64,000 nucleotides of DNA. Origin: Promethearchaeia archaeon (GTDB lineage Archaea > Asgardarchaeota > Lokiarchaeia > Sigyniarchaeales > SOKP01). Both the position numbers and the translations under genes were made by a program. The DNA is taken from positions 1 to 64,000 of the forward strand of contig JAHQWH010000226.1 of assembly GCA_029856105.1 (NCBI GenBank). The letters run 5' to 3'. This document shows positions 1-64,000 of this stretch, piece after piece. The number at the start of each line of letters is the position of its first letter. Position 1 is the stretch's first letter. The notes below the pieces were generated by a model, which saw only the letters and a list, made by a program, of their open reading frames with translations, made no database searches and had not been told where the DNA came from.

Positions 1-491
1 TTTTCAACCATCTAAATTTGAGAAACTTGTTAACGAACATCTCCAACAAGGTTGAAAGGTTATTAATTGTGCCTCGCTTTTCATGGGTGGGGTTAGCCCA
101 ACAAATGGGATACATTATTGGGCTTATCTAAGTAAAGATTAGAGTAGTAAATCAATTAAAGAAGGTATCAACTTAAGTTCTATATTTTTTTTTCATTTTC
201 TTTACTTAAAAGAATAAACTCACTTTAGGGCTGGATTTTTAACGCTTCTTCAATACATTTAAGAGTTTCATTATTTTATCAATTTAAATTTGCGGCATTT
301 ATTATTATATTCGTTTCTAATTTTGTAATTTCTCCTTGAGTTAATTTTCATGAATTCTTTATTTTAACTAGGTTTTATTTAGCCTAAAATTGGTTTTACA
401 GAAAAGTATAAATAGTCTGCAATAAGTTTTAAATGTAGGATATTTTTTGCGAAATCCTATCTAACGAAAATTATAATCTAAAGGTAAGATT
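1..491. other. Intergenic region with possible CDS tail and promoter of the beta-propeller gene
   Basis: No complete gene is visible. Two plus-strand frames are open from the window edge: one ends in TGA at 53-55 and another in TAA at 129-131. Either could be the 3' end of a gene starting outside the window, but neither tail is recognisable. The rest is AT-rich non-coding sequence leading into the promoter of the following gene. Confidence 0.4.
401..416 (+). promoter_or_regulatory. Candidate BRE/TATA promoter for the beta-propeller gene
   Basis: A purine-rich stretch followed by AAGTATAAATAG resembles an archaeal BRE plus TATA box. Transcription would start about 25 bases downstream, giving a leader of roughly 55 nt. 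That leader contains a short TAGGAT/ATCCTA inverted repeat and an AAGGT motif just before the ATG at 492. Confidence 0.4.
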
Positions 492-3400
492 ATGAAAAAT
501 TTAAAACAAATTTCAATTTTGGGAATTATTTTAGCTAGCGTAATACTCAGTTTTTCGTTCTTAAACTTCGCAATTTACATTCCGTATAATGAAATTGAAT
601 CTAAGGAATTACTAAATCCTCGTACTTCACAAGTTGATCCTTTTCTTTATGAGAAATATGTGACAATAGGGGGTAGTTATATAGCAAAAGCGCATTACAT
701 TGCACTAGATAGCTCAAATAATATATACATTACAGGTAATATAAGAATTAATGAAACAGAAACAACTGATGCCTTTTTAGCAAAACTTGATAACAACGGT
801 AATGAAATTTGGTATAAGATTTGGGGAGGAATATACGATGACTCTGGAAGTGGAATTGCGTTTGATTCTTCTGGTGATGTTTACATGGGAGGCTCTACAT
901 CAAGTTTTGGTCCATCTGTACCAAATGCAAATTGGTTCTTAGCAAAATTTGATAATGTCGGAAATCAAATATGGAATTACTCCTGGGGTACTGTTCAAGG
1001 AGAATGGGGCGGTCATATTGCCGTAGATTCCTCAGATTACATTTATTATACCGGATCAACATGGGGACATGGGGGGCCTTCTGCGAACGTGGGATTAGTG
1101 AAATTCAACAGTGCAGGTGCGATTCAATGGGCTCGTTATTGGGGTATTGGTGGATATGATTCACCAAGAGATTTAGTGATTGATACTTCGGATAATATTT
1201 ATATTATTGCAGGCTCGGATAATAGAGGTTTTGGTGGTAGAGATGTAGCTCTTATTAAATATGATAGTGCTGGTGCATTACTTTGGGATACAGCGTGGGG
1301 AAGTACTGGTTATGATGATCCAAAAGGAATAGCCCTTGATAATTTAGGTAATGTTTACATTACTGGAATGACAGATAGTTATGGAGCTGGAGATTATGAT
1401 ATCTTTATTGCAAAATATGATGGTGTTCCTACTCTGCTTTGGAATTTTACTTGGGGAGGTGTAGATTCGGATATTTCAGCAGATTTGGTATTAGATTCAT
1501 CTAATAATATATATATTGCTGGTTATACTGAGAGTTTTGGTTCTGGAAGTAGTGATATTGTATCAATTAAATTTAATAGTTTGGGATATCAACAGTGGAA
1601 TAAAACATGGGGAGGTATTGATATTGAAGAATCTTATCGTATCAGCATCGATTCTTCAAACAACACTTATATCGCTGGAAGGATCGATAGTTTTGATGCA
1701 ATCACATCAAATGCCTTAATCCTTAAACGCAACAGTACGGGGGATGCAGAATGGTTTAAGACTTGGGATGGAGAAAGCAGAGATGAATGCTCTAAGATTG
1801 CTTTTGATTCATTGGGTAATTATTACTTAACGGGATTTACTGAGGTTTTTGGTAAAGGAGGAAGAGACGCAATACTTATCAAATATGATGCTTCTGGACT
1901 TCAACAATGGAAAGTAACCTGGGGAGGACATGAAGCAGAAGAAGCCTATTCTATTGCTATAGATTCTTACGATGATATTTATATCACTGGAAAAACTGAA
2001 AGTTTCGGTCCAGGAGATTCATGTGCGTTTCTTTTAAAATATAACGATACTGGAGATTTGCAGTGGAATCATACATGGGGCGGTAATTATGTTGAATATG
2101 GAAGTGGAATTGCGTTCGATTCTTCTGGAGCTGTTTACATGGGTGGCTCTACATCAAGTTTTGGTCCAGCTGTTCCAAATGCAAACTGGTTCTTAGCAAA
2201 ATTTGATAACGCAGGAAATCAAATATGGAATTACTCCTGGGGTACTGTTCAAGGAGAATGGGGCGGTAATATTGCCATAGATTCCTCAGATTACATTTAC
2301 TATATCGGATCAACATGGGGCCACGGAGGGCCTTCTGCTAATGTGGGATTGGTGAAATTTGATACTGCAGGAGTGATTCAATGGGCTCGTTATTGGGGTA
2401 TTGGTGGTTATGATTCGCCTAGAGATATAGTGATTGATTCCTCAGATAATATATATATTATTGCAGGCTCGGATAATAGAGGCTTTGGTGGTAGGGATGT
2501 AGCATTGATAAAGTATAATAGTTCGGGTACTTTATTATGGGATGATGCTTGGGGAGGTACTGGTTATGATGATCCGAAAGGAATAACACTCGATAATTTA
2601 GGTAATATCTACATTACTGGCATAACGAATAGCTTTGGTGGAGGAGATTACGATATTATGACACTAATCTTTGACGAGTTTGGTTCAATTAAGTGGGAAA
2701 AAATATTTGGTTCTGATGAAGATGATGAAAGTCGTGATATTAAATTCGATTCGTCAAATAACCTTTTTATAGGGGGATATACAAAAAGCTTTGGCGTTGG
2801 AAGTGGTGATATACTCTTATTAAATTATGAAATTGATTTAAATCCTCCTGTAATATCTATAACAGATCCCGAATCTAATGAATTTTGTGGCGTAAATGGA
2901 CCAGATTTCGCAGTGTTGATTAACGAGGACAATATTGATGCTTCATGGTATACTTTAGATGACGGTATAATCAATATTTCATTTTCTGGACTCACTGGTA
3001 CAGTAGATCAAACTGAATGGGAAAAAAAAGGTAATGGAACTGTAAATCTAAATTTCTTTATTCGAGATTTTACGGGTTTTGAAGATGATTCCATGGTTAA
3101 ATTCTGGAAAGACATCATATGTCCCGTATCCTCGATTGATTTTATTCCTCACAGCGGAACTACTATTGTAAACAGTTCTACACAATTTACATTAAGTGCA
3201 AGTGATGGTGACGGATGTGGAGTTTCTTCAATAAAATATAGAATAAACTATGGTACTTGGATTGATTATTCTAGTCCTTTCACACTCGCAAGCCTAAGTT
3301 CAGGAAATCATCAAATTGAATTTTATTCAGTCGACGATTTGGACAATACTGAAAATATTCAAAATATCTACATTCAACTTGTAGATTTTGAATCAATTCC

Positions 3401-3494
3401 AGAAATAAGTGGATATAATCTCTTAATTCTAATCAGTTTAGTTGGAGTTATCTCACTATTAATACTGCGTAAAAAAATTAAATCAAAATATTAA
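492..3494 (+). CDS. Secreted SBBP-type beta-propeller surface protein with C-terminal membrane anchor
   Basis: This 1000-residue protein has an N-terminal hydrophobic signal segment (about residues 7-30). About fourteen repeats of roughly 52 residues follow, with D-S-S-x-N-x-Y-I-x-G and W-x-x-x-W-G signatures typical of SBBP beta-propeller repeats. After about residue 785 come two Ig-like segments. The C-terminus is I-S-G-Y, a hydrophobic helix and a Lys/Arg-rich tail, as in two other secreted proteins of this window. It is therefore probably exported and anchored by its C-terminus, with the propeller outside the cell for binding or adhesion. Repeats around residues 119-305 and 537-723 are nearly identical and reflect an internal duplication. 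The binding target cannot be read from the sequence. Confidence 0.85.
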   Translation: MKNLKQISILGIILASVILSFSFLNFAIYIPYNEIESKELLNPRTSQVDPFLYEKYVTIGGSYIAKAHYIALDSSNNIYITGNIRINETETTDAFLAKLDNNGNEIWYKIWGGIYDDSGSGIAFDSSGDVYMGGSTSSFGPSVPNANWFLAKFDNVGNQIWNYSWGTVQGEWGGHIAVDSSDYIYYTGSTWGHGGPSANVGLVKFNSAGAIQWARYWGIGGYDSPRDLVIDTSDNIYIIAGSDNRGFGGRDVALIKYDSAGALLWDTAWGSTGYDDPKGIALDNLGNVYITGMTDSYGAGDYDIFIAKYDGVPTLLWNFTWGGVDSDISADLVLDSSNNIYIAGYTESFGSGSSDIVSIKFNSLGYQQWNKTWGGIDIEESYRISIDSSNNTYIAGRIDSFDAITSNALILKRNSTGDAEWFKTWDGESRDECSKIAFDSLGNYYLTGFTEVFGKGGRDAILIKYDASGLQQWKVTWGGHEAEEAYSIAIDSYDDIYITGKTESFGPGDSCAFLLKYNDTGDLQWNHTWGGNYVEYGSGIAFDSSGAVYMGGSTSSFGPAVPNANWFLAKFDNAGNQIWNYSWGTVQGEWGGNIAIDSSDYIYYIGSTWGHGGPSANVGLVKFDTAGVIQWARYWGIGGYDSPRDIVIDSSDNIYIIAGSDNRGFGGRDVALIKYNSSGTLLWDDAWGGTGYDDPKGITLDNLGNIYITGITNSFGGGDYDIMTLIFDEFGSIKWEKIFGSDEDDESRDIKFDSSNNLFIGGYTKSFGVGSGDILLLNYEIDLNPPVISITDPESNEFCGVNGPDFAVLINEDNIDASWYTLDDGIINISFSGLTGTVDQTEWEKKGNGTVNLNFFIRDFTGFEDDSMVKFWKDIICPVSSIDFIPHSGTTIVNSSTQFTLSASDGDGCGVSSIKYRINYGTWIDYSSPFTLASLSSGNHQIEFYSVDDLDNTENIQNIYIQLVDFESIPEISGYNLLILISLVGVISLLILRKKIKSKY

Positions 3495-3495
3495 A

Positions 3496-3511
3496 TCTTT
3501 TTTTCTTTTTT
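3496..3511 (+). terminator. Poly-T terminator
   Basis: A C-interrupted run of T starts two bases after the TAA stop of the beta-propeller gene, the usual form of an intrinsic archaeal terminator. Confidence 0.5.
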
Positions 3512-3566
3512 GTAATTCGTTTTTCAATTAAGAACGAATTAGATAGAAACTTGTATATAAAAAATT

Positions 3567-4889
3567 TTAATTTATTTGATAAAAATGTTCTTCAAATTCA
3601 GGCTTTCCCTTATATTTTCCTAAGAATAGCAGTGGAGCCATTTTTATGTTTTTAAAGATATAAGATGGAGCTCGAATCCCTGCTTGTCTCAGCGCTTCTT
3701 GTATGCCGTCAACTTCAGGAGGGCATCCTTTAATCGCGATAAGTTCGTTGATATCTGGATGGTCCTTATTTTTATTATATTGGCATTGTCCAAGAAGTAT
3801 GGTCTTATTCATTCCAGGAGATGGTTCCATGATTTTCCCCGTTAAAATTTCTATATTATCAAAATCCTTACCTTTCCACGCTTCTTTAATTGCCATTAAA
3901 ATAACGCCATTAAAAAAGCTACAATAAGTACACATTGTTTCGTCGTATTTGCGATAACTTATTCCGCCGATACCCGCTTTAGCATAAGAGAGAGGTAATG
4001 TATTGTTATTTTTGTATATGAATTCCCATCCATGAGGAACGGCAAGGTCTTCTATGGTCTCTCCTTTTACTTCAATGTCGGATAAATCTATTGGGCAATT
4101 TCTATCTTTAGCCGCTTGAACCAAATGAGGGACGGCTATAGGGTCAATGCCTAATAAACTCGAACCAACTAAATCTGCTGAAAGAATGTTAGTTGATGCA
4201 ACTATTATGTCACTTCTGCGGGCTTTACCGTCAAAAGTTGGGCCCCTCTCAAGCGTGTAAACCCCATCAATGATTGTAAGACTAGGTGGTGCTTTGTTCG
4301 CTAGTTTAGACACATTATAATGAAGAGTATATTTGGGATCGTCACCATGGAACTTTTTACGCGACGGAATGTTAATCAAACCTTTTAAATTTTTTAACCC
4401 TAAACTGACAACACATTGAGCGTGTGTTTTGAGAACTGGGACATCTATTAAAAAGTCAGATTGAAGCATATCTGAGTTCATTTTTGCGGTTACACCTTCT
4501 GCGAGCTCTACTTTTTCAAATGGGCGCTCAAAAATATCGTATACTTTAATGTCATACCGTTTCTTGAATATATTATATCCAAGCTTTTCGAAGGCATCTT
4601 TAGATGTTTCCCTATCTTTTGGATCTTCTGTAATTATTCCTTCTCCAATGGTGATATCAGTAACACCATGTTCTTTCAGCAATATTAAAATCTCTTCCAT
4701 TACGCTCGAAGTTGTTAGCATACCCCACTTCGGAAAATCACAGTGCCTATTCCAATAGACTAAATTAGGCTTTATGAAAACTTTCGCGCTAGGGTCAAGA
4801 TTTTCGAACCCATTAGCAAGATCAACGGCTTTTCGAACGGATTCCGATCCCTTTTCGTATTTAACAATAGAAACTATCGATTTATTCAT
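3567..4889 (-). CDS. DUF362 domain-containing protein
   Basis: The 440-residue protein matches the DUF362 (COG2006) family. It has K-P-N-L near residue 42, a V-P-V-L-K-T-H segment with the following L-K-N-L-K-G around residues 150-170, and a K-G-C-P-P motif near residue 390. Cysteines are scattered (C-T-Y-C-S near residue 325), but no classical ferredoxin motif is present, unlike DUF362 proteins fused to 4Fe-4S domains. No membrane segment or signal peptide is seen, so it is probably cytosolic. The family often accompanies redox enzymes, but its reaction is not established. It is flanked by the convergent beta-propeller gene and an acetyltransferase gene on the same strand. Confidence 0.8.
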   Translation of the reverse strand: MNKSIVSIVKYEKGSESVRKAVDLANGFENLDPSAKVFIKPNLVYWNRHCDFPKWGMLTTSSVMEEILILLKEHGVTDITIGEGIITEDPKDRETSKDAFEKLGYNIFKKRYDIKVYDIFERPFEKVELAEGVTAKMNSDMLQSDFLIDVPVLKTHAQCVVSLGLKNLKGLINIPSRKKFHGDDPKYTLHYNVSKLANKAPPSLTIIDGVYTLERGPTFDGKARRSDIIVASTNILSADLVGSSLLGIDPIAVPHLVQAAKDRNCPIDLSDIEVKGETIEDLAVPHGWEFIYKNNNTLPLSYAKAGIGGISYRKYDETMCTYCSFFNGVILMAIKEAWKGKDFDNIEILTGKIMEPSPGMNKTILLGQCQYNKNKDHPDINELIAIKGCPPEVDGIQEALRQAGIRAPSYIFKNIKMAPLLFLGKYKGKPEFEEHFYQIN

Positions 4890-5002
4890 ATAATTATACC
4901 ATTTCTTTTATTAAAATTATTAGCGATTAGTTATTAGTGACTTGAATATTGATTATTTTAAAAATTAATTTATTTTAGAAATAAGTCTAAAAATTATTTG
5001 GT

Positions 5003-5548
5003 TTATTCCCTCACTTTCTTTTCCCAGTCTTCTCTTAGGATAGCCATTATTATTTCGTCGTAATACTTGCCATTATGATATCTTGCTTGTCGTTTTCTTC
5101 CCTCTTCGACAAATCCAACATTTTGATAAGATTTGTAAGCACGAGTATTAAATTCGTAAACAGTTAATTCGATCCTATTCATATTTAATGTGTTGAAACT
5201 ATACTCTACGAGCATTTCCATCGCTTCTGTTCCCAAACCTTTGTTTTGGTATTCTTTTTCTCCAATAGTAATACCACACGAACATGCTCGATTTTTGGCT
5301 TCTATATTTTGAATTGCGCAATTTCCAATGATTTTTTGAGGATCCTCCTGTTCTAATAAAAGAATTGAAAAATAAACCTCATTTTCTTTGTGTTTAAGCG
5401 CGTCGAACCATTCTTCTTCCCAATCTCGAGTCAATGGTTTATACATCAATAAGTATTGCGTAATCTCGGGATCGTTAAACCACTTTAGAAAAATATCGAT
5501 GTGTTTTTTATCAAGAGGAGCAAATTTAATTCGCTTTCCTTTTATCAT
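5003..5548 (-). CDS. GNAT family N-acetyltransferase (RimJ/RimL-like)
   Basis: This 181-residue protein has the layout of RimJ/RimL-type acetyltransferases. An N-terminal L-x-x-x-H-I-D-I-F-L-K-W segment is followed by I-G-N-C-A-I-Q-N, then G-I-T-I-G-E-K-E-Y-Q-N-K-G-L-G-T-E-A, which is motif A for acetyl-CoA binding. The C-terminal N-x-R-A-Y-K-S-Y-Q-N-V-G-F-x-E-E-G motif is typical of the family. It should transfer an acetyl group from acetyl-CoA to an amine such as a protein N-terminus or a small molecule. The substrate is not predictable. Confidence 0.85.
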   Translation of the reverse strand: MIKGKRIKFAPLDKKHIDIFLKWFNDPEITQYLLMYKPLTRDWEEEWFDALKHKENEVYFSILLLEQEDPQKIIGNCAIQNIEAKNRACSCGITIGEKEYQNKGLGTEAMEMLVEYSFNTLNMNRIELTVYEFNTRAYKSYQNVGFVEEGRKRQARYHNGKYYDEIIMAILREDWEKKVRE

Positions 5549-5626
5549 AAATACTAAGATTTCTACAAATTTTAAAAAATTAACGGAAAACGGATAAAAA
5601 CAGTAAGTTATATAATAAAAAGTAAA

Positions 5627-8500
5627 TTAGAAATAGATGCCCTTCTTTCGAGCGAAATATTTAACTAATTCAAAAGATATTATGCATATTAGCGAGATTA
5701 AAAAGCATACAAGCCAATCCAACCCAGTAAGATACATAAACATGAAATTTAAATTCACCGAAGCAAGGGTAACTTGAACCCCCGGAATGTACATGAGTGC
5801 AAGGAATAAACCGAATAACAATCCAATTAATAAGTACATGAATTTAGTACTATCTTCTTTTATGCTCTTTATCAAAGATTTATTCGGTCTTCTTATTTGA
5901 AACACCAAGAACGACTCGCAGAAGAAAATCGTTACCATTAGCATCGTTAGGGTTTTTATTTCGTTCAACGAAGCACCAGTGTCGTATAAAGGCAGAGTTT
6001 CAGGTGAAAAAAGGTAAGCTCCGTTCCAATCGCCAAAATTTATATTCTCTGGAAAAATTGGATAAATTCCAGTAATTGTTGTAAAGTAAACCACTATCAT
6101 GCTGAGTGCCAAAAAAGCCCCGAAAGCAAACAATAAAATAATCGTGTTTTTAGAAAGAATTTCTTCTTCGTTATGAGGTTTTTGCTTCATTACATCTTTA
6201 GATGTCGTATCGAAAGTTAGTATAAGACTTGGAAATAGGTGAACTGTAATGGCAAGAAAAATCCATTGATAGTAGAAAACTTCGTCTAAAAAATAGGGGA
6301 AGTTTAATATTACGGATAATATAAATTGGACGATGCCCTCGAATACGTTAATTGCTATGAAAAAGAATACAACTGCCCTAATACGAGCAAAAATTCCCCG
6401 CCCTTCTTCTATTCCTGTTACAATTGAGGTAAAAGAATCGTCGCTTATTACCATGTCGCTCGCTTCTTTGGCAACATCAGTTCCTTGTATGCCCATAGCT
6501 ATACCTGCATCTGCCATATTTAGAGCTAGTGCATCATTTACACCATCTCCCGTCATAGCGACAACTTGATTAGCATTTTGATATCTTTCTATAATCTCTT
6601 GTTTGTGTTTAGGGGATACCCTAGCAAATACTTTAATTCTACTAAAATCGAAAAATGAACGATTCTTTTTTATATCTTTACCCTCTACTACAATATCGTC
6701 ATCATTTTGAACTATAGATATTTGCTTAGCAATTGCCCTTGCAGTAGCAGGTGAGTCTCCAGTGATCATTACCACATCGACTCCAGCAGCATGGCATTCT
6801 TCTACGCTCTCATTTACACCGTCTCTAGGGGGATCCAAAATCGTTACAAAACCAATATAGATCATGTCTGATTCACACAATTCCCTACTTCTATCGTCTT
6901 CGGTGGGAATTATATCTAATTTTTTATAACATAAACTTAAAATTCTAAATCCTCTTTCAGCATAGTTGTTTGCTATTTTCATCACTTTATCTTTAGTTTC
7001 ACCTAGAAAATCCAATTCTTGGTTATTATACAAGACTTTATTGCATAAAGGAATTAAGATTTCGCTTGCACCTTTAGTGAAGGAATAAAATTTATCTTCT
7101 TTCTTGTAAACTTTAGTCATCCGTTTTACTTTCGAATCAAAGGGATATTCTTTAAAATATTCAAATTCTTCGAGGATATAATCGCCCATGCCTTTTTGGA
7201 ATATAACCATTAAAGCACCTTCCGTTGGAGAGCCAATGACGGTCCAGTTTGGAATGATTCTGCCTGAAATCTCAATCTCATTCTTTACTAAAGCAGAATT
7301 GTTGTTTAAGAATCCAGAAATTAATAGTAATTTAAGCTGTGGAAAATCATCAATGTGTTTCACATAAACCGGATTTTTTGGATCGTCAATTAATATTATT
7401 TCGCCTTCAGGGGTATACCCACTTCCTGTAACCTTATAGGTTGACCCGTTTGTCCAAATGATCGGAATGCTCATTTGATTCTTCGTTAGCGTGCCAGTTT
7501 TATCGCTGCAAACTACACTAACTCGGCCCAAACTATCTACTGAGGCTAAATTTCTAACAATAACGCCATGATGAGCCATTGTTAAAACTCCCGTAAGTAA
7601 AATAATTGTTACTAAAAGAGGGATGTTAATTGGAAGTAGATCCATAGCAGAATTCAAGCTTTTTACGAATTCTAATTCACCAGTAGCCCCCCATACAATC
7701 AATATTATAAGAAGCCAAAATCCTATTACAATTATACCCAACCATTTACCGAAGTTGTTCATTTTCTCTCGGATAGGGATTTCGCTTGTTCCAGCCTCTT
7801 CTAACCCTTGCGATATTTTTCCGATTTCAGTGTCCTTACCTGTCTTTACTGAGATTGCTGTAGCATTGCCTGTCGCGATAAAAGTTCCGTAAAATGTCAT
7901 ATTTTTACGATCACCAATTGAAATATCTTCTTTTTCTAAAGCTATACCTTCTTGAAGCTTTCTTACAAGTTCGGATTCGCCAGTAAGACTCGATTCATTA
8001 ACCTCTAAATTGGAAGATTGAATTAATCTTCCGTCTGCCGGAATCCTATCGCCTTGTTTTAATACTAATAAATCGCCAACTACTACCTCTTTTGTTGGTA
8101 TATCTATTTTTTGGCTATCTCTAATAACTGTGGATGTTGGTGCGGTCATTTCTCTTAAAGCTTTCAATTTTTTCGTAGCTCTATACTGCTGAATAATCGC
8201 AACAATACAGTTAAGACCAACAATCCCAAGAGTTAATAAAATAAAGGACATATTACCTTTGCCACCAAAGAAAGAGGACAAAAATAAGAATAGAGCTCCT
8301 ATTAAGTAAATTACAATTAACCAATTAAACAACGGAGCAAGGTAAATTTTGATGAACCCTTTAGACGCTTTTGGTATTTCGTTTAAGCCATAAAGCTCTA
8401 ACCTTTTTTGCGCTTCGTCTTTCGTCAATCCATTATTCGGATTTGTCTGAAACTTTTTGTAAATTTGCTCTAATTCCATATTATAATAAATTTCTTCCAT
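5627..8500 (-). CDS. P-type cation-transporting ATPase (paralogue 1)
   Basis: The 957-residue protein has the full P-type ATPase plan: N-terminal cation-ATPase domain, actuator domain with T-G-E-S, phosphorylation motif D-K-T-G-T-L-T (Asp333), nucleotide domain with P-T-E-G-A, hinge T-G-D-G-V-N-D, and about ten membrane helices. It resembles P2-type Ca2+/Na+ pumps. However, TM4 reads P-I-N-I-P instead of P-E-G-L-P, and TM6 has His where SERCA has Asp800, while TM5 keeps N-V-F-E. The transported ion is therefore uncertain. The start is supported by GGGAG upstream. A paralogue with the same features lies directly upstream on the same strand, so the two may be co-transcribed and may act on related ions. 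Confidence 0.9.
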   Translation of the reverse strand: MEEIYYNMELEQIYKKFQTNPNNGLTKDEAQKRLELYGLNEIPKASKGFIKIYLAPLFNWLIVIYLIGALFLFLSSFFGGKGNMSFILLTLGIVGLNCIVAIIQQYRATKKLKALREMTAPTSTVIRDSQKIDIPTKEVVVGDLLVLKQGDRIPADGRLIQSSNLEVNESSLTGESELVRKLQEGIALEKEDISIGDRKNMTFYGTFIATGNATAISVKTGKDTEIGKISQGLEEAGTSEIPIREKMNNFGKWLGIIVIGFWLLIILIVWGATGELEFVKSLNSAMDLLPINIPLLVTIILLTGVLTMAHHGVIVRNLASVDSLGRVSVVCSDKTGTLTKNQMSIPIIWTNGSTYKVTGSGYTPEGEIILIDDPKNPVYVKHIDDFPQLKLLLISGFLNNNSALVKNEIEISGRIIPNWTVIGSPTEGALMVIFQKGMGDYILEEFEYFKEYPFDSKVKRMTKVYKKEDKFYSFTKGASEILIPLCNKVLYNNQELDFLGETKDKVMKIANNYAERGFRILSLCYKKLDIIPTEDDRSRELCESDMIYIGFVTILDPPRDGVNESVEECHAAGVDVVMITGDSPATARAIAKQISIVQNDDDIVVEGKDIKKNRSFFDFSRIKVFARVSPKHKQEIIERYQNANQVVAMTGDGVNDALALNMADAGIAMGIQGTDVAKEASDMVISDDSFTSIVTGIEEGRGIFARIRAVVFFFIAINVFEGIVQFILSVILNFPYFLDEVFYYQWIFLAITVHLFPSLILTFDTTSKDVMKQKPHNEEEILSKNTIILLFAFGAFLALSMIVVYFTTITGIYPIFPENINFGDWNGAYLFSPETLPLYDTGASLNEIKTLTMLMVTIFFCESFLVFQIRRPNKSLIKSIKEDSTKFMYLLIGLLFGLFLALMYIPGVQVTLASVNLNFMFMYLTGLDWLVCFLISLICIISFELVKYFARKKGIYF

Positions 8501-8625
8501 TAAGATTTCTCCCGCGACTTTTTATGAAATTTTATTATTAAATTAAAAAATGAAATAGTTATAATAAATAGACTATAGAAGTAATTGTTTTTATTTTATG
8601 TGTTTTTTGGTTAAATGAAAAAATA

Positions 8626-11502
8626 TTAGAAAATGATATCTTTTTTTCTAAATAAATACTTCAAAAGTTCGATTCCAATTAATCCTGGTAATGTCAATAA
8701 AATGCACATTATCCAATCTGTCCCACTTAGAAATAAGAAGTTGATCTGAAAGTTTAAACCGAATATATCGTTCACGTAATAATTTACCGAGTGCGAGAAT
8801 ACAATATAGAGGATGTGTAAAGCTAGAGTAAATAGACTTACAATTAACAAAGAAAGACAGAATTCTTCCTTTAAACTTTTTAAAATAGATTTATTTGGGC
8901 GCCTAAAAGTCCAGATAAATGTCGTTTCAACAATAAATAACGTTGTGATGAACATAGTCCTTGCTTTTTGAGCAATTAATTCGTTGGGAGTAGCTCCAAT
9001 CGGAATATAGCTAATATTCGGGTTAAGGTTCCATTCGTTTAATGGAATCATTCCCCCTAAGGTTAGTTGAAGCACTAAAACCAGGCCTAAACCCATTAAT
9101 AACGCTTGTATTAACATCATAATCCACATATTTTTGTTTAATAATTGTTGTTCGTCTCTAGGTGGTTCCTTCATTACATCCGAGGGATGTTTATCGATTA
9201 CCAAGGCTAAAGCCGGTAGTGAGTGGACTATTCCAAAAATATAAATATGTTGCCATTCTGAACTGAATAAATCGAAGAATGGGATGAATTCGTAGGTAAA
9301 AAATATGGTTGCTTCCATTATGTTTAAACAGATGAAAAAATATATAATGGTGCGAATTTTAGCAAATAGCCCACGACCAATCTTTACTCCCTTGACAATC
9401 GAAGAAAAATTATCGTCGCTTATGACCATGTCCGCAGTTTCTTTCGCTACATCTGTCCCCGTAATACCCATAGCTATACCGGCATTAGCAAGCTTTAACG
9501 CTAAAGAGTCGTTGATCCCATCCCCAGTCATAGCACATATGTGATCTTGTGATTGATATTTTTCTACTATTATTTCTTTGTCAGAAGGATCGACTCTTGC
9601 AAAAACTGAAACATTATTGAAATCGCTATCGTCTAAATTGGAAATATCGGCTCCTTCTACTACTAAATCTCCCTCTTTATAAATTCTCATTTGTGCGGCA
9701 ATCGTTTTAGCAGTAGCGGGGTGGTCTCCAGTGATCATAACGGTTTTTATACCCCCAGATTCGCTCTCTTCCACAGCAGATCTTACGTCTGGGCGTGGTG
9801 GGTCTAAAATTGAAATAAAACTCAAAAAAATTAGATTGGATTCAGTTTTTTCTCTATTTAAACTGTTTAAATCTTTAATTTTCTCAATATTCTTATAGGC
9901 AACAGCTAAAGTTCGGTATCCTTGGTTGGCTCGCAACTGGATTTTTTTTAAAAGCTCTTCTTTTATATCTTCGTCTAACATCTTTATTTCGCCGTTGACT
10001 TCGATTTTGTTTGAAATGTCTAAGATTCTTTCGGGAGCTCCTTTAGTAAAAGCAAAATTACCTTTAGGATTTGATTTAGACTTACATATAGTGGTCATCC
10101 GTTTGATTTCAGAGCTGAATGAAAATTCTTTCAAAACTTCGTACTTATCTTTTATATCGTAATTAATATATCCCGCTTTTTCAGATAGTACTAATAATGC
10201 TGCCTCTGTTGGTGACCCTAAAGCTTTTCTTACGGCCATTTCGTTTACATTTTTTAGTCGAACCTTAACATCCTCGTATATTAATTTAACATTGTTGTTT
10301 AATACTATTGAATCTATAAATTTCTGAAACGTAAGACTATCTTTTAACTCAACTTCGTTGTTATTTTCAAGAATTATTCCCTCGGTATCATAACCCGAAC
10401 CTGAAACATGATATTCTATATTGTTTATCCAAAATCTTTCTACGGTCATTTCGTTTTTGGTGATAGTTCCTGTTTTGTCTGCACAGATTACCGAAACTCG
10501 ACCAAGAGATTCAATCGAAGCTAAGTTTTTTATAATTACCCCACTTTGAGCCATATTTAATACACCAGTTATGAGGACAAGCGTTGTAAGGAGCGGTAAG
10601 TTTATGGGCATGATATTCATTGACCTTAGAATTGAACTTATTAAGGCATCGCTAATAAAATCTCCATATAAATTGCCTTCTATCCCTAAAAGTACAAATT
10701 TATAGGTAATTAAGATTATTAAATTGATAATAACTATAGATCCAAGGATATAACCTAACCTATTCAATTTACGCGTCAATGGGATATCTTCAATGCTACC
10801 CATTTCATTTAATTGATCCGAGATTTTACCAATCTCCGTATTTTTTCCCGTTCCAACCACTAAGGCTTTTCCCCTACCTGTGTGAATGTATGTCCCCATA
10901 AACACCATGTTAGTTCGTTTCTGGAGTGGAACTTTGTTATTTTCTAGGCGATGTTTGCCTTTTTCTACAGGCTCACTCTCTCCGCTAAGTGGAGCTTCGT
11001 CTATGGTTAAATTGGTAAATTCGATAATTCTAGCATCTGCAGCGATTTTATCGCCTTGTCTTAACAAGATAACGTCTCCAGGCACGATTTCTCTGGTAGG
11101 AATCTCAAATTGAACTCCATCCCTCAAAACCGTTGTCTTTAAAGCAGCGATTTTTCTTAAGGATTCTAGCGCTTTTTGGGCTCTGAATTGTTGAACAATT
11201 ACCGTTGTCGAATTCATAATGACTACAGCAAAAGTTATAATCGTAGAACTTGGGGAGCCAAGAATCAAAATAATTGTTCCTGATATAATTAGAATAATAA
11301 TTAAAAAATTAAAAATTGGAGCCAAATAAATTTTCCATAAAGACTTCTTAATTTTAGGCAACTCGTTATAACCATATTTAAGATATCTACTCTCTATTTC
11401 TGAAGACTTCAAACCATTATTCGGATCTGTTTGAAATTTTGTAATTAATTCATCTATTGATTGAGTTAGTAATTCTTCAGAACGAACTTGGATTAAATTC
11501 AT
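8626..11502 (-). CDS. P-type cation-transporting ATPase (paralogue 2)
   Basis: This 958-residue P-type ATPase is paralogous to its downstream neighbour along its whole length. It has D-K-T-G-T-I-T (phosphorylated Asp342), T-G-D-G-I-N-D, the actuator motif S-G-E-S and a matching C-terminal end (F-R-K-K-D-I-I-F against A-R-K-K-G-I-Y-F). TM4 carries P-I-N-L-P and TM6 H-S-L-P, so the acidic ion ligands of SERCA (Glu309, Asp800) are missing while TM5 N-I-M-E is kept. The pair probably arose by tandem duplication and then diverged considerably. The ion specificity is unknown. Confidence 0.9.
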   Translation of the reverse strand: MNLIQVRSEELLTQSIDELITKFQTDPNNGLKSSEIESRYLKYGYNELPKIKKSLWKIYLAPIFNFLIIILIISGTIILILGSPSSTIITFAVVIMNSTTVIVQQFRAQKALESLRKIAALKTTVLRDGVQFEIPTREIVPGDVILLRQGDKIAADARIIEFTNLTIDEAPLSGESEPVEKGKHRLENNKVPLQKRTNMVFMGTYIHTGRGKALVVGTGKNTEIGKISDQLNEMGSIEDIPLTRKLNRLGYILGSIVIINLIILITYKFVLLGIEGNLYGDFISDALISSILRSMNIMPINLPLLTTLVLITGVLNMAQSGVIIKNLASIESLGRVSVICADKTGTITKNEMTVERFWINNIEYHVSGSGYDTEGIILENNNEVELKDSLTFQKFIDSIVLNNNVKLIYEDVKVRLKNVNEMAVRKALGSPTEAALLVLSEKAGYINYDIKDKYEVLKEFSFSSEIKRMTTICKSKSNPKGNFAFTKGAPERILDISNKIEVNGEIKMLDEDIKEELLKKIQLRANQGYRTLAVAYKNIEKIKDLNSLNREKTESNLIFLSFISILDPPRPDVRSAVEESESGGIKTVMITGDHPATAKTIAAQMRIYKEGDLVVEGADISNLDDSDFNNVSVFARVDPSDKEIIVEKYQSQDHICAMTGDGINDSLALKLANAGIAMGITGTDVAKETADMVISDDNFSSIVKGVKIGRGLFAKIRTIIYFFICLNIMEATIFFTYEFIPFFDLFSSEWQHIYIFGIVHSLPALALVIDKHPSDVMKEPPRDEQQLLNKNMWIMMLIQALLMGLGLVLVLQLTLGGMIPLNEWNLNPNISYIPIGATPNELIAQKARTMFITTLFIVETTFIWTFRRPNKSILKSLKEEFCLSLLIVSLFTLALHILYIVFSHSVNYYVNDIFGLNFQINFLFLSGTDWIMCILLTLPGLIGIELLKYLFRKKDIIF

Positions 11503-11611
11503 TTCTCTAAATAATACTTTTTTAATTGAATAATTGAATAATAATAAAAAATATTGATTTAAACCTTATTAATTATGCATTCTTTCCACAATTCTTTAAA
11601 TGAGTAAAAAA

Positions 11612-12574
11612 TTAAAGGTCTAACTCTTGCGGGTCCCCTAAAATCTCCTTTAATTCATTATATTTTTTTCTAATTGTCGTGCTTGAGAATCGACTGGTGC
11701 GTTCAACGATACTTTGAGTAAAAATCTTGCGATTCTCTAAGGATTGGCCAATGTAATAGATTAAACCCGCTGTAAATGCTTTGTAATTCAAGCTTTGAAT
11801 TTGGATGTAAGTAATTTTGTTTAAGATTTCATTGACTTTTAACTGCATATCTAATTTTAATTGATTGTATTCAGTTTTATTGGTAAGATGTTGTTTGACA
11901 TCTTTAAATAATATGTTATTCAAATCTTTTTGGAACAAGATTTTAATTTTATTTTTTATTTGTTCTTCTAAGTTAGAACCACTTTCGGCAATTTCCAGCC
12001 TTTTTTCTGTTCTTTTGACCTTTAACATAGCGTTAGAAAGCATCTTTTTGTTTATTTTATGTCCTAATTCTCTTGTTCTTTTAATAAATTCTTCAATTCT
12101 CACGTTTGTAGTTTCTTTTATCTCCATCCATACTATTGCAAGAAAGATAATGACCATATTTTCGTATGTTTGTCGATGATGTTTGTTATATAGCAAATAT
12201 TTTGCTTTAATTTCTTGATATTTTACAGAATCTATATTTAGGCCAATGCCATAACCCTTTAACAAGTCAATCGTCTTTTTCTGTTCAGAAAAGTTGCTTT
12301 GATAGTCCCGAAACCATATCTTTAAAGTATTGATTTGATCGTATCGTTTTTTAGTCTTTGGGTCCTGAATTGCTTTTGAATTACTTGTTCGAATTTTTCT
12401 TTCATATTCTAATCGGGAATCAGAAAAATAGTTTGAAGGAGAGGATGTTTCAAAAGCAACATAATCTTCTAAGATTATACCACAATCTTGGCATACAAAA
12501 TACCCACTCTCTTGCTTTACGTTTTTATGGGTACAAGCGGTTAATTCCTTACCATTTTTTTTTTTATCGTTCAA
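11612..12574 (-). CDS. Divergent TFB (archaeal TFIIB-like) protein
   Basis: This 320-residue protein starts with a zinc ribbon (C-T-H, then C-Q-D-C-G about 14 residues later) followed by I-I-L-E-D, as in TFB/TFIIB. The two downstream helical regions are poorly conserved compared with the canonical TFB encoded at 14614-15549, but the last 90 residues (Y-K-A-F-T-A-G-L-I-Y-Y-I, then S-S-T-T-I-R-K-K-Y) fit the second cyclin-like repeat with its helix-turn-helix. It is probably an alternative initiation factor that directs RNA polymerase to a promoter subset. The start is TTG just before a long A-run; no ATG lies in frame nearby. Confidence 0.75.
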   Translation of the reverse strand: MNDKKKNGKELTACTHKNVKQESGYFVCQDCGIILEDYVAFETSSPSNYFSDSRLEYERKIRTSNSKAIQDPKTKKRYDQINTLKIWFRDYQSNFSEQKKTIDLLKGYGIGLNIDSVKYQEIKAKYLLYNKHHRQTYENMVIIFLAIVWMEIKETTNVRIEEFIKRTRELGHKINKKMLSNAMLKVKRTEKRLEIAESGSNLEEQIKNKIKILFQKDLNNILFKDVKQHLTNKTEYNQLKLDMQLKVNEILNKITYIQIQSLNYKAFTAGLIYYIGQSLENRKIFTQSIVERTSRFSSTTIRKKYNELKEILGDPQELDL

Positions 12575-12589
12575 AAAAGATCAATAAAT

Positions 12590-12601
12590 TATTATATAGT
12601 T
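12590..12601 (-). promoter_or_regulatory. Candidate TATA box of the divergent TFB gene
   Basis: On the minus strand ACTATATAAT lies about 20 bases before the TTG start. This spacing suggests a very short leader or a leaderless transcript. Confidence 0.4.
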
Positions 12602-12706
12602 CAAAAAAAATATTAGTTTTTAATTTATAACTTTTTATAAAAAACCATCAAATTAAATATTATATAAAAGATTTTAATATTTTAAAGAAATTAATGAGTG
12701 ATTAAA

Positions 12707-13270
12707 ATGGAACGTAAAGTCATTTTAAAATGGTTGTCAATTTTTAGCATCAGTTTCTCTATAATTTCAATAGTCGAACTGCTTGATCTTATTATTTTTA
12801 GTACAGCAATTAATATGGATTTAGATGGTCAATTAACAATTTTTTACTTAATATTTCAATCAGGGTATATGTCTATTCACGCACCACTTTTGTGGATATT
12901 TTTATTATGCGTAATTTGCGCATTCATCGCCTTGACACTTTCAATATACAGAGTTGCAAAGAAACAAATCATTGAAAATTATAATCTAGCCAAGTTTTTG
13001 CTACTTATTGGTTTGTTTTTTGTAATTGGCGGTTTTATCAAAATGAGCTTTATTGTTTTATTGGGTAACAATATAGTGAGTACGGGTTTAAACCCAACAT
13101 TTCAAAACGCTTTATATTCGCCTACTATTACACCTGTAATCGGAGCTATAATGTGGGTTTATTTTATTGTTGTTGTATGTAGTATTTTGATTTCTGGCTT
13201 GATTTTTGGCGCAATTGGTCTTCAATGGATGCTCCTTATTCAAAATGAAAAAGCCTCTCAAGAACAATAG
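12707..13270 (+). CDS. Four-helix membrane protein of unknown function
   Basis: The 187-residue protein shows four hydrophobic segments, around residues 8-28, 60-85, 98-122 and 140-175, with a short basic N-terminus and a polar C-terminal tail. No family is recognised. An in-frame GTG at 12698 would add three residues, but AGTGAT there looks like the ribosome binding site, so the ATG at 12707 is preferred. The gene stands alone between two minus-strand genes and has its own poly-T terminator. An integral cytoplasmic-membrane location is the only firm statement. Confidence 0.7.
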   Translation: MERKVILKWLSIFSISFSIISIVELLDLIIFSTAINMDLDGQLTIFYLIFQSGYMSIHAPLLWIFLLCVICAFIALTLSIYRVAKKQIIENYNLAKFLLLIGLFFVIGGFIKMSFIVLLGNNIVSTGLNPTFQNALYSPTITPVIGAIMWVYFIVVVCSILISGLIFGAIGLQWMLLIQNEKASQEQ

Positions 13271-13295
13271 TAACTTACGAAAATCCTTAATTTAT

Positions 13296-13308
13296 TCTCT
13301 TTTTTTTG
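13296..13308 (+). terminator. Poly-T terminator of the four-helix membrane protein gene
   Basis: TCTCTTTTTTTT follows the gene by about 25 bases. The A-run at 13322-13336 serves the converging gene, so both strands have a terminator here. Confidence 0.5.
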
Positions 13309-13321
13309 TAATTAAATAATC

Positions 13322-13336
13322 AAAAAAAAAAGAAAA
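13322..13336 (-). terminator. Poly-T terminator (minus strand) of the PP-loop gene
   Basis: A plus-strand A-run interrupted by one G reads as a T-run on the minus strand, about 40 bases beyond the stop of the PP-loop ATPase gene. Confidence 0.45.
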
Positions 13337-13372
13337 TAGGATAGTTTAACAAAAGAAATAAAAAACCTAATT

Positions 13373-14500
13373 TTAAAACAAACCTAAGTTTCTTGTGATT
13401 TTCTCTCGGTTAGGATCTTGATTAATTTGTTTTCGCACATTCGAAAGGAGTCCTTCTTTACTTAATCCAATTTTTTCTAAAGTAAAATTTACTCCCGATT
13501 CGTTGAATTTTCCATCTCGAATCATCGGAGTTAGGCGCTTCAGAGTGATTAACCATTTTTTCCTAATGCTCGGGTCTTGACGGATCAATTCAGCGAATTG
13601 TAGGGCGTATGGAAGAGCCCCAAATCGATTCAAATCGTAGAAAAGAGCGGCGGCGATAACATGACAGCTAGTCTTGAGAGTATTTGAGTTCCCTTTCTTT
13701 ACTAAATTCTTGGATTCTATTAGCTGAATTATGTCTTCCTCGTTATAATCTATTACATGATATGGCAATATTATTCGAGGAACGGTGTGATTTTCGAAAT
13801 CTTCAGGCGTAAAGTAACGCTTTCTATCTTCTTCTGTAAAGGACTCTCTATTAATAAAGCTTGGTTTCCAATCGTGCTCTATTTCGTGTTGTGGAATTTC
13901 GTAAAAATACCTTCTAATCTCGTCGGGGGAGTATCCGAATAGAATAATAGCTATTTCGCGTTCCATCGCCTCTCGTACAACTAAGCTATGAACTAAATCA
14001 CCACAACTATCGCATAAATTTCTTGTCAAGGTCAAATCATTTGAATCTTGATTCGTAAATACCCATTGATATAATTTCCTAAATGTTTCTTTCGCACCAT
14101 CGATTATAATGTGATCTACGCTTATCTTTTTGAGAGTATCTTTCATGTTTTCGAAAGCAGTATCTGGGATAAACCCTGAGTCAATAGTTACTGCGAGCGG
14201 GTTAAACCCATAATCGTGTACCACTGTATATAAAAGAGCAGTCGAATCCTTTCCTCCCGAATAACCCACAATACAATCGTACTTATTCTCTTCTTGGCGT
14301 GAACGCATAAGTTCAATGGTAGAATTCCAATCCTTTAAACCAGTTTCCTTCATTTTCTCAGTTATTTGAGTCTTCCACCAATTTGTAGTTCTGTAAGTTG
14401 GATTTTCACAGTAATTACAAATTCCTTCAGAATTTAACTTAATTCCAAAAGAACCGTCAATCAAAATACAATTTTTGCAGATATAATGTTCATGTATCAT
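13373..14500 (-). CDS. PP-loop ATP-pyrophosphatase, N-acetyl-sugar amidotransferase-like
   Basis: This 375-residue protein begins with a C-x2-C and C-x2-C zinc-binding segment (residues 8-31), followed by the PP-loop S-G-G-K-D-S-T-A near residue 80. It contains a second Cys pair (C-D-S-C, about residue 163). This arrangement is seen in adenine-nucleotide alpha-hydrolase enzymes such as the WbpG-like N-acetyl sugar amidotransferases and some tRNA thiolation enzymes. It would adenylate a substrate and then add nitrogen or sulphur. No partner glutaminase or sugar-biosynthesis gene is adjacent, so the substrate stays open. AGGAG nine bases before the ATG supports the start. Confidence 0.75.
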   Translation of the reverse strand: MIHEHYICKNCILIDGSFGIKLNSEGICNYCENPTYRTTNWWKTQITEKMKETGLKDWNSTIELMRSRQEENKYDCIVGYSGGKDSTALLYTVVHDYGFNPLAVTIDSGFIPDTAFENMKDTLKKISVDHIIIDGAKETFRKLYQWVFTNQDSNDLTLTRNLCDSCGDLVHSLVVREAMEREIAIILFGYSPDEIRRYFYEIPQHEIEHDWKPSFINRESFTEEDRKRYFTPEDFENHTVPRIILPYHVIDYNEEDIIQLIESKNLVKKGNSNTLKTSCHVIAAALFYDLNRFGALPYALQFAELIRQDPSIRKKWLITLKRLTPMIRDGKFNESGVNFTLEKIGLSKEGLLSNVRKQINQDPNREKITRNLGLF

Positions 14501-14573
14501 ATTATTTCTCCTACAATCATAATTTACAAAGTTTATAGGATAAAATATTGGATGTATTTAAAAGAAAAAGTAT

Positions 14574-14589
14574 AAAAAAAATAAAAAAA
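14574..14589 (-). terminator. Poly-T terminator (minus strand) of the TFB gene
   Basis: A near-continuous A-run on the plus strand, with one T interruption, gives a T-rich stretch beyond the TFB stop codon. Confidence 0.45.
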
Positions 14590-14613
14590 GATAAAACAAT
14601 TTAAGAGATCAAG

Positions 14614-15549
14614 TTAATTTAATTTCTCTTTGATTTGTTTTGCCCTACTTCGTAGAGTTACCTCAGTGATCTTTGCTACATCGGCTACCAAGGATTGAGT
14701 TTTTTTAATCGCTCCGTCTTTAGCTGCGATATAAATACAAGCCGCGGCTAAACCTTTTGGATCTTTTCCAGTTCGCGCTAACCCATTTTTAGATGCGGTT
14801 CTCAACATTTCTATAGCTACTTTTTGAACTTTCATGGGTAAGTCTAACTCGTTCCCAAATCGAAAAACAAGCTTCTCTGCCGTAATTGGCTGATATCTTA
14901 GGCCCAATTCGGGTAGAATTTCGCGAATAATCATTGAAAGGCTTCTATGTACCGTTCTTCGCGGCGTGAGGGACGCTTCACAGACTTCGTCTAATAATCG
15001 AGGGAAATCGTGAACCCTTATCGCGGCGTATAAAGAACCTGCTATAAACCCATTAATAGATCTTCCCATTGTTAGCTTCTTTTTAGCTACAATACTATAA
15101 ATCTTCCATGCCGTTTCTGAAATATATTCTGGAATGTTTAATTTTGAGGTGAGCATCTTCAACTTAGGTTTTGCTTCCCAGAAGTTCCTTTCAATACTTG
15201 ATATTAAAGAATTTTGAATTTTTGATAAGCGAGAAAATAAAGCTTGCTCTTTAGGACCTATTGATTTTCCTTTTGAGTCTGTCTTTGTGGTAGGAAGCAT
15301 TGTTCGAGGGCCAAAATCCCTCCAACGGGGCTCTGTTCTTCTTCTATTCTGTATTTCTTCCACAGTATATGCCCTTCGCTCATTCCCTACGTAAGTTCGT
15401 TCTGCAATCATACCACAGTTAAGACATACTTTATTCCCATCACGTTCTTCAATAGATGGATTATCACAACACTTAATACTACTTGTAGAGGACAAATTAT
15501 CTTGATCTGCATTCTTAGTTTTTATTAGATCACGGTAATTACTATTCAT
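14614..15549 (-). CDS. tfb: Transcription initiation factor B (TFB)
   Basis: The protein has the classical TFB layout: an N-terminal zinc ribbon (C-C-D-N and C-L-N-C-G), the B-finger/linker region with W-R-D-F-G-P-R, and two cyclin-like repeats. The first includes S-I-N-G-F-I-A-G-S-L-Y-A-A and the second K-G-L-A-A-A-C-I-Y-I-A-A, ending in a helix-turn-helix with V-T-L-R-S-R. It binds the TBP-DNA complex and BRE and recruits RNA polymerase. The annotated ATG lies seven bases after GTGAT, a good ribosome binding site; upstream in-frame GTG and ATG codons would extend it by up to four residues. It is much closer to the TFB consensus than the protein encoded at 11612-12574. Confidence 0.93.
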   Translation of the reverse strand: MNSNYRDLIKTKNADQDNLSSTSSIKCCDNPSIEERDGNKVCLNCGMIAERTYVGNERRAYTVEEIQNRRRTEPRWRDFGPRTMLPTTKTDSKGKSIGPKEQALFSRLSKIQNSLISSIERNFWEAKPKLKMLTSKLNIPEYISETAWKIYSIVAKKKLTMGRSINGFIAGSLYAAIRVHDFPRLLDEVCEASLTPRRTVHRSLSMIIREILPELGLRYQPITAEKLVFRFGNELDLPMKVQKVAIEMLRTASKNGLARTGKDPKGLAAACIYIAAKDGAIKKTQSLVADVAKITEVTLRSRAKQIKEKLN

Positions 15550-15882
15550 ATTATACATCACAAAAATTTATTGATAAAATTGCCATCTAACGCAAATTTA
15601 ATACAAAAATTAGATCATATTACGACTTTAATAATACTAATAATATCATAATATCCAAGTCATAAATTTAAATCTTTGTCTTCAAAATTGTAGAAGTGAT
15701 AAAAGGGGAACGTAATGGGAAGCAGAATATAATGTTTTAGTCATTTCTTCTCCTTTTATTATTAATAAGGATAACACTTTAAAGTTTTAAGTTCAAAAAT
15801 TAAAATAAGATAAATTATTAAATTTTTAAAAAAACTGTATAACCAATAATTTCTTTTAAATTATATTAGAGTTGGTGTATAA
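15550..15882. other. Divergent intergenic region between TFB and nitroreductase
   Basis: No open frame of note lies here. The region is very AT-rich except for a central segment with a 12-bp inverted repeat, listed separately. It must carry the divergent promoters of the TFB and nitroreductase genes. GGTG five bases before the ATG at 15883 is the ribosome binding site of the latter. Confidence 0.5.
15699..15759. repeat. 12-bp inverted repeat, possible hairpin or small RNA
   Basis: ATAAAAGGGGAA at 15699-15710 can pair with TTCTCCTTTTAT at 15748-15759 over 12 base pairs (one G-U), leaving a loop of about 37 nt that is less AT-rich than its surroundings. It could be a structured transcript, a terminator for an unseen small RNA, or an operator. 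Confidence 0.4.
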
Positions 15883-16398
15883 ATGGATTTTTACGAAGTT
15901 GTGAGAAAAAGAAGAAGTTACAGGGTTTATAAGCCTGAAATGCCTGAAGAAGAGAAAATTACTCGTATCTTGGAAGCAGCGAGATTGGCTCCAACTTGGG
16001 CAAATAAGCAAGGTATGCATTATATTGTTGTTAAAGACTCAGAAGTTGTGAGAAAGATATGGAAGGCCGTTGGACAAGCACAAAAGTTTGCCGCAGCCCC
16101 AATATTTGTTGTAGGCGTAATCTCCGAATCAGGATCAGGAGCAAACGCAAATGGTATAAAATATTTTCCATTAGATTGTGGAATTTGCTTCGAACATCTA
16201 ATCTTAGCCGCAACAGCGGAAGGTTTGGCTACTTGTTGGATTGGTTGGTTTGACGAAGTTAAAATAAGAGACATCCTTGAAATACCAAAAAAATATAGAG
16301 TCCTAGCTTTAACCCCATTAGGATATCCTGTAAAACAGAAGGGGGATGTTGAGGAGCGTAAACCGCTCGAAAAGATAGTACATTACAACAAATTTTAA
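15883..16398 (+). CDS. Nitroreductase family flavoprotein
   Basis: This 171-residue protein opens with R-R-S-Y-R-V-Y and A-A-R-L-A-P-T-W-A-N-K-Q, the FMN-binding signature of the nitroreductase family. A later segment, A-E-G-L-A-T-C-W-I-G-W, and the ending L-G-Y-P are also typical. It is compact, as expected for single-domain members that act as dimers and reduce small substrates with NAD(P)H or ferredoxin. An aldehyde:ferredoxin oxidoreductase gene follows on the same strand after a T-rich spacer. GGTG upstream of the ATG supports the start. The physiological substrate is not predictable. Confidence 0.9.
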   Translation: MDFYEVVRKRRSYRVYKPEMPEEEKITRILEAARLAPTWANKQGMHYIVVKDSEVVRKIWKAVGQAQKFAAAPIFVVGVISESGSGANANGIKYFPLDCGICFEHLILAATAEGLATCWIGWFDEVKIRDILEIPKKYRVLALTPLGYPVKQKGDVEERKPLEKIVHYNKF

Positions 16399-16413
16399 TT
16401 AAATTTTTAAAAA

Positions 16414-16432
16414 TCTTTCTTTTTTTATTTTA
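16414..16432 (+). terminator. Poly-T terminator after the nitroreductase gene
   Basis: A T-rich run (TCTTTCTTTTTTTATTTT) lies in the 80-base gap before the oxidoreductase gene, suggesting separate transcripts. Confidence 0.4.
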
Positions 16433-16478
16433 TTAATTTGTAAGTAAAGATAAAATAATTTCGAATTTTACTTTACTT

Positions 16479-18200
16479 ATGAAAATTGTAAGAATCGATG
16501 TTAATTCGAACGAAATTGATTACGAAGAAATAACTAGTGATTCAAAATATCTTCTTTTAGGAGGTCGTGGATTGACATCCCAAATCGTTCACGACGAGGT
16601 TCCACCGAAATGCGATCCACTTGGACCAGAAAACAGGTTTATTTTATCAAATGGTACACTTGCTGGAAGTCCATTCCCAAATTCTGCTCGTACTTCAGCA
16701 GGGGGTAAAAGTCCTTTAACCAATGGTATTAAAGAAGCGAATGTCGGAGGTAGAGGTGCAATGATGCTCGCTAGGCATGGAATAAGGGCGTTAGTATTGC
16801 AAAATAAATCCCCCGAGCTAAAAATCGTTTTAATTACCGACGATGGAATTGAATTACTACAAGGCAAAGAATATAAAGGATTAGGAAACTACAAGCTTCA
16901 TCGAAACTTAAAAGAAAAGTTCGGGGAAAACATAGGTATTTATTCCGTTGGACCTGCTGGTGAATTTATGATGAAATCAGCTACTATTGCAGCTAACGAT
17001 TTAGAAGGATATCCTAGCAGGCACGCCGCACGTGGTGGTTTAGGGGCAGTAATGGGTTCTAAAGGAATTAAAGCTATAGTAATTAAACCCACAAAAGAAT
17101 CAAAAGTCAAAATTCACGATTTAAAAAAATTTAGAGAAACTTCAACGCCATTTGCAAAAAATTTGGCAAAAACTAAAGAAGTGTTTTCAACCTTTGGTAC
17201 GCCTTTAATGATGAGAGCAATGAGTGAATATCGCGGAATTCCTACCAAAAACTTTCGAATGGGTTCATTTGATAAAATCGCAAATATCACTGGAGAAAAA
17301 CTCCATGAGCTTATAATGGCTCGAGGGGGAAAAAATCGATTGGCGTGTTCTCCTAACTGCGTAATAAAATGCTCTAATTTAGTTGTGGATAAGGATGGCA
17401 ATCACTTAACTTCGAGTCTTGAATACGAAACAATGGCGTTAAATGGTTCTAATCTAATGATTGATGATCTAGATAGTTTGGCTAGGATTGACCGTTTATG
17501 CGATGATAATGGTGTTGACACGATAGAATTTGGTGGTTCTGTGGGGGTTGCTATGGATTGTGGAAAAATTGAATGGGGCAACGCTCAAAAAGTCTTTGAA
17601 ATCTTGGATAAGGAAATAAGGAATAATACGGAATTAGGAAAACTGTATGGAAATGGAGTTAAGAATATTGGCGAAAAATTAAATGCAAAAAGAATTCCTC
17701 AAGTAAAAGGCCAAGGTATTTCTGGTTACGATCCAAGAGTGTTTAAGGGAATGGGGGTAACATTCGCCACTTCACCACAGGGCGCTGACCACACCGCTGG
17801 AGCAGCAATAGCGGGTAGAAATGCAAACCAGGCTAAAGATTACGGTGAATTAACTGAGAACGAGGGTAAATTCGACTTATCATACGAACTACAATTGTAT
17901 ACGATTGTCATGGATTCGATGGGTTGTTGTTATTTTATTGGTCCCAGTTACGAAAACATGGAGCTTATTGCCCATGCGATTAATGCTATGTATGACCTTA
18001 ATTTAACGAGAGACGATGTAATCGATATTGGGAAAAACATATTAAAAACGGAAATTAAATTTAACGAAAAAGCAGGCATCACGAATAGTACGAATGACGT
18101 ACCCGAATTTTTCAGACAAGAGCCATCAGAACCTACTGGTTTAAAATACACTTTTTCTAAAGAAGATTTGAAATCATTCTGGGATAAATTGAGGGAATAA
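16479..18200 (+). CDS. Aldehyde:ferredoxin oxidoreductase family protein
   Basis: The 573-residue protein matches tungstopterin aldehyde:ferredoxin oxidoreductases from end to end. The N-terminal G-G-R-G-L-T-S motif, the P-x-S-A-R-T-S-A-G-G segment and the A-R-G-G-L-G-A-V-M-G-S-K-G motif are seen. Cysteines 290, 294 and 298 plus a C-terminal Cys near 483 should hold the [4Fe-4S] cluster. The first pair is spaced C-x3-C, whereas Pyrococcus AOR is recalled as C-x2-C. Such enzymes oxidise aldehydes to acids, or reduce acids, with ferredoxin as partner in the cytosol. The length is slightly below the usual 600. The exact aldehyde is unknown. Confidence 0.92.
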   Translation: MKIVRIDVNSNEIDYEEITSDSKYLLLGGRGLTSQIVHDEVPPKCDPLGPENRFILSNGTLAGSPFPNSARTSAGGKSPLTNGIKEANVGGRGAMMLARHGIRALVLQNKSPELKIVLITDDGIELLQGKEYKGLGNYKLHRNLKEKFGENIGIYSVGPAGEFMMKSATIAANDLEGYPSRHAARGGLGAVMGSKGIKAIVIKPTKESKVKIHDLKKFRETSTPFAKNLAKTKEVFSTFGTPLMMRAMSEYRGIPTKNFRMGSFDKIANITGEKLHELIMARGGKNRLACSPNCVIKCSNLVVDKDGNHLTSSLEYETMALNGSNLMIDDLDSLARIDRLCDDNGVDTIEFGGSVGVAMDCGKIEWGNAQKVFEILDKEIRNNTELGKLYGNGVKNIGEKLNAKRIPQVKGQGISGYDPRVFKGMGVTFATSPQGADHTAGAAIAGRNANQAKDYGELTENEGKFDLSYELQLYTIVMDSMGCCYFIGPSYENMELIAHAINAMYDLNLTRDDVIDIGKNILKTEIKFNEKAGITNSTNDVPEFFRQEPSEPTGLKYTFSKEDLKSFWDKLRE

Positions 18201-18210
18201 TTCTTTTTTT
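18201..18210 (+). terminator. Poly-T terminator after the oxidoreductase gene
   Basis: TTCTTTTTTT follows the TAA stop immediately and overlaps the last bases of the converging membrane-protein gene. Confidence 0.4.
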
Positions 18211-18787
18211 AAATATAGTTCAGTAATCCTTTTTTTTTCATACTTAATTCTGCTACTATTATTAACAGTATTCCTATTAAAGCGAGGATTAATGGTAATA
18301 AAATATTAACAATTAAGTAATGAAATAACAACGAATAAGTAAATATATTCAAAATAAAATAGGCAAACCATAAAAATAATTTTATAATGCAGTACCCTAA
18401 ACCACTAAAGATGAAGATTATTCTGTGTTTCTTATAGAGCGATAACGAAAAGTGCCAACAACTAACAAGTAAGAGGTTAGAACTAACAACTAAAACGAAT
18501 AAAATCATCAAAGATGAAATAAAATAAATAGCTGTTATGATGAGACTTATAATTATTGTTGCTATTATTAATAAGATCTTCGACGAATATTTAACGATAA
18601 AATCTTGTTCTAATTTTAAGAAAATACTCAATATAAAAGGAGGAATACAAATAAAAATAAAGAGTAGATACAAGAAGGGATTGTTAAGAATAAAATAATC
18701 AAAAGATATTGATATAATAATAACTAACAAAAGCATGAAACTACCTTCTAGTCTACATTTTCCTTCTTTTTTACCTTGAATACTCAT
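18209..18787 (-). CDS. Multi-spanning membrane protein of unknown function
   Basis: This 192-residue protein starts with a basic, polar segment and then consists of about five or six hydrophobic helices rich in Ile, Leu and Phe. It ends in a short basic tail (M-K-K-K-G-L-L-N-Y-I). No conserved motif or family is recognised. It converges with the oxidoreductase gene and is divergent from the flavoprotein gene. No clear ribosome binding site precedes the ATG, so the start is only moderately secure. Confidence 0.6.
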   Translation of the reverse strand: MSIQGKKEGKCRLEGSFMLLLVIIISISFDYFILNNPFLYLLFIFICIPPFILSIFLKLEQDFIVKYSSKILLIIATIIISLIITAIYFISSLMILFVLVVSSNLLLVSCWHFSLSLYKKHRIIFIFSGLGYCIIKLFLWFAYFILNIFTYSLLFHYLIVNILLPLILALIGILLIIVAELSMKKKGLLNYI

Positions 18788-18957
18788 ATTTTAATTATAA
18801 TTAGTTCTCTAATTAACATTCTGAAATTTCTTTTAAACTCTCATAAATTAAAAACTTAAATAGAAAAAAAAGTATTCTGAATTAATACTAAAATATTTGA
18901 ATTCTTATTCAAATTAAATAAAAAGAATTAATAATTACTAGCAACGAGCTATAAATC

Positions 18958-20328
18958 TTGAATGATAAAAACATTTTAAAAGAATTGGAAGATATTGTTG
19001 GGAAAGATTTTGCTTCGAATAGTTCGGGAGATTTATATATTTACTCCCAAGATCCGGGAGCATCAATCCCCCGCCCTGCAGATTTTGTAGTAATGCCAAA
19101 TACATCTAAAGAAGTCCAAGATATAATGAAACTAGCAAATCGAGAAAAAGTTCCAATAGTTCCGATGGGTGGTGGTTTAACGTTAAGTGGACTTGTAATT
19201 CCCGTAAAAGGAGGCATAGTTATGGATATGAAACGCATGAATAAAATAATTGAAGTTAACGAATTAAGTCGGTTTGCCCTTGTAGAAGCGGGTGTAACTT
19301 CAGGCCAACTTTTAGCGTATTTAAATGAAAATCATCCAAAGCTACAACCCCCAATTCCTGATGCACCTCCTTCAGTTACAATTGCGGGTAATGCGTTAAT
19401 TCATGGTTCTGGTTACTTATCTCAAAAATTTGGAGATCACGGCGCTATGATTAATGGATTAGAAGTTGTACTCCCTGATGGAGGACTATACAAATTAGGC
19501 TCTTGTGCGGTTTCAGATTATTGGTTTACGAGAGGACCCATTCCAGATTTTATAGGTTTATTTACTAGCTCATTTGGTACCTTAGGAATTGTTACAAAAC
19601 TCTCTATTAAACTATTTCCAAAACCCAAGATGCGAGATATAGTATTTGGATTATGTAAAGACCCAAATGTACTCCCAGAATTAATTTCAAACATAACATT
19701 TACGGATGTAGCCGAAGATATTTTACTAGGGATTCAAGATAAACCCGATTGGATGAAAGGCTATACATTTATTATCGTTTATATCACTGGTGAATCAGAA
19801 GAAGAATTAAATAATAAAACAAAAATCCTTAAGAAAATGTATCGCAAAGCAAAGTCTAGATACATGAAAGTTCCAAAAAGAATTGAAGATATATTTCTCG
19901 AAAAACCACAATTTGCAGCGAAAGCGGCAGACTTTAGGAAGGGAGGTGGCTTTGAATACGTTGGGGCCTTCATACCGCTCCAATTAATCCCGGAAATAAT
20001 TCAAATTGGCATAGATATTTCTTTAAAACACGGAATCGTACCTACCTTGGGCGCTAGACTTATAGGACAAGGTCATTCTGCGATGTTTTTTATATCCTAT
20101 TCTTTTAATCGGGCAGATCCAGAAGATATGAAAAACGCGCGAGAGGCATTACACGATACAGATAAAGCTGTGCTTGAAATTGGAGGAATTCCATGGAAAG
20201 CAGAAATAGTAGGGCAACAACTAATACTAGAAAAGATGGACCCTAATTACAAGAAACTTCTAAAAAGCATTAAAAATTTATTAGACCCAAATGGGATTAT
20301 GAATCCAGGAAATTGGGAGGTTAAATAA
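18958..20328 (+). CDS. FAD-binding oxidase, GlcD/D-lactate dehydrogenase type
   Basis: The 456-residue protein has the FAD-binding type 4 (PCMH) fold. V-V-M-P-N-T-S-K-E-V and P-I-V-P-M-G-G-G-L-T-L-S-G appear in the first 90 residues, S-S-F-G-T-L-G-I-V-T near residue 200, and a C-terminal segment ending L-D-P-N-G-I-M-N-P-G-N, typical of GlcD and D-lactate dehydrogenases. It should oxidise a 2-hydroxy acid to the keto acid. The next gene begins directly after its stop codon and encodes a CCG-domain Fe-S protein, so together they resemble a GlcD/GlcF-like complex. The start is a TTG; no better in-frame start is visible. Confidence 0.9.
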   Translation: MNDKNILKELEDIVGKDFASNSSGDLYIYSQDPGASIPRPADFVVMPNTSKEVQDIMKLANREKVPIVPMGGGLTLSGLVIPVKGGIVMDMKRMNKIIEVNELSRFALVEAGVTSGQLLAYLNENHPKLQPPIPDAPPSVTIAGNALIHGSGYLSQKFGDHGAMINGLEVVLPDGGLYKLGSCAVSDYWFTRGPIPDFIGLFTSSFGTLGIVTKLSIKLFPKPKMRDIVFGLCKDPNVLPELISNITFTDVAEDILLGIQDKPDWMKGYTFIIVYITGESEEELNNKTKILKKMYRKAKSRYMKVPKRIEDIFLEKPQFAAKAADFRKGGGFEYVGAFIPLQLIPEIIQIGIDISLKHGIVPTLGARLIGQGHSAMFFISYSFNRADPEDMKNAREALHDTDKAVLEIGGIPWKAEIVGQQLILEKMDPNYKKLLKSIKNLLDPNGIMNPGNWEVK

Positions 20329-21510
20329 ATGACTTTAAAAGTTGAACAAGATTGGAAAGACATAGTTCATAGGTGCTTCAGATGTGGATATTGTAAATTT
20401 ACCTATGATTATTCCGATTTTAATTGTCCTAGCTACAAAAAATTCCGATTTGAGACTTATTCCACAGGTGGAAGGTTGTGGTTAATTTACGGATTGATAA
20501 CTGGTGAAATCTCGTGGAGTCAAGATGTAGCCAATGTTCTTTACGCGTGCCCTACTTGCGGAAATTGTTCTGAAAATTGCAGATTTGATAAATTTAACGA
20601 TCTTCTGGTAGACATTATAGAAGCTGCTCGGGCAGAAGCAGTGGAAAAGGGTTTTTGTCCTGAGAGGCAAAAGGCTTTAATTGAACGCACAGATAACCCT
20701 GAGATGTACAATCCATATGGCGAACAAAATTCAGATAATGAAGATTTGAAGAAAGAATACGATTTACCAGATAAAGCAGAATGGGTTTATTATATCGGAT
20801 GTACATCTAATTATCGTCAAAAGAATTTAAGAGACGCTACTTTGAGATTCTTGAAGAAAGCTAATATCGATTTTACTTTAATCGACGAACATTGTTGTTG
20901 TAGCCCCGTAATGCGAACTGGTCAAATTAATTCTGTTAAAGACTTCATTAATTTTAATATTACTCAAATAAACAATGCGGGCGCGTCAAAGGTCATTACA
21001 TCATGTGCGGGCTGTTATCGTACGTTAAAAAAGGATTGGTTAAAATATGGTGCTGATTACAATTTTCAGATATATCATACAGTAGAATTAGTTAAGGAGC
21101 TATTAGACGACGGAAAATTAAAGTTTCAATCAGAATACAACAAAACAGTAACTTATCACGACCCCTGCCACCTTGGAAGACACATGGGTATCTACGAAGT
21201 TCCAAGAGAAGTGTACAAACAAATTCCAGGAATTAAACTTGTAGAAATGAAAAGAAATCGGGAAAACGCTTGGTGTTGTGGCGCTGGAGGTGGCGTAAAA
21301 ATAGGTTATCCAGAGTGGTCAGTTGAGATCTCAAAGGAAAGGCTAGAGGAAGCAAATACGACGGGAGCATCCGTTATATCGTCAGTATGTCCCTTTTGTA
21401 GAACGAATTTGAGCGACGCAAACGATAAATTCGATATGAATTTTGAAGTTATCGACTTAATTGAGATAATAGATAAATTAGACTTCGAAATTACCAATAC
21501 AAAACATTAA
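20329..21510 (+). CDS. Fe-S protein with two CCG domains (HdrD/GlcF-like)
   Basis: This 393-residue protein has N-terminal cysteine motifs (C-F-R-C-G-Y-C, then C-P-T-C-G-N-C-S-E-N-C) able to bind two [4Fe-4S] clusters. Two CCG cysteine-rich domains follow: C-C-C-S-P with C-A-G-C, and C-C-G-A-G-G-G with C-P-F-C. This is the plan of heterodisulfide reductase HdrD and glycolate oxidase GlcF. Its ATG follows the TAA of the flavoprotein gene with no gap, and GGAGG sits just upstream inside that gene, so translation is probably coupled. It likely passes electrons from the flavoprotein to a quinone, thiol or other acceptor. Confidence 0.9.
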   Translation: MTLKVEQDWKDIVHRCFRCGYCKFTYDYSDFNCPSYKKFRFETYSTGGRLWLIYGLITGEISWSQDVANVLYACPTCGNCSENCRFDKFNDLLVDIIEAARAEAVEKGFCPERQKALIERTDNPEMYNPYGEQNSDNEDLKKEYDLPDKAEWVYYIGCTSNYRQKNLRDATLRFLKKANIDFTLIDEHCCCSPVMRTGQINSVKDFINFNITQINNAGASKVITSCAGCYRTLKKDWLKYGADYNFQIYHTVELVKELLDDGKLKFQSEYNKTVTYHDPCHLGRHMGIYEVPREVYKQIPGIKLVEMKRNRENAWCCGAGGGVKIGYPEWSVEISKERLEEANTTGASVISSVCPFCRTNLSDANDKFDMNFEVIDLIEIIDKLDFEITNTKH

Positions 21511-21526
21511 TTAAAAGAATTTATTA

Positions 21527-21540
21527 CCTCTTTTTGTTTT
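21527..21540 (+). terminator. Poly-T terminator after the flavoprotein/Fe-S operon
   Basis: CCTCTTTTTGTTTT lies about 17 bases beyond the stop codon of the CCG-domain gene. Confidence 0.4.
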
Positions 21541-21592
21541 AAAATTATTATTAATTTTATTAGTAAATCATTAATTTGTAGATGTGATTGAA

Positions 21593-22459
21593 ATGAGGTT
21601 AGGTGCTCACATGAGCGTTACAGGAGGTAAGTACATGGCTCTTGAAAGGGGAAAGGAGCTTGGATGCGAATCTATTCAAGTATTTATAAGAAGTGTGCGC
21701 TCTTGGGCGGCAAAACCTTTAGTCCAAAGCGATATCGACGATTTTCTTAAAAAAAAGGAAGAATTAAAAGAAGAGATTTGGCCTGTCATCTCTCACAATA
21801 GTTATTTAATAAATTTAGCAAGTATCGATAATGAAAAATTGGAAAAATCTTATAATGCTATGCTAGATGAGCTTATTAAAGCTGATCAACTCAGTATCGA
21901 ATACGAAAACATACATCCTGGAGTTATTCCTATAAGCGATAAAAATGAAATCTCCAAAAAAGAAGCGTTAACTCAGATTACTAATCAATTAAATCAATTG
22001 ATGGTTGAAACTAAAGGTTCAAAAGTTATAATTTTGTTAGAAACTACCGCTGGGCAAGGTAAGGGTTTAGGTAATAAATTTTATCACTTAGCTACGATTA
22101 TAGATAAAATTAATGATAAAAGTAGAATTGGAGTTTGTTTTGATACAGCCCATTCATTTGCAGCAGGCTACGACTTTACTACCAAGAAAAAATATGACGA
22201 AATGTGGAATGAGTTTGACGATATTATTGGATTGAAGTATCTATTTGCTTTTCATTTGAACGACACTGAAAAAGATTTAGGTTCTAGAGTTGATCGTCAT
22301 ACTCACATAGGACAAGGAAAGATTGGCAAGGAAACCTTTGGATTCTTGTTAAATGATGATAGATTTAGAGATCATCCCGGAATTCTGGAGACGCCAAAAG
22401 GCAAAGATATGAAAGAGGATATTATGAATTTGAAAGTTCTTAGATCCTTAGTAAAATAA
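21593..22459 (+). CDS. nfo: Endonuclease IV (AP endonuclease)
   Basis: The 288-residue TIM-barrel protein carries the metal-binding residues expected of endonuclease IV. These are seen in G-A-H-M-S at the start, I-S-H-N-S-Y, I-H-P-G, L-L-E-T-T-A-G-Q-G, C-F-D-T-A-H, F-H-L-N-D, D-R-H-T-H-I-G-Q-G and I-L-E-T-P-K-G. It cleaves DNA 5' to abasic sites in base-excision repair. An upstream GTG at 21584 is part of a GTGATT ribosome binding site, so the ATG at 21593 is the likely start; this also puts the first strand M-R-L-G-A-H right at the N-terminus, as usual in the family. Confidence 0.95.
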   Translation: MRLGAHMSVTGGKYMALERGKELGCESIQVFIRSVRSWAAKPLVQSDIDDFLKKKEELKEEIWPVISHNSYLINLASIDNEKLEKSYNAMLDELIKADQLSIEYENIHPGVIPISDKNEISKKEALTQITNQLNQLMVETKGSKVIILLETTAGQGKGLGNKFYHLATIIDKINDKSRIGVCFDTAHSFAAGYDFTTKKKYDEMWNEFDDIIGLKYLFAFHLNDTEKDLGSRVDRHTHIGQGKIGKETFGFLLNDDRFRDHPGILETPKGKDMKEDIMNLKVLRSLVK

Positions 22460-22470
22460 AATATCTTTGA

Positions 22471-22869
22471 TTAATCAAGAACATTAAACCATACAGGACT
22501 TTTATCGTTAACCAGACCATTATAATTTACTGTGAGTTCCTCACCTTCTTTAATCTCTCTAATAGCAGAGAACTCTATTGCTTTTATTTCATAATCATAT
22601 AAATATTTAATGTTAGGTTCAAAAGAGTGATTAATGAACTGAGATATACTGAGCGTTATAGCATTATCAAATTCTGGTTTGTGCTTGGGATCTTCCCAAA
22701 TATAGCAATAATCATATAGGACAGTTTTTTTAATTTTCTTATACTCCTTATTGGGAATTAAAATTACATTTGCTACATCAATTATAGTATTCTTTTTAAT
22801 ATCTTTCTTAGCAAACGCGCCTTTTCCTTTCCATTTTGAGATATTTCTTATCTTAATATACTCGTTCAT
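22471..22869 (-). CDS. Stand-alone SET-domain protein (putative lysine methyltransferase)
   Basis: This 132-residue protein is little more than a SET domain. G-K-G-A-F-A-K-K-D-I near the start, F-I-N-H-S-F-E-P-N in the middle and E-G-E-E-L-T-V-N-Y near the end correspond to the S-adenosylmethionine and catalytic motifs. Pre-SET and post-SET zinc clusters are absent. It would methylate lysine on a protein; in an archaeon with histones or other basic DNA-binding proteins these are plausible targets, but no target is encoded nearby. The ATG used is three codons inside a possible GTG start. It lies just downstream of the SIS isomerase gene on the same strand and may be the last gene of that run. 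Confidence 0.85.
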   Translation of the reverse strand: MNEYIKIRNISKWKGKGAFAKKDIKKNTIIDVANVILIPNKEYKKIKKTVLYDYCYIWEDPKHKPEFDNAITLSISQFINHSFEPNIKYLYDYEIKAIEFSAIREIKEGEELTVNYNGLVNDKSPVWFNVLD

Positions 22870-22895
22870 AAAATACACTAATAAAATTTATTCAA

Positions 22896-23483
22896 TTATT
22901 CAATCGAAGCATGACGCTTATCGATATCTTTCTCAGTGACTCCCAATAATTCCATTAATGTAGCTCCAATTGAATCTAATACTGTTAGCGTTGAGATGTC
23001 GAATAGAGTTGTGTAAGGTGCAAGTGTTTCCTGAGAAATCGCCTTATCCTTACTTTTACCTTCAATTTTAATTATAATATTTGATATTTTTCCTATAGTG
23101 CTTTCAGGATTATTTGTTAGGACCGCGATTTTTCCACCTATTTCTTTTGCTTTTCGCGCTATAGCAACGGGAGAAGTTGTTTCACCACTTCCACTTATTA
23201 TAATAAGTAAATCTTCTTTACTGTAACGATGAGTAATCGCATCGGAGACAAAACAAGAATTAACTCCTAAATGCATTAATCTTTGAGCAAAACAACGACC
23301 AATAAAGCCAGACCGCCCAGCCCCATAAATAAAAATCGTTCCATCGTTAGAATTAACTTGAGTAATCAAATCAATTAATTTTAAAACATGTGAAGCGTTA
23401 ATTGTTTTAGAATTTTTTATAATCTGATTTGCTATTTCAAGAATTGTATTTAAAAACCTTTCGCTTCCTTTATCGTAATTCAT
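22896..23483 (-). CDS. SIS-domain protein, 6-phospho-3-hexuloisomerase-like
   Basis: The 195-residue protein has the SIS fold: I-Y-G-A-G-R-S-G, then I-I-S-G-S-G-E-T, and I-A-V-L-T-N-N-P-E-S. Its size and motifs match archaeal 6-phospho-3-hexuloisomerases (HxlB), which convert hexulose-6-phosphate to fructose-6-phosphate in the ribulose monophosphate pathway. The partner synthase is not in the window, so another phosphosugar isomerisation is possible. AGAGGTGA just before the ATG at 23483 decides this start; a longer frame would overlap the upstream gene by 14 codons. It follows the PhoU/TrkA-C gene closely. Confidence 0.82.
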   Translation of the reverse strand: MNYDKGSERFLNTILEIANQIIKNSKTINASHVLKLIDLITQVNSNDGTIFIYGAGRSGFIGRCFAQRLMHLGVNSCFVSDAITHRYSKEDLLIIISGSGETTSPVAIARKAKEIGGKIAVLTNNPESTIGKISNIIIKIEGKSKDKAISQETLAPYTTLFDISTLTVLDSIGATLMELLGVTEKDIDKRHASIE

Positions 23484-23497
23484 ATTTTCACCTCTTT

Positions 23498-24769
23498 TTA
23501 TTCTCCTTTCGAAGATTCTGGACGTACACATCTTCTCCATTGCTCTACGCTCTCTTTAGGTCCTAAACTAATTAGTAAATCACCTACTTCAAAAACAAAA
23601 TCTGATTTGAAACTATATATCCATTTGTCTTTTCTTTTTAGAGCAATTATATGGAACCCTCGTTTATATCGTTGATCTTGTAATTCATCGTATGTTTTGC
23701 TTTTAAAGTAAGAATCTGCAGACAGTGTTTCTCGAACTACAATCTCAGCTGTTTCTTTAATCGCTTTCTGAATAATTACGTGTGGTTCAAACCCTTCTAA
23801 GATGGTTTCAGCTAAGTGAGCCGCAGCATCGGCTATTAATTCGCATGAAAAAACTATGCGCATAATTCCCGTCAGATTCCTTGGACTACCAACTAAATGC
23901 GCAAAATCTAGAAGATTCTTCTCGAAATTTATATTAAGCCCATCCATTAAGGCTTCCATTTCGATTACATCTTCAGCTAATTCATAGCTGTTAAAGAACA
24001 ATGCTGCAAGTGCCAATTCTATCATTGTTTCAGAAATATCTGTGATTATTACATAATCTCCTTTAAGTTCTTGAATCTCCTCAAATATTTCAGGGTTTGT
24101 GAGATCAAATTCAGGTTCCTTTTCTTCCTCATCAATATCGAAACAAATCTCCTCTTCGTCAAGAGTTAATTTCTTCAATTCTTTAATCGGTTCAAGCTCG
24201 CCTTTAATAATTAAGATGTCTCCTTTTTCAATTATGTCATTCTTATCAAATAACCAATTTTCGTTTCTTTTTATAGCAATTAAGTCGACTCCATGTTGTG
24301 ATCTAAAATGTATATCTTGGCGATTCATACCTATGAGTCTGCAATATTCTTTAACATTTATTTTTACTATTGGTTCAGGAACTTCGTCCCAAAAGAGTTG
24401 TGTAAAGTCAGATATATCGCTATTTATGTAAACTACACGGGCGATATCAGCAAGAGCGTCCGACATTTTATCAATTGAATAACCCATTACAACAATTGGC
24501 TCTAATCTCTTGGCTTCTTTAAACCCCCCAGTTTGTGTTTGAGTAATTTGTAAATTTAATAGAAAAGTTAACTCATGGATACGCTTTTCGATTTTAGTAG
24601 TTTCGTCTGCTATCTCTTTACTACCGAATTTAATCGCGCTATAGGCGAGATCAATCATTAGATCAATCTTTTGTTTCATCTCTCTCAAAATATCTTTTAG
24701 AGATATAGGTTGATATTGGAATTCTTTCTTCTTTCTTTTTTTTTCATGCGGCTTAATTGAATTTCTCAC
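23498..24769 (-). CDS. PhoU / TrkA-C (RCK-C) tandem-domain regulatory protein
   Basis: The 423-residue soluble protein shows two similar halves. Each has a PhoU-like helical bundle (I-D-L-M-I-D-L-A-Y-S-A near residue 35; a second near residue 240) followed by an RCK-C domain. The first RCK-C contains G-V-D-L-I-A-I-K-R and K-G-D-I-L-I-I-K-G, the second G-F-H-I-I-A-L-K-R and V-G-D-L-L-I-S-L-G. Such domains bind ligands and gate cation channels or transporters. Directly upstream lie two MgtE-domain genes, so it probably acts as their cytosolic regulatory subunit. The start is a GTG with no obvious ribosome binding site. Confidence 0.82.
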   Translation of the reverse strand: MRNSIKPHEKKRKKKEFQYQPISLKDILREMKQKIDLMIDLAYSAIKFGSKEIADETTKIEKRIHELTFLLNLQITQTQTGGFKEAKRLEPIVVMGYSIDKMSDALADIARVVYINSDISDFTQLFWDEVPEPIVKINVKEYCRLIGMNRQDIHFRSQHGVDLIAIKRNENWLFDKNDIIEKGDILIIKGELEPIKELKKLTLDEEEICFDIDEEEKEPEFDLTNPEIFEEIQELKGDYVIITDISETMIELALAALFFNSYELAEDVIEMEALMDGLNINFEKNLLDFAHLVGSPRNLTGIMRIVFSCELIADAAAHLAETILEGFEPHVIIQKAIKETAEIVVRETLSADSYFKSKTYDELQDQRYKRGFHIIALKRKDKWIYSFKSDFVFEVGDLLISLGPKESVEQWRRCVRPESSKGE

Positions 24770-24785
24770 TCTCGTTTTTATATAT

Positions 24786-25337
24786 TTAAATAAATATTTG
24801 TATAAAAATTATAATAAACATAGGCGTTAGAAAATCTGCTAAAGATGTAACCATGGGGATTAAAAAATTATTGGGATCTTTACCTTTTTTAAAAATAAAA
24901 ATGGAACTAATAAATAATAACACAAACATCAAGCCGAAAAGGATCAAAATAGTAATAATTATAATAGATATTATCAACAACGGATTTACAATTTCTATTC
25001 CAGTTACTATTCCAAGTAAGTAACCTAAGCTTATTAATGCAACTAGGCTTAATAAAATTGTCATAAGTAAACCATAAAAATCTTGCTTTAATCTATCAGA
25101 AACTTGTATTTTTGGAGATAAAGTACCTAAATATAAGTGAGAAGTAAGGTGCGAAATTAAAACCGTAGAAATATCACCTATTAAAGAATTTAAAGAAGGT
25201 AAAACTAACAAAATGATTGGAAAAGAATATAAAATCTTTTCGTTATTGGATAAAAGCGTGCCGGAAAAAAGACCCATAATAGAACTAATAATAACGATTA
25301 TTATAGATTCTTTAAAGATCTTTTTGAAGTAATCCAA
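24786..25337 (-). CDS. MgtE-type divalent cation transporter domain (second half)
   Basis: This 183-residue membrane protein has about five hydrophobic helices. L-P-S-L-N-S-L-I-G-D occupies the place of the family's first conserved motif, and D-P-N-N-F-L-I-P-M-V-T-S-L-A-D near residue 160 matches the D-P-x4-P-x3-T-x2-D signature of the MgtE membrane domain. The N-terminal and CBS domains of bacterial MgtE are absent. It starts at a TTG three bases after the stop of the preceding gene, which encodes a similar domain. Two such proteins together would form an SLC41-like Mg2+ or divalent cation channel split over two genes. Confidence 0.8.
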   Translation of the reverse strand: MDYFKKIFKESIIIVIISSIMGLFSGTLLSNNEKILYSFPIILLVLPSLNSLIGDISTVLISHLTSHLYLGTLSPKIQVSDRLKQDFYGLLMTILLSLVALISLGYLLGIVTGIEIVNPLLIISIIIITILILFGLMFVLLFISSIFIFKKGKDPNNFLIPMVTSLADFLTPMFIIIFIQIFI

Positions 25338-25339
25338 AA

Positions 25340-25894
25340 TTACGGCACCCCCAGCATAATAATTGCTAAATAGAAGCTAATAACAGTAAGAAAATCATCA
25401 ATGGCTGTCATTATAGGATTAACAATGTTATTTGGGTCTAAACCGCGCTTAAACGCGAAGATATTTAGGAGGGTAGAACAAGGAATTGAAACTGATAATG
25501 TTAGTAAAATAGAAATTATTGGTATAACAATTAACAAACCAATATGAAAAATAAAGAGTCTAATTAATAAGAAGTTTAAAATAATACTTAGAATTCCAAT
25601 GGCGATCGCAGTTATTAAGGCTAGTGCATATGTTGCTATTACATTTTCAAACCAAGATTTTAAGTTAAACTCTCCAATAATTAAGTCTCTCGAAGTCCTT
25701 GCTATAAAAGGACCGCTTAAATTTCCCCTTAGCGAAAGCAAAGCAGGAATAATTAGAATAAGTATTAGAAAGCTCTCAAAAGAGACTATTAAAATAGAAA
25801 GAACGATTCCCGCGAAAATGTCTCCCACAATCGAAACCATCTCAGATGGAAAAGTTTCTTTAACAATTTTACCTTTTGTATCTCGAGCTTCCAT
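25340..25894 (-). CDS. MgtE-type divalent cation transporter domain (first half)
   Basis: The 184-residue protein has a polar N-terminus of about 25 residues and about five membrane helices. I-P-A-L-L-S-L-R-G-N-L-S-G is the first MgtE signature and D-P-N-N-I-V-N-P-I-M-T-A-I-D-D near residue 157 the second, closely matching the neighbouring protein. It heads a tight minus-strand run with its paralogue and the PhoU/TrkA-C protein, suggesting a three-gene transport system for Mg2+ or another divalent ion. No cytosolic sensor domain is fused to it. Confidence 0.82.
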   Translation of the reverse strand: MEARDTKGKIVKETFPSEMVSIVGDIFAGIVLSILIVSFESFLILILIIPALLSLRGNLSGPFIARTSRDLIIGEFNLKSWFENVIATYALALITAIAIGILSIILNFLLIRLFIFHIGLLIVIPIISILLTLSVSIPCSTLLNIFAFKRGLDPNNIVNPIMTAIDDFLTVISFYLAIIMLGVP

Positions 25895-26107
25895 ATGTCA
25901 TCATCGTCGTCAGATGAATTTAAAGATAAACTTTCGTTCATATTCTTAATAATTAATTAAGATTCTAAAATATTTAAAATTTTTTGAATGATTCTTTAAA
26001 ATTTGTAAGTATATAAAAATCTAAATAAAGAATTTAATCAATTTAGTAAAAAAATATAGAATTCTATCTTTTTTAAATAGGAAATTAGTTGCAACTAAAT
26101 TGATATT

Positions 26108-26125
26108 AAAAAAAAATAAAAAAAA
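26108..26125 (-). terminator. Poly-T terminator (minus strand)
   Basis: A plus-strand A-run broken by one T lies a few bases beyond the stop codon of the large surface protein and reads as a T-run on its strand. Confidence 0.45.
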
Positions 26126-26136
26126 GATTGATTAGG

Positions 26137-28554
26137 TTATTGAAATTTCTTTGTTTTTTTTAGGTAAATCATTACTAAACCGATCGTACTCATTGAGAGA
26201 ATTCCAAGAGTTAGTAATAGAGGGTATCCGGGGATACCTCCCGGAGTTGTATCGCTGCCTATATATACGTATGACATCGCCATAATAATTGAGATCGCAC
26301 CTGAGCTACCTTCTACTGGAAATTTGATAGTCAAAGAATTATCAGCGTAATCATAAACAAACATATCCGCTGCTTCCGGAGGAGCTGCTTCCCATTGGTT
26401 ATTACCACTCATGTTCCATGCCCAAAAGGTAAGGTTATAGTTATTTAGGTCAAAAGTATCATCAAATTTTATGTAGAATGTTAAGTTCTCTAATCCCGTA
26501 CTGTTGCTAATTAAAAGATCGTTATAATAAAGGACCGTTCCATTGGTGATCGAAGTATTTGTAGGATTATAAGCTAAAAGCGCATTTATTACTTCTATAC
26601 CGGTATTGTTAGTAATGATTTCAATATTATTTACTGCTATTTCACTTACAGCATCACTGTTGACGGAAATACTGTTTGTTCCAGAATGGAGCGTTTCGTT
26701 ATGCATTGGATATAATGTCATATACATCCAATCAGTGTCGTCTCCACCAGGCATGTTCATCCAGCCTCCCATAAATGTTATTTGACCTGTAGATATGTCT
26801 ATATATGTATCATATTCTTTGTCAAGCGTTGAATTTCTAAGATTAGCGCGACCTTCAGTGAATGTCATCTCATCAAACACGCTGCTTAACATTCTTAAGA
26901 GATCCTCAAAATCTTCTCCCGTAAAACCTAGAGGTATAAATAATGGAGGAGATGTGCCCCCAAACATAGCGGTAGGTGAGATCGGCCAATATGTATTTGC
27001 TTCAAGGAACAAATCGTCTCCTTTATATTGCCAAGTTCCTGTTTCTTCATCAAATTCTTCAAAATCAGCAATGACTACCTTAAAGAATTGCAATTCAGGT
27101 TGTCCAGGTATTGTCATGAAGAGTCCACCGCTATCCTGTTCCCATTCTGTCAAATTAGCGAATTCACCATAAGTAGCGATAATTGTTGCTCTCAAATATA
27201 TCTCACCGTCTCGAGAATTTTGTTTATAATAAATAACATCGCCTATTTCAACATCCCATTCGACTAACGTCATGTTTTTTATCTCGTAATATATTAAATC
27301 TGAACCATCCTGCATTAAAAATGATTGAGTTATTCCAGTTGATTTTTCCATTACAATTTTAACTATAGAATTACTCGAAGAATTTTGCATTATAAATTCA
27401 AAATTACCATTCTCAAGTAAAATAACCTCAGTAAATGGCATTTCCATGATATGTAAGGTGTCAAGGTTCCACATAAATTCTATGTCTTCTCTAAGTGTAT
27501 TATTGGGAACGAGTAAGTTGAACATCGAGGATCCAGATCCAAAATACTGGGGATAAAAATTATTTGCAATCCCAATAGGAATATCAGAATCTTCTAAAGA
27601 ATATTTTGTTCCGTCCCATTCTGAAATGTTAGCATAAACTACTTCGAAAATCATTGGAATCGTTTCTTCAGAGAAACTGTTATATGTTTTCGGGAGCATT
27701 ATCTCTGTAATATCAGTAATATAAAATTCGAGATCGTAATAATTACCTTCTTCTGTAAAATCGTAGTGTATAGTGTCTCCAATATTTACGCCCCATTCAA
27801 TTTCGTCTATGATGTCGTAATCATAAACTCTCTGCATTGTGAAGTTAAATAACATTGGATCTGGCATGTAGACCATAATATATCCATCAGCATATTCTGC
27901 AACGCCATTTGTTGAACCAAATTCCACATAGACATAAAAATCATCAGTCGTATTTGTAAATGTAATGCTATCATCCCCCGTATTGGATGAATAACTATCA
28001 AATTGATTGAATGGTCCCATAGAAAGAGGGTTATATAACGATTCGTTAAGGATATCTGCTAGTACATCGACTTCTAAATTGTTTGATCCATTTAAGGGAA
28101 GTATGTATGGAGCTGCACTCATCCATGCTCGGTATTTATGATGAATGGAATCTGAATTATTATATCCAAAAAGAGCGAATTCCTCGGGAGAACCATACGG
28201 TTCTAATTCGTCGGTTGTAAGATTATAATAACATTGAGCAGCGTTTACCCGGGAAAATTCGTTTAAACCTAAATAATCTATAGTAACATTTTCAATATAG
28301 GTTATGTTATAAATAAAAATGTCTCTAAACATCATGGTAACCTCTCCGCTTGACGCGTTTGTCATTACAATCTCAATTTCCCAATAAAGTTCCTCTCCAA
28401 CATCTACGCCCCAATGCCAACCGTTATTTGCGTGTTCTTCTGGGACATATGGTCCAGCTTTAATCGTCGTAACCAGAAAGCTCAAATTTATAGCTATAGT
28501 TAATCCTATAAGCAAAACTAAGATTGCGTGTTTTTTTGTTCTAAAATTATTCAT
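26137..28554 (-). CDS. Large secreted surface protein with C-terminal membrane anchor
   Basis: The protein of about 805 residues has a signal-like helix at residues 8-30 and then a long, acidic, Asn/Ser/Thr- and aromatic-rich ectodomain. Repeated segments of the type W-G-V-x-(I/V)-G-(D/E)-x-(I/L)-x-(Y/W) occur near residues 45, 255 and 445, suggesting three related beta-rich modules. The C-terminus is G-G-I-P-G-Y, a hydrophobic helix and K-K-T-K-K, the same anchor type as the proteins at 492-3494 and 33221-34081. It is probably a glycosylated cell-surface protein. No enzymatic motif is recognised. ATG at 28554 is preferred to the TTG three codons upstream. Confidence 0.75.
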   Translation of the reverse strand: MNNFRTKKHAILVLLIGLTIAINLSFLVTTIKAGPYVPEEHANNGWHWGVDVGEELYWEIEIVMTNASSGEVTMMFRDIFIYNITYIENVTIDYLGLNEFSRVNAAQCYYNLTTDELEPYGSPEEFALFGYNNSDSIHHKYRAWMSAAPYILPLNGSNNLEVDVLADILNESLYNPLSMGPFNQFDSYSSNTGDDSITFTNTTDDFYVYVEFGSTNGVAEYADGYIMVYMPDPMLFNFTMQRVYDYDIIDEIEWGVNIGDTIHYDFTEEGNYYDLEFYITDITEIMLPKTYNSFSEETIPMIFEVVYANISEWDGTKYSLEDSDIPIGIANNFYPQYFGSGSSMFNLLVPNNTLREDIEFMWNLDTLHIMEMPFTEVILLENGNFEFIMQNSSSNSIVKIVMEKSTGITQSFLMQDGSDLIYYEIKNMTLVEWDVEIGDVIYYKQNSRDGEIYLRATIIATYGEFANLTEWEQDSGGLFMTIPGQPELQFFKVVIADFEEFDEETGTWQYKGDDLFLEANTYWPISPTAMFGGTSPPLFIPLGFTGEDFEDLLRMLSSVFDEMTFTEGRANLRNSTLDKEYDTYIDISTGQITFMGGWMNMPGGDDTDWMYMTLYPMHNETLHSGTNSISVNSDAVSEIAVNNIEIITNNTGIEVINALLAYNPTNTSITNGTVLYYNDLLISNSTGLENLTFYIKFDDTFDLNNYNLTFWAWNMSGNNQWEAAPPEAADMFVYDYADNSLTIKFPVEGSSGAISIIMAMSYVYIGSDTTPGGIPGYPLLLTLGILSMSTIGLVMIYLKKTKKFQ

Positions 28555-28701
28555 AAATTTCAACTCTTAATTGTTTTAGATTTTTGTTAAAAATACTTAC
28601 TAAGCTTTAATATGGAAACTTAAGTTTAAAAATTCTTGCACAAAAAGCATGAATTAAGAAATTGTACAATCTTGTTAATAATAAAAAGATAATAAACTCA
28701 A

Positions 28702-30216
28702 TTAAATTAATTCAAACCAATTAGGGTCGATCGAGTTAAGGGCAAACTCAATTTCTTTCTTCACTTTCCAATCGTCGTCCCATAGCGATTTAGCTAACCA
28801 TTTTAAAGCTTCTTTATCTCCTATTTGACCCAAAGCTTTTGCCACAGCAATCCGCATCTTAGGGTCTTTGTCTTCTAACAGTGTTATAAAGGGAGTTATA
28901 TCGCTAATATTTTCCAGTTTTCCTAATGACATCGCGATCCAACTTCGGATAAATATATCTTTATCTCCCATTAATCCAATTAAAGATTCGGTAGACTTAT
29001 CATTACCAATTTTTATTAAAAGTTTAACTGCTGCTCTTCTTGTTTTCCAGTTTAAATCGTTTGTTAAAATTTTTGCGCTTTCAATTACCTTTTCGTTCCC
29101 AAACTTTGATAACGCTTCAATTACTGCGTCCCTTACATTATTATCATTATCATTTAATAAACTAAAAAGCGGTTCGATTAAATTTTCGTCACCAATTTCT
29201 CCGATAACCCTTGCACAAAAACTCCTAATTTTCCATTCTTTCGCGTTCAAACCCTCGATAATTTGAGTTGGAATAGTATCATTATAAATATTTAAAATTG
29301 CTTTATACGCTAACCTTCGCAATTTCGCGTCTTTACTGTTAAATGTTCTTATAAGATAATCGATAGAATTCTTATCCTCTAATAAGCTCAACAATTTTAT
29401 CGCTTCCCTTCTAGAGATAATATTTCGTTGGTTTAAAATTTCGTAGATTTTATCGTATGGTGGTTGGTTTGAAAAAATTGAGAATAAAGTTCGCACAGAT
29501 AATTTTCGAATTTCAGGATTTTTTTCTTCTAAAAATTTAATTAAATGTGGAATAGCCCTTTTACTTTTTATAGTGCCTAATGCTTTGATTGCTGATTTTT
29601 TTACGCGTAAGTCTTCGTCGCTTAAAGCGTTCAGAATAAACTTTGCGTCTTTTAATTGAAGTAAATTTTCTAACCCTTTGATTGAATTCTTACGGATTAA
29701 TGAGTCTTCGTGTTTTACTAATTCTTTTAAGTTCTCAATGCACTCTTCACTGCCAATCTTTCCTAATATATATGGGATCGATCTTTTAATATGAATATTT
29801 CCTTCGTTTATGTACTCTAATATTGAATCAAGGTTATTTTCTTTCCCAATTTTAATAATAGAAGCAAGCACGATCCCTTTGATCTCTAAAGAGGGGTTCT
29901 GAAGCATGTCTAACAAAGGGTTTAAGGCTATGGTTGCTTTTGCTTTTCCCAAAGCTATCACAGATGCTTTTCTTGACTCAATATTATTGTCTGTAAGAGC
30001 TTTGATTAATAATTGGATGGAAATGTCGTTTATATTTTTCCCGGCAACATCGATTATTTTTTTTCTTACTTTTCCATCGCTTTCGCTTTTATACTGAGAT
30101 AATAGAAATTCTAGCCCTTCTTTTTTAAAATGCAGAGACACCGATTCGATTAATTGTATTTTTTTCAGAGGAACTGTCTCTTTTAGGTATGAACTTTTAA
30201 GTTCTTGAAAATTCAT
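28702..30216 (-). CDS. HEAT-repeat protein
   Basis: This 504-residue protein is an all-helical solenoid of about fourteen HEAT or PBS-lyase-like repeats of roughly 31 residues, with cores such as A-L-G-x-I-x-x-x-x-A-(I/L)-x-x-L and V-R-x-x-A. No signal peptide or membrane helix is present. Proteins of this sort act as protein-protein scaffolds. The last repeat ends in D-P-N-W, and a second HEAT protein of this window ends its repeats in E-P-D-W. GGAGTTGTGAT upstream of the ATG strongly supports the start. It is monocistronic by position. Confidence 0.85.
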   Translation of the reverse strand: MNFQELKSSYLKETVPLKKIQLIESVSLHFKKEGLEFLLSQYKSESDGKVRKKIIDVAGKNINDISIQLLIKALTDNNIESRKASVIALGKAKATIALNPLLDMLQNPSLEIKGIVLASIIKIGKENNLDSILEYINEGNIHIKRSIPYILGKIGSEECIENLKELVKHEDSLIRKNSIKGLENLLQLKDAKFILNALSDEDLRVKKSAIKALGTIKSKRAIPHLIKFLEEKNPEIRKLSVRTLFSIFSNQPPYDKIYEILNQRNIISRREAIKLLSLLEDKNSIDYLIRTFNSKDAKLRRLAYKAILNIYNDTIPTQIIEGLNAKEWKIRSFCARVIGEIGDENLIEPLFSLLNDNDNNVRDAVIEALSKFGNEKVIESAKILTNDLNWKTRRAAVKLLIKIGNDKSTESLIGLMGDKDIFIRSWIAMSLGKLENISDITPFITLLEDKDPKMRIAVAKALGQIGDKEALKWLAKSLWDDDWKVKKEIEFALNSIDPNWFELI

Positions 30217-30416
30217 AAATCACAACTCCTAATTAGTTTAACAAAAGTTTAAAGATTTAGATAAAAAAGTCTAAATGGATTATAGGTTAAGGATTTTTAA
30301 TATTAATGAAATACAAAAGTTTGTTTAAATTAATCAACTTAAATTTAATTTTAGTAAATTAAAATTAAATATGAAAGATTATAATAAAACATTCAAATTA
30401 ACGATTAGAATTAATC

Positions 30417-31181
30417 ATGTCGAAGAATCTAGCAATATATACTAAAAATCTTACGAAGAATTATGGAAAATTATGCGCTGTAAATAATATAAACTTAAAA
30501 ATCCCTTATGGAACAACTTACGGATTACTAGGTCCAAATGGAGCAGGCAAAACTACAACTGTTAAGATGTTAAATTCAATAATAAAACCTTCATCTGGAG
30601 ATGCTGAAGTTATGGGGTTTAACATCGTATCGCAAAGACAGAAAGTAAAATTAAATTGTGGGTTTTTATCAGAATCGCCAAGTATATATGAAAAATTAAC
30701 CGCAAGGGAATTTTTAGAATTTGTAGGTGAATTATATAACTTACCTAAAAATTTAATCAACTCGCGAATTGATGAATTCTTAAAAATATTTGATTTAAAA
30801 AAAAGAGAAAATCATCTTTTAGAAGGATATTCTAGAGGAATGAAACAGAAAGTCTGTTTATGTGCTACATTAATACACGATCCCAAAATTCTATTTTTTG
30901 ATGAGCCTACAGCAAATTTAGATCCTATTGCAGCTAGAATTGTTAAAAATATTATTTTAGATTTAGTAAAAAAGGCAAATAAAACCCTCTTTATTTGTAC
31001 TCACTTACTCGATATTGCTAAAGAACTATGTGACGTTATTGGAATTATTGATAAAGGGGTTTTAATAATTGAAGGAAGTCCAAAAGAGGTGATAGATTCG
31101 GTAAATGCTAGTAATTTAGAAGATGCATATATAAAAATAATGAAACCCGTTGATAATAAAGATTACTTAGCATGGAGATGA
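30417..31181 (+). CDS. ABC transporter ATP-binding protein
   Basis: The 254-residue protein has Walker A G-P-N-G-A-G-K-T-T (about residues 39-47), the signature Y-S-R-G-M-K-Q-K, Walker B I-L-F-F-D-E-P, D-loop N-L-D-P and the switch His in C-T-H. The signature departs from L-S-G-G-Q but is within the range of DrrA/CcmA-like exporters. It hydrolyses ATP to drive transport. The permease gene follows 50 bases later on the same strand, so the two form an exporter or ABC-2 type system. The substrate is unknown. Confidence 0.93.
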   Translation: MSKNLAIYTKNLTKNYGKLCAVNNINLKIPYGTTYGLLGPNGAGKTTTVKMLNSIIKPSSGDAEVMGFNIVSQRQKVKLNCGFLSESPSIYEKLTAREFLEFVGELYNLPKNLINSRIDEFLKIFDLKKRENHLLEGYSRGMKQKVCLCATLIHDPKILFFDEPTANLDPIAARIVKNIILDLVKKANKTLFICTHLLDIAKELCDVIGIIDKGVLIIEGSPKEVIDSVNASNLEDAYIKIMKPVDNKDYLAWR

Positions 31182-31231
31182 AAACTCTTGATACCTAAAA
31201 TAAATTATACCAAAAGTTAAGAAGGAAAATT

Positions 31232-32884
31232 ATGAGCCTTTGGATAATAATAGCAAAAAATGAGATTAGAATAAAAACAGCTAAATTTAGATCTCATAGA
31301 AACTTATTTTTCGTCATAATTTATGCTATCTTCATTTTTTGGGCAACATATTTGGGACCTGTGATTTTTGATGCTATATTACCAGACTTTTTACTAGCAC
31401 TTTCAGGTGTTCTTGAATTTGTTCTTCATTTTGTAATTGAAGTTTCTTTAACGACTATTTTTGTAATGATGATACTATATCCCATTTTTTTACTTTTTAG
31501 AAAATCGGAAATTGGAGTTAAAGATGTAATATTAGCTTCACCAGCAAAATCGGGTGATATCTTCCTTGGAGAATTTGTTGGGCAGTTGCCATTTTATTTT
31601 CTAATTGTTTTAGCAATAGGACCTGCGGTAGTAAGCTTATTAGGGCAAGCAAACCCCCAATTGACAATCCTACATTACCTTATTATCTATTTAGTAATCT
31701 TTTTAATGATGAACTTTAGTTTAATAATTGGAACCATTATAGCTAATTGGATTGAATTTAAATTATCATCAAACAAAAAAATTAAAGATTCAAGTAATTC
31801 TGTACTTCTATTGCTTTCATTTATTGTAATCATTTCCTTTTATCTATTCCACTATATATTTTATTTTGTTTATGAGGATCCGGTTCTTAAAAATTGGATA
31901 TCGATTTTCCCTTCTTTTTGGTATTCAAATATAATTTTATATCTTGTTAATCCATTGCTTATTGAATCTTACGTAATAAATATATGGTTAAGCGTAGGAT
32001 TAGCAATCGGAATTCCTATGCTCATACTCTATTTTTCATACAAAAAAGCTGAAAAATTTTATAGCATTGATCTTCAATCTGAAAAGAAACTATTGGTTGT
32101 TAAAACAGAAGGATTTATTTTAAAATTTATAAAGAAGATTACCTTAAAAAAATACAAAGTATTGGTAATGGTTCAATTTAAAAATTTCTTAAGAAAAAAA
32201 GAAAATATTACAAAACTAATCTATTCAGTTGCATTTACTGGCGTATTGGGGCTTTTCATTTCTCTATCTTTAGATAATCCAATTACAGAAATAGAAGAGT
32301 TTCCATTACTTGGAATTGTTTCAATACCAGTAGAATATTTTAGCGTATTAGTAATTATCATTATAGCGTGGATGGGTGGTTTAATCTTTGGTATGATGAT
32401 GGGGATTAGTGTCATATTTGATTCAAAAAACATTCTTTATCTCTATAAAAAGTCAATAAGAGGCGTCCATGCTTCAATATTTGCCTTTTTATACCAAATG
32501 GCGTTTTTAATATTATTTTACGATATTATTTTAACGATTTTTTTCACTTTATTATTTGCTTTCAATATCTACAATGTTGTTCTTTTTTTCTGTATATATT
32601 TTATTTATTGTTTCATAGTTCTTATCCAAGTAGTTGGATTACAGTGCATTAGACCTTTTTTTGACGAACGTGGGAAACAAATATACTTTAAAATCTATTT
32701 TATTTTTGTCTTACAATTTATTTCATTACTTATTTCGCTATTTATTAACATTCCTTTATTGCCTATTGTTGTTGATTATTCTCTAGGATTTCTGTATATA
32801 CTCTTAACCAATATTGGAATATCATCGATAATTGCATTTCTCATGCTTTCCATAGGAATCTTTAAATTAAATAGAACCGATTAA
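31232..32884 (+). CDS. ABC transporter permease
   Basis: The 550-residue integral membrane protein has about twelve hydrophobic helices in two groups around a polar loop (residues 275-325). The N-terminal helix is preceded by a short amphipathic segment, as in ABC-2 type permeases. AAGGA precedes the ATG. Its gene sits directly downstream of the ATP-binding subunit and would provide the membrane path. The stop overlaps by four bases the end of a small converging membrane-protein gene. No sequence motif reveals the substrate. Confidence 0.85.
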   Translation: MSLWIIIAKNEIRIKTAKFRSHRNLFFVIIYAIFIFWATYLGPVIFDAILPDFLLALSGVLEFVLHFVIEVSLTTIFVMMILYPIFLLFRKSEIGVKDVILASPAKSGDIFLGEFVGQLPFYFLIVLAIGPAVVSLLGQANPQLTILHYLIIYLVIFLMMNFSLIIGTIIANWIEFKLSSNKKIKDSSNSVLLLLSFIVIISFYLFHYIFYFVYEDPVLKNWISIFPSFWYSNIILYLVNPLLIESYVINIWLSVGLAIGIPMLILYFSYKKAEKFYSIDLQSEKKLLVVKTEGFILKFIKKITLKKYKVLVMVQFKNFLRKKENITKLIYSVAFTGVLGLFISLSLDNPITEIEEFPLLGIVSIPVEYFSVLVIIIIAWMGGLIFGMMMGISVIFDSKNILYLYKKSIRGVHASIFAFLYQMAFLILFYDIILTIFFTLLFAFNIYNVVLFFCIYFIYCFIVLIQVVGLQCIRPFFDERGKQIYFKIYFIFVLQFISLLISLFINIPLLPIVVDYSLGFLYILLTNIGISSIIAFLMLSIGIFKLNRTD

Positions 32885-33162
32885 TTCCTTTCTAAATCCC
32901 TTATAGACTTAAAGTACTTACTTAAGAATCTATAGATGTAATTTATTATTAAAGGTATAAATATAATCGTAAAACCAATAGGATTTAAAAAGATAAAAGA
33001 TACGACCGAAAAAAGGATTTCATATGGGCCCATGAGAAACAGTGAAATAACGACGTAGAATAAAATAACTAAACCAAATATTATAAAAAAGAAATCTGCT
33101 TTAATTGAGACTAGAAGCATTAAAAGAATAAGTAAAAAAATCAAGGAATTAAAAAAGTCCAT
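32881..33162 (-). CDS. Small membrane protein
   Basis: The protein of 93 residues has two or three hydrophobic helices and a charged C-terminal tail (R-F-L-S-K-Y-F-K-S-I-R-D-L-E-R-N). Its stop overlaps that of the ABC permease by four bases on the opposite strand. No family is recognised. An in-frame TTG at 33171 is an alternative start three codons upstream. Confidence 0.5.
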   Translation of the reverse strand: MDFFNSLIFLLILLMLLVSIKADFFFIIFGLVILFYVVISLFLMGPYEILFSVVSFIFLNPIGFTIIFIPLIINYIYRFLSKYFKSIRDLERN

Positions 33163-33192
33163 ATTACTCAATTTTTATATTTGATAATAATA

Positions 33193-33204
33193 AAATAAAA
33201 AAAA
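33193..33204 (-). terminator. Poly-T terminator (minus strand)
   Basis: An A-run on the plus strand (AAAATAAAAAAAA) reads as a T-run about 20 bases beyond the stop of the surface-protein gene on the minus strand. Confidence 0.4.
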
Positions 33205-33220
33205 GTTAAAATTTTAAATT

Positions 33221-34081
33221 TTAAATATGCTTCTTTCGTTTTATGTAAACTATCGCGAGAACGGTTACAATCGAGACGCCTATAATAGTGACTATTTCAT
33301 ATCCAGGTATTAAGTCATTACTTGGTACTAATTGGATGGATACAAGTACTAAACCACCATATACTAACGAACCATATTCAAAAACACCATTACTGTTCCA
33401 TCTAACATTGAATTCAACATCACTCAATGTAAAATTAAAAGGCATTTCGGTCATATTTATCGAGGCTTCTAAATAGCTCGTTTTAAGCGTAACCTTGAAT
33501 CCAGTCCCTTGAGTTTGAACGGTTATGTTCCCATTCAAATACGGATCAGCAGCAATGTTTGTACTCACCCAATTGGTAAACATGGTATAATTAAACCCTT
33601 TAGCCATTATTAAAGGTACTCCACCAAAACCAGCCATTATGGTAGTTTCGTTTAAGCTATTAGGATCGTATATCGTTACTGCTGTACTATTAGCAACCGA
33701 TGTCCAATTGTTATGTCCTGCAGATGTATAAATATCCATGGTTAAACTTGATCCAAATATTCCGGGTGCGAATGTTATCTCATCAGAAACATTTTTGACG
33801 ACAGCTTTTATGCCAGCTCCTGCAAAAGAACCTAAATCCATTCCTGTGTCATTTTCATACAGTTCTACAAGCATGTTATATGCAATTGTCCAATTTTCTT
33901 CGCCAATTAACGCAATAGCAGTTGTATTTACATTTACCATATTAACTGAAGGGACCCATACAAATTCGTCTCCTTTTGCCACTCCTACATAACTAGGAGG
34001 AGCTGCCATAGAAGTATTTACAAATGATAAAAGGATCAATGTACTCAATAATGCGAAAGCTAATTTCTCTTTTCTTTTCAT
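33221..34081 (-). CDS. Secreted surface protein with I-P-G-Y C-terminal anchor
   Basis: The protein of about 286 residues has a textbook signal peptide (M-K-R-K-E-K, then a hydrophobic helix ending S-M-A-A-P-P) and a beta-rich ectodomain of about 230 residues with many Asn and Thr. D-L-I-P-G-Y, a hydrophobic helix and K-R-K-K close the C-terminus. It resembles a shorter version of the 26137-28554 protein, beginning with a K-G-D-E-F-V-W segment like the G-x-x-(I/L)-x-(Y/W) motif there. It probably sits on the outer face of the membrane. The ATG three codons after a GTG is preferred, since the GTG may belong to the ribosome binding site. Confidence 0.75.
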   Translation of the reverse strand: MKRKEKLAFALLSTLILLSFVNTSMAAPPSYVGVAKGDEFVWVPSVNMVNVNTTAIALIGEENWTIAYNMLVELYENDTGMDLGSFAGAGIKAVVKNVSDEITFAPGIFGSSLTMDIYTSAGHNNWTSVANSTAVTIYDPNSLNETTIMAGFGGVPLIMAKGFNYTMFTNWVSTNIAADPYLNGNITVQTQGTGFKVTLKTSYLEASINMTEMPFNFTLSDVEFNVRWNSNGVFEYGSLVYGGLVLVSIQLVPSNDLIPGYEIVTIIGVSIVTVLAIVYIKRKKHI

Positions 34082-34241
34082 TTTTACCACACAAATTATT
34101 AATTTTTATAGTTGAGTAAAAAAACTTTTTATAAAACATATAATAAATGAGCTATATAAACTTCTAGATTAGCAATAAAAAATATTAAGCTAATTGGCTA
34201 ACTTCTATCCATTATAAAAGAAAAGTAAAAAAAATAAAGAT

Positions 34242-34508
34242 TTATGAGCTGATCAATTGAAAGAGAATGTTTGCGTGTGGTATAAAGAATTGGTCTTTGG
34301 TTTTTATCACCACAGTATGAAAGTATTCAGCCAAACCTAAGAATCCACGAATTACAGATTCGTCTTCCTCAAATTTAAACACAACCTTCGCTATGGCCGC
34401 ACTACCACTAAAAGTGACTTTATCGTAAACCCGCTCATCGATCAATGGAATTTTTAACTCATTTACAATTTCATAAACTCGTTTAATAAAGAGTTCTCGC
34501 TTTGGAAT
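34242..34508 (-). CDS. Small protein of unknown function, possible ATT start
   Basis: An open frame of 88 codons encodes a compact alpha/beta-looking protein with segments K-V-T-F-S-G-S-A-A-I-A-K and V-I-R-G-F-L-G-L-A-E-Y. The frame is open up to a TAA at 34512-34514. The only codon at the right distance (7 bases) from a good AGGTG ribosome binding site is ATT at 34506-34508. A TTG at 34445 would give 67 residues but has no ribosome binding site. No homologue is recognised. The gene runs divergently from the proline-rich protein gene. Confidence 0.5.
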   Translation of the reverse strand: MPKRELFIKRVYEIVNELKIPLIDERVYDKVTFSGSAAIAKVVFKFEEDESVIRGFLGLAEYFHTVVIKTKDQFFIPHANILFQLISS

Positions 34509-34803
34509 ACTTTAACACCTATGCATTATTAAATAATAATTATTAAATTTTCAAATGAAATATGATATATAATATTATAAGATTTGACACTTTTAATTGT
34601 TTTTTTTTTATAGAGTTCAAGAAAATCGAATAAATAAATCTAACAAAAGAAAGTTCAATCATTTATATTTTTTCGATATACCTATATTCAAGTATTATAA
34701 AAAATTAAAAATAAAAATATAAATTAATATAATACAATTACTACTTTAATAATAATAAATTATTCTACTTATAATAGAAAAAAATTAGAGGAATGATTGA
34801 ATA
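34509..34803. other. AT-rich divergent intergenic region
   Basis: Nearly 300 bases with almost no GC and no open frame separate the small unknown gene from the proline-rich protein gene. It presumably holds both promoters. Several TATA-like strings occur and none can be singled out. GAGGAATGAT about 10 bases before the TTG at 34804 may be the ribosome binding site. Confidence 0.4.
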
Positions 34804-35505
34804 TTGGTTTCTAAGGAATACAAAAAGATAGAGCGCGTCGTTAATTTTATGAAAAAAGGTTTACAATCATTAAGTGACGATCTAGAAGACACAGTTAGCG
34901 GAATAAACGATTTTATAAAATCGTTAAATAAAGCGTTAAAGGATTTGAAAGATGTTTCATTAAAACCAGAGGTTCAAACTGTTAGTAGTTCCTCTAAACA
35001 AATTGTTGCTCCAGCAAGTGGAACGGCAAAGACTGCTGCTGCGAGCACATTATTTAGTTTACTTAGCGGTAGTTCCGGACCCGTTCAACAAGCACCCGCT
35101 GCTACTACAGCTAGCTTAGCTCCTGCAATTGGTGTCCCTCCCAAGAAACCAGGAAAAAGGAGTCCTCCAACAGCTCCAGTAGCTGGAGGACCTCCAAAGA
35201 GACCCGTAAAGGGTGGCCCTCCAAGGGCTCCAGTGGGCGGCGCCCCTCCTAAGCGTGCTAATCTACCACCCGCTCCAAAATTACCTCCAACATCTGGTGG
35301 ACCTCCACAAGCTCCTAATGCGGGAGTTGTTCAAGCACCATCATTTGCTAAAAGACCTGCACCTCCCGCCGCGCCCGTAGCAGGTGCCCCCCCTCGACCC
35401 GCAGTGCCCGTAGCAGCACCTAGCGCAGGAGGCGGCTTGAGTTCTTTACGTGATGAAATGTTAGAAGAGTTAAATCGCCTGAAGAAAATAATGAGAGGCG
35501 AATAA
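34804..35505 (+). CDS. Proline-rich protein with WH2-like C-terminal helix
   Basis: The 233-residue protein has three parts. Residues 1-60 are helical and charged. Residues 65-210 are low-complexity and dominated by Pro, Ala and Gly, with repeated G-G-P-P, G-A-P-P and P-P-K-R motifs. Residues 211-233 form a charged helix, S-L-R-D-E-M-L-E-E-L-N-R-L-K-K-I. That helix resembles the WH2 actin-binding motif (N-WASP A-L-L-D-Q-I-R-E-G-A-Q-L-K-K-V) with one extra residue, and also short coiled-coil oligomerisation helices. Poly-Pro stretches bind profilin or SH3-like domains in eukaryotes. An actin homologue lies two genes downstream on the same strand. A role in actin regulation is an inference from these facts. 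The start is TTG. Confidence 0.7.
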   Translation: MVSKEYKKIERVVNFMKKGLQSLSDDLEDTVSGINDFIKSLNKALKDLKDVSLKPEVQTVSSSSKQIVAPASGTAKTAAASTLFSLLSGSSGPVQQAPAATTASLAPAIGVPPKKPGKRSPPTAPVAGGPPKRPVKGGPPRAPVGGAPPKRANLPPAPKLPPTSGGPPQAPNAGVVQAPSFAKRPAPPAAPVAGAPPRPAVPVAAPSAGGGLSSLRDEMLEELNRLKKIMRGE

Positions 35506-35587
35506 AAACAATTAATTTCTCATAATTTTTTATTCTAACCACTATAATACGCAAAATTTTTAATCCTAAAACAAGAAGACATTACTT

Positions 35588-36334
35588 GTGGAGAGAAAAG
35601 ATTTTCTTGTAACTGAAAATGAAATTCCTATTGTTGTTCCTAAACGTTTAATGGTATTTGCGGGTCACCCAGATGACGAAATTGTTTCATGTGGTGGAAC
35701 AATTCTTAAATATCAAGCATTAGGCTCTGAAATCATTGTTGTAGTAGCTACAAGTGGGTTGGGTGGATACGCTAAAACGGCCCACAAGGAAGATATCTTA
35801 GAACAGCGAAAGCAAGAACTTGATTTAGTCCGAACTGCTTTAAAATGTAGAGTTATCGAATTAGGATACTCTGATTTGGAGGTTAAAAGAGAAATTATCT
35901 CTGAAGTGACAAATCTTATTAGAGACATCCGCCCTCAAGTGATTCTATTACCTCACTTCTCGGATTTTCATAGAGTTCATAGAACATTATCTTTAATTAC
36001 AAGAGAAGCTATTTATCATTGTTCGACGGGAAAAGCTTATGGAGGACACGAGAGGAACTGGACTCCGCTAGGAGCGTATTATTACGAATCTCCTTCTTGT
36101 AAATTTCAATATATAGAAGGTTCTGTCTTTATAATAGTCAATATTGAAAAATATTGGGTAGAAAAGAAAGAAATTTTTAATCGAGTTTATAAATCTCAGA
36201 AAGAAGTGTTAGAGCGAGTTTTGGATTGGGCAGAAGATACGTCAATTTTACGAGGTAACGAAATTAATTCAAAGTATGGAGAAGCTTATATTCCTATGAC
36301 AGAATACACTCCTTTGAAGATTTTATTAGTGTAA
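35588..36334 (+). CDS. PIG-L/LmbE family deacetylase
   Basis: The 248-residue protein has the PIG-L signature G-H-P-D-D-E (residues 26-31) and the later H-R-V-H motif (about 129-132) that complete the zinc site. Members remove N-acetyl groups from GlcNAc-containing lipids or small thiols and antibiotics. No membrane helix is present, so it would act in the cytosol or at the membrane surface. The gene lies between the proline-rich protein and actin genes with short gaps (about 80 and 70 bases), so they may be co-transcribed. The start is GTG. Confidence 0.9.
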   Translation: MERKDFLVTENEIPIVVPKRLMVFAGHPDDEIVSCGGTILKYQALGSEIIVVVATSGLGGYAKTAHKEDILEQRKQELDLVRTALKCRVIELGYSDLEVKREIISEVTNLIRDIRPQVILLPHFSDFHRVHRTLSLITREAIYHCSTGKAYGGHERNWTPLGAYYYESPSCKFQYIEGSVFIIVNIEKYWVEKKEIFNRVYKSQKEVLERVLDWAEDTSILRGNEINSKYGEAYIPMTEYTPLKILLV

Positions 36335-36403
36335 AAATAGATAGGTTAATTGGAGAATTCAAATAAAGTTATATTAATTAAATATTGTATAATAATAGAA
36401 ATA

Positions 36404-37519
36404 ATGGGCAATCTTACTGTTGTTTTGGATATTGGGCAGTTCTCGACTAAGGCCGGGTATGCTGGGGAAGATATGCCAACTCAAATCTTTTTTACGATAG
36501 TAGGAAAACCTAAGTATAGACAGATCGATTACGAATACGCGGGTATTAAACAAGACGAATATTATGTAGGAGACGAAATCCAATCAATAGGCTTGTATAA
36601 AGTTTTTTATCCAATTGATAAAGGAATAATCCAGGACTGGCTGTCGTTTGAAAAAATAATTGATTACATTTTCTACAATTTGAGAGTTGATCCAAGTTTA
36701 GTCAACGTTTTATTCGCCGTCCACCCATTGTTTCCACACGGGGATATAAAACGGCTATTTGAATTATTTTTAGAAAACTACCAGTGCAACGCGTTTTATC
36801 CCGTTTTAGACTCTATGCTTACTTTATACGCGGGAGGATTTCAAACAGGGTTAGTGGTTGAAATAGGGGATAGTATCACGAGAATAGTGCCAATTTACGA
36901 GGGATACAAGTTAGATCATGCAGTAAGGATACTTGAGATTGGTGGAAGAACTTTAACCAAGTATATGGAAAAAATATTAGGTGAAAGTGGCTTTTCAGCT
37001 GACTCTTCAATTAGAAAAGAACTGGTAAGAGCCCTCAAAGAAAAAGCTTGCTTCGTCTCGCTCGATTATAAAGAAGATTTAAAAAGAGCTGAACAGTATG
37101 AAAAAGAGTATTCTTTACCGGATGGTTCTACCATTTCTTTGAGTAAAGAAAGATTTGCCGTGCCTGAGCTTTTTTTTAATCCATCATTAGAATTGGAAGA
37201 AGATTCTTTAACAGAGGCTATTATGGATGTAATCGACATGTGTGACGTCGATATCCGAGCAGACTTATTGAACAACATTTTTTTATCGGGAGGATCGTCT
37301 CTATTTCCGAATTTCAAATCTAGAATGTATCAAGAATTAGAATTTGAATTAGCACGGAGGAAAAAAAAGAACCAAATTATCAAAATAATAGCACCTAGGG
37401 AACGAGTATTCTCTGTTTGGGTTGGTGGTTCAATCTTAGCTACCATTCCTGAATTTCAAAGTAATTGGGTAACGCGTGCAAAATATTTTAAAGATGGTAT
37501 TCCTGAGAATCTTTTATAG
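36404..37519 (+). CDS. Actin-family protein (divergent Asgard actin/Arp)
   Basis: The 371-residue protein aligns with eukaryotic actin from end to end. Phosphate-1 loop D-I-G-Q-F-S-T-K-A-G-Y-A-G lies at residues 9-21, Y-V-G-D-E-I-Q-S near 54, G-I-I-Q-D-W near 74, I-G-D-S-I-T at 154-159, I-V-P-I-Y-E-G near 161, S-G-G-S-S-L-F-P near 295 and S-V-W-V-G-G-S-I-L-A near 337. It should bind ATP and polymerise or join actin filaments. The positions of actin Gln137 and His161, which support ATP hydrolysis, are Asp136 and Arg160, and Asp154 is Glu153. The C-terminus lacks the K-C-F tail. The ATG at 36404 matches the actin N-terminus; a TTG 18 codons upstream is unlikely. Confidence 0.93.
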   Translation: MGNLTVVLDIGQFSTKAGYAGEDMPTQIFFTIVGKPKYRQIDYEYAGIKQDEYYVGDEIQSIGLYKVFYPIDKGIIQDWLSFEKIIDYIFYNLRVDPSLVNVLFAVHPLFPHGDIKRLFELFLENYQCNAFYPVLDSMLTLYAGGFQTGLVVEIGDSITRIVPIYEGYKLDHAVRILEIGGRTLTKYMEKILGESGFSADSSIRKELVRALKEKACFVSLDYKEDLKRAEQYEKEYSLPDGSTISLSKERFAVPELFFNPSLELEEDSLTEAIMDVIDMCDVDIRADLLNNIFLSGGSSLFPNFKSRMYQELEFELARRKKKNQIIKIIAPRERVFSVWVGGSILATIPEFQSNWVTRAKYFKDGIPENLL

Positions 37520-37543
37520 TCGATAGTTCAAGATAGTCTGTAC

Positions 37544-37551
37544 TCTTTTTT
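37544..37551 (+). terminator. Poly-T stretch after the actin gene
   Basis: CTTTTTTA about 25 bases after the actin stop, followed by more T-rich sequence, is a plausible terminator for the proline-rich/PIG-L/actin run. Confidence 0.35.
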
Positions 37552-37658
37552 AATTGTATTTTTATGATAAGCGTATTACAAGCGTATTACAATTTATTAA
37601 AACTATTACTTGGGTATTATATCTTAGTATAATATAATCTTAAGTGGTGTTTTTAAAT

Positions 37659-38027
37659 ATGGAATTAGGTCCTCCAAATAATAGTTTTGAACAAACTAAA
37701 ATCCTGAAAAAATATTACAAACCAGATTACTCTCAATTGTTTAATAAAATTAAAGAAATTAAAGCCCCTATCAAAAAAGAAATATTAATCGGGCTAATTG
37801 ATGGCGTTTGGCATTCGGAATTAGATTTAATAAGGATCGCAAAAAAACAACAAAGATACATGGGTGCCGTTACTCTTGGAACGATGATCCATTCTTTAAA
37901 TAACAGTTTAAAAAACGACTATGTTGAGAAGAAAGTCGTGAATGGAAAACTATTTTACAAAATTTCTGACAATTACGTAGGTCTAACTCGAGCTGCTTAT
38001 AACAAATATAATTTCAAAATGGATTAG
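37659..38027 (+). CDS. Small soluble protein, possible winged-helix regulator
   Basis: The 122-residue protein is basic and helical. The segment I-L-I-G-L-I-D-G-V-W-H-S-E-L-D-L-I-R-I-A-K followed by a helix and a short strand pair (V-V-N-G-K-L-F-Y-K-I) resembles a winged-helix DNA-binding domain, with the last segment as wing. No specific family is recognised. GGTG nine bases before the ATG at 37659 supports the start; a GTG five codons earlier belongs to that motif. It follows the actin gene by about 140 bases. Confidence 0.55.
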   Translation: MELGPPNNSFEQTKILKKYYKPDYSQLFNKIKEIKAPIKKEILIGLIDGVWHSELDLIRIAKKQQRYMGAVTLGTMIHSLNNSLKNDYVEKKVVNGKLFYKISDNYVGLTRAAYNKYNFKMD

Positions 38028-38052
38028 TAGTAGTAAAATCTTTTTATCCTTA

Positions 38053-38063
38053 TTCTTTTTTTT
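38053..38063 (+). terminator. Poly-T terminator of the small winged-helix-like gene
   Basis: TTCTTTTTTTT occurs about 25 bases after the stop codon, just before the converging topoisomerase gene. Confidence 0.4.
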
Positions 38064-38068
38064 GATGC

Positions 38069-40258
38069 TTATCTTTTCACGCACTGTTCATTTAAAATTT
38101 TATGAGTTTCGCAATTAGAACAAAACCCATTAAAAACAGAAGCGTTCTTAAAGCTATCGTTCCAACATTTTGGACAAATATAATACGGTAAAGGTTTACC
38201 GTTCTTTCGTTTCACGATTTTAAAAGTATTAAAACCACATATTGAGCAGAATGAGGCTTTTAATATAGTAATTCTACCCGTTTTGGGAACGGAAAGGTAA
38301 GTTTTGCAATTTGTATCTGAACATACGAGAAATCTTTTCTTTTGTGAGGTCGTAATTAGCTTCATTGGATATTTTTTACAGGTTGGGCAATTAGCAGTAG
38401 TTTGTGGAAACTTTTTTTGTTTAAACTCCTGTTGCATTGCCGTTTTTAAATTTGTTTTAACGCTATCAAATCTTAAAGTAATAGCATTTCTGTTGTTAAG
38501 AAATTTATCAAACAATTCAAGAAAAATTTTTTTAACAATTTTTATCACTTCTTCTTTAGTCTTTCTTTGTTCCTTTATGTCTTCGAGTAATTTTTCCACA
38601 AATCGCGTAAATTCAGGTTTTAAGAAGGGCAGCCATACTTTTATTAACTCTATTATTATAAATTTGCCCCACTCCGTAGTTTTGAAATGATTTTTGTTAG
38701 TTCGCAAGATTAATTTTCGATCTATAAGAATTTTAATTATAGTTGGACGAGTCGATTTGGTTCCTAAATGTTCTCTCTCCATTAATTTCAAAAGAGTAGT
38801 ATCAGAATATTTTGGGGGGGGCTGAGTTTCCTTAGCGTTTAATTGAATATTTTTAATTGGAAGTTGTTTTGCTTCGATTTCTATCGTTGGTTGATAGCTT
38901 TTCTTTAAAAAGGGTGCGATTTCGTAAAAACCACTTGAGACTAACGAAACCAACCGCGATGTAAATGGTTCTACTTTTATTGATATTTTTAAAATTGTCC
39001 TCGATTCTTCTGCTTGTTCTCCGAAAAGAGCTAAATAATGTCGAGCTAACAAGTCGTAAACTCTTTTTTGAATGTTATTTTCAAATTTAGAACTATTTTG
39101 TTCCAAGCTCTCTAAAGGAGTAATGGGAGGATGATCTCCGGCGTCAACTTTCCCAATTGTAGGCATTAGGCGTTTTTTAGTTAGCAATTTTAAAGTGTAA
39201 GTTCCATAGTTAGTGTGAAGTTTGAGCTTATCTAAGTATTGAGTATGGTTAAAGTTTGCTTGGTATTTATCGCTATCAGTCCTAGGATAAGAAATTATCT
39301 TATTTAAGTAGAGCGCGTTCATGGCGTTCATGGCAGCATTTGCGCTAATCTTTAGCCTCCTAGTTAATAAAACTAGCGCCTTCGAAGTATTTAAAGGCGT
39401 CGGAGGGTTTATAACATTAGTATTTTTACTAGTACTCAAAACTACAGCAATTTTTTCATTTCTTATTTTCTGATGGATATTTTTTGCTTCAAGTTCTTTC
39501 TCTTTAATAAAAGGGTTCTTATCGTGGAAGGCTTTTATTATATGGGTTTTATGGCTTAAATTCGCTTCTATTGTCCAATATGGTTCAGGTACAAATCGCT
39601 CTATTTCTTGGTCCCTTAAGAATATTAAATAGAGCAAAGACGTCTGTACCCTTCCTATCGACACAAATTTAGCGTTAATCTCGTTTAATAAAGGTCTAAA
39701 CGTATTTGTGACCTCTCTCGTGCTTGAAAACCCGATTACTGCGTCAATAATGGCTCTTGCCTCGCCTGTTTCACCCCAACTCCACTTGGGATTTATCAAA
39801 TTAGAATATTTAGAAACAATCTCTTTTTTTTGTAACGAACTTAACCACAGCTGACGCACTTTAATAGCTTTATTAGCTTTCTTTACAAACGGTAAGGCAT
39901 CAAAAAGCCCAATGTTACATCCCTCAATATCCGCATCGGTACCGATTACGCATTCGTCGCATAATTTAGCATATTCTTTTAACGCGCTAATATATGGTCT
40001 AGCATAACTTATGGATGCTTTTTCAATCGAACTTGGATTAGTAATTATTTCCCTAGGATTAGATTTCGTCCAGCTTTTAAATTGATCGGTGTTTTTATAC
40101 TCTAAAATATGTCCTCGAAGAGGAACAACGTAAATATCTTTAGAATTTACCCGATATACTTTCAAGAATTTTGTTTTGTTTATAATCGTTACAGGACCTA
40201 ATGCTTCAGCTATAGCCTTTGCTGCTTTATTTTTTTCCGATATTATTAAAATCGTCAT
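38069..40258 (-). CDS. topA: DNA topoisomerase I (type IA)
   Basis: The 729-residue enzyme opens with a Toprim domain (S-E-K-N-K-A-A-K-A-I-A, then G-T-D-A-D-I-E-G) and has the catalytic tyrosine in S-Y-P-R-T-D-S (Tyr324). A T-R-P-T-I-I motif occurs near residue 505. The C-terminus holds zinc-ribbon cysteines: C-P-T-C with C-S-D-T-N-C, C-S-I-C with C-P-K-C, and C-S-N-C. It relaxes negatively supercoiled DNA through a 5'-phosphotyrosine intermediate. The plan fits archaeal topoisomerases of the TopIA/Top3 group; the domain alone does not decide which. Confidence 0.93.
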   Translation of the reverse strand: MTILIISEKNKAAKAIAEALGPVTIINKTKFLKVYRVNSKDIYVVPLRGHILEYKNTDQFKSWTKSNPREIITNPSSIEKASISYARPYISALKEYAKLCDECVIGTDADIEGCNIGLFDALPFVKKANKAIKVRQLWLSSLQKKEIVSKYSNLINPKWSWGETGEARAIIDAVIGFSSTREVTNTFRPLLNEINAKFVSIGRVQTSLLYLIFLRDQEIERFVPEPYWTIEANLSHKTHIIKAFHDKNPFIKEKELEAKNIHQKIRNEKIAVVLSTSKNTNVINPPTPLNTSKALVLLTRRLKISANAAMNAMNALYLNKIISYPRTDSDKYQANFNHTQYLDKLKLHTNYGTYTLKLLTKKRLMPTIGKVDAGDHPPITPLESLEQNSSKFENNIQKRVYDLLARHYLALFGEQAEESRTILKISIKVEPFTSRLVSLVSSGFYEIAPFLKKSYQPTIEIEAKQLPIKNIQLNAKETQPPPKYSDTTLLKLMEREHLGTKSTRPTIIKILIDRKLILRTNKNHFKTTEWGKFIIIELIKVWLPFLKPEFTRFVEKLLEDIKEQRKTKEEVIKIVKKIFLELFDKFLNNRNAITLRFDSVKTNLKTAMQQEFKQKKFPQTTANCPTCKKYPMKLITTSQKKRFLVCSDTNCKTYLSVPKTGRITILKASFCSICGFNTFKIVKRKNGKPLPYYICPKCWNDSFKNASVFNGFCSNCETHKILNEQCVKR

Positions 40259-40471
40259 TAAAGTGTTTTTCTTTTGCTAAATTCGCTTTTATCTTAATGT
40301 AATTTCATTCTATTATAAAAGTTAACAGAAACTTAAATTACTAATTGCTTGATTGTTTATAAATGAAAAGTTTCAAGAGAAATAAGATGACTTACCTTAT
40401 TATAATTTTTTATTATGTATTTATTATTTTCACTACTTAGCTATCAATAACCAGATTAGGGTTCAAATTTA

Positions 40472-43400
40472 TTACTTTGGTAAGGTAAAACTAATCTCGG
40501 CTCCCTTATCCCTTCCTTCTGATTCCACCCAGATTTTACCACCGTGTACTTCAATCATTCCTTTACAAATATAAAGACCTAATCCACTCCCTTTCTCAAA
40601 AGCAGAATAGCTTTCAGTAGCTTGACCAATTGTAACAAATTTACCAAATAATTTCTCAATTTCTTTTAGAGTTAACCCTTTTCCGTGGTCCTTTATTTTA
40701 AAAAGAAAATTTTGGTTTTCTTCCAAAACCTTAATGTTAATTATACTATCGTTAGGAGAAAATTTCACGGCATTTGATAATATATTCGAGAAAACTTGCG
40801 CGATTCTAAATCGATCCACTATTAGTTCAAGATCCTCGGAGACATTTAAGTTTATAGCTATTTTTTTTTGATTTATTTGGTATTCTAATTCAGAAAGACA
40901 ATCTCTTATTATATCGTAAATGTTCTCGACTTTCTTAATTATCTCTATTTTGCCCGCATCAATTTTCATTACATCCAATAACCGATTTATGTAATTTTCC
41001 AAACGAGCTACGTTGCTTAATACTCGATTTAAATCTTCTTTAATATCATCTTTTAAATCTTTCTCTCTTAATAATATTAAATCGATATAACCCCCAACAG
41101 AAATTAACGGTGTTTTTAAGTCGTGAGCGGCGATGCTAATAAAATCGGTTTTTAATCTATCTAATTCTTTTAGTTCTATATTTTGCTGCCTTAAGATTCG
41201 CTCGGATTCTTTTAATTTCTCTTCTGCGATTTTTTTATCGTTTATATCTTGTATTATGGCCTGAATCATTAATTCACCACCAATTTCAATAGTGGATAAT
41301 TCAGATTCGACCCAAATCATTTTGTTATCTTTATTAAATATTTGTATGGCTGAAGGTTTCATCACGATATTCGTCGGGTCTCTCTTACGATCTAGTTCTT
41401 GAAGCGTTCTCAATCCTGGTTTTGTTTCTGAAGGAAAAATGTTTGAAAGTTTTAAATAATTCTTACCTATAAGATCATCTTTTTTAAAACCGAACAATTT
41501 AGAAGTTGTAGAATTAATATCAATAATTTTACCATTAGTGTTTAAGAGCGCAATACTGAACGGTGAGTTTTCAAATAAATGCCGATATTTCCGTTCAGAT
41601 TCTCTTAACTCCTTCGTTCTTTCAAAAATTATTTTCTCAAGTTCTCTATTTAATATTTTTAATTCTTCTTCAGACTTCTGTAATTTTAAGGCAGCTTCTT
41701 TCTTTTCTGTAATGTTCTGAATTAAGACTTGTATCAAAGTTTCATTTCCTAACTTAATTTTAGACGCTCGTATGTTAATCCATTTTTCTACTTTATCTGC
41801 GCGAGTCATTTTAAATTCCAATGGTTTTACTCTCTCGTTCTTGATAAAGCTTTCAAGTTTGCTTTTTAAAAGCGGAATAAAATATTCTGGACGATCGAAT
41901 AAAGTTAAAAATTCTATAAAATTCTTTCCAATAAGGTCATCTCTCTTGTATTCTGAGAGTAATATATTCATAGTCGAATTACAGTCAATTATTACTCCCT
42001 TTAAATTCACTATCCATATGGAAAACGGAGAGCTTTCAAACAAGTGTCGATATTTTTTCTCCGACATAATTAAGTTTTGTTCCGCTTGTTTACGGGCGGT
42101 TATATCTCTGGCAAAACTTATAGCTCTATTAATTTTTCCGTCTTTTTTCAAAGGAACCGCATTTATCTCATATTCATAAATTTCACCTAGAGTGTTTTTT
42201 GCAGTAGTTTCAAGATCTTTTATTATTTTACCTGCTCTCAGTTCATTAATTTTAGCCTTTAAATCTTCGAGATTTTCTCCAGCAAAAAAATCTAGAACTT
42301 GTTTATTTTTTGCATCGTTTAAACTAATTTTTGTTTTCTCTAGAAATGCTTGATTGGCATCTAATATGTTTCCTTTTAAATCAGTGAGATATACTAAATT
42401 AGGGCTGGCATTAAAAATTGTGTGGTATTTTTCTTCTGATTCTTTAATTCTTTTATCGGCTTCTTTGCGTTCTGTAATATCCCTTCCGATAATTATTCCT
42501 TTAATCTTACCATCTTTATCTTTAAAAGTGTTTCCTTTAACTTCTATCCATATCCAACGATTATTTTTATGTTTAATTCTTACCTCTAAAACGCCTTTGC
42601 CCGTATCGAGACCTTCAACCATCGTTTTAATCGCAATTTTTTTATCGTCAGGATGAATTATTGCTAGAACTGATTTTCCAATAATTTCCTTATAGGTATA
42701 ACCTAATGTCCTTTGCCACGGTTGTTCGTTTACGTATTCAAATTGAAGGTTTTGATTTAAAATACTAATCAAATCATAAGCATTCTCTGATATCAATTCG
42801 TATCTTTCTTCTGAGCGTTTAAGTTTTTCTTCTAAAACAATTTTCTCGGTAAAGTTTTGCACCATTCCAAAAAAACCAGATTTAGCACCTTTAGCATCGT
42901 ATTTCAAATATCCTGATGAATTTACTACGATTTTTTGGCCATTTTTGTGAAAAAACTCAAACTGGAAATTGCGTTGCCCTACCTCTGTTTTATAAACTTG
43001 GTTATAGAAGTTAAGCACTTTTTTCCTATTGAATTCATCTGACATATTTTGATAACTTTTCCCAAGTAATTCTTCTTTTGAATAACCCCCCATTTCGCAA
43101 AAGGATTCATTTAAAAATGTAAAATTTCCTTTTAAATCAACTTCATAATATCCTTCTTTAATGTTTTCTAATATGTTCCTATATTTAATTTCGGATTCTT
43201 TTATCTTTTGCTCAGCTTTCATTCTATTAGTGATATTGTTATAAGTGCATAAAATTCCTCCTACGATATCCCCTTCGAGATTATGAAGCGGTACTCGATT
43301 TATCTCAAACCACGCTTTGCTTCCATCGCTTAACATCCACGATTCAATCTTCTCTTCACTTTGATTATTTTTCATAACTCTTTTTTCATTTTCTTGAACA

Positions 43401-44056
43401 GATTTTAAGTTAGCTTTTGCCCATGGTAAGTTTTCATCTTCATCAGTTTTTCCGACAATAAAATCAGGATCTTCAATATTATTTACTAAAGCAAAATTTT
43501 GGTTACAACCCAGATATGTTAGATTTTTATCTTTCCAATAAATTAATTGAGGGATATTATCGATAACAGAGTCTAACATCTCACGCGATCTTTGAAACGA
43601 TGTTTTTTCATCTTTAGTTTGCAATAGTTTCCAGAATCGAAGCTCTGGCATGGTTTCTGCTAATCTCCTTAAGTTAGATTCCCGCTTAAACCAGTCTTCT
43701 TCTTTTTGTTTAAATTTAGAGATGTCTCGAGAAATTATTAATATTTTAGCTTTTTCAGTGTCGCTAATAAATCGTTTTCCTTTTAATTCGTAATAAACAT
43801 ATCCTTCATCTTGACGAATCCTTATCTGCTCGCTTGCTTTTCCCGCTTTTAAGATGTTTTGAAGAAAATTCAAACCACGATCTAAATCGGCGTAATAAAA
43901 ATTATCTAATATTTTTTGAGCTAAACAGGAGTAGCCTAATTTCTTCAAATGGACTTCTTCATTAACGTATTCACATTCAAAGTTTTCATTTAAAATAAAA
44001 ATTAAATCATCAAAATTTTCTATAAGAATATCTCCAAAATCGGAAACTGATGCCAT
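40472..44056 (-). CDS. Soluble multi-PAS sensor histidine kinase
   Basis: The 1194-residue protein has about seven PAS domains (around residues 10-125, 150-285, 290-410, 415-535, 540-660, 668-795, 830-950), many ended by a D-I-T-x-R/E-K-K-x-A-E type PAC segment. A histidine kinase core follows: H-box A-A-H-D-L-K-T-P (His978), N-box N-I-L-S-N-A-V-K-F, G1 D-H-G-K-G and G2 G-S-G-L-G-L-Y. No transmembrane helix or receiver domain is present, so signals are probably cytosolic (redox, light or small ligands). No response regulator gene lies next to it. GAGGT upstream supports the start. Confidence 0.92.
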   Translation of the reverse strand: MASVSDFGDILIENFDDLIFILNENFECEYVNEEVHLKKLGYSCLAQKILDNFYYADLDRGLNFLQNILKAGKASEQIRIRQDEGYVYYELKGKRFISDTEKAKILIISRDISKFKQKEEDWFKRESNLRRLAETMPELRFWKLLQTKDEKTSFQRSREMLDSVIDNIPQLIYWKDKNLTYLGCNQNFALVNNIEDPDFIVGKTDEDENLPWAKANLKSVQENEKRVMKNNQSEEKIESWMLSDGSKAWFEINRVPLHNLEGDIVGGILCTYNNITNRMKAEQKIKESEIKYRNILENIKEGYYEVDLKGNFTFLNESFCEMGGYSKEELLGKSYQNMSDEFNRKKVLNFYNQVYKTEVGQRNFQFEFFHKNGQKIVVNSSGYLKYDAKGAKSGFFGMVQNFTEKIVLEEKLKRSEERYELISENAYDLISILNQNLQFEYVNEQPWQRTLGYTYKEIIGKSVLAIIHPDDKKIAIKTMVEGLDTGKGVLEVRIKHKNNRWIWIEVKGNTFKDKDGKIKGIIIGRDITERKEADKRIKESEEKYHTIFNASPNLVYLTDLKGNILDANQAFLEKTKISLNDAKNKQVLDFFAGENLEDLKAKINELRAGKIIKDLETTAKNTLGEIYEYEINAVPLKKDGKINRAISFARDITARKQAEQNLIMSEKKYRHLFESSPFSIWIVNLKGVIIDCNSTMNILLSEYKRDDLIGKNFIEFLTLFDRPEYFIPLLKSKLESFIKNERVKPLEFKMTRADKVEKWINIRASKIKLGNETLIQVLIQNITEKKEAALKLQKSEEELKILNRELEKIIFERTKELRESERKYRHLFENSPFSIALLNTNGKIIDINSTTSKLFGFKKDDLIGKNYLKLSNIFPSETKPGLRTLQELDRKRDPTNIVMKPSAIQIFNKDNKMIWVESELSTIEIGGELMIQAIIQDINDKKIAEEKLKESERILRQQNIELKELDRLKTDFISIAAHDLKTPLISVGGYIDLILLREKDLKDDIKEDLNRVLSNVARLENYINRLLDVMKIDAGKIEIIKKVENIYDIIRDCLSELEYQINQKKIAINLNVSEDLELIVDRFRIAQVFSNILSNAVKFSPNDSIINIKVLEENQNFLFKIKDHGKGLTLKEIEKLFGKFVTIGQATESYSAFEKGSGLGLYICKGMIEVHGGKIWVESEGRDKGAEISFTLPK

Positions 44057-44202
44057 ATTTCGTAAAAACCTCTTTAAGATAGTAGAAACTAAATACTTAT
44101 GTTATATTTTAGTAAATATTTCTAATAATGTTAACCTTTTAGTAAAAATATAAAAGAGATTTTTCTAATCTGAAATTATAGAAAGGAAATAAAAATTACA
44201 TC

Positions 44203-44796
44203 ATGACATTTATTGAACCTTCTTTTGAAATCGACGAGAAAGGTAGAGTTATATGTCAATCTCATTCAGATTATCCTCAATTAATTAAACCTGAGAAGAC
44301 CACATTTGAAGACATGCAGATGGAAACCCAATTAACTTGTAAGACTTGTTTACATTACAAAAACGACGATTGTTATTTTCCTAAGGCTGATATAGATAAA
44401 ATTGAATTCGATAGAATCAACAGAACTCGCTTTGAATGCAATTTTTGCGGTAATAAAATCGATCGCATGTTAACCATCATGCAAAAAATTTATTTAGAGG
44501 AAAAATTTCGAATGAAAATGCCCTTAATTTGCTGTAGTTGTTATGAAAGCTTAAAAATAAAGAAATTCGATGAATATTATAACAAAAGAATTTGGGAGGC
44601 TTTACTTTTTTATACGCCAGTTTTATTTTCATTCGGTAGTCCCTATCCAACCAATTTAATATTAGCTATCGGTTCTTTTTTCGTAATTATCCTTTTAAAG
44701 TTTATTATTAAGCAATATTTCCATTATAGTCTCTTTTTGATAGATTTATTAAAAGGAAAGAGATTCTACGATAAAAATTTCCGAGATAAATCTTGA
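44203..44796 (+). CDS. Cys-rich protein with two C-terminal membrane helices
   Basis: The 197-residue protein has Cys pairs at C-K-T-C (about residue 47), C-N-F-C-G (about 85) and C-C-S-C (about 107), suggesting one or two zinc sites in the first 120 residues. Two hydrophobic helices follow at about 133-150 and 153-175, then a basic tail. It is thus probably a membrane-bound zinc-finger-like protein with the metal site in the cytosol. No family is recognised. It is divergent from the histidine kinase gene and may share its promoter region. Confidence 0.6.
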   Translation: MTFIEPSFEIDEKGRVICQSHSDYPQLIKPEKTTFEDMQMETQLTCKTCLHYKNDDCYFPKADIDKIEFDRINRTRFECNFCGNKIDRMLTIMQKIYLEEKFRMKMPLICCSCYESLKIKKFDEYYNKRIWEALLFYTPVLFSFGSPYPTNLILAIGSFFVIILLKFIIKQYFHYSLFLIDLLKGKRFYDKNFRDKS

Positions 44797-44830
44797 TAAA
44801 ATGGGTTTATTTCCAATTACCGTTTCCGTT

Positions 44831-45940
44831 TTATGCTAAGTTTCCTGCCCATCCTCGGACTTTTTTTCTGAATTTTTCTTGTTTTAAAATTATTAGATCG
44901 AGCTGTTTTTTAGTTTTATTAGATAAATTCTCAATTTCGGGTACAAATTTGTACTTAATAAAATAATTTTTAACTTCTTTTGATATTAATTTACTCGGTA
45001 TTTTTTCAGGGTTATTTTTAAAGCTACTATAAAGCTTTTCCCAAGAATCGAGAAAATTTTCAATGTTATTTTTAGATTCGAAAATTGCTAAAGTTCCTAA
45101 ATTGTTTGGTGTAGTAATCGCAACATTTGATCTATCTACAGTAAATCGATTGCCATTAAAGGAAACCGCAATTCCTCCTTCGTCTTTTAATCTTTGGAGC
45201 ATATTAATATCAGTAATCGAGTCTCCAAGCGCTACCATTTCAGATATTGGAACTTGTGTAATTCTAGAGATTCTTTCAACTGCCATTTCTTTTCTTTTAC
45301 CGCCCCTAACTTCAATAAAGTTCATCGCTTTAACATAATCAGATTCTTTATTATTCCAAAAAAAATTATTTAAATCTTCTATAACTAAATCCAAATTTTT
45401 ATCGTTATCTATGTAGTTTTGGAATATGATGTTAACTAAGTTTTTTAGGTCTCCTTCAATATTATAAATAGTTTTATTTGCTTCTTTAATATTTAAATCT
45501 GTGCAATAGATGTGATCAAGCGGAATATTCAAGCTTTTTGCTATGTTGTGCGCAAAATGACGATAACTCGTAGAAATAACGAATATATCCCAATTTTTGT
45601 GTAATACTTTCATTAAATCTTTACAACCGGGTAATAAACCAAGATTATTATTAGCTAGTTTAACTAATTCTTTATCAGAAAAACAAGACATATATAATGG
45701 AGCCATTAATCTCAAAGTGTCCCCTGGTTGATAATTTGGTATGTTTAACCTTTTTTTTACGCCAGGAAAATCGATAAGGTAATCGTCATAAATAGAAATC
45801 ATCTCAAAAAATTCGCCCATATTAAATTTTTGTAAATCAAACTTGGTTTTTTTACTTAATAAGCGGCCTAATTCAGCAGCAAAGTCCAGTGTACTTATAG
45901 GACCTTCTAGATCCCAACAGCATACATTTTTTGGAGTCAA
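44831..45940 (-). CDS. HAD-superfamily protein, EhaR-like
   Basis: The 369-residue protein has HAD motifs. D-L-E-G-P near residue 10 replaces the usual D-x-D-x-T, V-I-S-T-S is motif II, and G-D-S-I-T-D with a nearby Lys is motif IV. The opening W-D-L-E-G-P-I-S-T resembles a protein annotated as energy-converting hydrogenase A subunit R in methanogens, whose real function is unclear. No hydrogenase genes lie nearby. The first Asp is present, but the general acid Asp two residues later is Gly, with Glu between, so phosphatase activity may be altered. The start is TTG. Confidence 0.75.
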   Translation of the reverse strand: MTPKNVCCWDLEGPISTLDFAAELGRLLSKKTKFDLQKFNMGEFFEMISIYDDYLIDFPGVKKRLNIPNYQPGDTLRLMAPLYMSCFSDKELVKLANNNLGLLPGCKDLMKVLHKNWDIFVISTSYRHFAHNIAKSLNIPLDHIYCTDLNIKEANKTIYNIEGDLKNLVNIIFQNYIDNDKNLDLVIEDLNNFFWNNKESDYVKAMNFIEVRGGKRKEMAVERISRITQVPISEMVALGDSITDINMLQRLKDEGGIAVSFNGNRFTVDRSNVAITTPNNLGTLAIFESKNNIENFLDSWEKLYSSFKNNPEKIPSKLISKEVKNYFIKYKFVPEIENLSNKTKKQLDLIILKQEKFRKKVRGWAGNLA

Positions 45941-46061
45941 ATTAAATTGCCTATCTTAATGTGATATTATTAGTACAAGAGAAATTAGATAAATTGAATA
46001 ACAAGAGATTAAAATAACTTTTTATTAAGTACTTATTATTTTTTTATAGATATAGAGTTAG

Positions 46062-46553
46062 CTACATATTAACTTTAAAAATATCTTGAATTGATCTTTC
46101 TCTGCGAGCTTTTTCAACGATTCTACGCCAATCCGGTTCGATTTTATCAAAAGTATTTTCAGTAAGTTGTCGTAATTTGTCGTCAGACGATTTAAGAAAA
46201 TGTCCTATGTATTCTAAAGCCCTTTTATCTTTTATTTTAGCAAAACTTTCGATGATAAAAATCACTTTTAACTTATCCAACTCTATTTCTGGTTTTTCAA
46301 TTTCTTCTTTTAATTTCTGTAATATTCTTAGCGTTGCTCTTCCATCTGCTATTTGTCCTAAGGCTTCTATAATTCGATTAACAACCATCGGTTCATCTTC
46401 GATATTTAACGCTCGACACAATAAATTGACGGCCCTTCCATCTTTTAAAAACCCAAGTTGTCTTGCAGCTTCAGCTCTTTTTTCGGCTTCTTTTTCGTGA
46501 AATAATTGTTTGATTAAGTTATTATAATTAGCGTTTCTAGCATTCCAATCCAT
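46062..46553 (-). CDS. Short HEAT-repeat protein
   Basis: The 163-residue protein contains about four HEAT repeats (A-R-Q-L-G-F-L-K-D-G-R-A-V-N-L-L is one unit) and ends with K-I-E-P-D-W-R-R and a basic helix. It is cytosolic and probably a protein-interaction scaffold. The E-P-D-W ending parallels D-P-N-W in the larger HEAT protein at 28702-30216. AGGAT three bases before the ATG may serve as ribosome binding site. Confidence 0.75.
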   Translation of the reverse strand: MDWNARNANYNNLIKQLFHEKEAEKRAEAARQLGFLKDGRAVNLLCRALNIEDEPMVVNRIIEALGQIADGRATLRILQKLKEEIEKPEIELDKLKVIFIIESFAKIKDKRALEYIGHFLKSSDDKLRQLTENTFDKIEPDWRRIVEKARRERSIQDIFKVNM

Positions 46554-46654
46554 AATCCTATTTAAAATAAGAGCTACAAATATTAGAATGTAATCTTTAT
46601 AAAATATAATTAAAAAAAAGGTTAGTAATAGCTTATTTTATTCCGTGTATGATG

Positions 46655-46686
46655 GAATTCATGTGATCTATTCTTTTTTGCAGTAA
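46655..46686. repeat. Copy 1 of the purD 3'-end repeat
   Basis: Starts with GAATTCATGTGATC and runs for 32 bases, matching the 3' end of the purD gene (47942-47973) except for one base. It lies in non-coding DNA and is the outermost of three copies. Confidence 0.85.
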
Positions 46687-46768
46687 TACATCAAAGAAAA
46701 AACTTATAAATTAATTATGTATAATTTTATATTGAAATTCAAAATTATTTTGTTTAAGAGTGATAATA

Positions 46769-47404
46769 ATGAGTTCGCAAATAAGCTGTCCAAATTGTGG
46801 TAAAGTAAATAATATTAAAAATACATATTGCATTGAATGTGGATTTCAATTTGAAGGAAATAGTTCTATTGAGTTTCAAATTATTGAAAATTTAAAAGTA
46901 GATCTCTATGGAAGTATAATATGCATCATAATTTTTGTCGCTTTTATGATCTTAATAACTGTTGGAATTATATCTGAATATGGCCTATATGGATGTATTT
47001 CAATTGTAATAATTTGGCCACTAACAATAGGGTTTATAGTTTGGGCAAAAAGTTATTTTAAAGGGCTTTCAAAGTCTAGGAGATTTACAATTACTAAAGA
47101 TTTTATTGAAATAATTGTTCCTCATAAGCCTGCCTTTCAAATTAAATGGTCTGAATTTGATTCTCTCGAAATTACCAGACGAGACTCAATGACAACAATA
47201 CCAACAGGAGGCGGAAATATTTATGGTCCTAGATTTGTATACTTTAACTTAATTTTTAAAGGAAGAAATGAAGAACGTAGCTATGAATTTGAGTCAGGAA
47301 AAGATTTTAAAGTGAAATCGAGAAAAAAAATACAAATTGCTTTAGAGCAATATTCTAAAGATAAAGGAAAAGATTTTACAGGATGGAAGCAGAAGGATAG
47401 TTAA
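46769..47404 (+). CDS. Zinc-ribbon membrane protein
   Basis: The protein of 211 residues starts with a zinc ribbon (C-P-N-C-G and C-I-E-C-G, residues 6-26). Two hydrophobic helices occupy about residues 48-70 and 75-95. A polar C-terminal domain of about 110 residues follows, predicted beta-rich (F-T-I-T-K-D-F-I-E-I-I-V-P-H), which might be a PH-like domain. The GTG at 46760 is part of a GTGATAAT ribosome binding site, so ATG at 46769 is used. The gene lies between two copies of a purD 3'-end repeat, which suggests that it arrived by insertion there. Confidence 0.65.
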   Translation: MSSQISCPNCGKVNNIKNTYCIECGFQFEGNSSIEFQIIENLKVDLYGSIICIIIFVAFMILITVGIISEYGLYGCISIVIIWPLTIGFIVWAKSYFKGLSKSRRFTITKDFIEIIVPHKPAFQIKWSEFDSLEITRRDSMTTIPTGGGNIYGPRFVYFNLIFKGRNEERSYEFESGKDFKVKSRKKIQIALEQYSKDKGKDFTGWKQKDS

Positions 47405-47422
47405 AAAAGGTATTATTTTAGT

Positions 47423-47458
47423 AGAGAATTCATGTGATCTATTCTTTTTTGCAATAAC
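47423..47458. repeat. Copy 2 of the purD 3'-end repeat
   Basis: A 36-base sequence identical to 47939-47974, which is the 3' end of purD. It lies between two small membrane-protein genes. Confidence 0.9.
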
Positions 47459-47520
47459 AATTCTCAGGTTTGGTTGTGACACTTATCAAGCGATTAAATA
47501 TCGATTTCATGCTTTCTCCC

Positions 47521-47854
47521 TTAATTAGATATGACGAAAAAATTCTCCTTTGTATAAGATTTTTTAATATCTGAAGACTCTAGACTCGTCTCTTTTTTCA
47601 GTATTTTGTATAATTTTTCGTGATTAAAATTCTGGAAAAAAAAAATGATCGATTCTCCATCAATTTTCTTTTTTAATTCTTTTATAATCGGCAGTACAAT
47701 AATGCCAGATTGCTTCAATTAAAAAGAATAAAGCTAGATAACCAAACACAGAAGACCACCATTCCAACTTAAAATAAGACCAAACTAAAACCAATATCAT
47801 ACCTGTAACCAATAAAATTGAGCCATGTATTTCTAATTTCATTATTTTATCCAT
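47521..47854 (-). pseudogene. Small membrane protein, possibly frameshifted
   Basis: A 64-residue frame (47660-47854) has a strong GAGGT ribosome binding site and two hydrophobic helices, ending in A-D-Y-K-R-I-K-K-E-N. A second frame (47521-47718) overlaps it and codes for a soluble tail (G-E-S-I-I-F-F-F-Q-N-F-N-H-E). Removing one A from the A-run near 47670 would fuse both into a protein of about 110 residues. It may be a recent frameshift, an assembly error or a genuine 64-residue protein. The locus lies between purD 3'-end repeats. Confidence 0.5.
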
Positions 47855-47928
47855 TTTTAAACCTCAAGATTAAATTTAATATTCAATATGTTCCATATAA
47901 TAAATATGCACATATGCATATTTTGATA

Positions 47929-49248
47929 TTATTTCAAAAGAGAATTCATGTGATCTATTCTTTTTTGCAATAACTTTAAGGTTCCAACATCTTTTCTATA
48001 AAATAGTTTTCCACTTATACATCCAATTCCTTGTTCAGCAATCTTTTCCGCACTTTCTAAATCGTTCGCAATGCCAACCACTCCTATAGCTCTTGATGTT
48101 GTAGTATAAATATCGTCACCTTTTCGGTAAATCGAAGCGTAATAATATTTCGCACCAATCTGTTTCAACTTATTTTTATCGATTTTTACCAGTTCATCTT
48201 TCTTAGGAGCGCCGGGATATCCTTCGGGAGCTAAATATTTACATACCGTAGCCTTGTTCTCAAATTCAATATTGGATTTTAAGTTGCCATTTATTATTCC
48301 CATACAAATATTAATGAAATCAGTTTTTAATATAGGCAACATGTTCATTGCTTCAGGATCTCCCAACCGAGAATTAAATTCAATTAATTTAATGCCATTT
48401 ACCGTTTTCATGTACCCTCCGTATAAAAATCCTTTATATTCAACACCCGTCTCTGCTTTAACTGCGGCTACAACCTTCTTCATATCTTCGAGAGCTTCAT
48501 CCACATCATTTTGAGTGATAAATGGCATTAGATGGTTCTTCATAGAGTAACTTCCCATACCTCCCGTATTCGGACCAGTATCGTCTTCGTAAGCTCTCTT
48601 ATGATCTTGAACTAAAGGAGTACCAACGACATTTTTCCCGTCAACGAATGTCTGAAGCGTGAATTCTTCTCCTTCGATTTTTTCTTCAATTAGAAATGGC
48701 GATTTTTGTTTAACTATTGATTGACAATAATCTAAAATATCTTGTTTCGAAAAAAGATGGTCACCATAAACTTTTACACCTTTTCCTCCAGTTAGACCAT
48801 CTGGCTTAACTACGATGTTTTCTAAGCCTAAATCTTTAAGATATCTTTCTAAGTTCTCCATAGATTTGAAACTTTTACTTTTGATATTCGATGCGATTTT
48901 ATATTTTTCCAGAAGAGCTCGAGTAAATACTTTTGATCCTTCTAATTGAGCAGCCTCAATTCCAGGTCCTACGCAGGGTATTCCATTCTTTTCTAAAGCA
49001 TCGACTATTCCGACAACTAAAGGTGCCTCTGGACCAATAACAGCAAAATCTATACTATTTTCTTTAGAATAATCTATAATTTCCTTAAAGTCACTTTCAG
49101 AGTGAATCTGTATTCTTCCTTGGCTTAGGTCTTCTAATCCCGCATTTTTAGAACTCATGAACGCGTATAGAGTGGCACCATCCCTTACTAAAGTCTCTCC
49201 TATTACGTGTTCTCTTGCTCCATGTCCAATAATTAATACTTTAACCAT
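47929..49248 (-). CDS. purD: Phosphoribosylamine--glycine ligase
   Basis: The 439-residue enzyme has the ATP-grasp layout of PurD: G-H-G-A-R-E-H at the start, I-G-P-E-A-P-L near residue 70, K-P-D-G-L-T-G-G-K-G-V near residue 148, T-G-G-M-G-S-Y near 227, and F-N-S-R-L-G-D-P-E near 289. It makes glycinamide ribonucleotide from phosphoribosylamine, glycine and ATP in purine synthesis. Other purine genes are not adjacent. Its last 12 codons are repeated twice outside the gene (46655 and 47423), so the 3' end may have served as an insertion target. Confidence 0.96.
   Translation of the reverse strand: MVKVLIIGHGAREHVIGETLVRDGATLYAFMSSKNAGLEDLSQGRIQIHSESDFKEIIDYSKENSIDFAVIGPEAPLVVGIVDALEKNGIPCVGPGIEAAQLEGSKVFTRALLEKYKIASNIKSKSFKSMENLERYLKDLGLENIVVKPDGLTGGKGVKVYGDHLFSKQDILDYCQSIVKQKSPFLIEEKIEGEEFTLQTFVDGKNVVGTPLVQDHKRAYEDDTGPNTGGMGSYSMKNHLMPFITQNDVDEALEDMKKVVAAVKAETGVEYKGFLYGGYMKTVNGIKLIEFNSRLGDPEAMNMLPILKTDFINICMGIINGNLKSNIEFENKATVCKYLAPEGYPGAPKKDELVKIDKNKLKQIGAKYYYASIYRKGDDIYTTTSRAIGVVGIANDLESAEKIAEQGIGCISGKLFYRKDVGTLKLLQKRIDHMNSLLK
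47939..47974. repeat. Copy 3 of the repeat, within the 3' end of purD
   Basis: This 36-base stretch encodes the C-terminal peptide around L-L-Q-K-R-I-D-H-M-N-S of PurD and recurs exactly at 47423-47458 and, with one mismatch, at 46655-46686. Confidence 0.9.
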
Positions 49249-49456
49249 TATTTACCAACAAAAATGAATAGAATTTCTATTACGTATTAATACCTATCAA
49301 AGATAATATATAATTTAATTTGTTTTAATATTAATTTTAAAATAATTATTAATCAAAGATTATAAAGTCTGGTTAACTTAAAACTCGCTTAAAAAGTATA
49401 AACTTTAATATAGGAATTAAGTTAAATAAAATTAAAATTAGGATGATATAATCATT

Positions 49457-52093
49457 ATGATACCTAAAGGGATTCTCACTCTAATCGGTAAAAAACTAAG
49501 ATGTTCAGCCATGCCTCTGGGAGGAATAGGTACGGGATCTATTGCTATTGGAGGAGATGGACTTTTAAAGCAATGGCAAATTAATAATAATATAAATCAT
49601 CGCTCATTTGTACCAAATTGCTTTTTTGCTGTAAGAACGCGCCAATTAAACGTTTCAGACGGAAAGGTAATTACGCGCGCATTGATTAGTTCCAAACCTC
49701 ATGAAGAACTTAATTTTATACCGGCTAAATCCATTGGGGACCACGTAATTAGTAAAGAAATGAAAAATTTACTTAATAAGCTACCTGAAGTTGAGAACAT
49801 TCAATTTGACGGTGAATACCCCATTTCATTTTTGCAATTTAAGGATTCTCTGCTCCCTATTGAGATTAATTTGAAAGCCTTTAATCCCTTTATACCTTTA
49901 GATCCAAAAAATTCTGGATTACCAGTAATAATATTCCAATTTCAAGTTAAGAACATTTCTAAAGATAATATTGAAGTAATTGTTTTGGGAAATTTATTAA
50001 ATTTTATTGGATGGGATGGACTAAAAACATTAAGGGGCGATTCTAACACTCTATTTGGGGGTAATTTAAACCTCCACAAACATGTAGGTAATTGGAATGC
50101 TATTCATATGAAATCAAAATTACTTCTTAAAACCGATAAACGATACGGTGATTTAACACTAGCTATTGATCAACCTGATGCTATGGTATCAACTCAATGG
50201 GAAGATTTGGAAAACTTCTGGTCTCAATTTTCGCAAAAAGGAGTTTTAATGGAACCAAGTGAGGATGATATGAGTAAAATCGGAAAAACATATGCGGGAA
50301 GCCTTGCTGCGAAAAGAATCTTAAAACCCGATGAAAAAGTATTAATCACGTTTTATTTGGCTTGGAACTTTCCTAATCGCCTTATGGATTGGCGTTTGAA
50401 TAGGGCTTTATTTCCCGATACGAAAACGGAATACTGGATTGGAAATCAATATAACGAGTGGTTTAGCAATTCAATAAAAGTTATTGAATACGTGAGAGAT
50501 AATTGGTCCTCTCTATTAGACAACACATTTAGGTTTCACGAAAATTTCTTTTATAGTACACTCCCTTCCGAAGTTTTGACTTCAATTTCAGCAACACTTT
50601 CAACAATTAGGACTCCAACTTGTTTTTGGACAAGAGATGGATCTTTTTACGGGTTTGAGGGATGCAACGGAGTTTCTACGGGAAATAGATCTGGAGGAAG
50701 TTGCCCTCTAAATTGTACACATGTTTGGAATTATGAATTTAGCCTAGCACATCTATTCCCTACGCTCGAAAGAACAATGCGTGGGACGGAGTTCAAAACG
50801 CAGCATAAATTAGGTTATTTACCTCATCGTGCTGTTATTCCCTTGTACTTGCCACAATTTGAAATGATTCCTGACCCAGGAGATGTCCCCCCTGCTATAG
50901 ACGGAATGTTTGGAATGATTTTGAAGATTTATCGAGATTTTCTAATCTCTGGCGATTTAAAATTCCTAGAGGAATCCTGGCCTAATATCCAAAAACTAAT
51001 GGAGTATATACTTAAAGATTACGACAATAATTTAGATGGCACAATTTCTTGTGCTCAACCCAATACATACGATTGCTCTCTTTATGGCATTAATTCTTTT
51101 ATAGGGTCGCTTTATTTAGTAGCACTTCTTGCATGTGAACAAATCGCTACAAAATTAAATCTACGAGACTGGGCTAAAAAAAGTAAAGGAATATTTGATT
51201 CTGGTCGTAAAATTCTTGAAAAAGAATGTTGGAATGGAAAATATTATATCCAAAAATATGACGCAACCAAAATAAAAGAATATCAATATGGAGTTGGTTG
51301 TTTCTCTGACCAATTAATTGGCCAATGGTGGGCATTTCACTTAGGTTTTGGATATATTCTACCCGTTGAACACGTTAATAAGGCAATAGAGTCTATAATG
51401 AAATACAATTTTAAAGAATCGTTAGAAGGAATAACTCAAACTCCACGAATATTCGCATCACCTACGGACTCTGGATTATTAAATTGTACTTGGCCTTATG
51501 GAAATAAACCTACAGTTCCAACATATTACACAGATGAAGTTTGGACGGGACTTGAATATGAAATCGCCGCACTATGTATTTATACAAACCGTATTGATGA
51601 TGGTTTAAAGATTATTAGTTCAATTAGGAAAAGATACGATGGCTCACATAGAAATCCTTGGAACGAAGTGGAATGTGGCGATCACTACGTAAGGGCAATG
51701 TCATCGTGGACTTTACTTCACGCGTTAACGGGAATCTCTTATTCTGTAGAACTTAAACAGTTAATACTCGCACCGAGAATAAATCTATCGGATTTTCAAT
51801 CGTTTTTTATTACTAATACTGCTTGGGGCAAAGTGAATCAAAAATTAAGTGAAAGAAGATTAAATTTTACTTTATGTGTCTCTTATGGAAACCTTAATCT
51901 TAATTCAATTCATCTGAAATCCATAGAAAAACTCAAACCTGATAAAATCAAATATTGCAAAATATTAAGCCCTGAAAAGGAGGATAAAATAATAAACGCA
52001 AAATTAATACTCAAAAATTCAAGCATAGAAATCTCCCTTTCAGAAACTATCTCTATTAAAAAAAAACAAAGATTTCTAATTGAACTAATTTGA
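49457..52093 (+). CDS. GH116 family glycoside hydrolase (GBA2-like)
   Basis: The 878-residue protein matches the GH116 family, which includes non-lysosomal glucosylceramidase GBA2 and archaeal/bacterial beta-glucosidases. The N-terminal beta domain carries M-P-L-G-G-I-G-T-G-S. The catalytic (alpha/alpha)6 domain shows C-T-H-V-W-N-Y-E, whose Glu427 would be the nucleophile, and P-N-T-Y-D, whose Asp539 would be the acid/base. No signal peptide or membrane helix is present, so it should act in the cytosol on beta-linked glucosides or similar glycans. GGATGAT before the ATG supports the start. It stands alone between divergent purD and a convergent zinc-ribbon gene. Confidence 0.88.
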   Translation: MIPKGILTLIGKKLRCSAMPLGGIGTGSIAIGGDGLLKQWQINNNINHRSFVPNCFFAVRTRQLNVSDGKVITRALISSKPHEELNFIPAKSIGDHVISKEMKNLLNKLPEVENIQFDGEYPISFLQFKDSLLPIEINLKAFNPFIPLDPKNSGLPVIIFQFQVKNISKDNIEVIVLGNLLNFIGWDGLKTLRGDSNTLFGGNLNLHKHVGNWNAIHMKSKLLLKTDKRYGDLTLAIDQPDAMVSTQWEDLENFWSQFSQKGVLMEPSEDDMSKIGKTYAGSLAAKRILKPDEKVLITFYLAWNFPNRLMDWRLNRALFPDTKTEYWIGNQYNEWFSNSIKVIEYVRDNWSSLLDNTFRFHENFFYSTLPSEVLTSISATLSTIRTPTCFWTRDGSFYGFEGCNGVSTGNRSGGSCPLNCTHVWNYEFSLAHLFPTLERTMRGTEFKTQHKLGYLPHRAVIPLYLPQFEMIPDPGDVPPAIDGMFGMILKIYRDFLISGDLKFLEESWPNIQKLMEYILKDYDNNLDGTISCAQPNTYDCSLYGINSFIGSLYLVALLACEQIATKLNLRDWAKKSKGIFDSGRKILEKECWNGKYYIQKYDATKIKEYQYGVGCFSDQLIGQWWAFHLGFGYILPVEHVNKAIESIMKYNFKESLEGITQTPRIFASPTDSGLLNCTWPYGNKPTVPTYYTDEVWTGLEYEIAALCIYTNRIDDGLKIISSIRKRYDGSHRNPWNEVECGDHYVRAMSSWTLLHALTGISYSVELKQLILAPRINLSDFQSFFITNTAWGKVNQKLSERRLNFTLCVSYGNLNLNSIHLKSIEKLKPDKIKYCKILSPEKEDKIINAKLILKNSSIEISLSETISIKKKQRFLIELI

Positions 52094-52173
52094 ATTAGAT
52101 ATGCTGTTCACGAATGCTAAGATGTCCATAAATATAAAGATTTCCTAAGAATATCTGCAAATATCTGATTATA

Positions 52174-52749
52174 TCATAAAACTTTTTGACCACATTTTGC
52201 ACAAAATTTTGCTTCATCTAACAATTCTGCTCCACAATTTGCACAATGCTTAGCTACCAAATCTTTTTCCTGTTTTAGTTTTTCTTCTACGTTCGATCCA
52301 CAGTGAGGGCAAAATTTTGCGTCTTCGCTTATTTCTGTTTGACAATAAGGGCAACTTACCTTGGAAACAGGTTTATCAACAATTGGTTTTGAAAGTAATG
52401 ATATAGTTTTTGTAGGTGCTTGAGCCGTTCCAGCTTGAACTATAAATGGGAACGTGATATTATGGCCCTTCTTAGTCGTGAGTGTAGCAGTAATATCGTA
52501 AACGCCATTTTCTTTAACTAATATTGTAAATAGACGATTTTTACTATAATGCTTTGCAATTCCACCATACCATTCTGATTTAACTACTAACCTAACCTGG
52601 GGTGGCATGGTTAATCTTACTTTTACTTGGGGCATATAATTTTCAGTAAGATTTTGAACGGTGATATAGAATTCTTTACGTGTACCTAAACTTGCGTAAA
52701 TCGCGTCTACGTTTCCTTTTAAACTAATGTTAAAATCTGATTCTGACAT
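52174..52749 (-). CDS. Ig-like domain protein with two C-terminal zinc ribbons
   Basis: The 191-residue protein has a beta-rich first half (residues 1-115) that looks like an Ig/CARDB-type sandwich, with E-F-Y-I-T-V-Q-N-L-T-E-N-Y and N-G-V-Y-D-I-T-A-T-L-T. The second half carries two C-x2-C...C-x2-C zinc ribbons: C-P-Y-C with C-P-H-C, and C-A-N-C with C-A-K-C-G. No signal peptide or membrane helix is present, so the Ig-like domain appears to be cytosolic, which is uncommon. The function is unknown, probably protein binding. Confidence 0.7.
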   Translation of the reverse strand: MSESDFNISLKGNVDAIYASLGTRKEFYITVQNLTENYMPQVKVRLTMPPQVRLVVKSEWYGGIAKHYSKNRLFTILVKENGVYDITATLTTKKGHNITFPFIVQAGTAQAPTKTISLLSKPIVDKPVSKVSCPYCQTEISEDAKFCPHCGSNVEEKLKQEKDLVAKHCANCGAELLDEAKFCAKCGQKVL

Positions 52750-53014
52750 TTTTATAATCCTTTTTTTTTAATTTTGTTTAGATAATTATAATATTTATCT
52801 GTTTATGTTATTTTAAAACATTTTTAAAAATTAATATTTCTTATAAAAATTAAATAAATCTTATTATATATAAAATTCATAGTCCAATTTTTTTGATATA
52901 TATTAAATAAAAAATGATCTTTATTCGATTTTGAAACATATAAACTTTAAATAAACTTTAAAGAAAAAAAAGTTTTCAATGATTAAAATAACATTTTAAC
53001 CTGTATTGATAAAA

Positions 53015-54157
53015 ATGTCAGAAGAAAAATATAAAAAAGCAGCAAATATAATTATAAAGGCAGGCTCGCTCCCTTTTCCGGTTAACGATACGTTGATTGA
53101 AATTTTAAAGCTACTCCTTACAGAGGAAGAATTAGAATTTATCAACGCTTTTAAGAGAAAAACCTCTCAAACAATGGAGCAGCTAACAAAGAGTAGTAAG
53201 CTGTCAGAAGCTCAAATCTTGTCGTTTATTAATCCTTTAGCTAAAAAAGGATTTATTTTTAATCAACCGAGCTCTAAAGGTTTAATGGTCTATAGATTAA
53301 TGCCAATAGTAATGGTCGGAGTTTTTGAATACCTTTTTATGAAAAAAATCGAATTTTCTGAAACCGAAAAGAAAATAGCAAAAATGTTTGAAATCTACTT
53401 TGACGAAATTGCAGATTTTATTCAAGGAAATTACGATGTGGTCTTACCTGTTTTTGAGAAAATGCTTCCAATCGATAGAACCGTACCGAATCTAAACAAA
53501 AGCGTTCAAGGAGCTGAAATAAACATCTCCATCAATGAAGCTATAGAAGTTCCTGAAGAAATAATTTTACCTAATCAAAAAATCGAAGAAATCATTGAGA
53601 AATTTGATGTTATCGCAGTAGGGCATTGCTTTTGTAGGCACCATAGAGATCTACTAGGAAAACCATGTAAGCAAACAGATCTTAGAGAAAATTGCTTTAC
53701 TTTCGGAAAATCGGCAAAATACGTGAGTGAGCAAGGGTTTGCTCGCTTAATCTCAAAAGAAGAAGCGTTAAAAATAATGAAAGCGTCTGAGGAGGATGGT
53801 TTAGTGCATAAAGCTTTTCATCCACATTCCGATATAAACAAAGACGAGACTAGCATATGTAATTGCTGTAACGATTGTTGTGGGACGATCGAATGGTGGA
53901 AATTAGGGTTAGCCGCTATGATTAATTCAACCAACTATCTAGCACAGGTAAACGAAGATTTATGCGTGGGATGCGGAACATGCGTAGAATATTGCTCTGT
54001 AAATGCTATTGAATTGGACGATAATAATATCGCACGAGTTAGATCCGAGTTCTGCATTGGATGTGGAGTTTGCGCTCATTTTTGTCCAGAAGACGCAATC
54101 TCACTCTTAGAAGGTATGAGAAGAGTCTTTGTACCTCCGCCTAGGTTGAGAAAATAG
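53015..54157 (+). CDS. Ferredoxin-domain protein with N-terminal helical/HTH-like region
   Basis: The protein of 380 residues has an N-terminal region of about 100 residues with winged-helix character (T-M-E-Q-L-T-K-S-S-K-L-S-E-A-Q-I-L-S). A central Cys-rich region follows (C-F-C-R-H-H, about residue 207, and C-N-C-C-N-D-C-C). The C-terminus has two ferredoxin motifs, C-V-G-C-G-T-C-V-E-Y-C and C-I-G-C-G-V-C-A-H-F-C, able to bind two [4Fe-4S] clusters. It is a cytosolic redox or sensor protein. The N-terminal fold suggests it might couple redox state to DNA binding, but this is inference. ATG at 53015 is preferred over the TTG three codons upstream. Confidence 0.8.
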   Translation: MSEEKYKKAANIIIKAGSLPFPVNDTLIEILKLLLTEEELEFINAFKRKTSQTMEQLTKSSKLSEAQILSFINPLAKKGFIFNQPSSKGLMVYRLMPIVMVGVFEYLFMKKIEFSETEKKIAKMFEIYFDEIADFIQGNYDVVLPVFEKMLPIDRTVPNLNKSVQGAEINISINEAIEVPEEIILPNQKIEEIIEKFDVIAVGHCFCRHHRDLLGKPCKQTDLRENCFTFGKSAKYVSEQGFARLISKEEALKIMKASEEDGLVHKAFHPHSDINKDETSICNCCNDCCGTIEWWKLGLAAMINSTNYLAQVNEDLCVGCGTCVEYCSVNAIELDDNNIARVRSEFCIGCGVCAHFCPEDAISLLEGMRRVFVPPPRLRK

Positions 54158-54196
54158 ACTCTTATAACATTAACACCAAAAATCTTTATTTTATTA

Positions 54197-54874
54197 CTAT
54201 CCTTTAATTTTTTGCTTGAATATATCTATTGTATCTGCGATCTCAGTTAATCTTATTGAAAACTCTTTTGGTTTCAATTTCTTTAAATTTTCGAAATTTT
54301 CAATAATTTCTTTAAATTCGTCAACCCAAATTTTCATAAGCAATTCGCTTTCTTTTCCTTGAATTAGTTTCCTTAAAGATTTGGTTATCGAAATATTAAT
54401 TTTATCCATGAGTTTTTTTTCGTTTACCGTGTATGATATTTTCAAAACATCCTGTTGGGTTTTAAGAGTTTCAACATCTTCTTGCATCTGAGATTTATGT
54501 ATTAGTAGTTGTTCGTTAAATTTATTAATCATATCCATTATGATTTCTTCTTGTGTTTTAATTGTTTGCTCCATCCTTTCTTGATTAAGGGAGATGTCTT
54601 TTTTTATTGCTGTAATTATTTCATTTGCAGATTTTAAAGAAGTCTCTAATTTAATTATTTGATTTGTTAAATTTTGAATAGTTTCAGAGTTTTTTTTTAC
54701 CGAATCTATTTTATCTTGAGCTTTATCAAATCGTTCTTCTAAATTTTTTACTCTTTTTGGCATGTTTTTCAAAGAATTGATTGAGTCGTTTAATTTTTTT
54801 GTTTGCTCAATTAGATTTTGAAAATCCTTAGGGGAGATTTCTTCTAGTTTATCTTTTTTAGGAATTTTGACCAC
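54197..54874 (-). CDS. Coiled-coil protein
   Basis: The 225-residue protein is almost entirely predicted coiled coil, with heptads such as L-N-D-S-I-N-S-L-K-N-M and I-I-K-L-E-T-S-L-K-S-A, and is rich in Lys, Glu and Ile. Its start overlaps the end of the GTPase gene by 17 bases, so translation is probably coupled. It is likely an effector, tether or filament-forming partner of that GTPase. The start is a GTG inside G-G-G-T-G-G-T-C, a sequence that itself resembles a ribosome binding site; an ATT three codons later is another candidate. Confidence 0.75.
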   Translation of the reverse strand: MVKIPKKDKLEEISPKDFQNLIEQTKKLNDSINSLKNMPKRVKNLEERFDKAQDKIDSVKKNSETIQNLTNQIIKLETSLKSANEIITAIKKDISLNQERMEQTIKTQEEIIMDMINKFNEQLLIHKSQMQEDVETLKTQQDVLKISYTVNEKKLMDKINISITKSLRKLIQGKESELLMKIWVDEFKEIIENFENLKKLKPKEFSIRLTEIADTIDIFKQKIKG

Positions 54875-55871
54875 CCTTTATGACTTTTTCAGCTTTAGTA
54901 TTACTAACATCTTCGATTGATTGTAGCTCTAAAATCGAGTCGAGTTTTAATTTGAAATCTTCTTTAAAATTTGTTAGATCATCTAATGTTTTGTCTATAT
55001 TAACTATAAGTGAATCAATTGGACTTTTTTTTAATTTATTAATTATATCTGAAATCATCGCTATGTTATTACCGAACGCATTAACAATATTTTCCTTAAT
55101 TTGGTTAACATCGATGTCGCTTTCGCTAATTTTTTTAAGATCATTGATTTCTTTAAGAGTGACTATATCATTTTCAGAAGATTTTATATTTTTCTTTATA
55201 ATTTTAGGAGTTATAATTCTATGAAGCTTACTTGGATCGATTTCTTCTAAATTAATAATTAATTCTTGCAATTCTTTGTCATTTTTCTTAATCAAGTCAA
55301 GAAATTGCTCGGAAACTCTTTTAAATTGTATATCATTGCTTTCTTCTTCTAACTTTTTCAGATAGTCTAATACAACCAAAGAAAATACCTCAGAAATATT
55401 ATCTTGAGACTTCGCTGATACGAAAATAATGGGATAACCTTCGATTTGGTATTGGCGTATATTGTTTAAGAGAATCTCAAATTCTTCTGGTTTTATCAAA
55501 TCTGATTTGTTTCCAATTAAATAGGTGATACAATCAGGAGAAAAATTAGATAAGTTCTTTAGATATGTTTTTTTGATTTCTTGTAACGTTTCTTTCGGAT
55601 TGCTTAAGTCAAAAATCAAAAAAGCTACATCTAAATTACTGAAAAACACTGGATTCAGGGGGTTAAAGCTTCTTTGGCCCCCAATATCCCAAATATTCAA
55701 CCTAATATGAATATCATTTAACTTATACTCTTTTCTTGCAATATTAGACCCTATAGTTGGGATGTACATCGAGGGGAATTCTTTACCTACAAAACTATTC
55801 ACTACTGAGGTTTTACCAATGCCCCAAAGTCCTACGATAGTAAGTTTGATGTTTATCTCAGAGACAATCAT
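54858..55871 (-). CDS. Arf/Rab-like small GTPase with helical C-terminal extension
   Basis: The first 165 residues form a small GTPase: P-loop G-L-W-G-I-G-K-T-S (14-22), switch I Thr in P-T-I-G, G3 W-D-I-G-G-Q (61-66), G4 N-K-S-D (121-124) and G5 S-A-K (152-154). Gly-Gly-Gln in G3 is Arf-like, while the switch I T-I-G resembles Rab/Ras. A helical extension of about 170 residues follows, without Cys at the end, so no prenylation signal is visible. It would cycle between GTP and GDP forms and recruit effectors. The next gene on the strand overlaps it and encodes a coiled-coil protein. Confidence 0.9.
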   Translation of the reverse strand: MIVSEINIKLTIVGLWGIGKTSVVNSFVGKEFPSMYIPTIGSNIARKEYKLNDIHIRLNIWDIGGQRSFNPLNPVFFSNLDVAFLIFDLSNPKETLQEIKKTYLKNLSNFSPDCITYLIGNKSDLIKPEEFEILLNNIRQYQIEGYPIIFVSAKSQDNISEVFSLVVLDYLKKLEEESNDIQFKRVSEQFLDLIKKNDKELQELIINLEEIDPSKLHRIITPKIIKKNIKSSENDIVTLKEINDLKKISESDIDVNQIKENIVNAFGNNIAMISDIINKLKKSPIDSLIVNIDKTLDDLTNFKEDFKLKLDSILELQSIEDVSNTKAEKVIKGGQNS

Positions 55872-55950
55872 AATTGCTCACTTGATAAAAAATATTTGAC
55901 AATTTAATAGAATATAACAAGAGGTTTATTTAAATATGCTCAATCGAAAA

Positions 55951-56538
55951 CTACTCATTATTATTTTTTGCTGAAAACTTCTTGAAAGCGTAAACAATTC
56001 GTTGAATTACTGTAATATTAGTCCCAATAGCAAGAATAATCATGGTCCACCAGATAGCGGTGGGAAACCAGATTTGCAAAATCGAACCTATTAAAATAAT
56101 TGGGATTCTATCCGTTCTCTCCAATAGTCCTACGCCGTATAAGTTTGGTACGCCTAAAGTTTCAATTTTAGCTCTAGTATAAGAAGTCATAAAAGCTCCA
56201 AAAATAGTTATAAATCCAATATACACTTCGGTATAGCCCCCAAATATAATTCCAAAAAAAATAAAGAAATCTCCAATTCGATCCAAAGTAGAATCTAAAA
56301 ACGCCCCTAATGTTGTTGGCCCTTGAAGTCGTGCAATTACCCCATCTAACTGATCAAAGAATTCGACGAGAAATAAACAAATTATTATAAAAATTATGTT
56401 TTGGAAGATAAATCCAAAAAAAGTTAATAATGAGAAAAAAAGTCCTATTAATGTTATTACGTTTGCCGGTATTTTGGTTAACTTTTTAGCGAGAGGGAGC
56501 AGTAGTTTTTCTGAGAATTTCTTAACTCGTAATAACAT
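55951..56538 (-). CDS. CDP-alcohol phosphatidyltransferase (archaeal phospholipid synthase)
   Basis: The 195-residue membrane protein has the CDP-alcohol phosphotransferase motif D-Q-L-D-G-V-I-A-R followed by G-A-F-L-D-S-T-L-D-R, close to the consensus D-G-x2-A-R-x8-G-x3-D-x3-D but with seven residues in the central gap. About five helices surround it. It transfers a phosphatidyl- or archaetidyl group from the CDP-activated lipid to an alcohol such as inositol phosphate or serine. Given the archaeal context, archaetidylinositol phosphate synthesis is the best guess. The start ATG is in a slightly basic segment. Confidence 0.85.
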   Translation of the reverse strand: MLLRVKKFSEKLLLPLAKKLTKIPANVITLIGLFFSLLTFFGFIFQNIIFIIICLFLVEFFDQLDGVIARLQGPTTLGAFLDSTLDRIGDFFIFFGIIFGGYTEVYIGFITIFGAFMTSYTRAKIETLGVPNLYGVGLLERTDRIPIILIGSILQIWFPTAIWWTMIILAIGTNITVIQRIVYAFKKFSAKNNNE

Positions 56539-56632
56539 CTCGTTTTACACCAATATAATTAAAGAATTGTATTATTTTTTAAATAAAAGATTTATGGTAA
56601 TTAAAAATTAATTAGTCCTTAAAATCATGAAT

Positions 56633-56650
56633 AAAAAAATAAATAAAAAG
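56633..56650 (-). terminator. Poly-T terminator (minus strand) of the carboxypeptidase gene
   Basis: A-rich plus-strand sequence with several A-runs occurs just beyond the carboxypeptidase stop codon and reads as T-rich on its strand. Confidence 0.4.
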
Positions 56651-56665
56651 AAATTGAAAAAGAAA

Positions 56666-58159
56666 TTAGAATCCATAAATAGGATAAAACTTCTTTTCTA
56701 TGTATTCTATAAAATAGTTTGGATTTAAATCTTCCCCTGTAATTCTTTTAATTAATTCGTTTGCTTGATAAATTTTACCGTATTGGTGTACATTTTCTCG
56801 TAAGTAAGTAAGTAAGTTTGAAAAGTTTCCCTTTTCGTATTCCTCAGGTAGGGACGGATTTTTTTTAAGAGCGTCTCTATAAATCTGGGCGCCATATAAA
56901 TTACCCAAAAAGTATGTAGGAAAATAACCGAAATATCCAGAGCTCCAATGTACGTCTTGCAACACGCCATCGGCATCACTTGGTGGAGTGACCCCCAATA
57001 GGCTTTCCATTTTTTCGTTCCATAAATTGGGTAGTTCACTAACCTGTACTTTTCCTTCTATAATGTCTTTTTCCATTTCAAATCTGAGAATAATGTGCAT
57101 ACCGTAAGTAACTTCATCGGCTTCTACACGGATCAATGAAGGTTGCACCGTATTAATACTACGATAAAAATCTTCCATATTTTTCCTCTTCAAATTTTTT
57201 GGAAACCTTTTTTCCAGTTTAGGATACCAGAATTTCCAAAACTCTTTACTGCGTCCAACCATGTTTTCCCACATGCGAGATTGAGATTCGTGGATACCCA
57301 TCGAACATCCACCTGCTAAAATGGTGTCGTGAATATTTTCCTTAAATCCCATTTCATAAAGACCGTGCCCACATTCGTGAATAGTTCCAAAAAGGCATGC
57401 TGAGAAGAAATCTTCATTAATTCGCGTAGTAATTCGCGTATCAGTCGACGATAAAGATGTTGTAAACGGATGTGCTGATTTGTCTTGACGGCCATGTTCG
57501 AGATCAAAATTTAGTTTTTTAATAACTTCAATACTAAATTTCCACTGCTCATCAGGGTTCCATTTTTGCGTGATAATTGAAAAATCAGGTTTATCGCTTG
57601 AAGAGTCTAATTTTTTAATAATTTTGATTAGTTTTGGTTTTGATTCATTAAAAATGTTAGCAATCCAATTGTATGTCGCACCTGGTTCGTAAAGATCAAT
57701 TAGAGTAGAGTATGGGTCCGGGTGGGTCTCCAATTTATTAGCGACTTCTATTTGCAAACCAGTCATCTTTTCTAAAAGAGGTTGAAAAATTGAAAAATCG
57801 TCTTTTTTCCTCGCTTCCACCCATTTACTATGGCCAATAGAAGCGGTTTTTGCGATTTCTTCCACTAATTCAGTTGGTAATTTAACTTCCAGCTCATATG
57901 CTCTTTTGGCTTCACGTAAAGTGGCAGCATCAATTAAATTTAAATCATTTAGTTTCTCAGCTTTTTTTATTAAATTTCTAATTTTTTCGGAAATTAATCG
58001 TTCGTGCACAATTTTGCTCATGAGTGCGTTTTGCGCGCCTCTCCCCTCAAACGCTCCGTGAGGTAAATTAACCTGTTCGTCCCATCCTAATAAAGCACGG
58101 ATATAATTAAGACGAGTTATTTCGGTAAATTCTTTTTTAAGTTCTTTTATAGGATTCAT
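56666..58159 (-). CDS. M32 family carboxypeptidase (Taq type)
   Basis: The 497-residue protein carries the zinc motif H-E-C-G-H (in T-I-H-E-C-G-H-G-L-Y-E, about residue 267) and other M32 signatures: H-P-F-T-T near residue 228, E-S-Q-S-R-M-W-E-N near 292 and the later D-V-H-W-S-S-G-Y-F-G-Y-F-P-T near 405. It removes single amino acids from peptide C-termini in the cytosol. The length of about 500 matches the family. It has no signal peptide. Its gene is not visibly linked to a pathway. Confidence 0.94.
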   Translation of the reverse strand: MNPIKELKKEFTEITRLNYIRALLGWDEQVNLPHGAFEGRGAQNALMSKIVHERLISEKIRNLIKKAEKLNDLNLIDAATLREAKRAYELEVKLPTELVEEIAKTASIGHSKWVEARKKDDFSIFQPLLEKMTGLQIEVANKLETHPDPYSTLIDLYEPGATYNWIANIFNESKPKLIKIIKKLDSSSDKPDFSIITQKWNPDEQWKFSIEVIKKLNFDLEHGRQDKSAHPFTTSLSSTDTRITTRINEDFFSACLFGTIHECGHGLYEMGFKENIHDTILAGGCSMGIHESQSRMWENMVGRSKEFWKFWYPKLEKRFPKNLKRKNMEDFYRSINTVQPSLIRVEADEVTYGMHIILRFEMEKDIIEGKVQVSELPNLWNEKMESLLGVTPPSDADGVLQDVHWSSGYFGYFPTYFLGNLYGAQIYRDALKKNPSLPEEYEKGNFSNLLTYLRENVHQYGKIYQANELIKRITGEDLNPNYFIEYIEKKFYPIYGF

Positions 58160-58353
58160 CTTAGATAAGTTAGTTTTATATATTTTTTAATTTGATATAT
58201 ACGACTTATATCAATGTAACCAAAAAAAATTTCTGTTTTATCAAAAAAATAATTTTTTAAGAGTTCAGAATCTGTATTAATTAAAGTTTTTAAATTAAGT
58301 GATAAATTATTTATTAATCTCTTTCAAATAATTAAAGTTAACGTGAAAAATCA

Positions 58354-58704
58354 GTGTCTTACGACTCAGAGAATTTGATAGTTATTTCTTTTGTTGGAAT
58401 ATACATATTAATTGTTCTTATACTTATCATTAGGGGAAAAAAAGAAAACAGAAATTTAGTAATTCAAATTTTGCTTATTTCTGCTCTTATTTTTATAAAC
58501 TCGTTTATTCGATTTCCTATATTTAACTTTATTATTTTAATAACTATAGTTGCTTTGTTTTGTTATATATTAGTAGCATTACTTAAACCATATGTGTTAG
58601 TCAAAAAAGAGAAAGATTCGTTCTTAAAATTAGATAAAAGTATAAATGAAAATACTGAAAACTCTAATTCTTCAAATGAAAACGCCATAAATGGGGGGGA
58701 TTAA
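58354..58704 (+). CDS. Small membrane protein preceding the NuoN-like gene
   Basis: The 116-residue protein has three hydrophobic helices (about residues 8-26, 35-55 and 58-80) and a hydrophilic Asn/Ser/Glu-rich tail. It overlaps the next gene by 14 bases, so the two are likely translated together. The start is GTG. No family is recognised; the position suggests a small subunit of the same membrane complex. Confidence 0.65.
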   Translation: MSYDSENLIVISFVGIYILIVLILIIRGKKENRNLVIQILLISALIFINSFIRFPIFNFIILITIVALFCYILVALLKPYVLVKKEKDSFLKLDKSINENTENSNSSNENAINGGD

Positions 58705-60190
58705 TATAACAAACATAATTACAGCTTTAGCACCTTTAATCCCTATGTATGTCCTTTTCTTTGGGGCTTTTGTCGCATATATCTTACAAAGTGATGTTAA
58801 AAGGAAACAGGTGATTTTTGGATTATTGTTTTTCAATTTAGTTCTTAATTCATTTTTGTGTGTAATGCACATTTTTTATTATTTTAATGGTTCAAATTTA
58901 AAAGGTACATACATAACAATCGAACTGATACTTATTTTTGGTTTAATTGCAACCCAGTTTTCTAATAATCAACTAAAAGATTCTCCAAATAAAAGTTTAT
59001 ATGATTTTCTTGTGCTAATCATTATATTTGGGTTAATTGGAATCGTTTTAACGACAAATATAATGTCCACCGTTTTATGGTTTCTGTTCCTCTCTCTAAT
59101 TTTTGGCGTAATCTTCTTCATCGATAATTTCAAAAAAGAGTTAGAATTGTTAAAATTCTATTTTATTGTTCTAATCATCAGCGCAATTTGCTTGATAGGA
59201 GCAACAATTTTAATTTATTTAGCAACTGGAAGTCTAGAATTAGACGTAATAAATGGAATTCAAATCTCCGAAGAGCTCAATAATTTTATCTCAGTCACTT
59301 TATTCTTAGGAATTGGTTTATTATGTGGTTTGGTTCCTTTCTCAATATTTCATTTGAAAAATTATTTTCAAGATAATTCATACGCTAACTTGCTTCTTTT
59401 TACAATTTTTATTTACATTATCTCTTTTATTGCGATTAGAATTCTTAATGTCTTAAGTTACGAGTCGTTGTTAGTCAGTTTTGCGCTAATGACTCTTTTA
59501 ATTCTGGGGATAATATTATCTATGGTTTATATTATAATAGAATTATTTACCCACATAGATGGAAATACATATTCTATTAAAAAAATATTTGGATATTCGG
59601 TTGTATTAGATTTTAACATGGTTTTAATATTCGTTGTGTTTTCTAATCTACTAACTACTCCTTTAAATGAGATTTTTCTAAATTCTATAATTTATTTCTT
59701 ACTGACTATTTTTTCGGTTAAAATGTTAATTTTTTTTACTTTCTATCCCGTCACAATTAATACTGACGAAGATAACATGAAGTTATTAGGTGGCTTTAAG
59801 AACGAGTATAGAAAGTTTGGTACGGCTTTATTAGTTTCGGGTTTAATTATTATTGTTTTATTAGGCTTTTTGTTTTTAAATAATACTTTACCTATACTAT
59901 TTAGTTATGAAATTACTTCTAATTCTTTATATTCATTGACAGCAAGTTTTGTCCTAACGGTTTATGTTCTATTTTTAATAATGGTTCTTATTTTTATATC
60001 TATAAATTTCAATCACTTATATAACCAGAATGAACCTCAATATATACAAAGGGATAGTGCGAAAAATATACGTTCAATTGATTTTATGCCTATTATGATC
60101 CTTTTAATTATAATTATTTGTCTCAGTTTAAGCTATATCTTTATTGGCAACTTTTATTACGATTTATTCAAAGATTTCTTTTATTTTTAA
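58691..60190 (+). CDS. NuoN/Mrp antiporter-like membrane protein, degenerate
   Basis: The 499-residue protein has about fourteen membrane helices. A central segment, G-L-V-P-F-S-I-F-H-L-K-N-Y-F, fits the G-x-x-P-F-H-x-W motif of proton-pumping NADH dehydrogenase and Mrp antiporter subunits. The lysine and glutamate needed for proton transfer in those subunits seem to be missing: the equivalent TM5 segment is L-W-F-L-F-L-S-L. It may be an inactive structural or ion-specialised relative. The gene overlaps the previous one, and no other respiratory gene lies nearby, so the complex it belongs to is unknown. Confidence 0.6.
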   Translation: MGGINITNIITALAPLIPMYVLFFGAFVAYILQSDVKRKQVIFGLLFFNLVLNSFLCVMHIFYYFNGSNLKGTYITIELILIFGLIATQFSNNQLKDSPNKSLYDFLVLIIIFGLIGIVLTTNIMSTVLWFLFLSLIFGVIFFIDNFKKELELLKFYFIVLIISAICLIGATILIYLATGSLELDVINGIQISEELNNFISVTLFLGIGLLCGLVPFSIFHLKNYFQDNSYANLLLFTIFIYIISFIAIRILNVLSYESLLVSFALMTLLILGIILSMVYIIIELFTHIDGNTYSIKKIFGYSVVLDFNMVLIFVVFSNLLTTPLNEIFLNSIIYFLLTIFSVKMLIFFTFYPVTINTDEDNMKLLGGFKNEYRKFGTALLVSGLIIIVLLGFLFLNNTLPILFSYEITSNSLYSLTASFVLTVYVLFLIMVLIFISINFNHLYNQNEPQYIQRDSAKNIRSIDFMPIMILLIIIICLSLSYIFIGNFYYDLFKDFFYF

Positions 60191-60220
60191 AGAATTAGCT
60201 CAAAATTTAATAAATAACGC

Positions 60221-61732
60221 CTATACAGAGTCGTGTTTCACAAATATTTCAGCTGCGAATTCGACATCCTCTATAGTAAGAGGTCTTGCCATGGTTTTTT
60301 GTAGCTCGGTTATCAATTGTAGGCATAACTCTAAGCTTAGCGAACTACCTTTCTTTTCGATCGTCCTTTGAAGCGTGCTTGATAATTCCTCACCAATCTT
60401 TCTCTCTTCAAGTATAGGTCGTTTTTCTTCAGGAATAACCAAATTTATATCAAGCGTGATATCTTCTTTGTCCAATTCAGCTTCTTTTGACTCAACCGTA
60501 GAATCAGATTTTGAAAATAACATTAAATCCTCAGCCTTTTTCTCTATTTTTTGCGATTTTTGAGCTCTATAAGTAGTTTTTGGTACTTCTGCTGATGGTG
60601 GCGCTTTTACATCTGATTTACTTGAAGGTAAAGGTTGTACTTTAATACTTTTAGAGAACTGAATTTTTCCCGGGATTTCAAATTTCATTTTCTTATCTGC
60701 TTTTTTTCTTAGTTCAGCTTGCTCGGCTACTTTTTTTTGTAACTCATCTAAATTTTTCTTGAGCTTGTTTATGTAAGTAAAATCTTGATAGTTGTTACAT
60801 ATTTTTATCAATTCTTTATACTTAGAAATAGCGAGTATTAAGTTTCCCTCTCTTTTTAGATTTTCTGCTTCATTCAACAATTCTGTAAAATAATGAGGTA
60901 ATAGTTTTTTTAAACTCAGCATTTTAGCAATTAAAGATTTGATTTTTTCTTTAATGTTCGCTTCGATTAAAGAAATTTCTTCGAAATGTGGAATGTCTAA
61001 TTCGTTCTTTATGAGTTTAATATCTTCATCTTCAACTAAGTCGCGCTTAGTTCCGAGAATCAGTAATTTTGAGAATTTGCTTTCTTGCTTTTGCAAGTTT
61101 AGGAAGTGATTAATCACTCGTAAATGGTAATTTGATAAATCAAATAGTAGGATGACCAAATCGGAGCCTTTTATAAATTTTGACCACATGAGCGAGAAGT
61201 TATCATTAAGGGCAAAATCCCAAATATCAAATTTCAGGTTGTCAACCATATACTCAGAAGTTCTAGCAAAATTCATGATTGCGCGCTCCTTACCACCTCT
61301 CAGCATAGTATAAAGCAAAGTTTTTCCTGAATGAGTTGGACCTATTATTGTAATTTTTGAGTGTAATTCGTATTGCTGTTCTCTTAAAAAGTCTACAAAT
61401 TCTCGCTTATTTTCACTTGAATTTTTTATATCTATCGGGTTTGGGAACAATTCTTTAAAATTTTTAGCCGTATTCTCTATCGTGGGACCGACATAATCAA
61501 GACTGTCTACCAAGTCGGTTATAAATAAGAATAGTACATTCCCCTCTGATTTGTGAAATATTTGAAAGTGTTCTGATACCGGTCGATGAAATATTTTACC
61601 GGGTATTGGCATTTCGATGAAGGATTGAATAATCTTTGTTACGTTATTCAACTCATCTTCTGCTAAAGCTAAAGCGTATGTATGATTGTAAATGCACTCA
61701 TTCATATGAAAAATGTGAATTTGTCGAAGCAA
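60221..61732 (-). CDS. Longin-like domain fused to an Arf-like GTPase
   Basis: The 503-residue protein has an N-terminal longin/roadblock-type domain (residues 1-100: I-H-I-F-H-M-N-E-C-I-Y, then L-F-L-F-I-T-D). A GTPase domain (about 122-275) follows with P-loop G-P-T-H-S-G-K-T (131-138) and G4 T-K-R-D (228-231). Its G3 box reads W-D-F-A-L-N instead of W-D-x-G-G-Q. A TPR-like helical pair (280-345), a disordered Lys/Ser/Pro-rich linker and a C-terminal helical segment complete it. Longin domains bind small GTPases in eukaryotic trafficking. Hydrolysis is probably impaired or altered. AGAGGAAG before the TTG supports the start. Confidence 0.85.
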   Translation of the reverse strand: MLRQIHIFHMNECIYNHTYALALAEDELNNVTKIIQSFIEMPIPGKIFHRPVSEHFQIFHKSEGNVLFLFITDLVDSLDYVGPTIENTAKNFKELFPNPIDIKNSSENKREFVDFLREQQYELHSKITIIGPTHSGKTLLYTMLRGGKERAIMNFARTSEYMVDNLKFDIWDFALNDNFSLMWSKFIKGSDLVILLFDLSNYHLRVINHFLNLQKQESKFSKLLILGTKRDLVEDEDIKLIKNELDIPHFEEISLIEANIKEKIKSLIAKMLSLKKLLPHYFTELLNEAENLKREGNLILAISKYKELIKICNNYQDFTYINKLKKNLDELQKKVAEQAELRKKADKKMKFEIPGKIQFSKSIKVQPLPSSKSDVKAPPSAEVPKTTYRAQKSQKIEKKAEDLMLFSKSDSTVESKEAELDKEDITLDINLVIPEEKRPILEERKIGEELSSTLQRTIEKKGSSLSLELCLQLITELQKTMARPLTIEDVEFAAEIFVKHDSV

Positions 61733-62114
61733 TTTCTTCCTCTTCCAGTCTTTATATTTTTAAGGAAACCTTTTTATCAATCTTAATAATTATTAGATAA
61801 CACTTCCTAATATAGTTTACATTACATTCGATTAATTTTAATTTTTAGGATCTTTTTTTTATTTCTTAGGAGAATAATGATATTTAGATTTTAACATAAG
61901 TGAATATATAATTATTCAGAAGTGGTATATAGTAAAAAGTTATCGAAGATTAAATACAAACATGTTAAATTTTAAATAATATCGCACCAAATCTTTTTTA
62001 AATTATAATTAAAACATCAAATTTGATTATATGACAACAATAAAATATAAGAAGTATATACTATATTACATAGTGGTAATAGCATTCTTTATTCAATAAT
62101 TTAAAATCTCGATA
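61733..62114. other. Divergent AT-rich intergenic region
   Basis: No open frame of note was seen. On the minus strand AAAAATATAAAG near 61754-61765 is a TATA-like promoter about 25-30 bases upstream of the longin-GTPase start. On the plus strand GTATATACTATAT near 62053-62065 is a TATA-like element for the unknown gene at 62115. The centre is non-coding and AT-rich. Confidence 0.4.
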
Positions 62115-63071
62115 ATGCCCTTGGAACAAAATCACGTTGAAAATTTTCTCAAGAATAATTCAAATCCTAAACATAAATCTGAATTATTCAATCTTCTTAG
62201 AGAAAGGATTGATGACTTATGTGATATTTGTTCAAAAGATCGAATCCGAAATGTATTAAACCCAATGTGTTATCATCGGTTTTTACTTGCGCTAAGACTC
62301 TTGAACGGTCTAGGAATTGAAGATCAACCTGAATTCTGTTACGGTGTTCACAAGGATATAGTTTTTCGGGATTTTAGGAATAAAACGGTAATCTACAAGC
62401 CAAACGATGCGTATTTGTATTTAATAGATTTCTTTGATGTTTTTTTCCACGGTGATTATAGAAAACTCAACAAATTCTTTTCTAAAAAAGATTTTAAAGA
62501 AACCAATAAAATTTTTGACGATAGAATAAATAATAGAGATGAGCACTTTCAATATCTATTAACCGATGATAAAAGTTTTATGTTATTCAAATACGATGAA
62601 AGGATTCATGTTGCTTTTATTAAGGAGAATTACGCTCTCTGCAACGCTAATAGAGAAAACATTACAGATTTAGAACTCTTACTAGGATTATGCAAACTCT
62701 TCGCACGAATTTATTTTCCAGAAATAAAGTTAAAATTAATCCCAAATGACTGCGTTGAGATTAAAACCATTATTCCAAAAGAGGCACTTCAAAAAATTAG
62801 CCCTACAGAACCTACAGAAGAAGACTCTAAACGAGATAAATACATATGGAATGTTTTCCCTAGTGAACTTGATACGTTAAGTCAATTTTCTAAAGAAATA
62901 AACATATATTTAGATAAAAAGAAAAATTTGGCAATAAGATTACATATTGGCATAGAATCTGAGGGCATCTTCAATCGATCTAAACGCATGTTATTACGAT
63001 ATCGAGATTTAAGATTAATATTTAACATTCTTTATCGGTTGTACAACGATTTCTATATACTACATATTTAA
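62115..63071 (+). CDS. Protein of unknown function
   Basis: The 318-residue protein is soluble, with mixed charge and several aromatic residues. Cys clusters occur in L-C-D-I-C-S (about residue 36-41) and N-P-M-C-Y-H (about 49-54). A hydrophobic, alpha/beta-looking middle (residues 120-220) is followed by an acidic linker and a C-terminal region with Y-R-D-L-R-L-I-F-N-I-L-Y-R-L. No conserved family motif is recognised. The HEAT/coiled-coil gene begins 49 bases downstream with its own TATA-like element, so the two are probably separately transcribed although on the same strand. Confidence 0.6.
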   Translation: MPLEQNHVENFLKNNSNPKHKSELFNLLRERIDDLCDICSKDRIRNVLNPMCYHRFLLALRLLNGLGIEDQPEFCYGVHKDIVFRDFRNKTVIYKPNDAYLYLIDFFDVFFHGDYRKLNKFFSKKDFKETNKIFDDRINNRDEHFQYLLTDDKSFMLFKYDERIHVAFIKENYALCNANRENITDLELLLGLCKLFARIYFPEIKLKLIPNDCVEIKTIIPKEALQKISPTEPTEEDSKRDKYIWNVFPSELDTLSQFSKEINIYLDKKKNLAIRLHIGIESEGIFNRSKRMLLRYRDLRLIFNILYRLYNDFYILHI

Positions 63072-63080
63072 TGAATAAAA

Positions 63081-63090
63081 ATTATATAAG
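63081..63090 (+). promoter_or_regulatory. TATA box of the HEAT/coiled-coil gene
   Basis: ATTATATAAG about 35 bases upstream of the ATG at 63121 would place transcription start some 10-15 bases before the start codon. Confidence 0.45.
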
Positions 63091-63120
63091 TCAAAAAAAA
63101 ATAGTTTTAAGTTGGTTAAA

Positions 63121-64000
63121 ATGAGCGAAAAAGATCAAAAAAATCCCGAAATTACCAAGATAAAAGATTTCGTGAAAGATGGTAGAATAGACGATGCAGT
63201 TAAAATTATTGCACTCTATCTTGGAGATTCAACTCAAGAAAATAATATAGAAAGACTTGAAGATATAATCGAAATGCTTTTGTCGCTCCATGGTGGACAA
63301 ACCGTCTTAAGATCTCTAATAGAGCAATTAGTTATTGACATCCCATCTTTATTAGAGAATCTCTCAAAACGCGATTCTGTCTTAAGATATAGCTTTCTTT
63401 TGCTCTTGAAGACGATGTGTGAGCAAGAATGTTCTATTTTTCTTCCCTATAGTGAAGATTTGTTAAGTTCTGAAGACCCAAACGTTAGAGAAGCCGTTCT
63501 ACAGCTCATAATTTTTATGGCGGGAGGAGAAGAATACATCGAGGACGAATCGTTGATTGGAAAGATCGCTAAAGCTTTAACTGATGAAAAAGAATTCGTA
63601 GTTGAGAAAGCAGTTCAAGCGTTAAAAATTATAGGTGGAAATAATCCATCCTTAGTCACCAAAATGATTACTCAAAATGTTAAAGAAAATCCAGAAAACG
63701 ATGAATTAAAAAGAATTGTGGACAATGTGCTAAAATCAGTTGTTACAATTGAGAGGATCGATGAATTAGTAGAAGAGAGTGAGAAAAGAGAGATTACAGA
63801 TGAGGAATTAATAGAAAAAGAAGAGTCAGACATAATCGATAAGGAACTCGAACTAAAGAAAAAAGAAATAGAAATTAAAAAGAAAAAGTTAGAATTAGAA
63901 GAGAAAGAAAAAGAAATAGAAAAAAAAATTATTCAAGAAAAGGAAAAAACGCTAAAATTAAAAGAAGATCTCATTGAACAAGAGAGTAAAGAACAACCTG
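63121..64000 (+). CDS. HEAT-repeat/coiled-coil protein, truncated by the window end
   Basis: The frame opens at an ATG (M-S-E-K-D-Q-K) and remains open to the last base, so only the first 293 codons are visible. Residues 10-205 look like HEAT-type helical repeats (V-R-E-A-V-L-Q-L-I, V-V-E-K-A-V-Q-A-L-K-I-I). From about 215 on the sequence becomes a highly charged Lys/Glu coiled coil (repeats like K-K-K-E-I-E-I-K). It is probably a cytosolic scaffold. The C-terminal part lies outside the window, so the final domain is unknown. Confidence 0.8.
   Translation, partial: MSEKDQKNPEITKIKDFVKDGRIDDAVKIIALYLGDSTQENNIERLEDIIEMLLSLHGGQTVLRSLIEQLVIDIPSLLENLSKRDSVLRYSFLLLLKTMCEQECSIFLPYSEDLLSSEDPNVREAVLQLIIFMAGGEEYIEDESLIGKIAKALTDEKEFVVEKAVQALKIIGGNNPSLVTKMITQNVKENPENDELKRIVDNVLKSVVTIERIDELVEESEKREITDEELIEKEESDIIDKELELKKKEIEIKKKKLELEEKEKEIEKKIIQEKEKTLKLKEDLIEQESKEQP

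Follow-up and report, generated by a model that had tools for sequence, protein, structure and literature searches.

Gene A of the window (the whole 64,000-nucleotide stretch of DNA analysed here) encodes a longin domain of the membrane-traffic type and an Arf/Ras-like G domain in one chain, and its motifs place it in a clade of GTPases with a rebuilt switch that is almost certainly unable to cut GTP. Across the sequences compared, the missing G3 Gly and Gln are a clade-wide feature and no local accident. The longin-GTPase fusion as such has been published, in 2016 and 2024; new here are the conserved pseudoGTPase subfamily, its folded C-terminal helical domain and its linkage to two neighbouring genes, B and C.

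Results

Gene A encodes a longin domain and a G domain in a single chain

Full-length conservation of gene A in about 60 genomes rules out a chance open reading frame. The start codon is TTG, replaced by ATG in most orthologs. In three orthologs (L017, L018 and L023), the frame opens with ATA directly after a purine-rich GAGGAG stretch; this ATA, where other orthologs carry ATG or TTG, is possibly a start codon. The host genome comprises 3.66 Mb with 67 Arf-family matches, and its named relatives are Lokiarchaeia MAGs. The gene and the parts of its product are as follows:

60221..61732, minus strand: longin-pseudoGTPase gene A, 503 aa, TTG start (open reading frame; orthologs 30-91% identical across Lokiarchaeia)
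61367..61732, minus strand: longin domain, residues 1-122 (AF2 pLDDT 91; best PDB matches longins; Pfam Longin in 5/59 orthologs)
60908..61363, minus strand: Arf/Ras-like pseudoGTPase domain, residues 124-275 (Pfam Ras/Arf/Roc; PDB small GTPases with Z ~15-16 over residues 116-276)
61319..61342, minus strand: P-loop (G1) GPTHSGKT, residues 131-138 (column counts in 59 orthologs)
61253..61288, minus strand: altered switch I (ERAIMNFARTSE), without the canonical PT (column counts; paralogs carry PTITGDI here)
61184..61222, minus strand: altered G3/switch II WDFALNDNFSLMW, residues 171-183 (ortholog column counts; dN/dS)
61040..61051, minus strand: G4 TKRD, residues 228-231, Asn replaced by Thr in the window lineage (ortholog column counts)
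60683..60892, minus strand: helical hairpin and long helix, residues 281-350 (AF2 secondary structure)
60623..60676, minus strand: conserved linear motif PxxIxFxKxxxVKxLP, residues 353-370 (conservation; retained in the shortened copy of genome G026)
60401..60619, minus strand: disordered linker, residues 372-444 (pLDDT < 50)
60224..60400, minus strand: folded C-terminal three-helix domain, residues 445-503 (pLDDT ~90; conserved in orthologs)

The AlphaFold model of full-length A, computed with 59 orthologs (pLDDT 79.7, pTM 0.61), is laid out as longin (2-122), G domain (126-271), helices (281-350), disorder (372-444) and three helices (444-502). A preliminary description of this DNA had proposed a longin and a GTPase in one chain with a P-loop GPTHSGKT, a G3 box WDFALN and a G4 TKRD; all three motifs are present in the open reading frame, and the same fusion was recovered across Lokiarchaeia. 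Its longin-like N-terminal domain is borne out by structure prediction. The longin was folded separately because a PDB search with the whole model gave GTPases only. Residues 1-121 alone were predicted as b-b-a-b-b-b-a-a (pLDDT 91, pTM 0.84), and Foldseek and VIA-align matched this model to AP sigma/mu, VAMP7, COPI zeta/delta, TRAPP, Sec22b and SRX (entries 1nrj_A and 5ck3_E) with Z of 10.4-12.7. A Pfam search of the window protein returned no longin match; among the 59 orthologs, the best of the Longin matches reached 4.1e-5, and four matched Clat_adaptor_s (clathrin adaptor small chain, a longin fold).

The GTPase switch is altered throughout the clade

Residues 120-271 of A match the Pfam Ras, Arf and Roc profiles (5.9e-8 to 1.4e-7, Ras and Arf above cut-off), and an NCBIfam search returned a small_GTP match below cut-off and nothing else. 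G131 of the P-loop is invariant in the 59 orthologs, and G136 and K137 are retained in 57, as is Thr or Ser at position 138. The G3 Asp column holds Asp in 54 orthologs and Asn in 5, and the first position of G4 is Asn in 49/59 and Thr in 7/59. Since the P-loop is mostly intact, nucleotide binding by A is plausible from its sequence. Retention of the P-loop and G4 in most orthologs would be compatible with class ii of the pseudoGTPases, whose members bind nucleotide without catalysis. Order-level relatives are degraded further, with the P-loop gone in L132 and L133 and G4 gone in L131-L135.

Motif comparison found G2 and G3 gone throughout the clade. In switch I, PT is changed to M-[NDE]-F-A and the Thr is thereby replaced. 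The G3 Gly is missing in 58/59 orthologs, the Gln likewise in 58/59, and no ortholog has both; a G3 lacking the two residues, noted earlier for the window protein, thus extends to its whole family. Leu occupies the Gly column in 51/59, the only Gly being that of L132, where Met replaces Gln; the Gln column is mainly Lys or Arg, the only Gln being that of L111, where Leu replaces Gly. The clade therefore lacks both the WDxGGQ G3 and the switch I Thr of the canonical Arf family.

The altered motif WDFxLxDNFS ranks among the best-conserved parts of A in the 59 Lokiarchaeial orthologs. In two groups of close orthologs, dN/dS was 0.093 and 0.024 over residues 165-200, the lowest stretch of the protein, with 0.215 and 0.108 for the whole protein and looser values of 0.52 and 0.20 for the altered switch I. 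Such values in the altered G3/switch II argue against decay, and by these measures the rebuilt switch II is a functional surface.

In a tree inferred with the trait columns removed, the A orthologs formed one clade (100/100, stem 1.83) whose sister is a set of Lokiarchaeal longin-GTPase paralogs with intact WDFAGQE; long stems may mislead as to which group is the precise sister, but all 200 bootstrap trees contain the split. Nearly all of the longin-GTPase paralogs sampled, from the same and other Asgard groups, carry WDFAGQEQFS or a close variant, PT, GFSGVGKT and NKQD. A has the N-terminal longin, the Arf-like domain and the common descent of the Asgard longin-Arf-like fusions, and clade-wide motif loss, together with a single clade sister to intact longin-GTPases, makes it a monophyletic longin-pseudoGTPase family. 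The lesion is ancestral, occurs clade-wide and is under strong purifying selection, which strengthens the earlier proposal of a hydrolysis-deficient scaffold. That proposal had overlooked that the switch I Thr is gone, as well as the linear motif, the C-terminal folded domain and the conserved neighbours of the gene.

The C-terminal half of A

Helices in the region 281-350 were predicted at 281-295, 298-315 and 321-350. This is the section previously called TPR-like; its helices are there, and no Pfam TPR profile matched it. F359, V365, L368 and P369 of the linear motif are near-invariant in orthologs. The supposed long disordered tail is indeed disordered at 372-444 but is not the end of the protein, as a folded domain (444-502) comes after it. 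A sequence search of the PDB with the last 58 residues gave nothing credible. Genome G026 encodes a natural shortened A (L194:421-1011), divergent from B in the usual layout and close to a contig edge, where an assembly error is possible. Because this copy holds only the linear motif, the linker and the C-terminal domain, it suggests that the C-terminal half of A forms an independent unit. The shortened gene is followed by one for a Ras-like GTPase with WDCCGKKAF, its Gln replaced.

Genes adjoining A

Two genes recur beside A, with linkage counts that are not independent of descent and that reflect the joint loss of neighbours from incomplete assemblies:

62115..63071, plus strand: gene B, 318 aa, Cys-rich, no family assigned (near A in 55/60 loci; in 155/227 Asgard genomes)
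63112..64000, continuing beyond the window end, plus strand: gene C, HEAT repeats and coiled coil (HEAT_2 5.6e-6; 53/60 loci; 67/227 genomes)

Among the 227 Asgard genomes, B, which carries conserved Cys residues, is Asgard-wide, and C is limited to the same Lokiarchaeal families as A. The 79 Lokiarchaeales genomes comprise 61 with A and C, 1 with A only, 6 with C only and 11 with neither, an association inflated by relatedness and linked assembly gaps. B and C adjoin A divergently in families f1 and f3 (the latter represented by L177); A, B and C are codirectional in L173 and L174, where adjacency persists after rearrangement. A further gene of the set, D, lies immediately before A in L172, L175 and L176, with B-C located elsewhere, and in relatives of L172 and L175 the B-C pair is located away from A.

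An NCBIfam search with genes B-E gave no match. The PDB search with B produced only weak VPS35 matches (E ~0.03); the matches of C are HEAT-repeat proteins, many of them artificial, and we claim no specific homology. After A-B-C, L173 and L174 carry two unknown genes, a deacetylase that looks PIG-L-like by eye and a gene of the actin family (Pfam Actin, 2.3e-81). The two unknown genes were considered as D and E of family f1 and rejected, as they show no profile similarity. In other Asgard classes (L178-L180, L182, L188-L192), B adjoins a protein of ~1,000-1,734 aa; three of these proteins were checked and combine a TrmB HTH with long apolipoprotein-like helices, and this giant partner has no similarity to A, C or D. 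Elsewhere in the window, two membrane proteins (58354-60190, plus strand) are convergent with A and lie beside it in ~15/60 loci, the larger without a Pfam match. A further Ras-like GTPase of 339 aa with WDIGGQ (54861-55877, minus strand) belongs to a conserved run with CDP-alcohol phosphotransferase-like and carboxypeptidase-like genes.

Discussion

We lean towards reading A as a longin-pseudoGTPase scaffold, dead for hydrolysis, whose complex is stable rather than switching. A longin-Arf-like GTPase would have been duplicated in the lineage toward part of the Lokiarchaeales (families f1-f3); from the duplicate, the Thr of switch I, the Gly of G3 and the catalytic Gln would then have disappeared, and switch II would have been rebuilt into the new conserved surface. 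Such a protein would not hydrolyse GTP, and nucleotide, if bound, would be structural. The longin may cover or brace the pseudo-switch face of its own chain, by analogy with SRX on SR-beta, and the flexible tail and C-terminal helical domain would bring partners into that stable complex, the likeliest being B and the HEAT protein C. Against the scaffold stand a full-model pTM of only 0.61 and the separation of B-C from A in the relatives of L172 and L175; A may also have a residual nucleotide function, since most orthologs keep the P-loop and G4.

It is unlikely that A is a pseudoGTPase binding no nucleotide, with the G fold merely a structural block. The switch I Thr and G3 Gly are gone almost everywhere, the order-level relatives L131-L135 have lost G4 and two of them, L132 and L133, the P-loop, and the window protein has Thr for the G4 Asn; however, drift would have erased G136, K137 and T/S138 as well, which 57/59 orthologs retain, and NKxD, which most retain. 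Some GTPases without the Gln, of the Rap, FeoB and MnmE types, still hydrolyse, and the largely kept P-loop, G3 Asp and G4 would suit a working GTPase that uses other residues or a residue of a partner. Those types keep DxxG, whereas the A clade has another residue, mainly Leu, at the Gly position and also lacks the switch I Thr, and we regard a working GTPase as very improbable. Broken motifs and a G026 copy reduced to the C-terminal part could suggest a gene in decay and without function, or an artefact of assembly; full-length conservation in ~60 genomes and an overall dN/dS of 0.11-0.22 refute this and leave it virtually no chance.

A might instead be an AAGAB/p34-like assembly chaperone, its pseudoGTPase part handling a longin-fold subunit and its C-terminal domain holding a HEAT-repeat subunit during assembly of a coat-like complex. 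The parts correspond (pseudoGTPase, disordered linker, short helical C-terminal domain and a HEAT-repeat neighbour, C), and among the matches of the longin model is the sigma chain of 9ddt, a complex with the AAGAB pseudoGTPase. Yet Adaptin_binding (PF10199), the mark of AAGAB/p34 membership, has no match in A (E up to 1) or in the genome, the longin of A is in cis, and C is a generic rather than a demonstrably adaptin-like HEAT protein. We know of no coat complex in these cells. Taken together, a chaperone of this kind seems quite improbable.

Asgard archaea have dozens of eukaryote-like small GTPases. The strong, clade-wide conservation of a pseudoGTPase with a longin in cis suggests that some of these proteins stopped switching and became structural. 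Our literature search on Asgard longin-GTPase fusions, covering the main texts of articles, found no described pseudoGTPase, and no paper in the literature searched mentions both Asgard archaea and pseudoGTPases. The neighbours of A supply concrete candidate partners in the Cys-rich protein B and the HEAT protein C, and the joint role of longin and GTPase domains in Asgard cells becomes experimentally approachable. We give a slender chance to an Asgard coat- or adaptor-like assembly of longin, pseudoGTPase and HEAT-repeat proteins with A as its assembly chaperone or permanent core; if true, it would be a prokaryotic parallel of AP/COPI-AAGAB logic.

Comparison with known systems

Replacement of the DxxG region also occurs in RGK proteins. 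The Rnd and RGK pseudoGTPases (PMC5593906, Table 2) resemble A in having GTPase folds with altered motifs, and serve a regulatory role; unlike A, they are eukaryotic and of unrelated architecture, without a longin. AAGAB/p34 and yeast Irc6 (PMC12429027, PMC6418106) share with A a pseudoGTPase, a disordered linker and a short helical C-terminal domain. AAGAB handles subunits of the longin (sigma) and HEAT (adaptin) kinds through its pseudoGTPase plus tethered helical domain (PMC12429027), without the longin in cis that A has. SRX-SR-beta of the eukaryotic SRP receptor pairs a longin with an Arf-like GTPase, as in A, but as two separate chains with a nucleotide-responsive GTPase; A is a single chain without an evident tie to protein targeting. 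The likenesses to SRX-SR-beta and AAGAB are analogies.

The closest counterparts in domain order are the Asgard longin-Arf-like fusions. For Lokiarchaeum, five have been described (PMC4917890, Box 1), and roadblock or longin domains are found on 26/74 GTPases of MK-D1 (PMC10933270); the fusion is thus not unusual, contrary to the preliminary description, which took such domains to be usually separate proteins. The fusions sampled retain WDFAGQE, PT and GFSGVGKT, whereas the A clade has lost these and carries a conserved C-terminal domain of its own.
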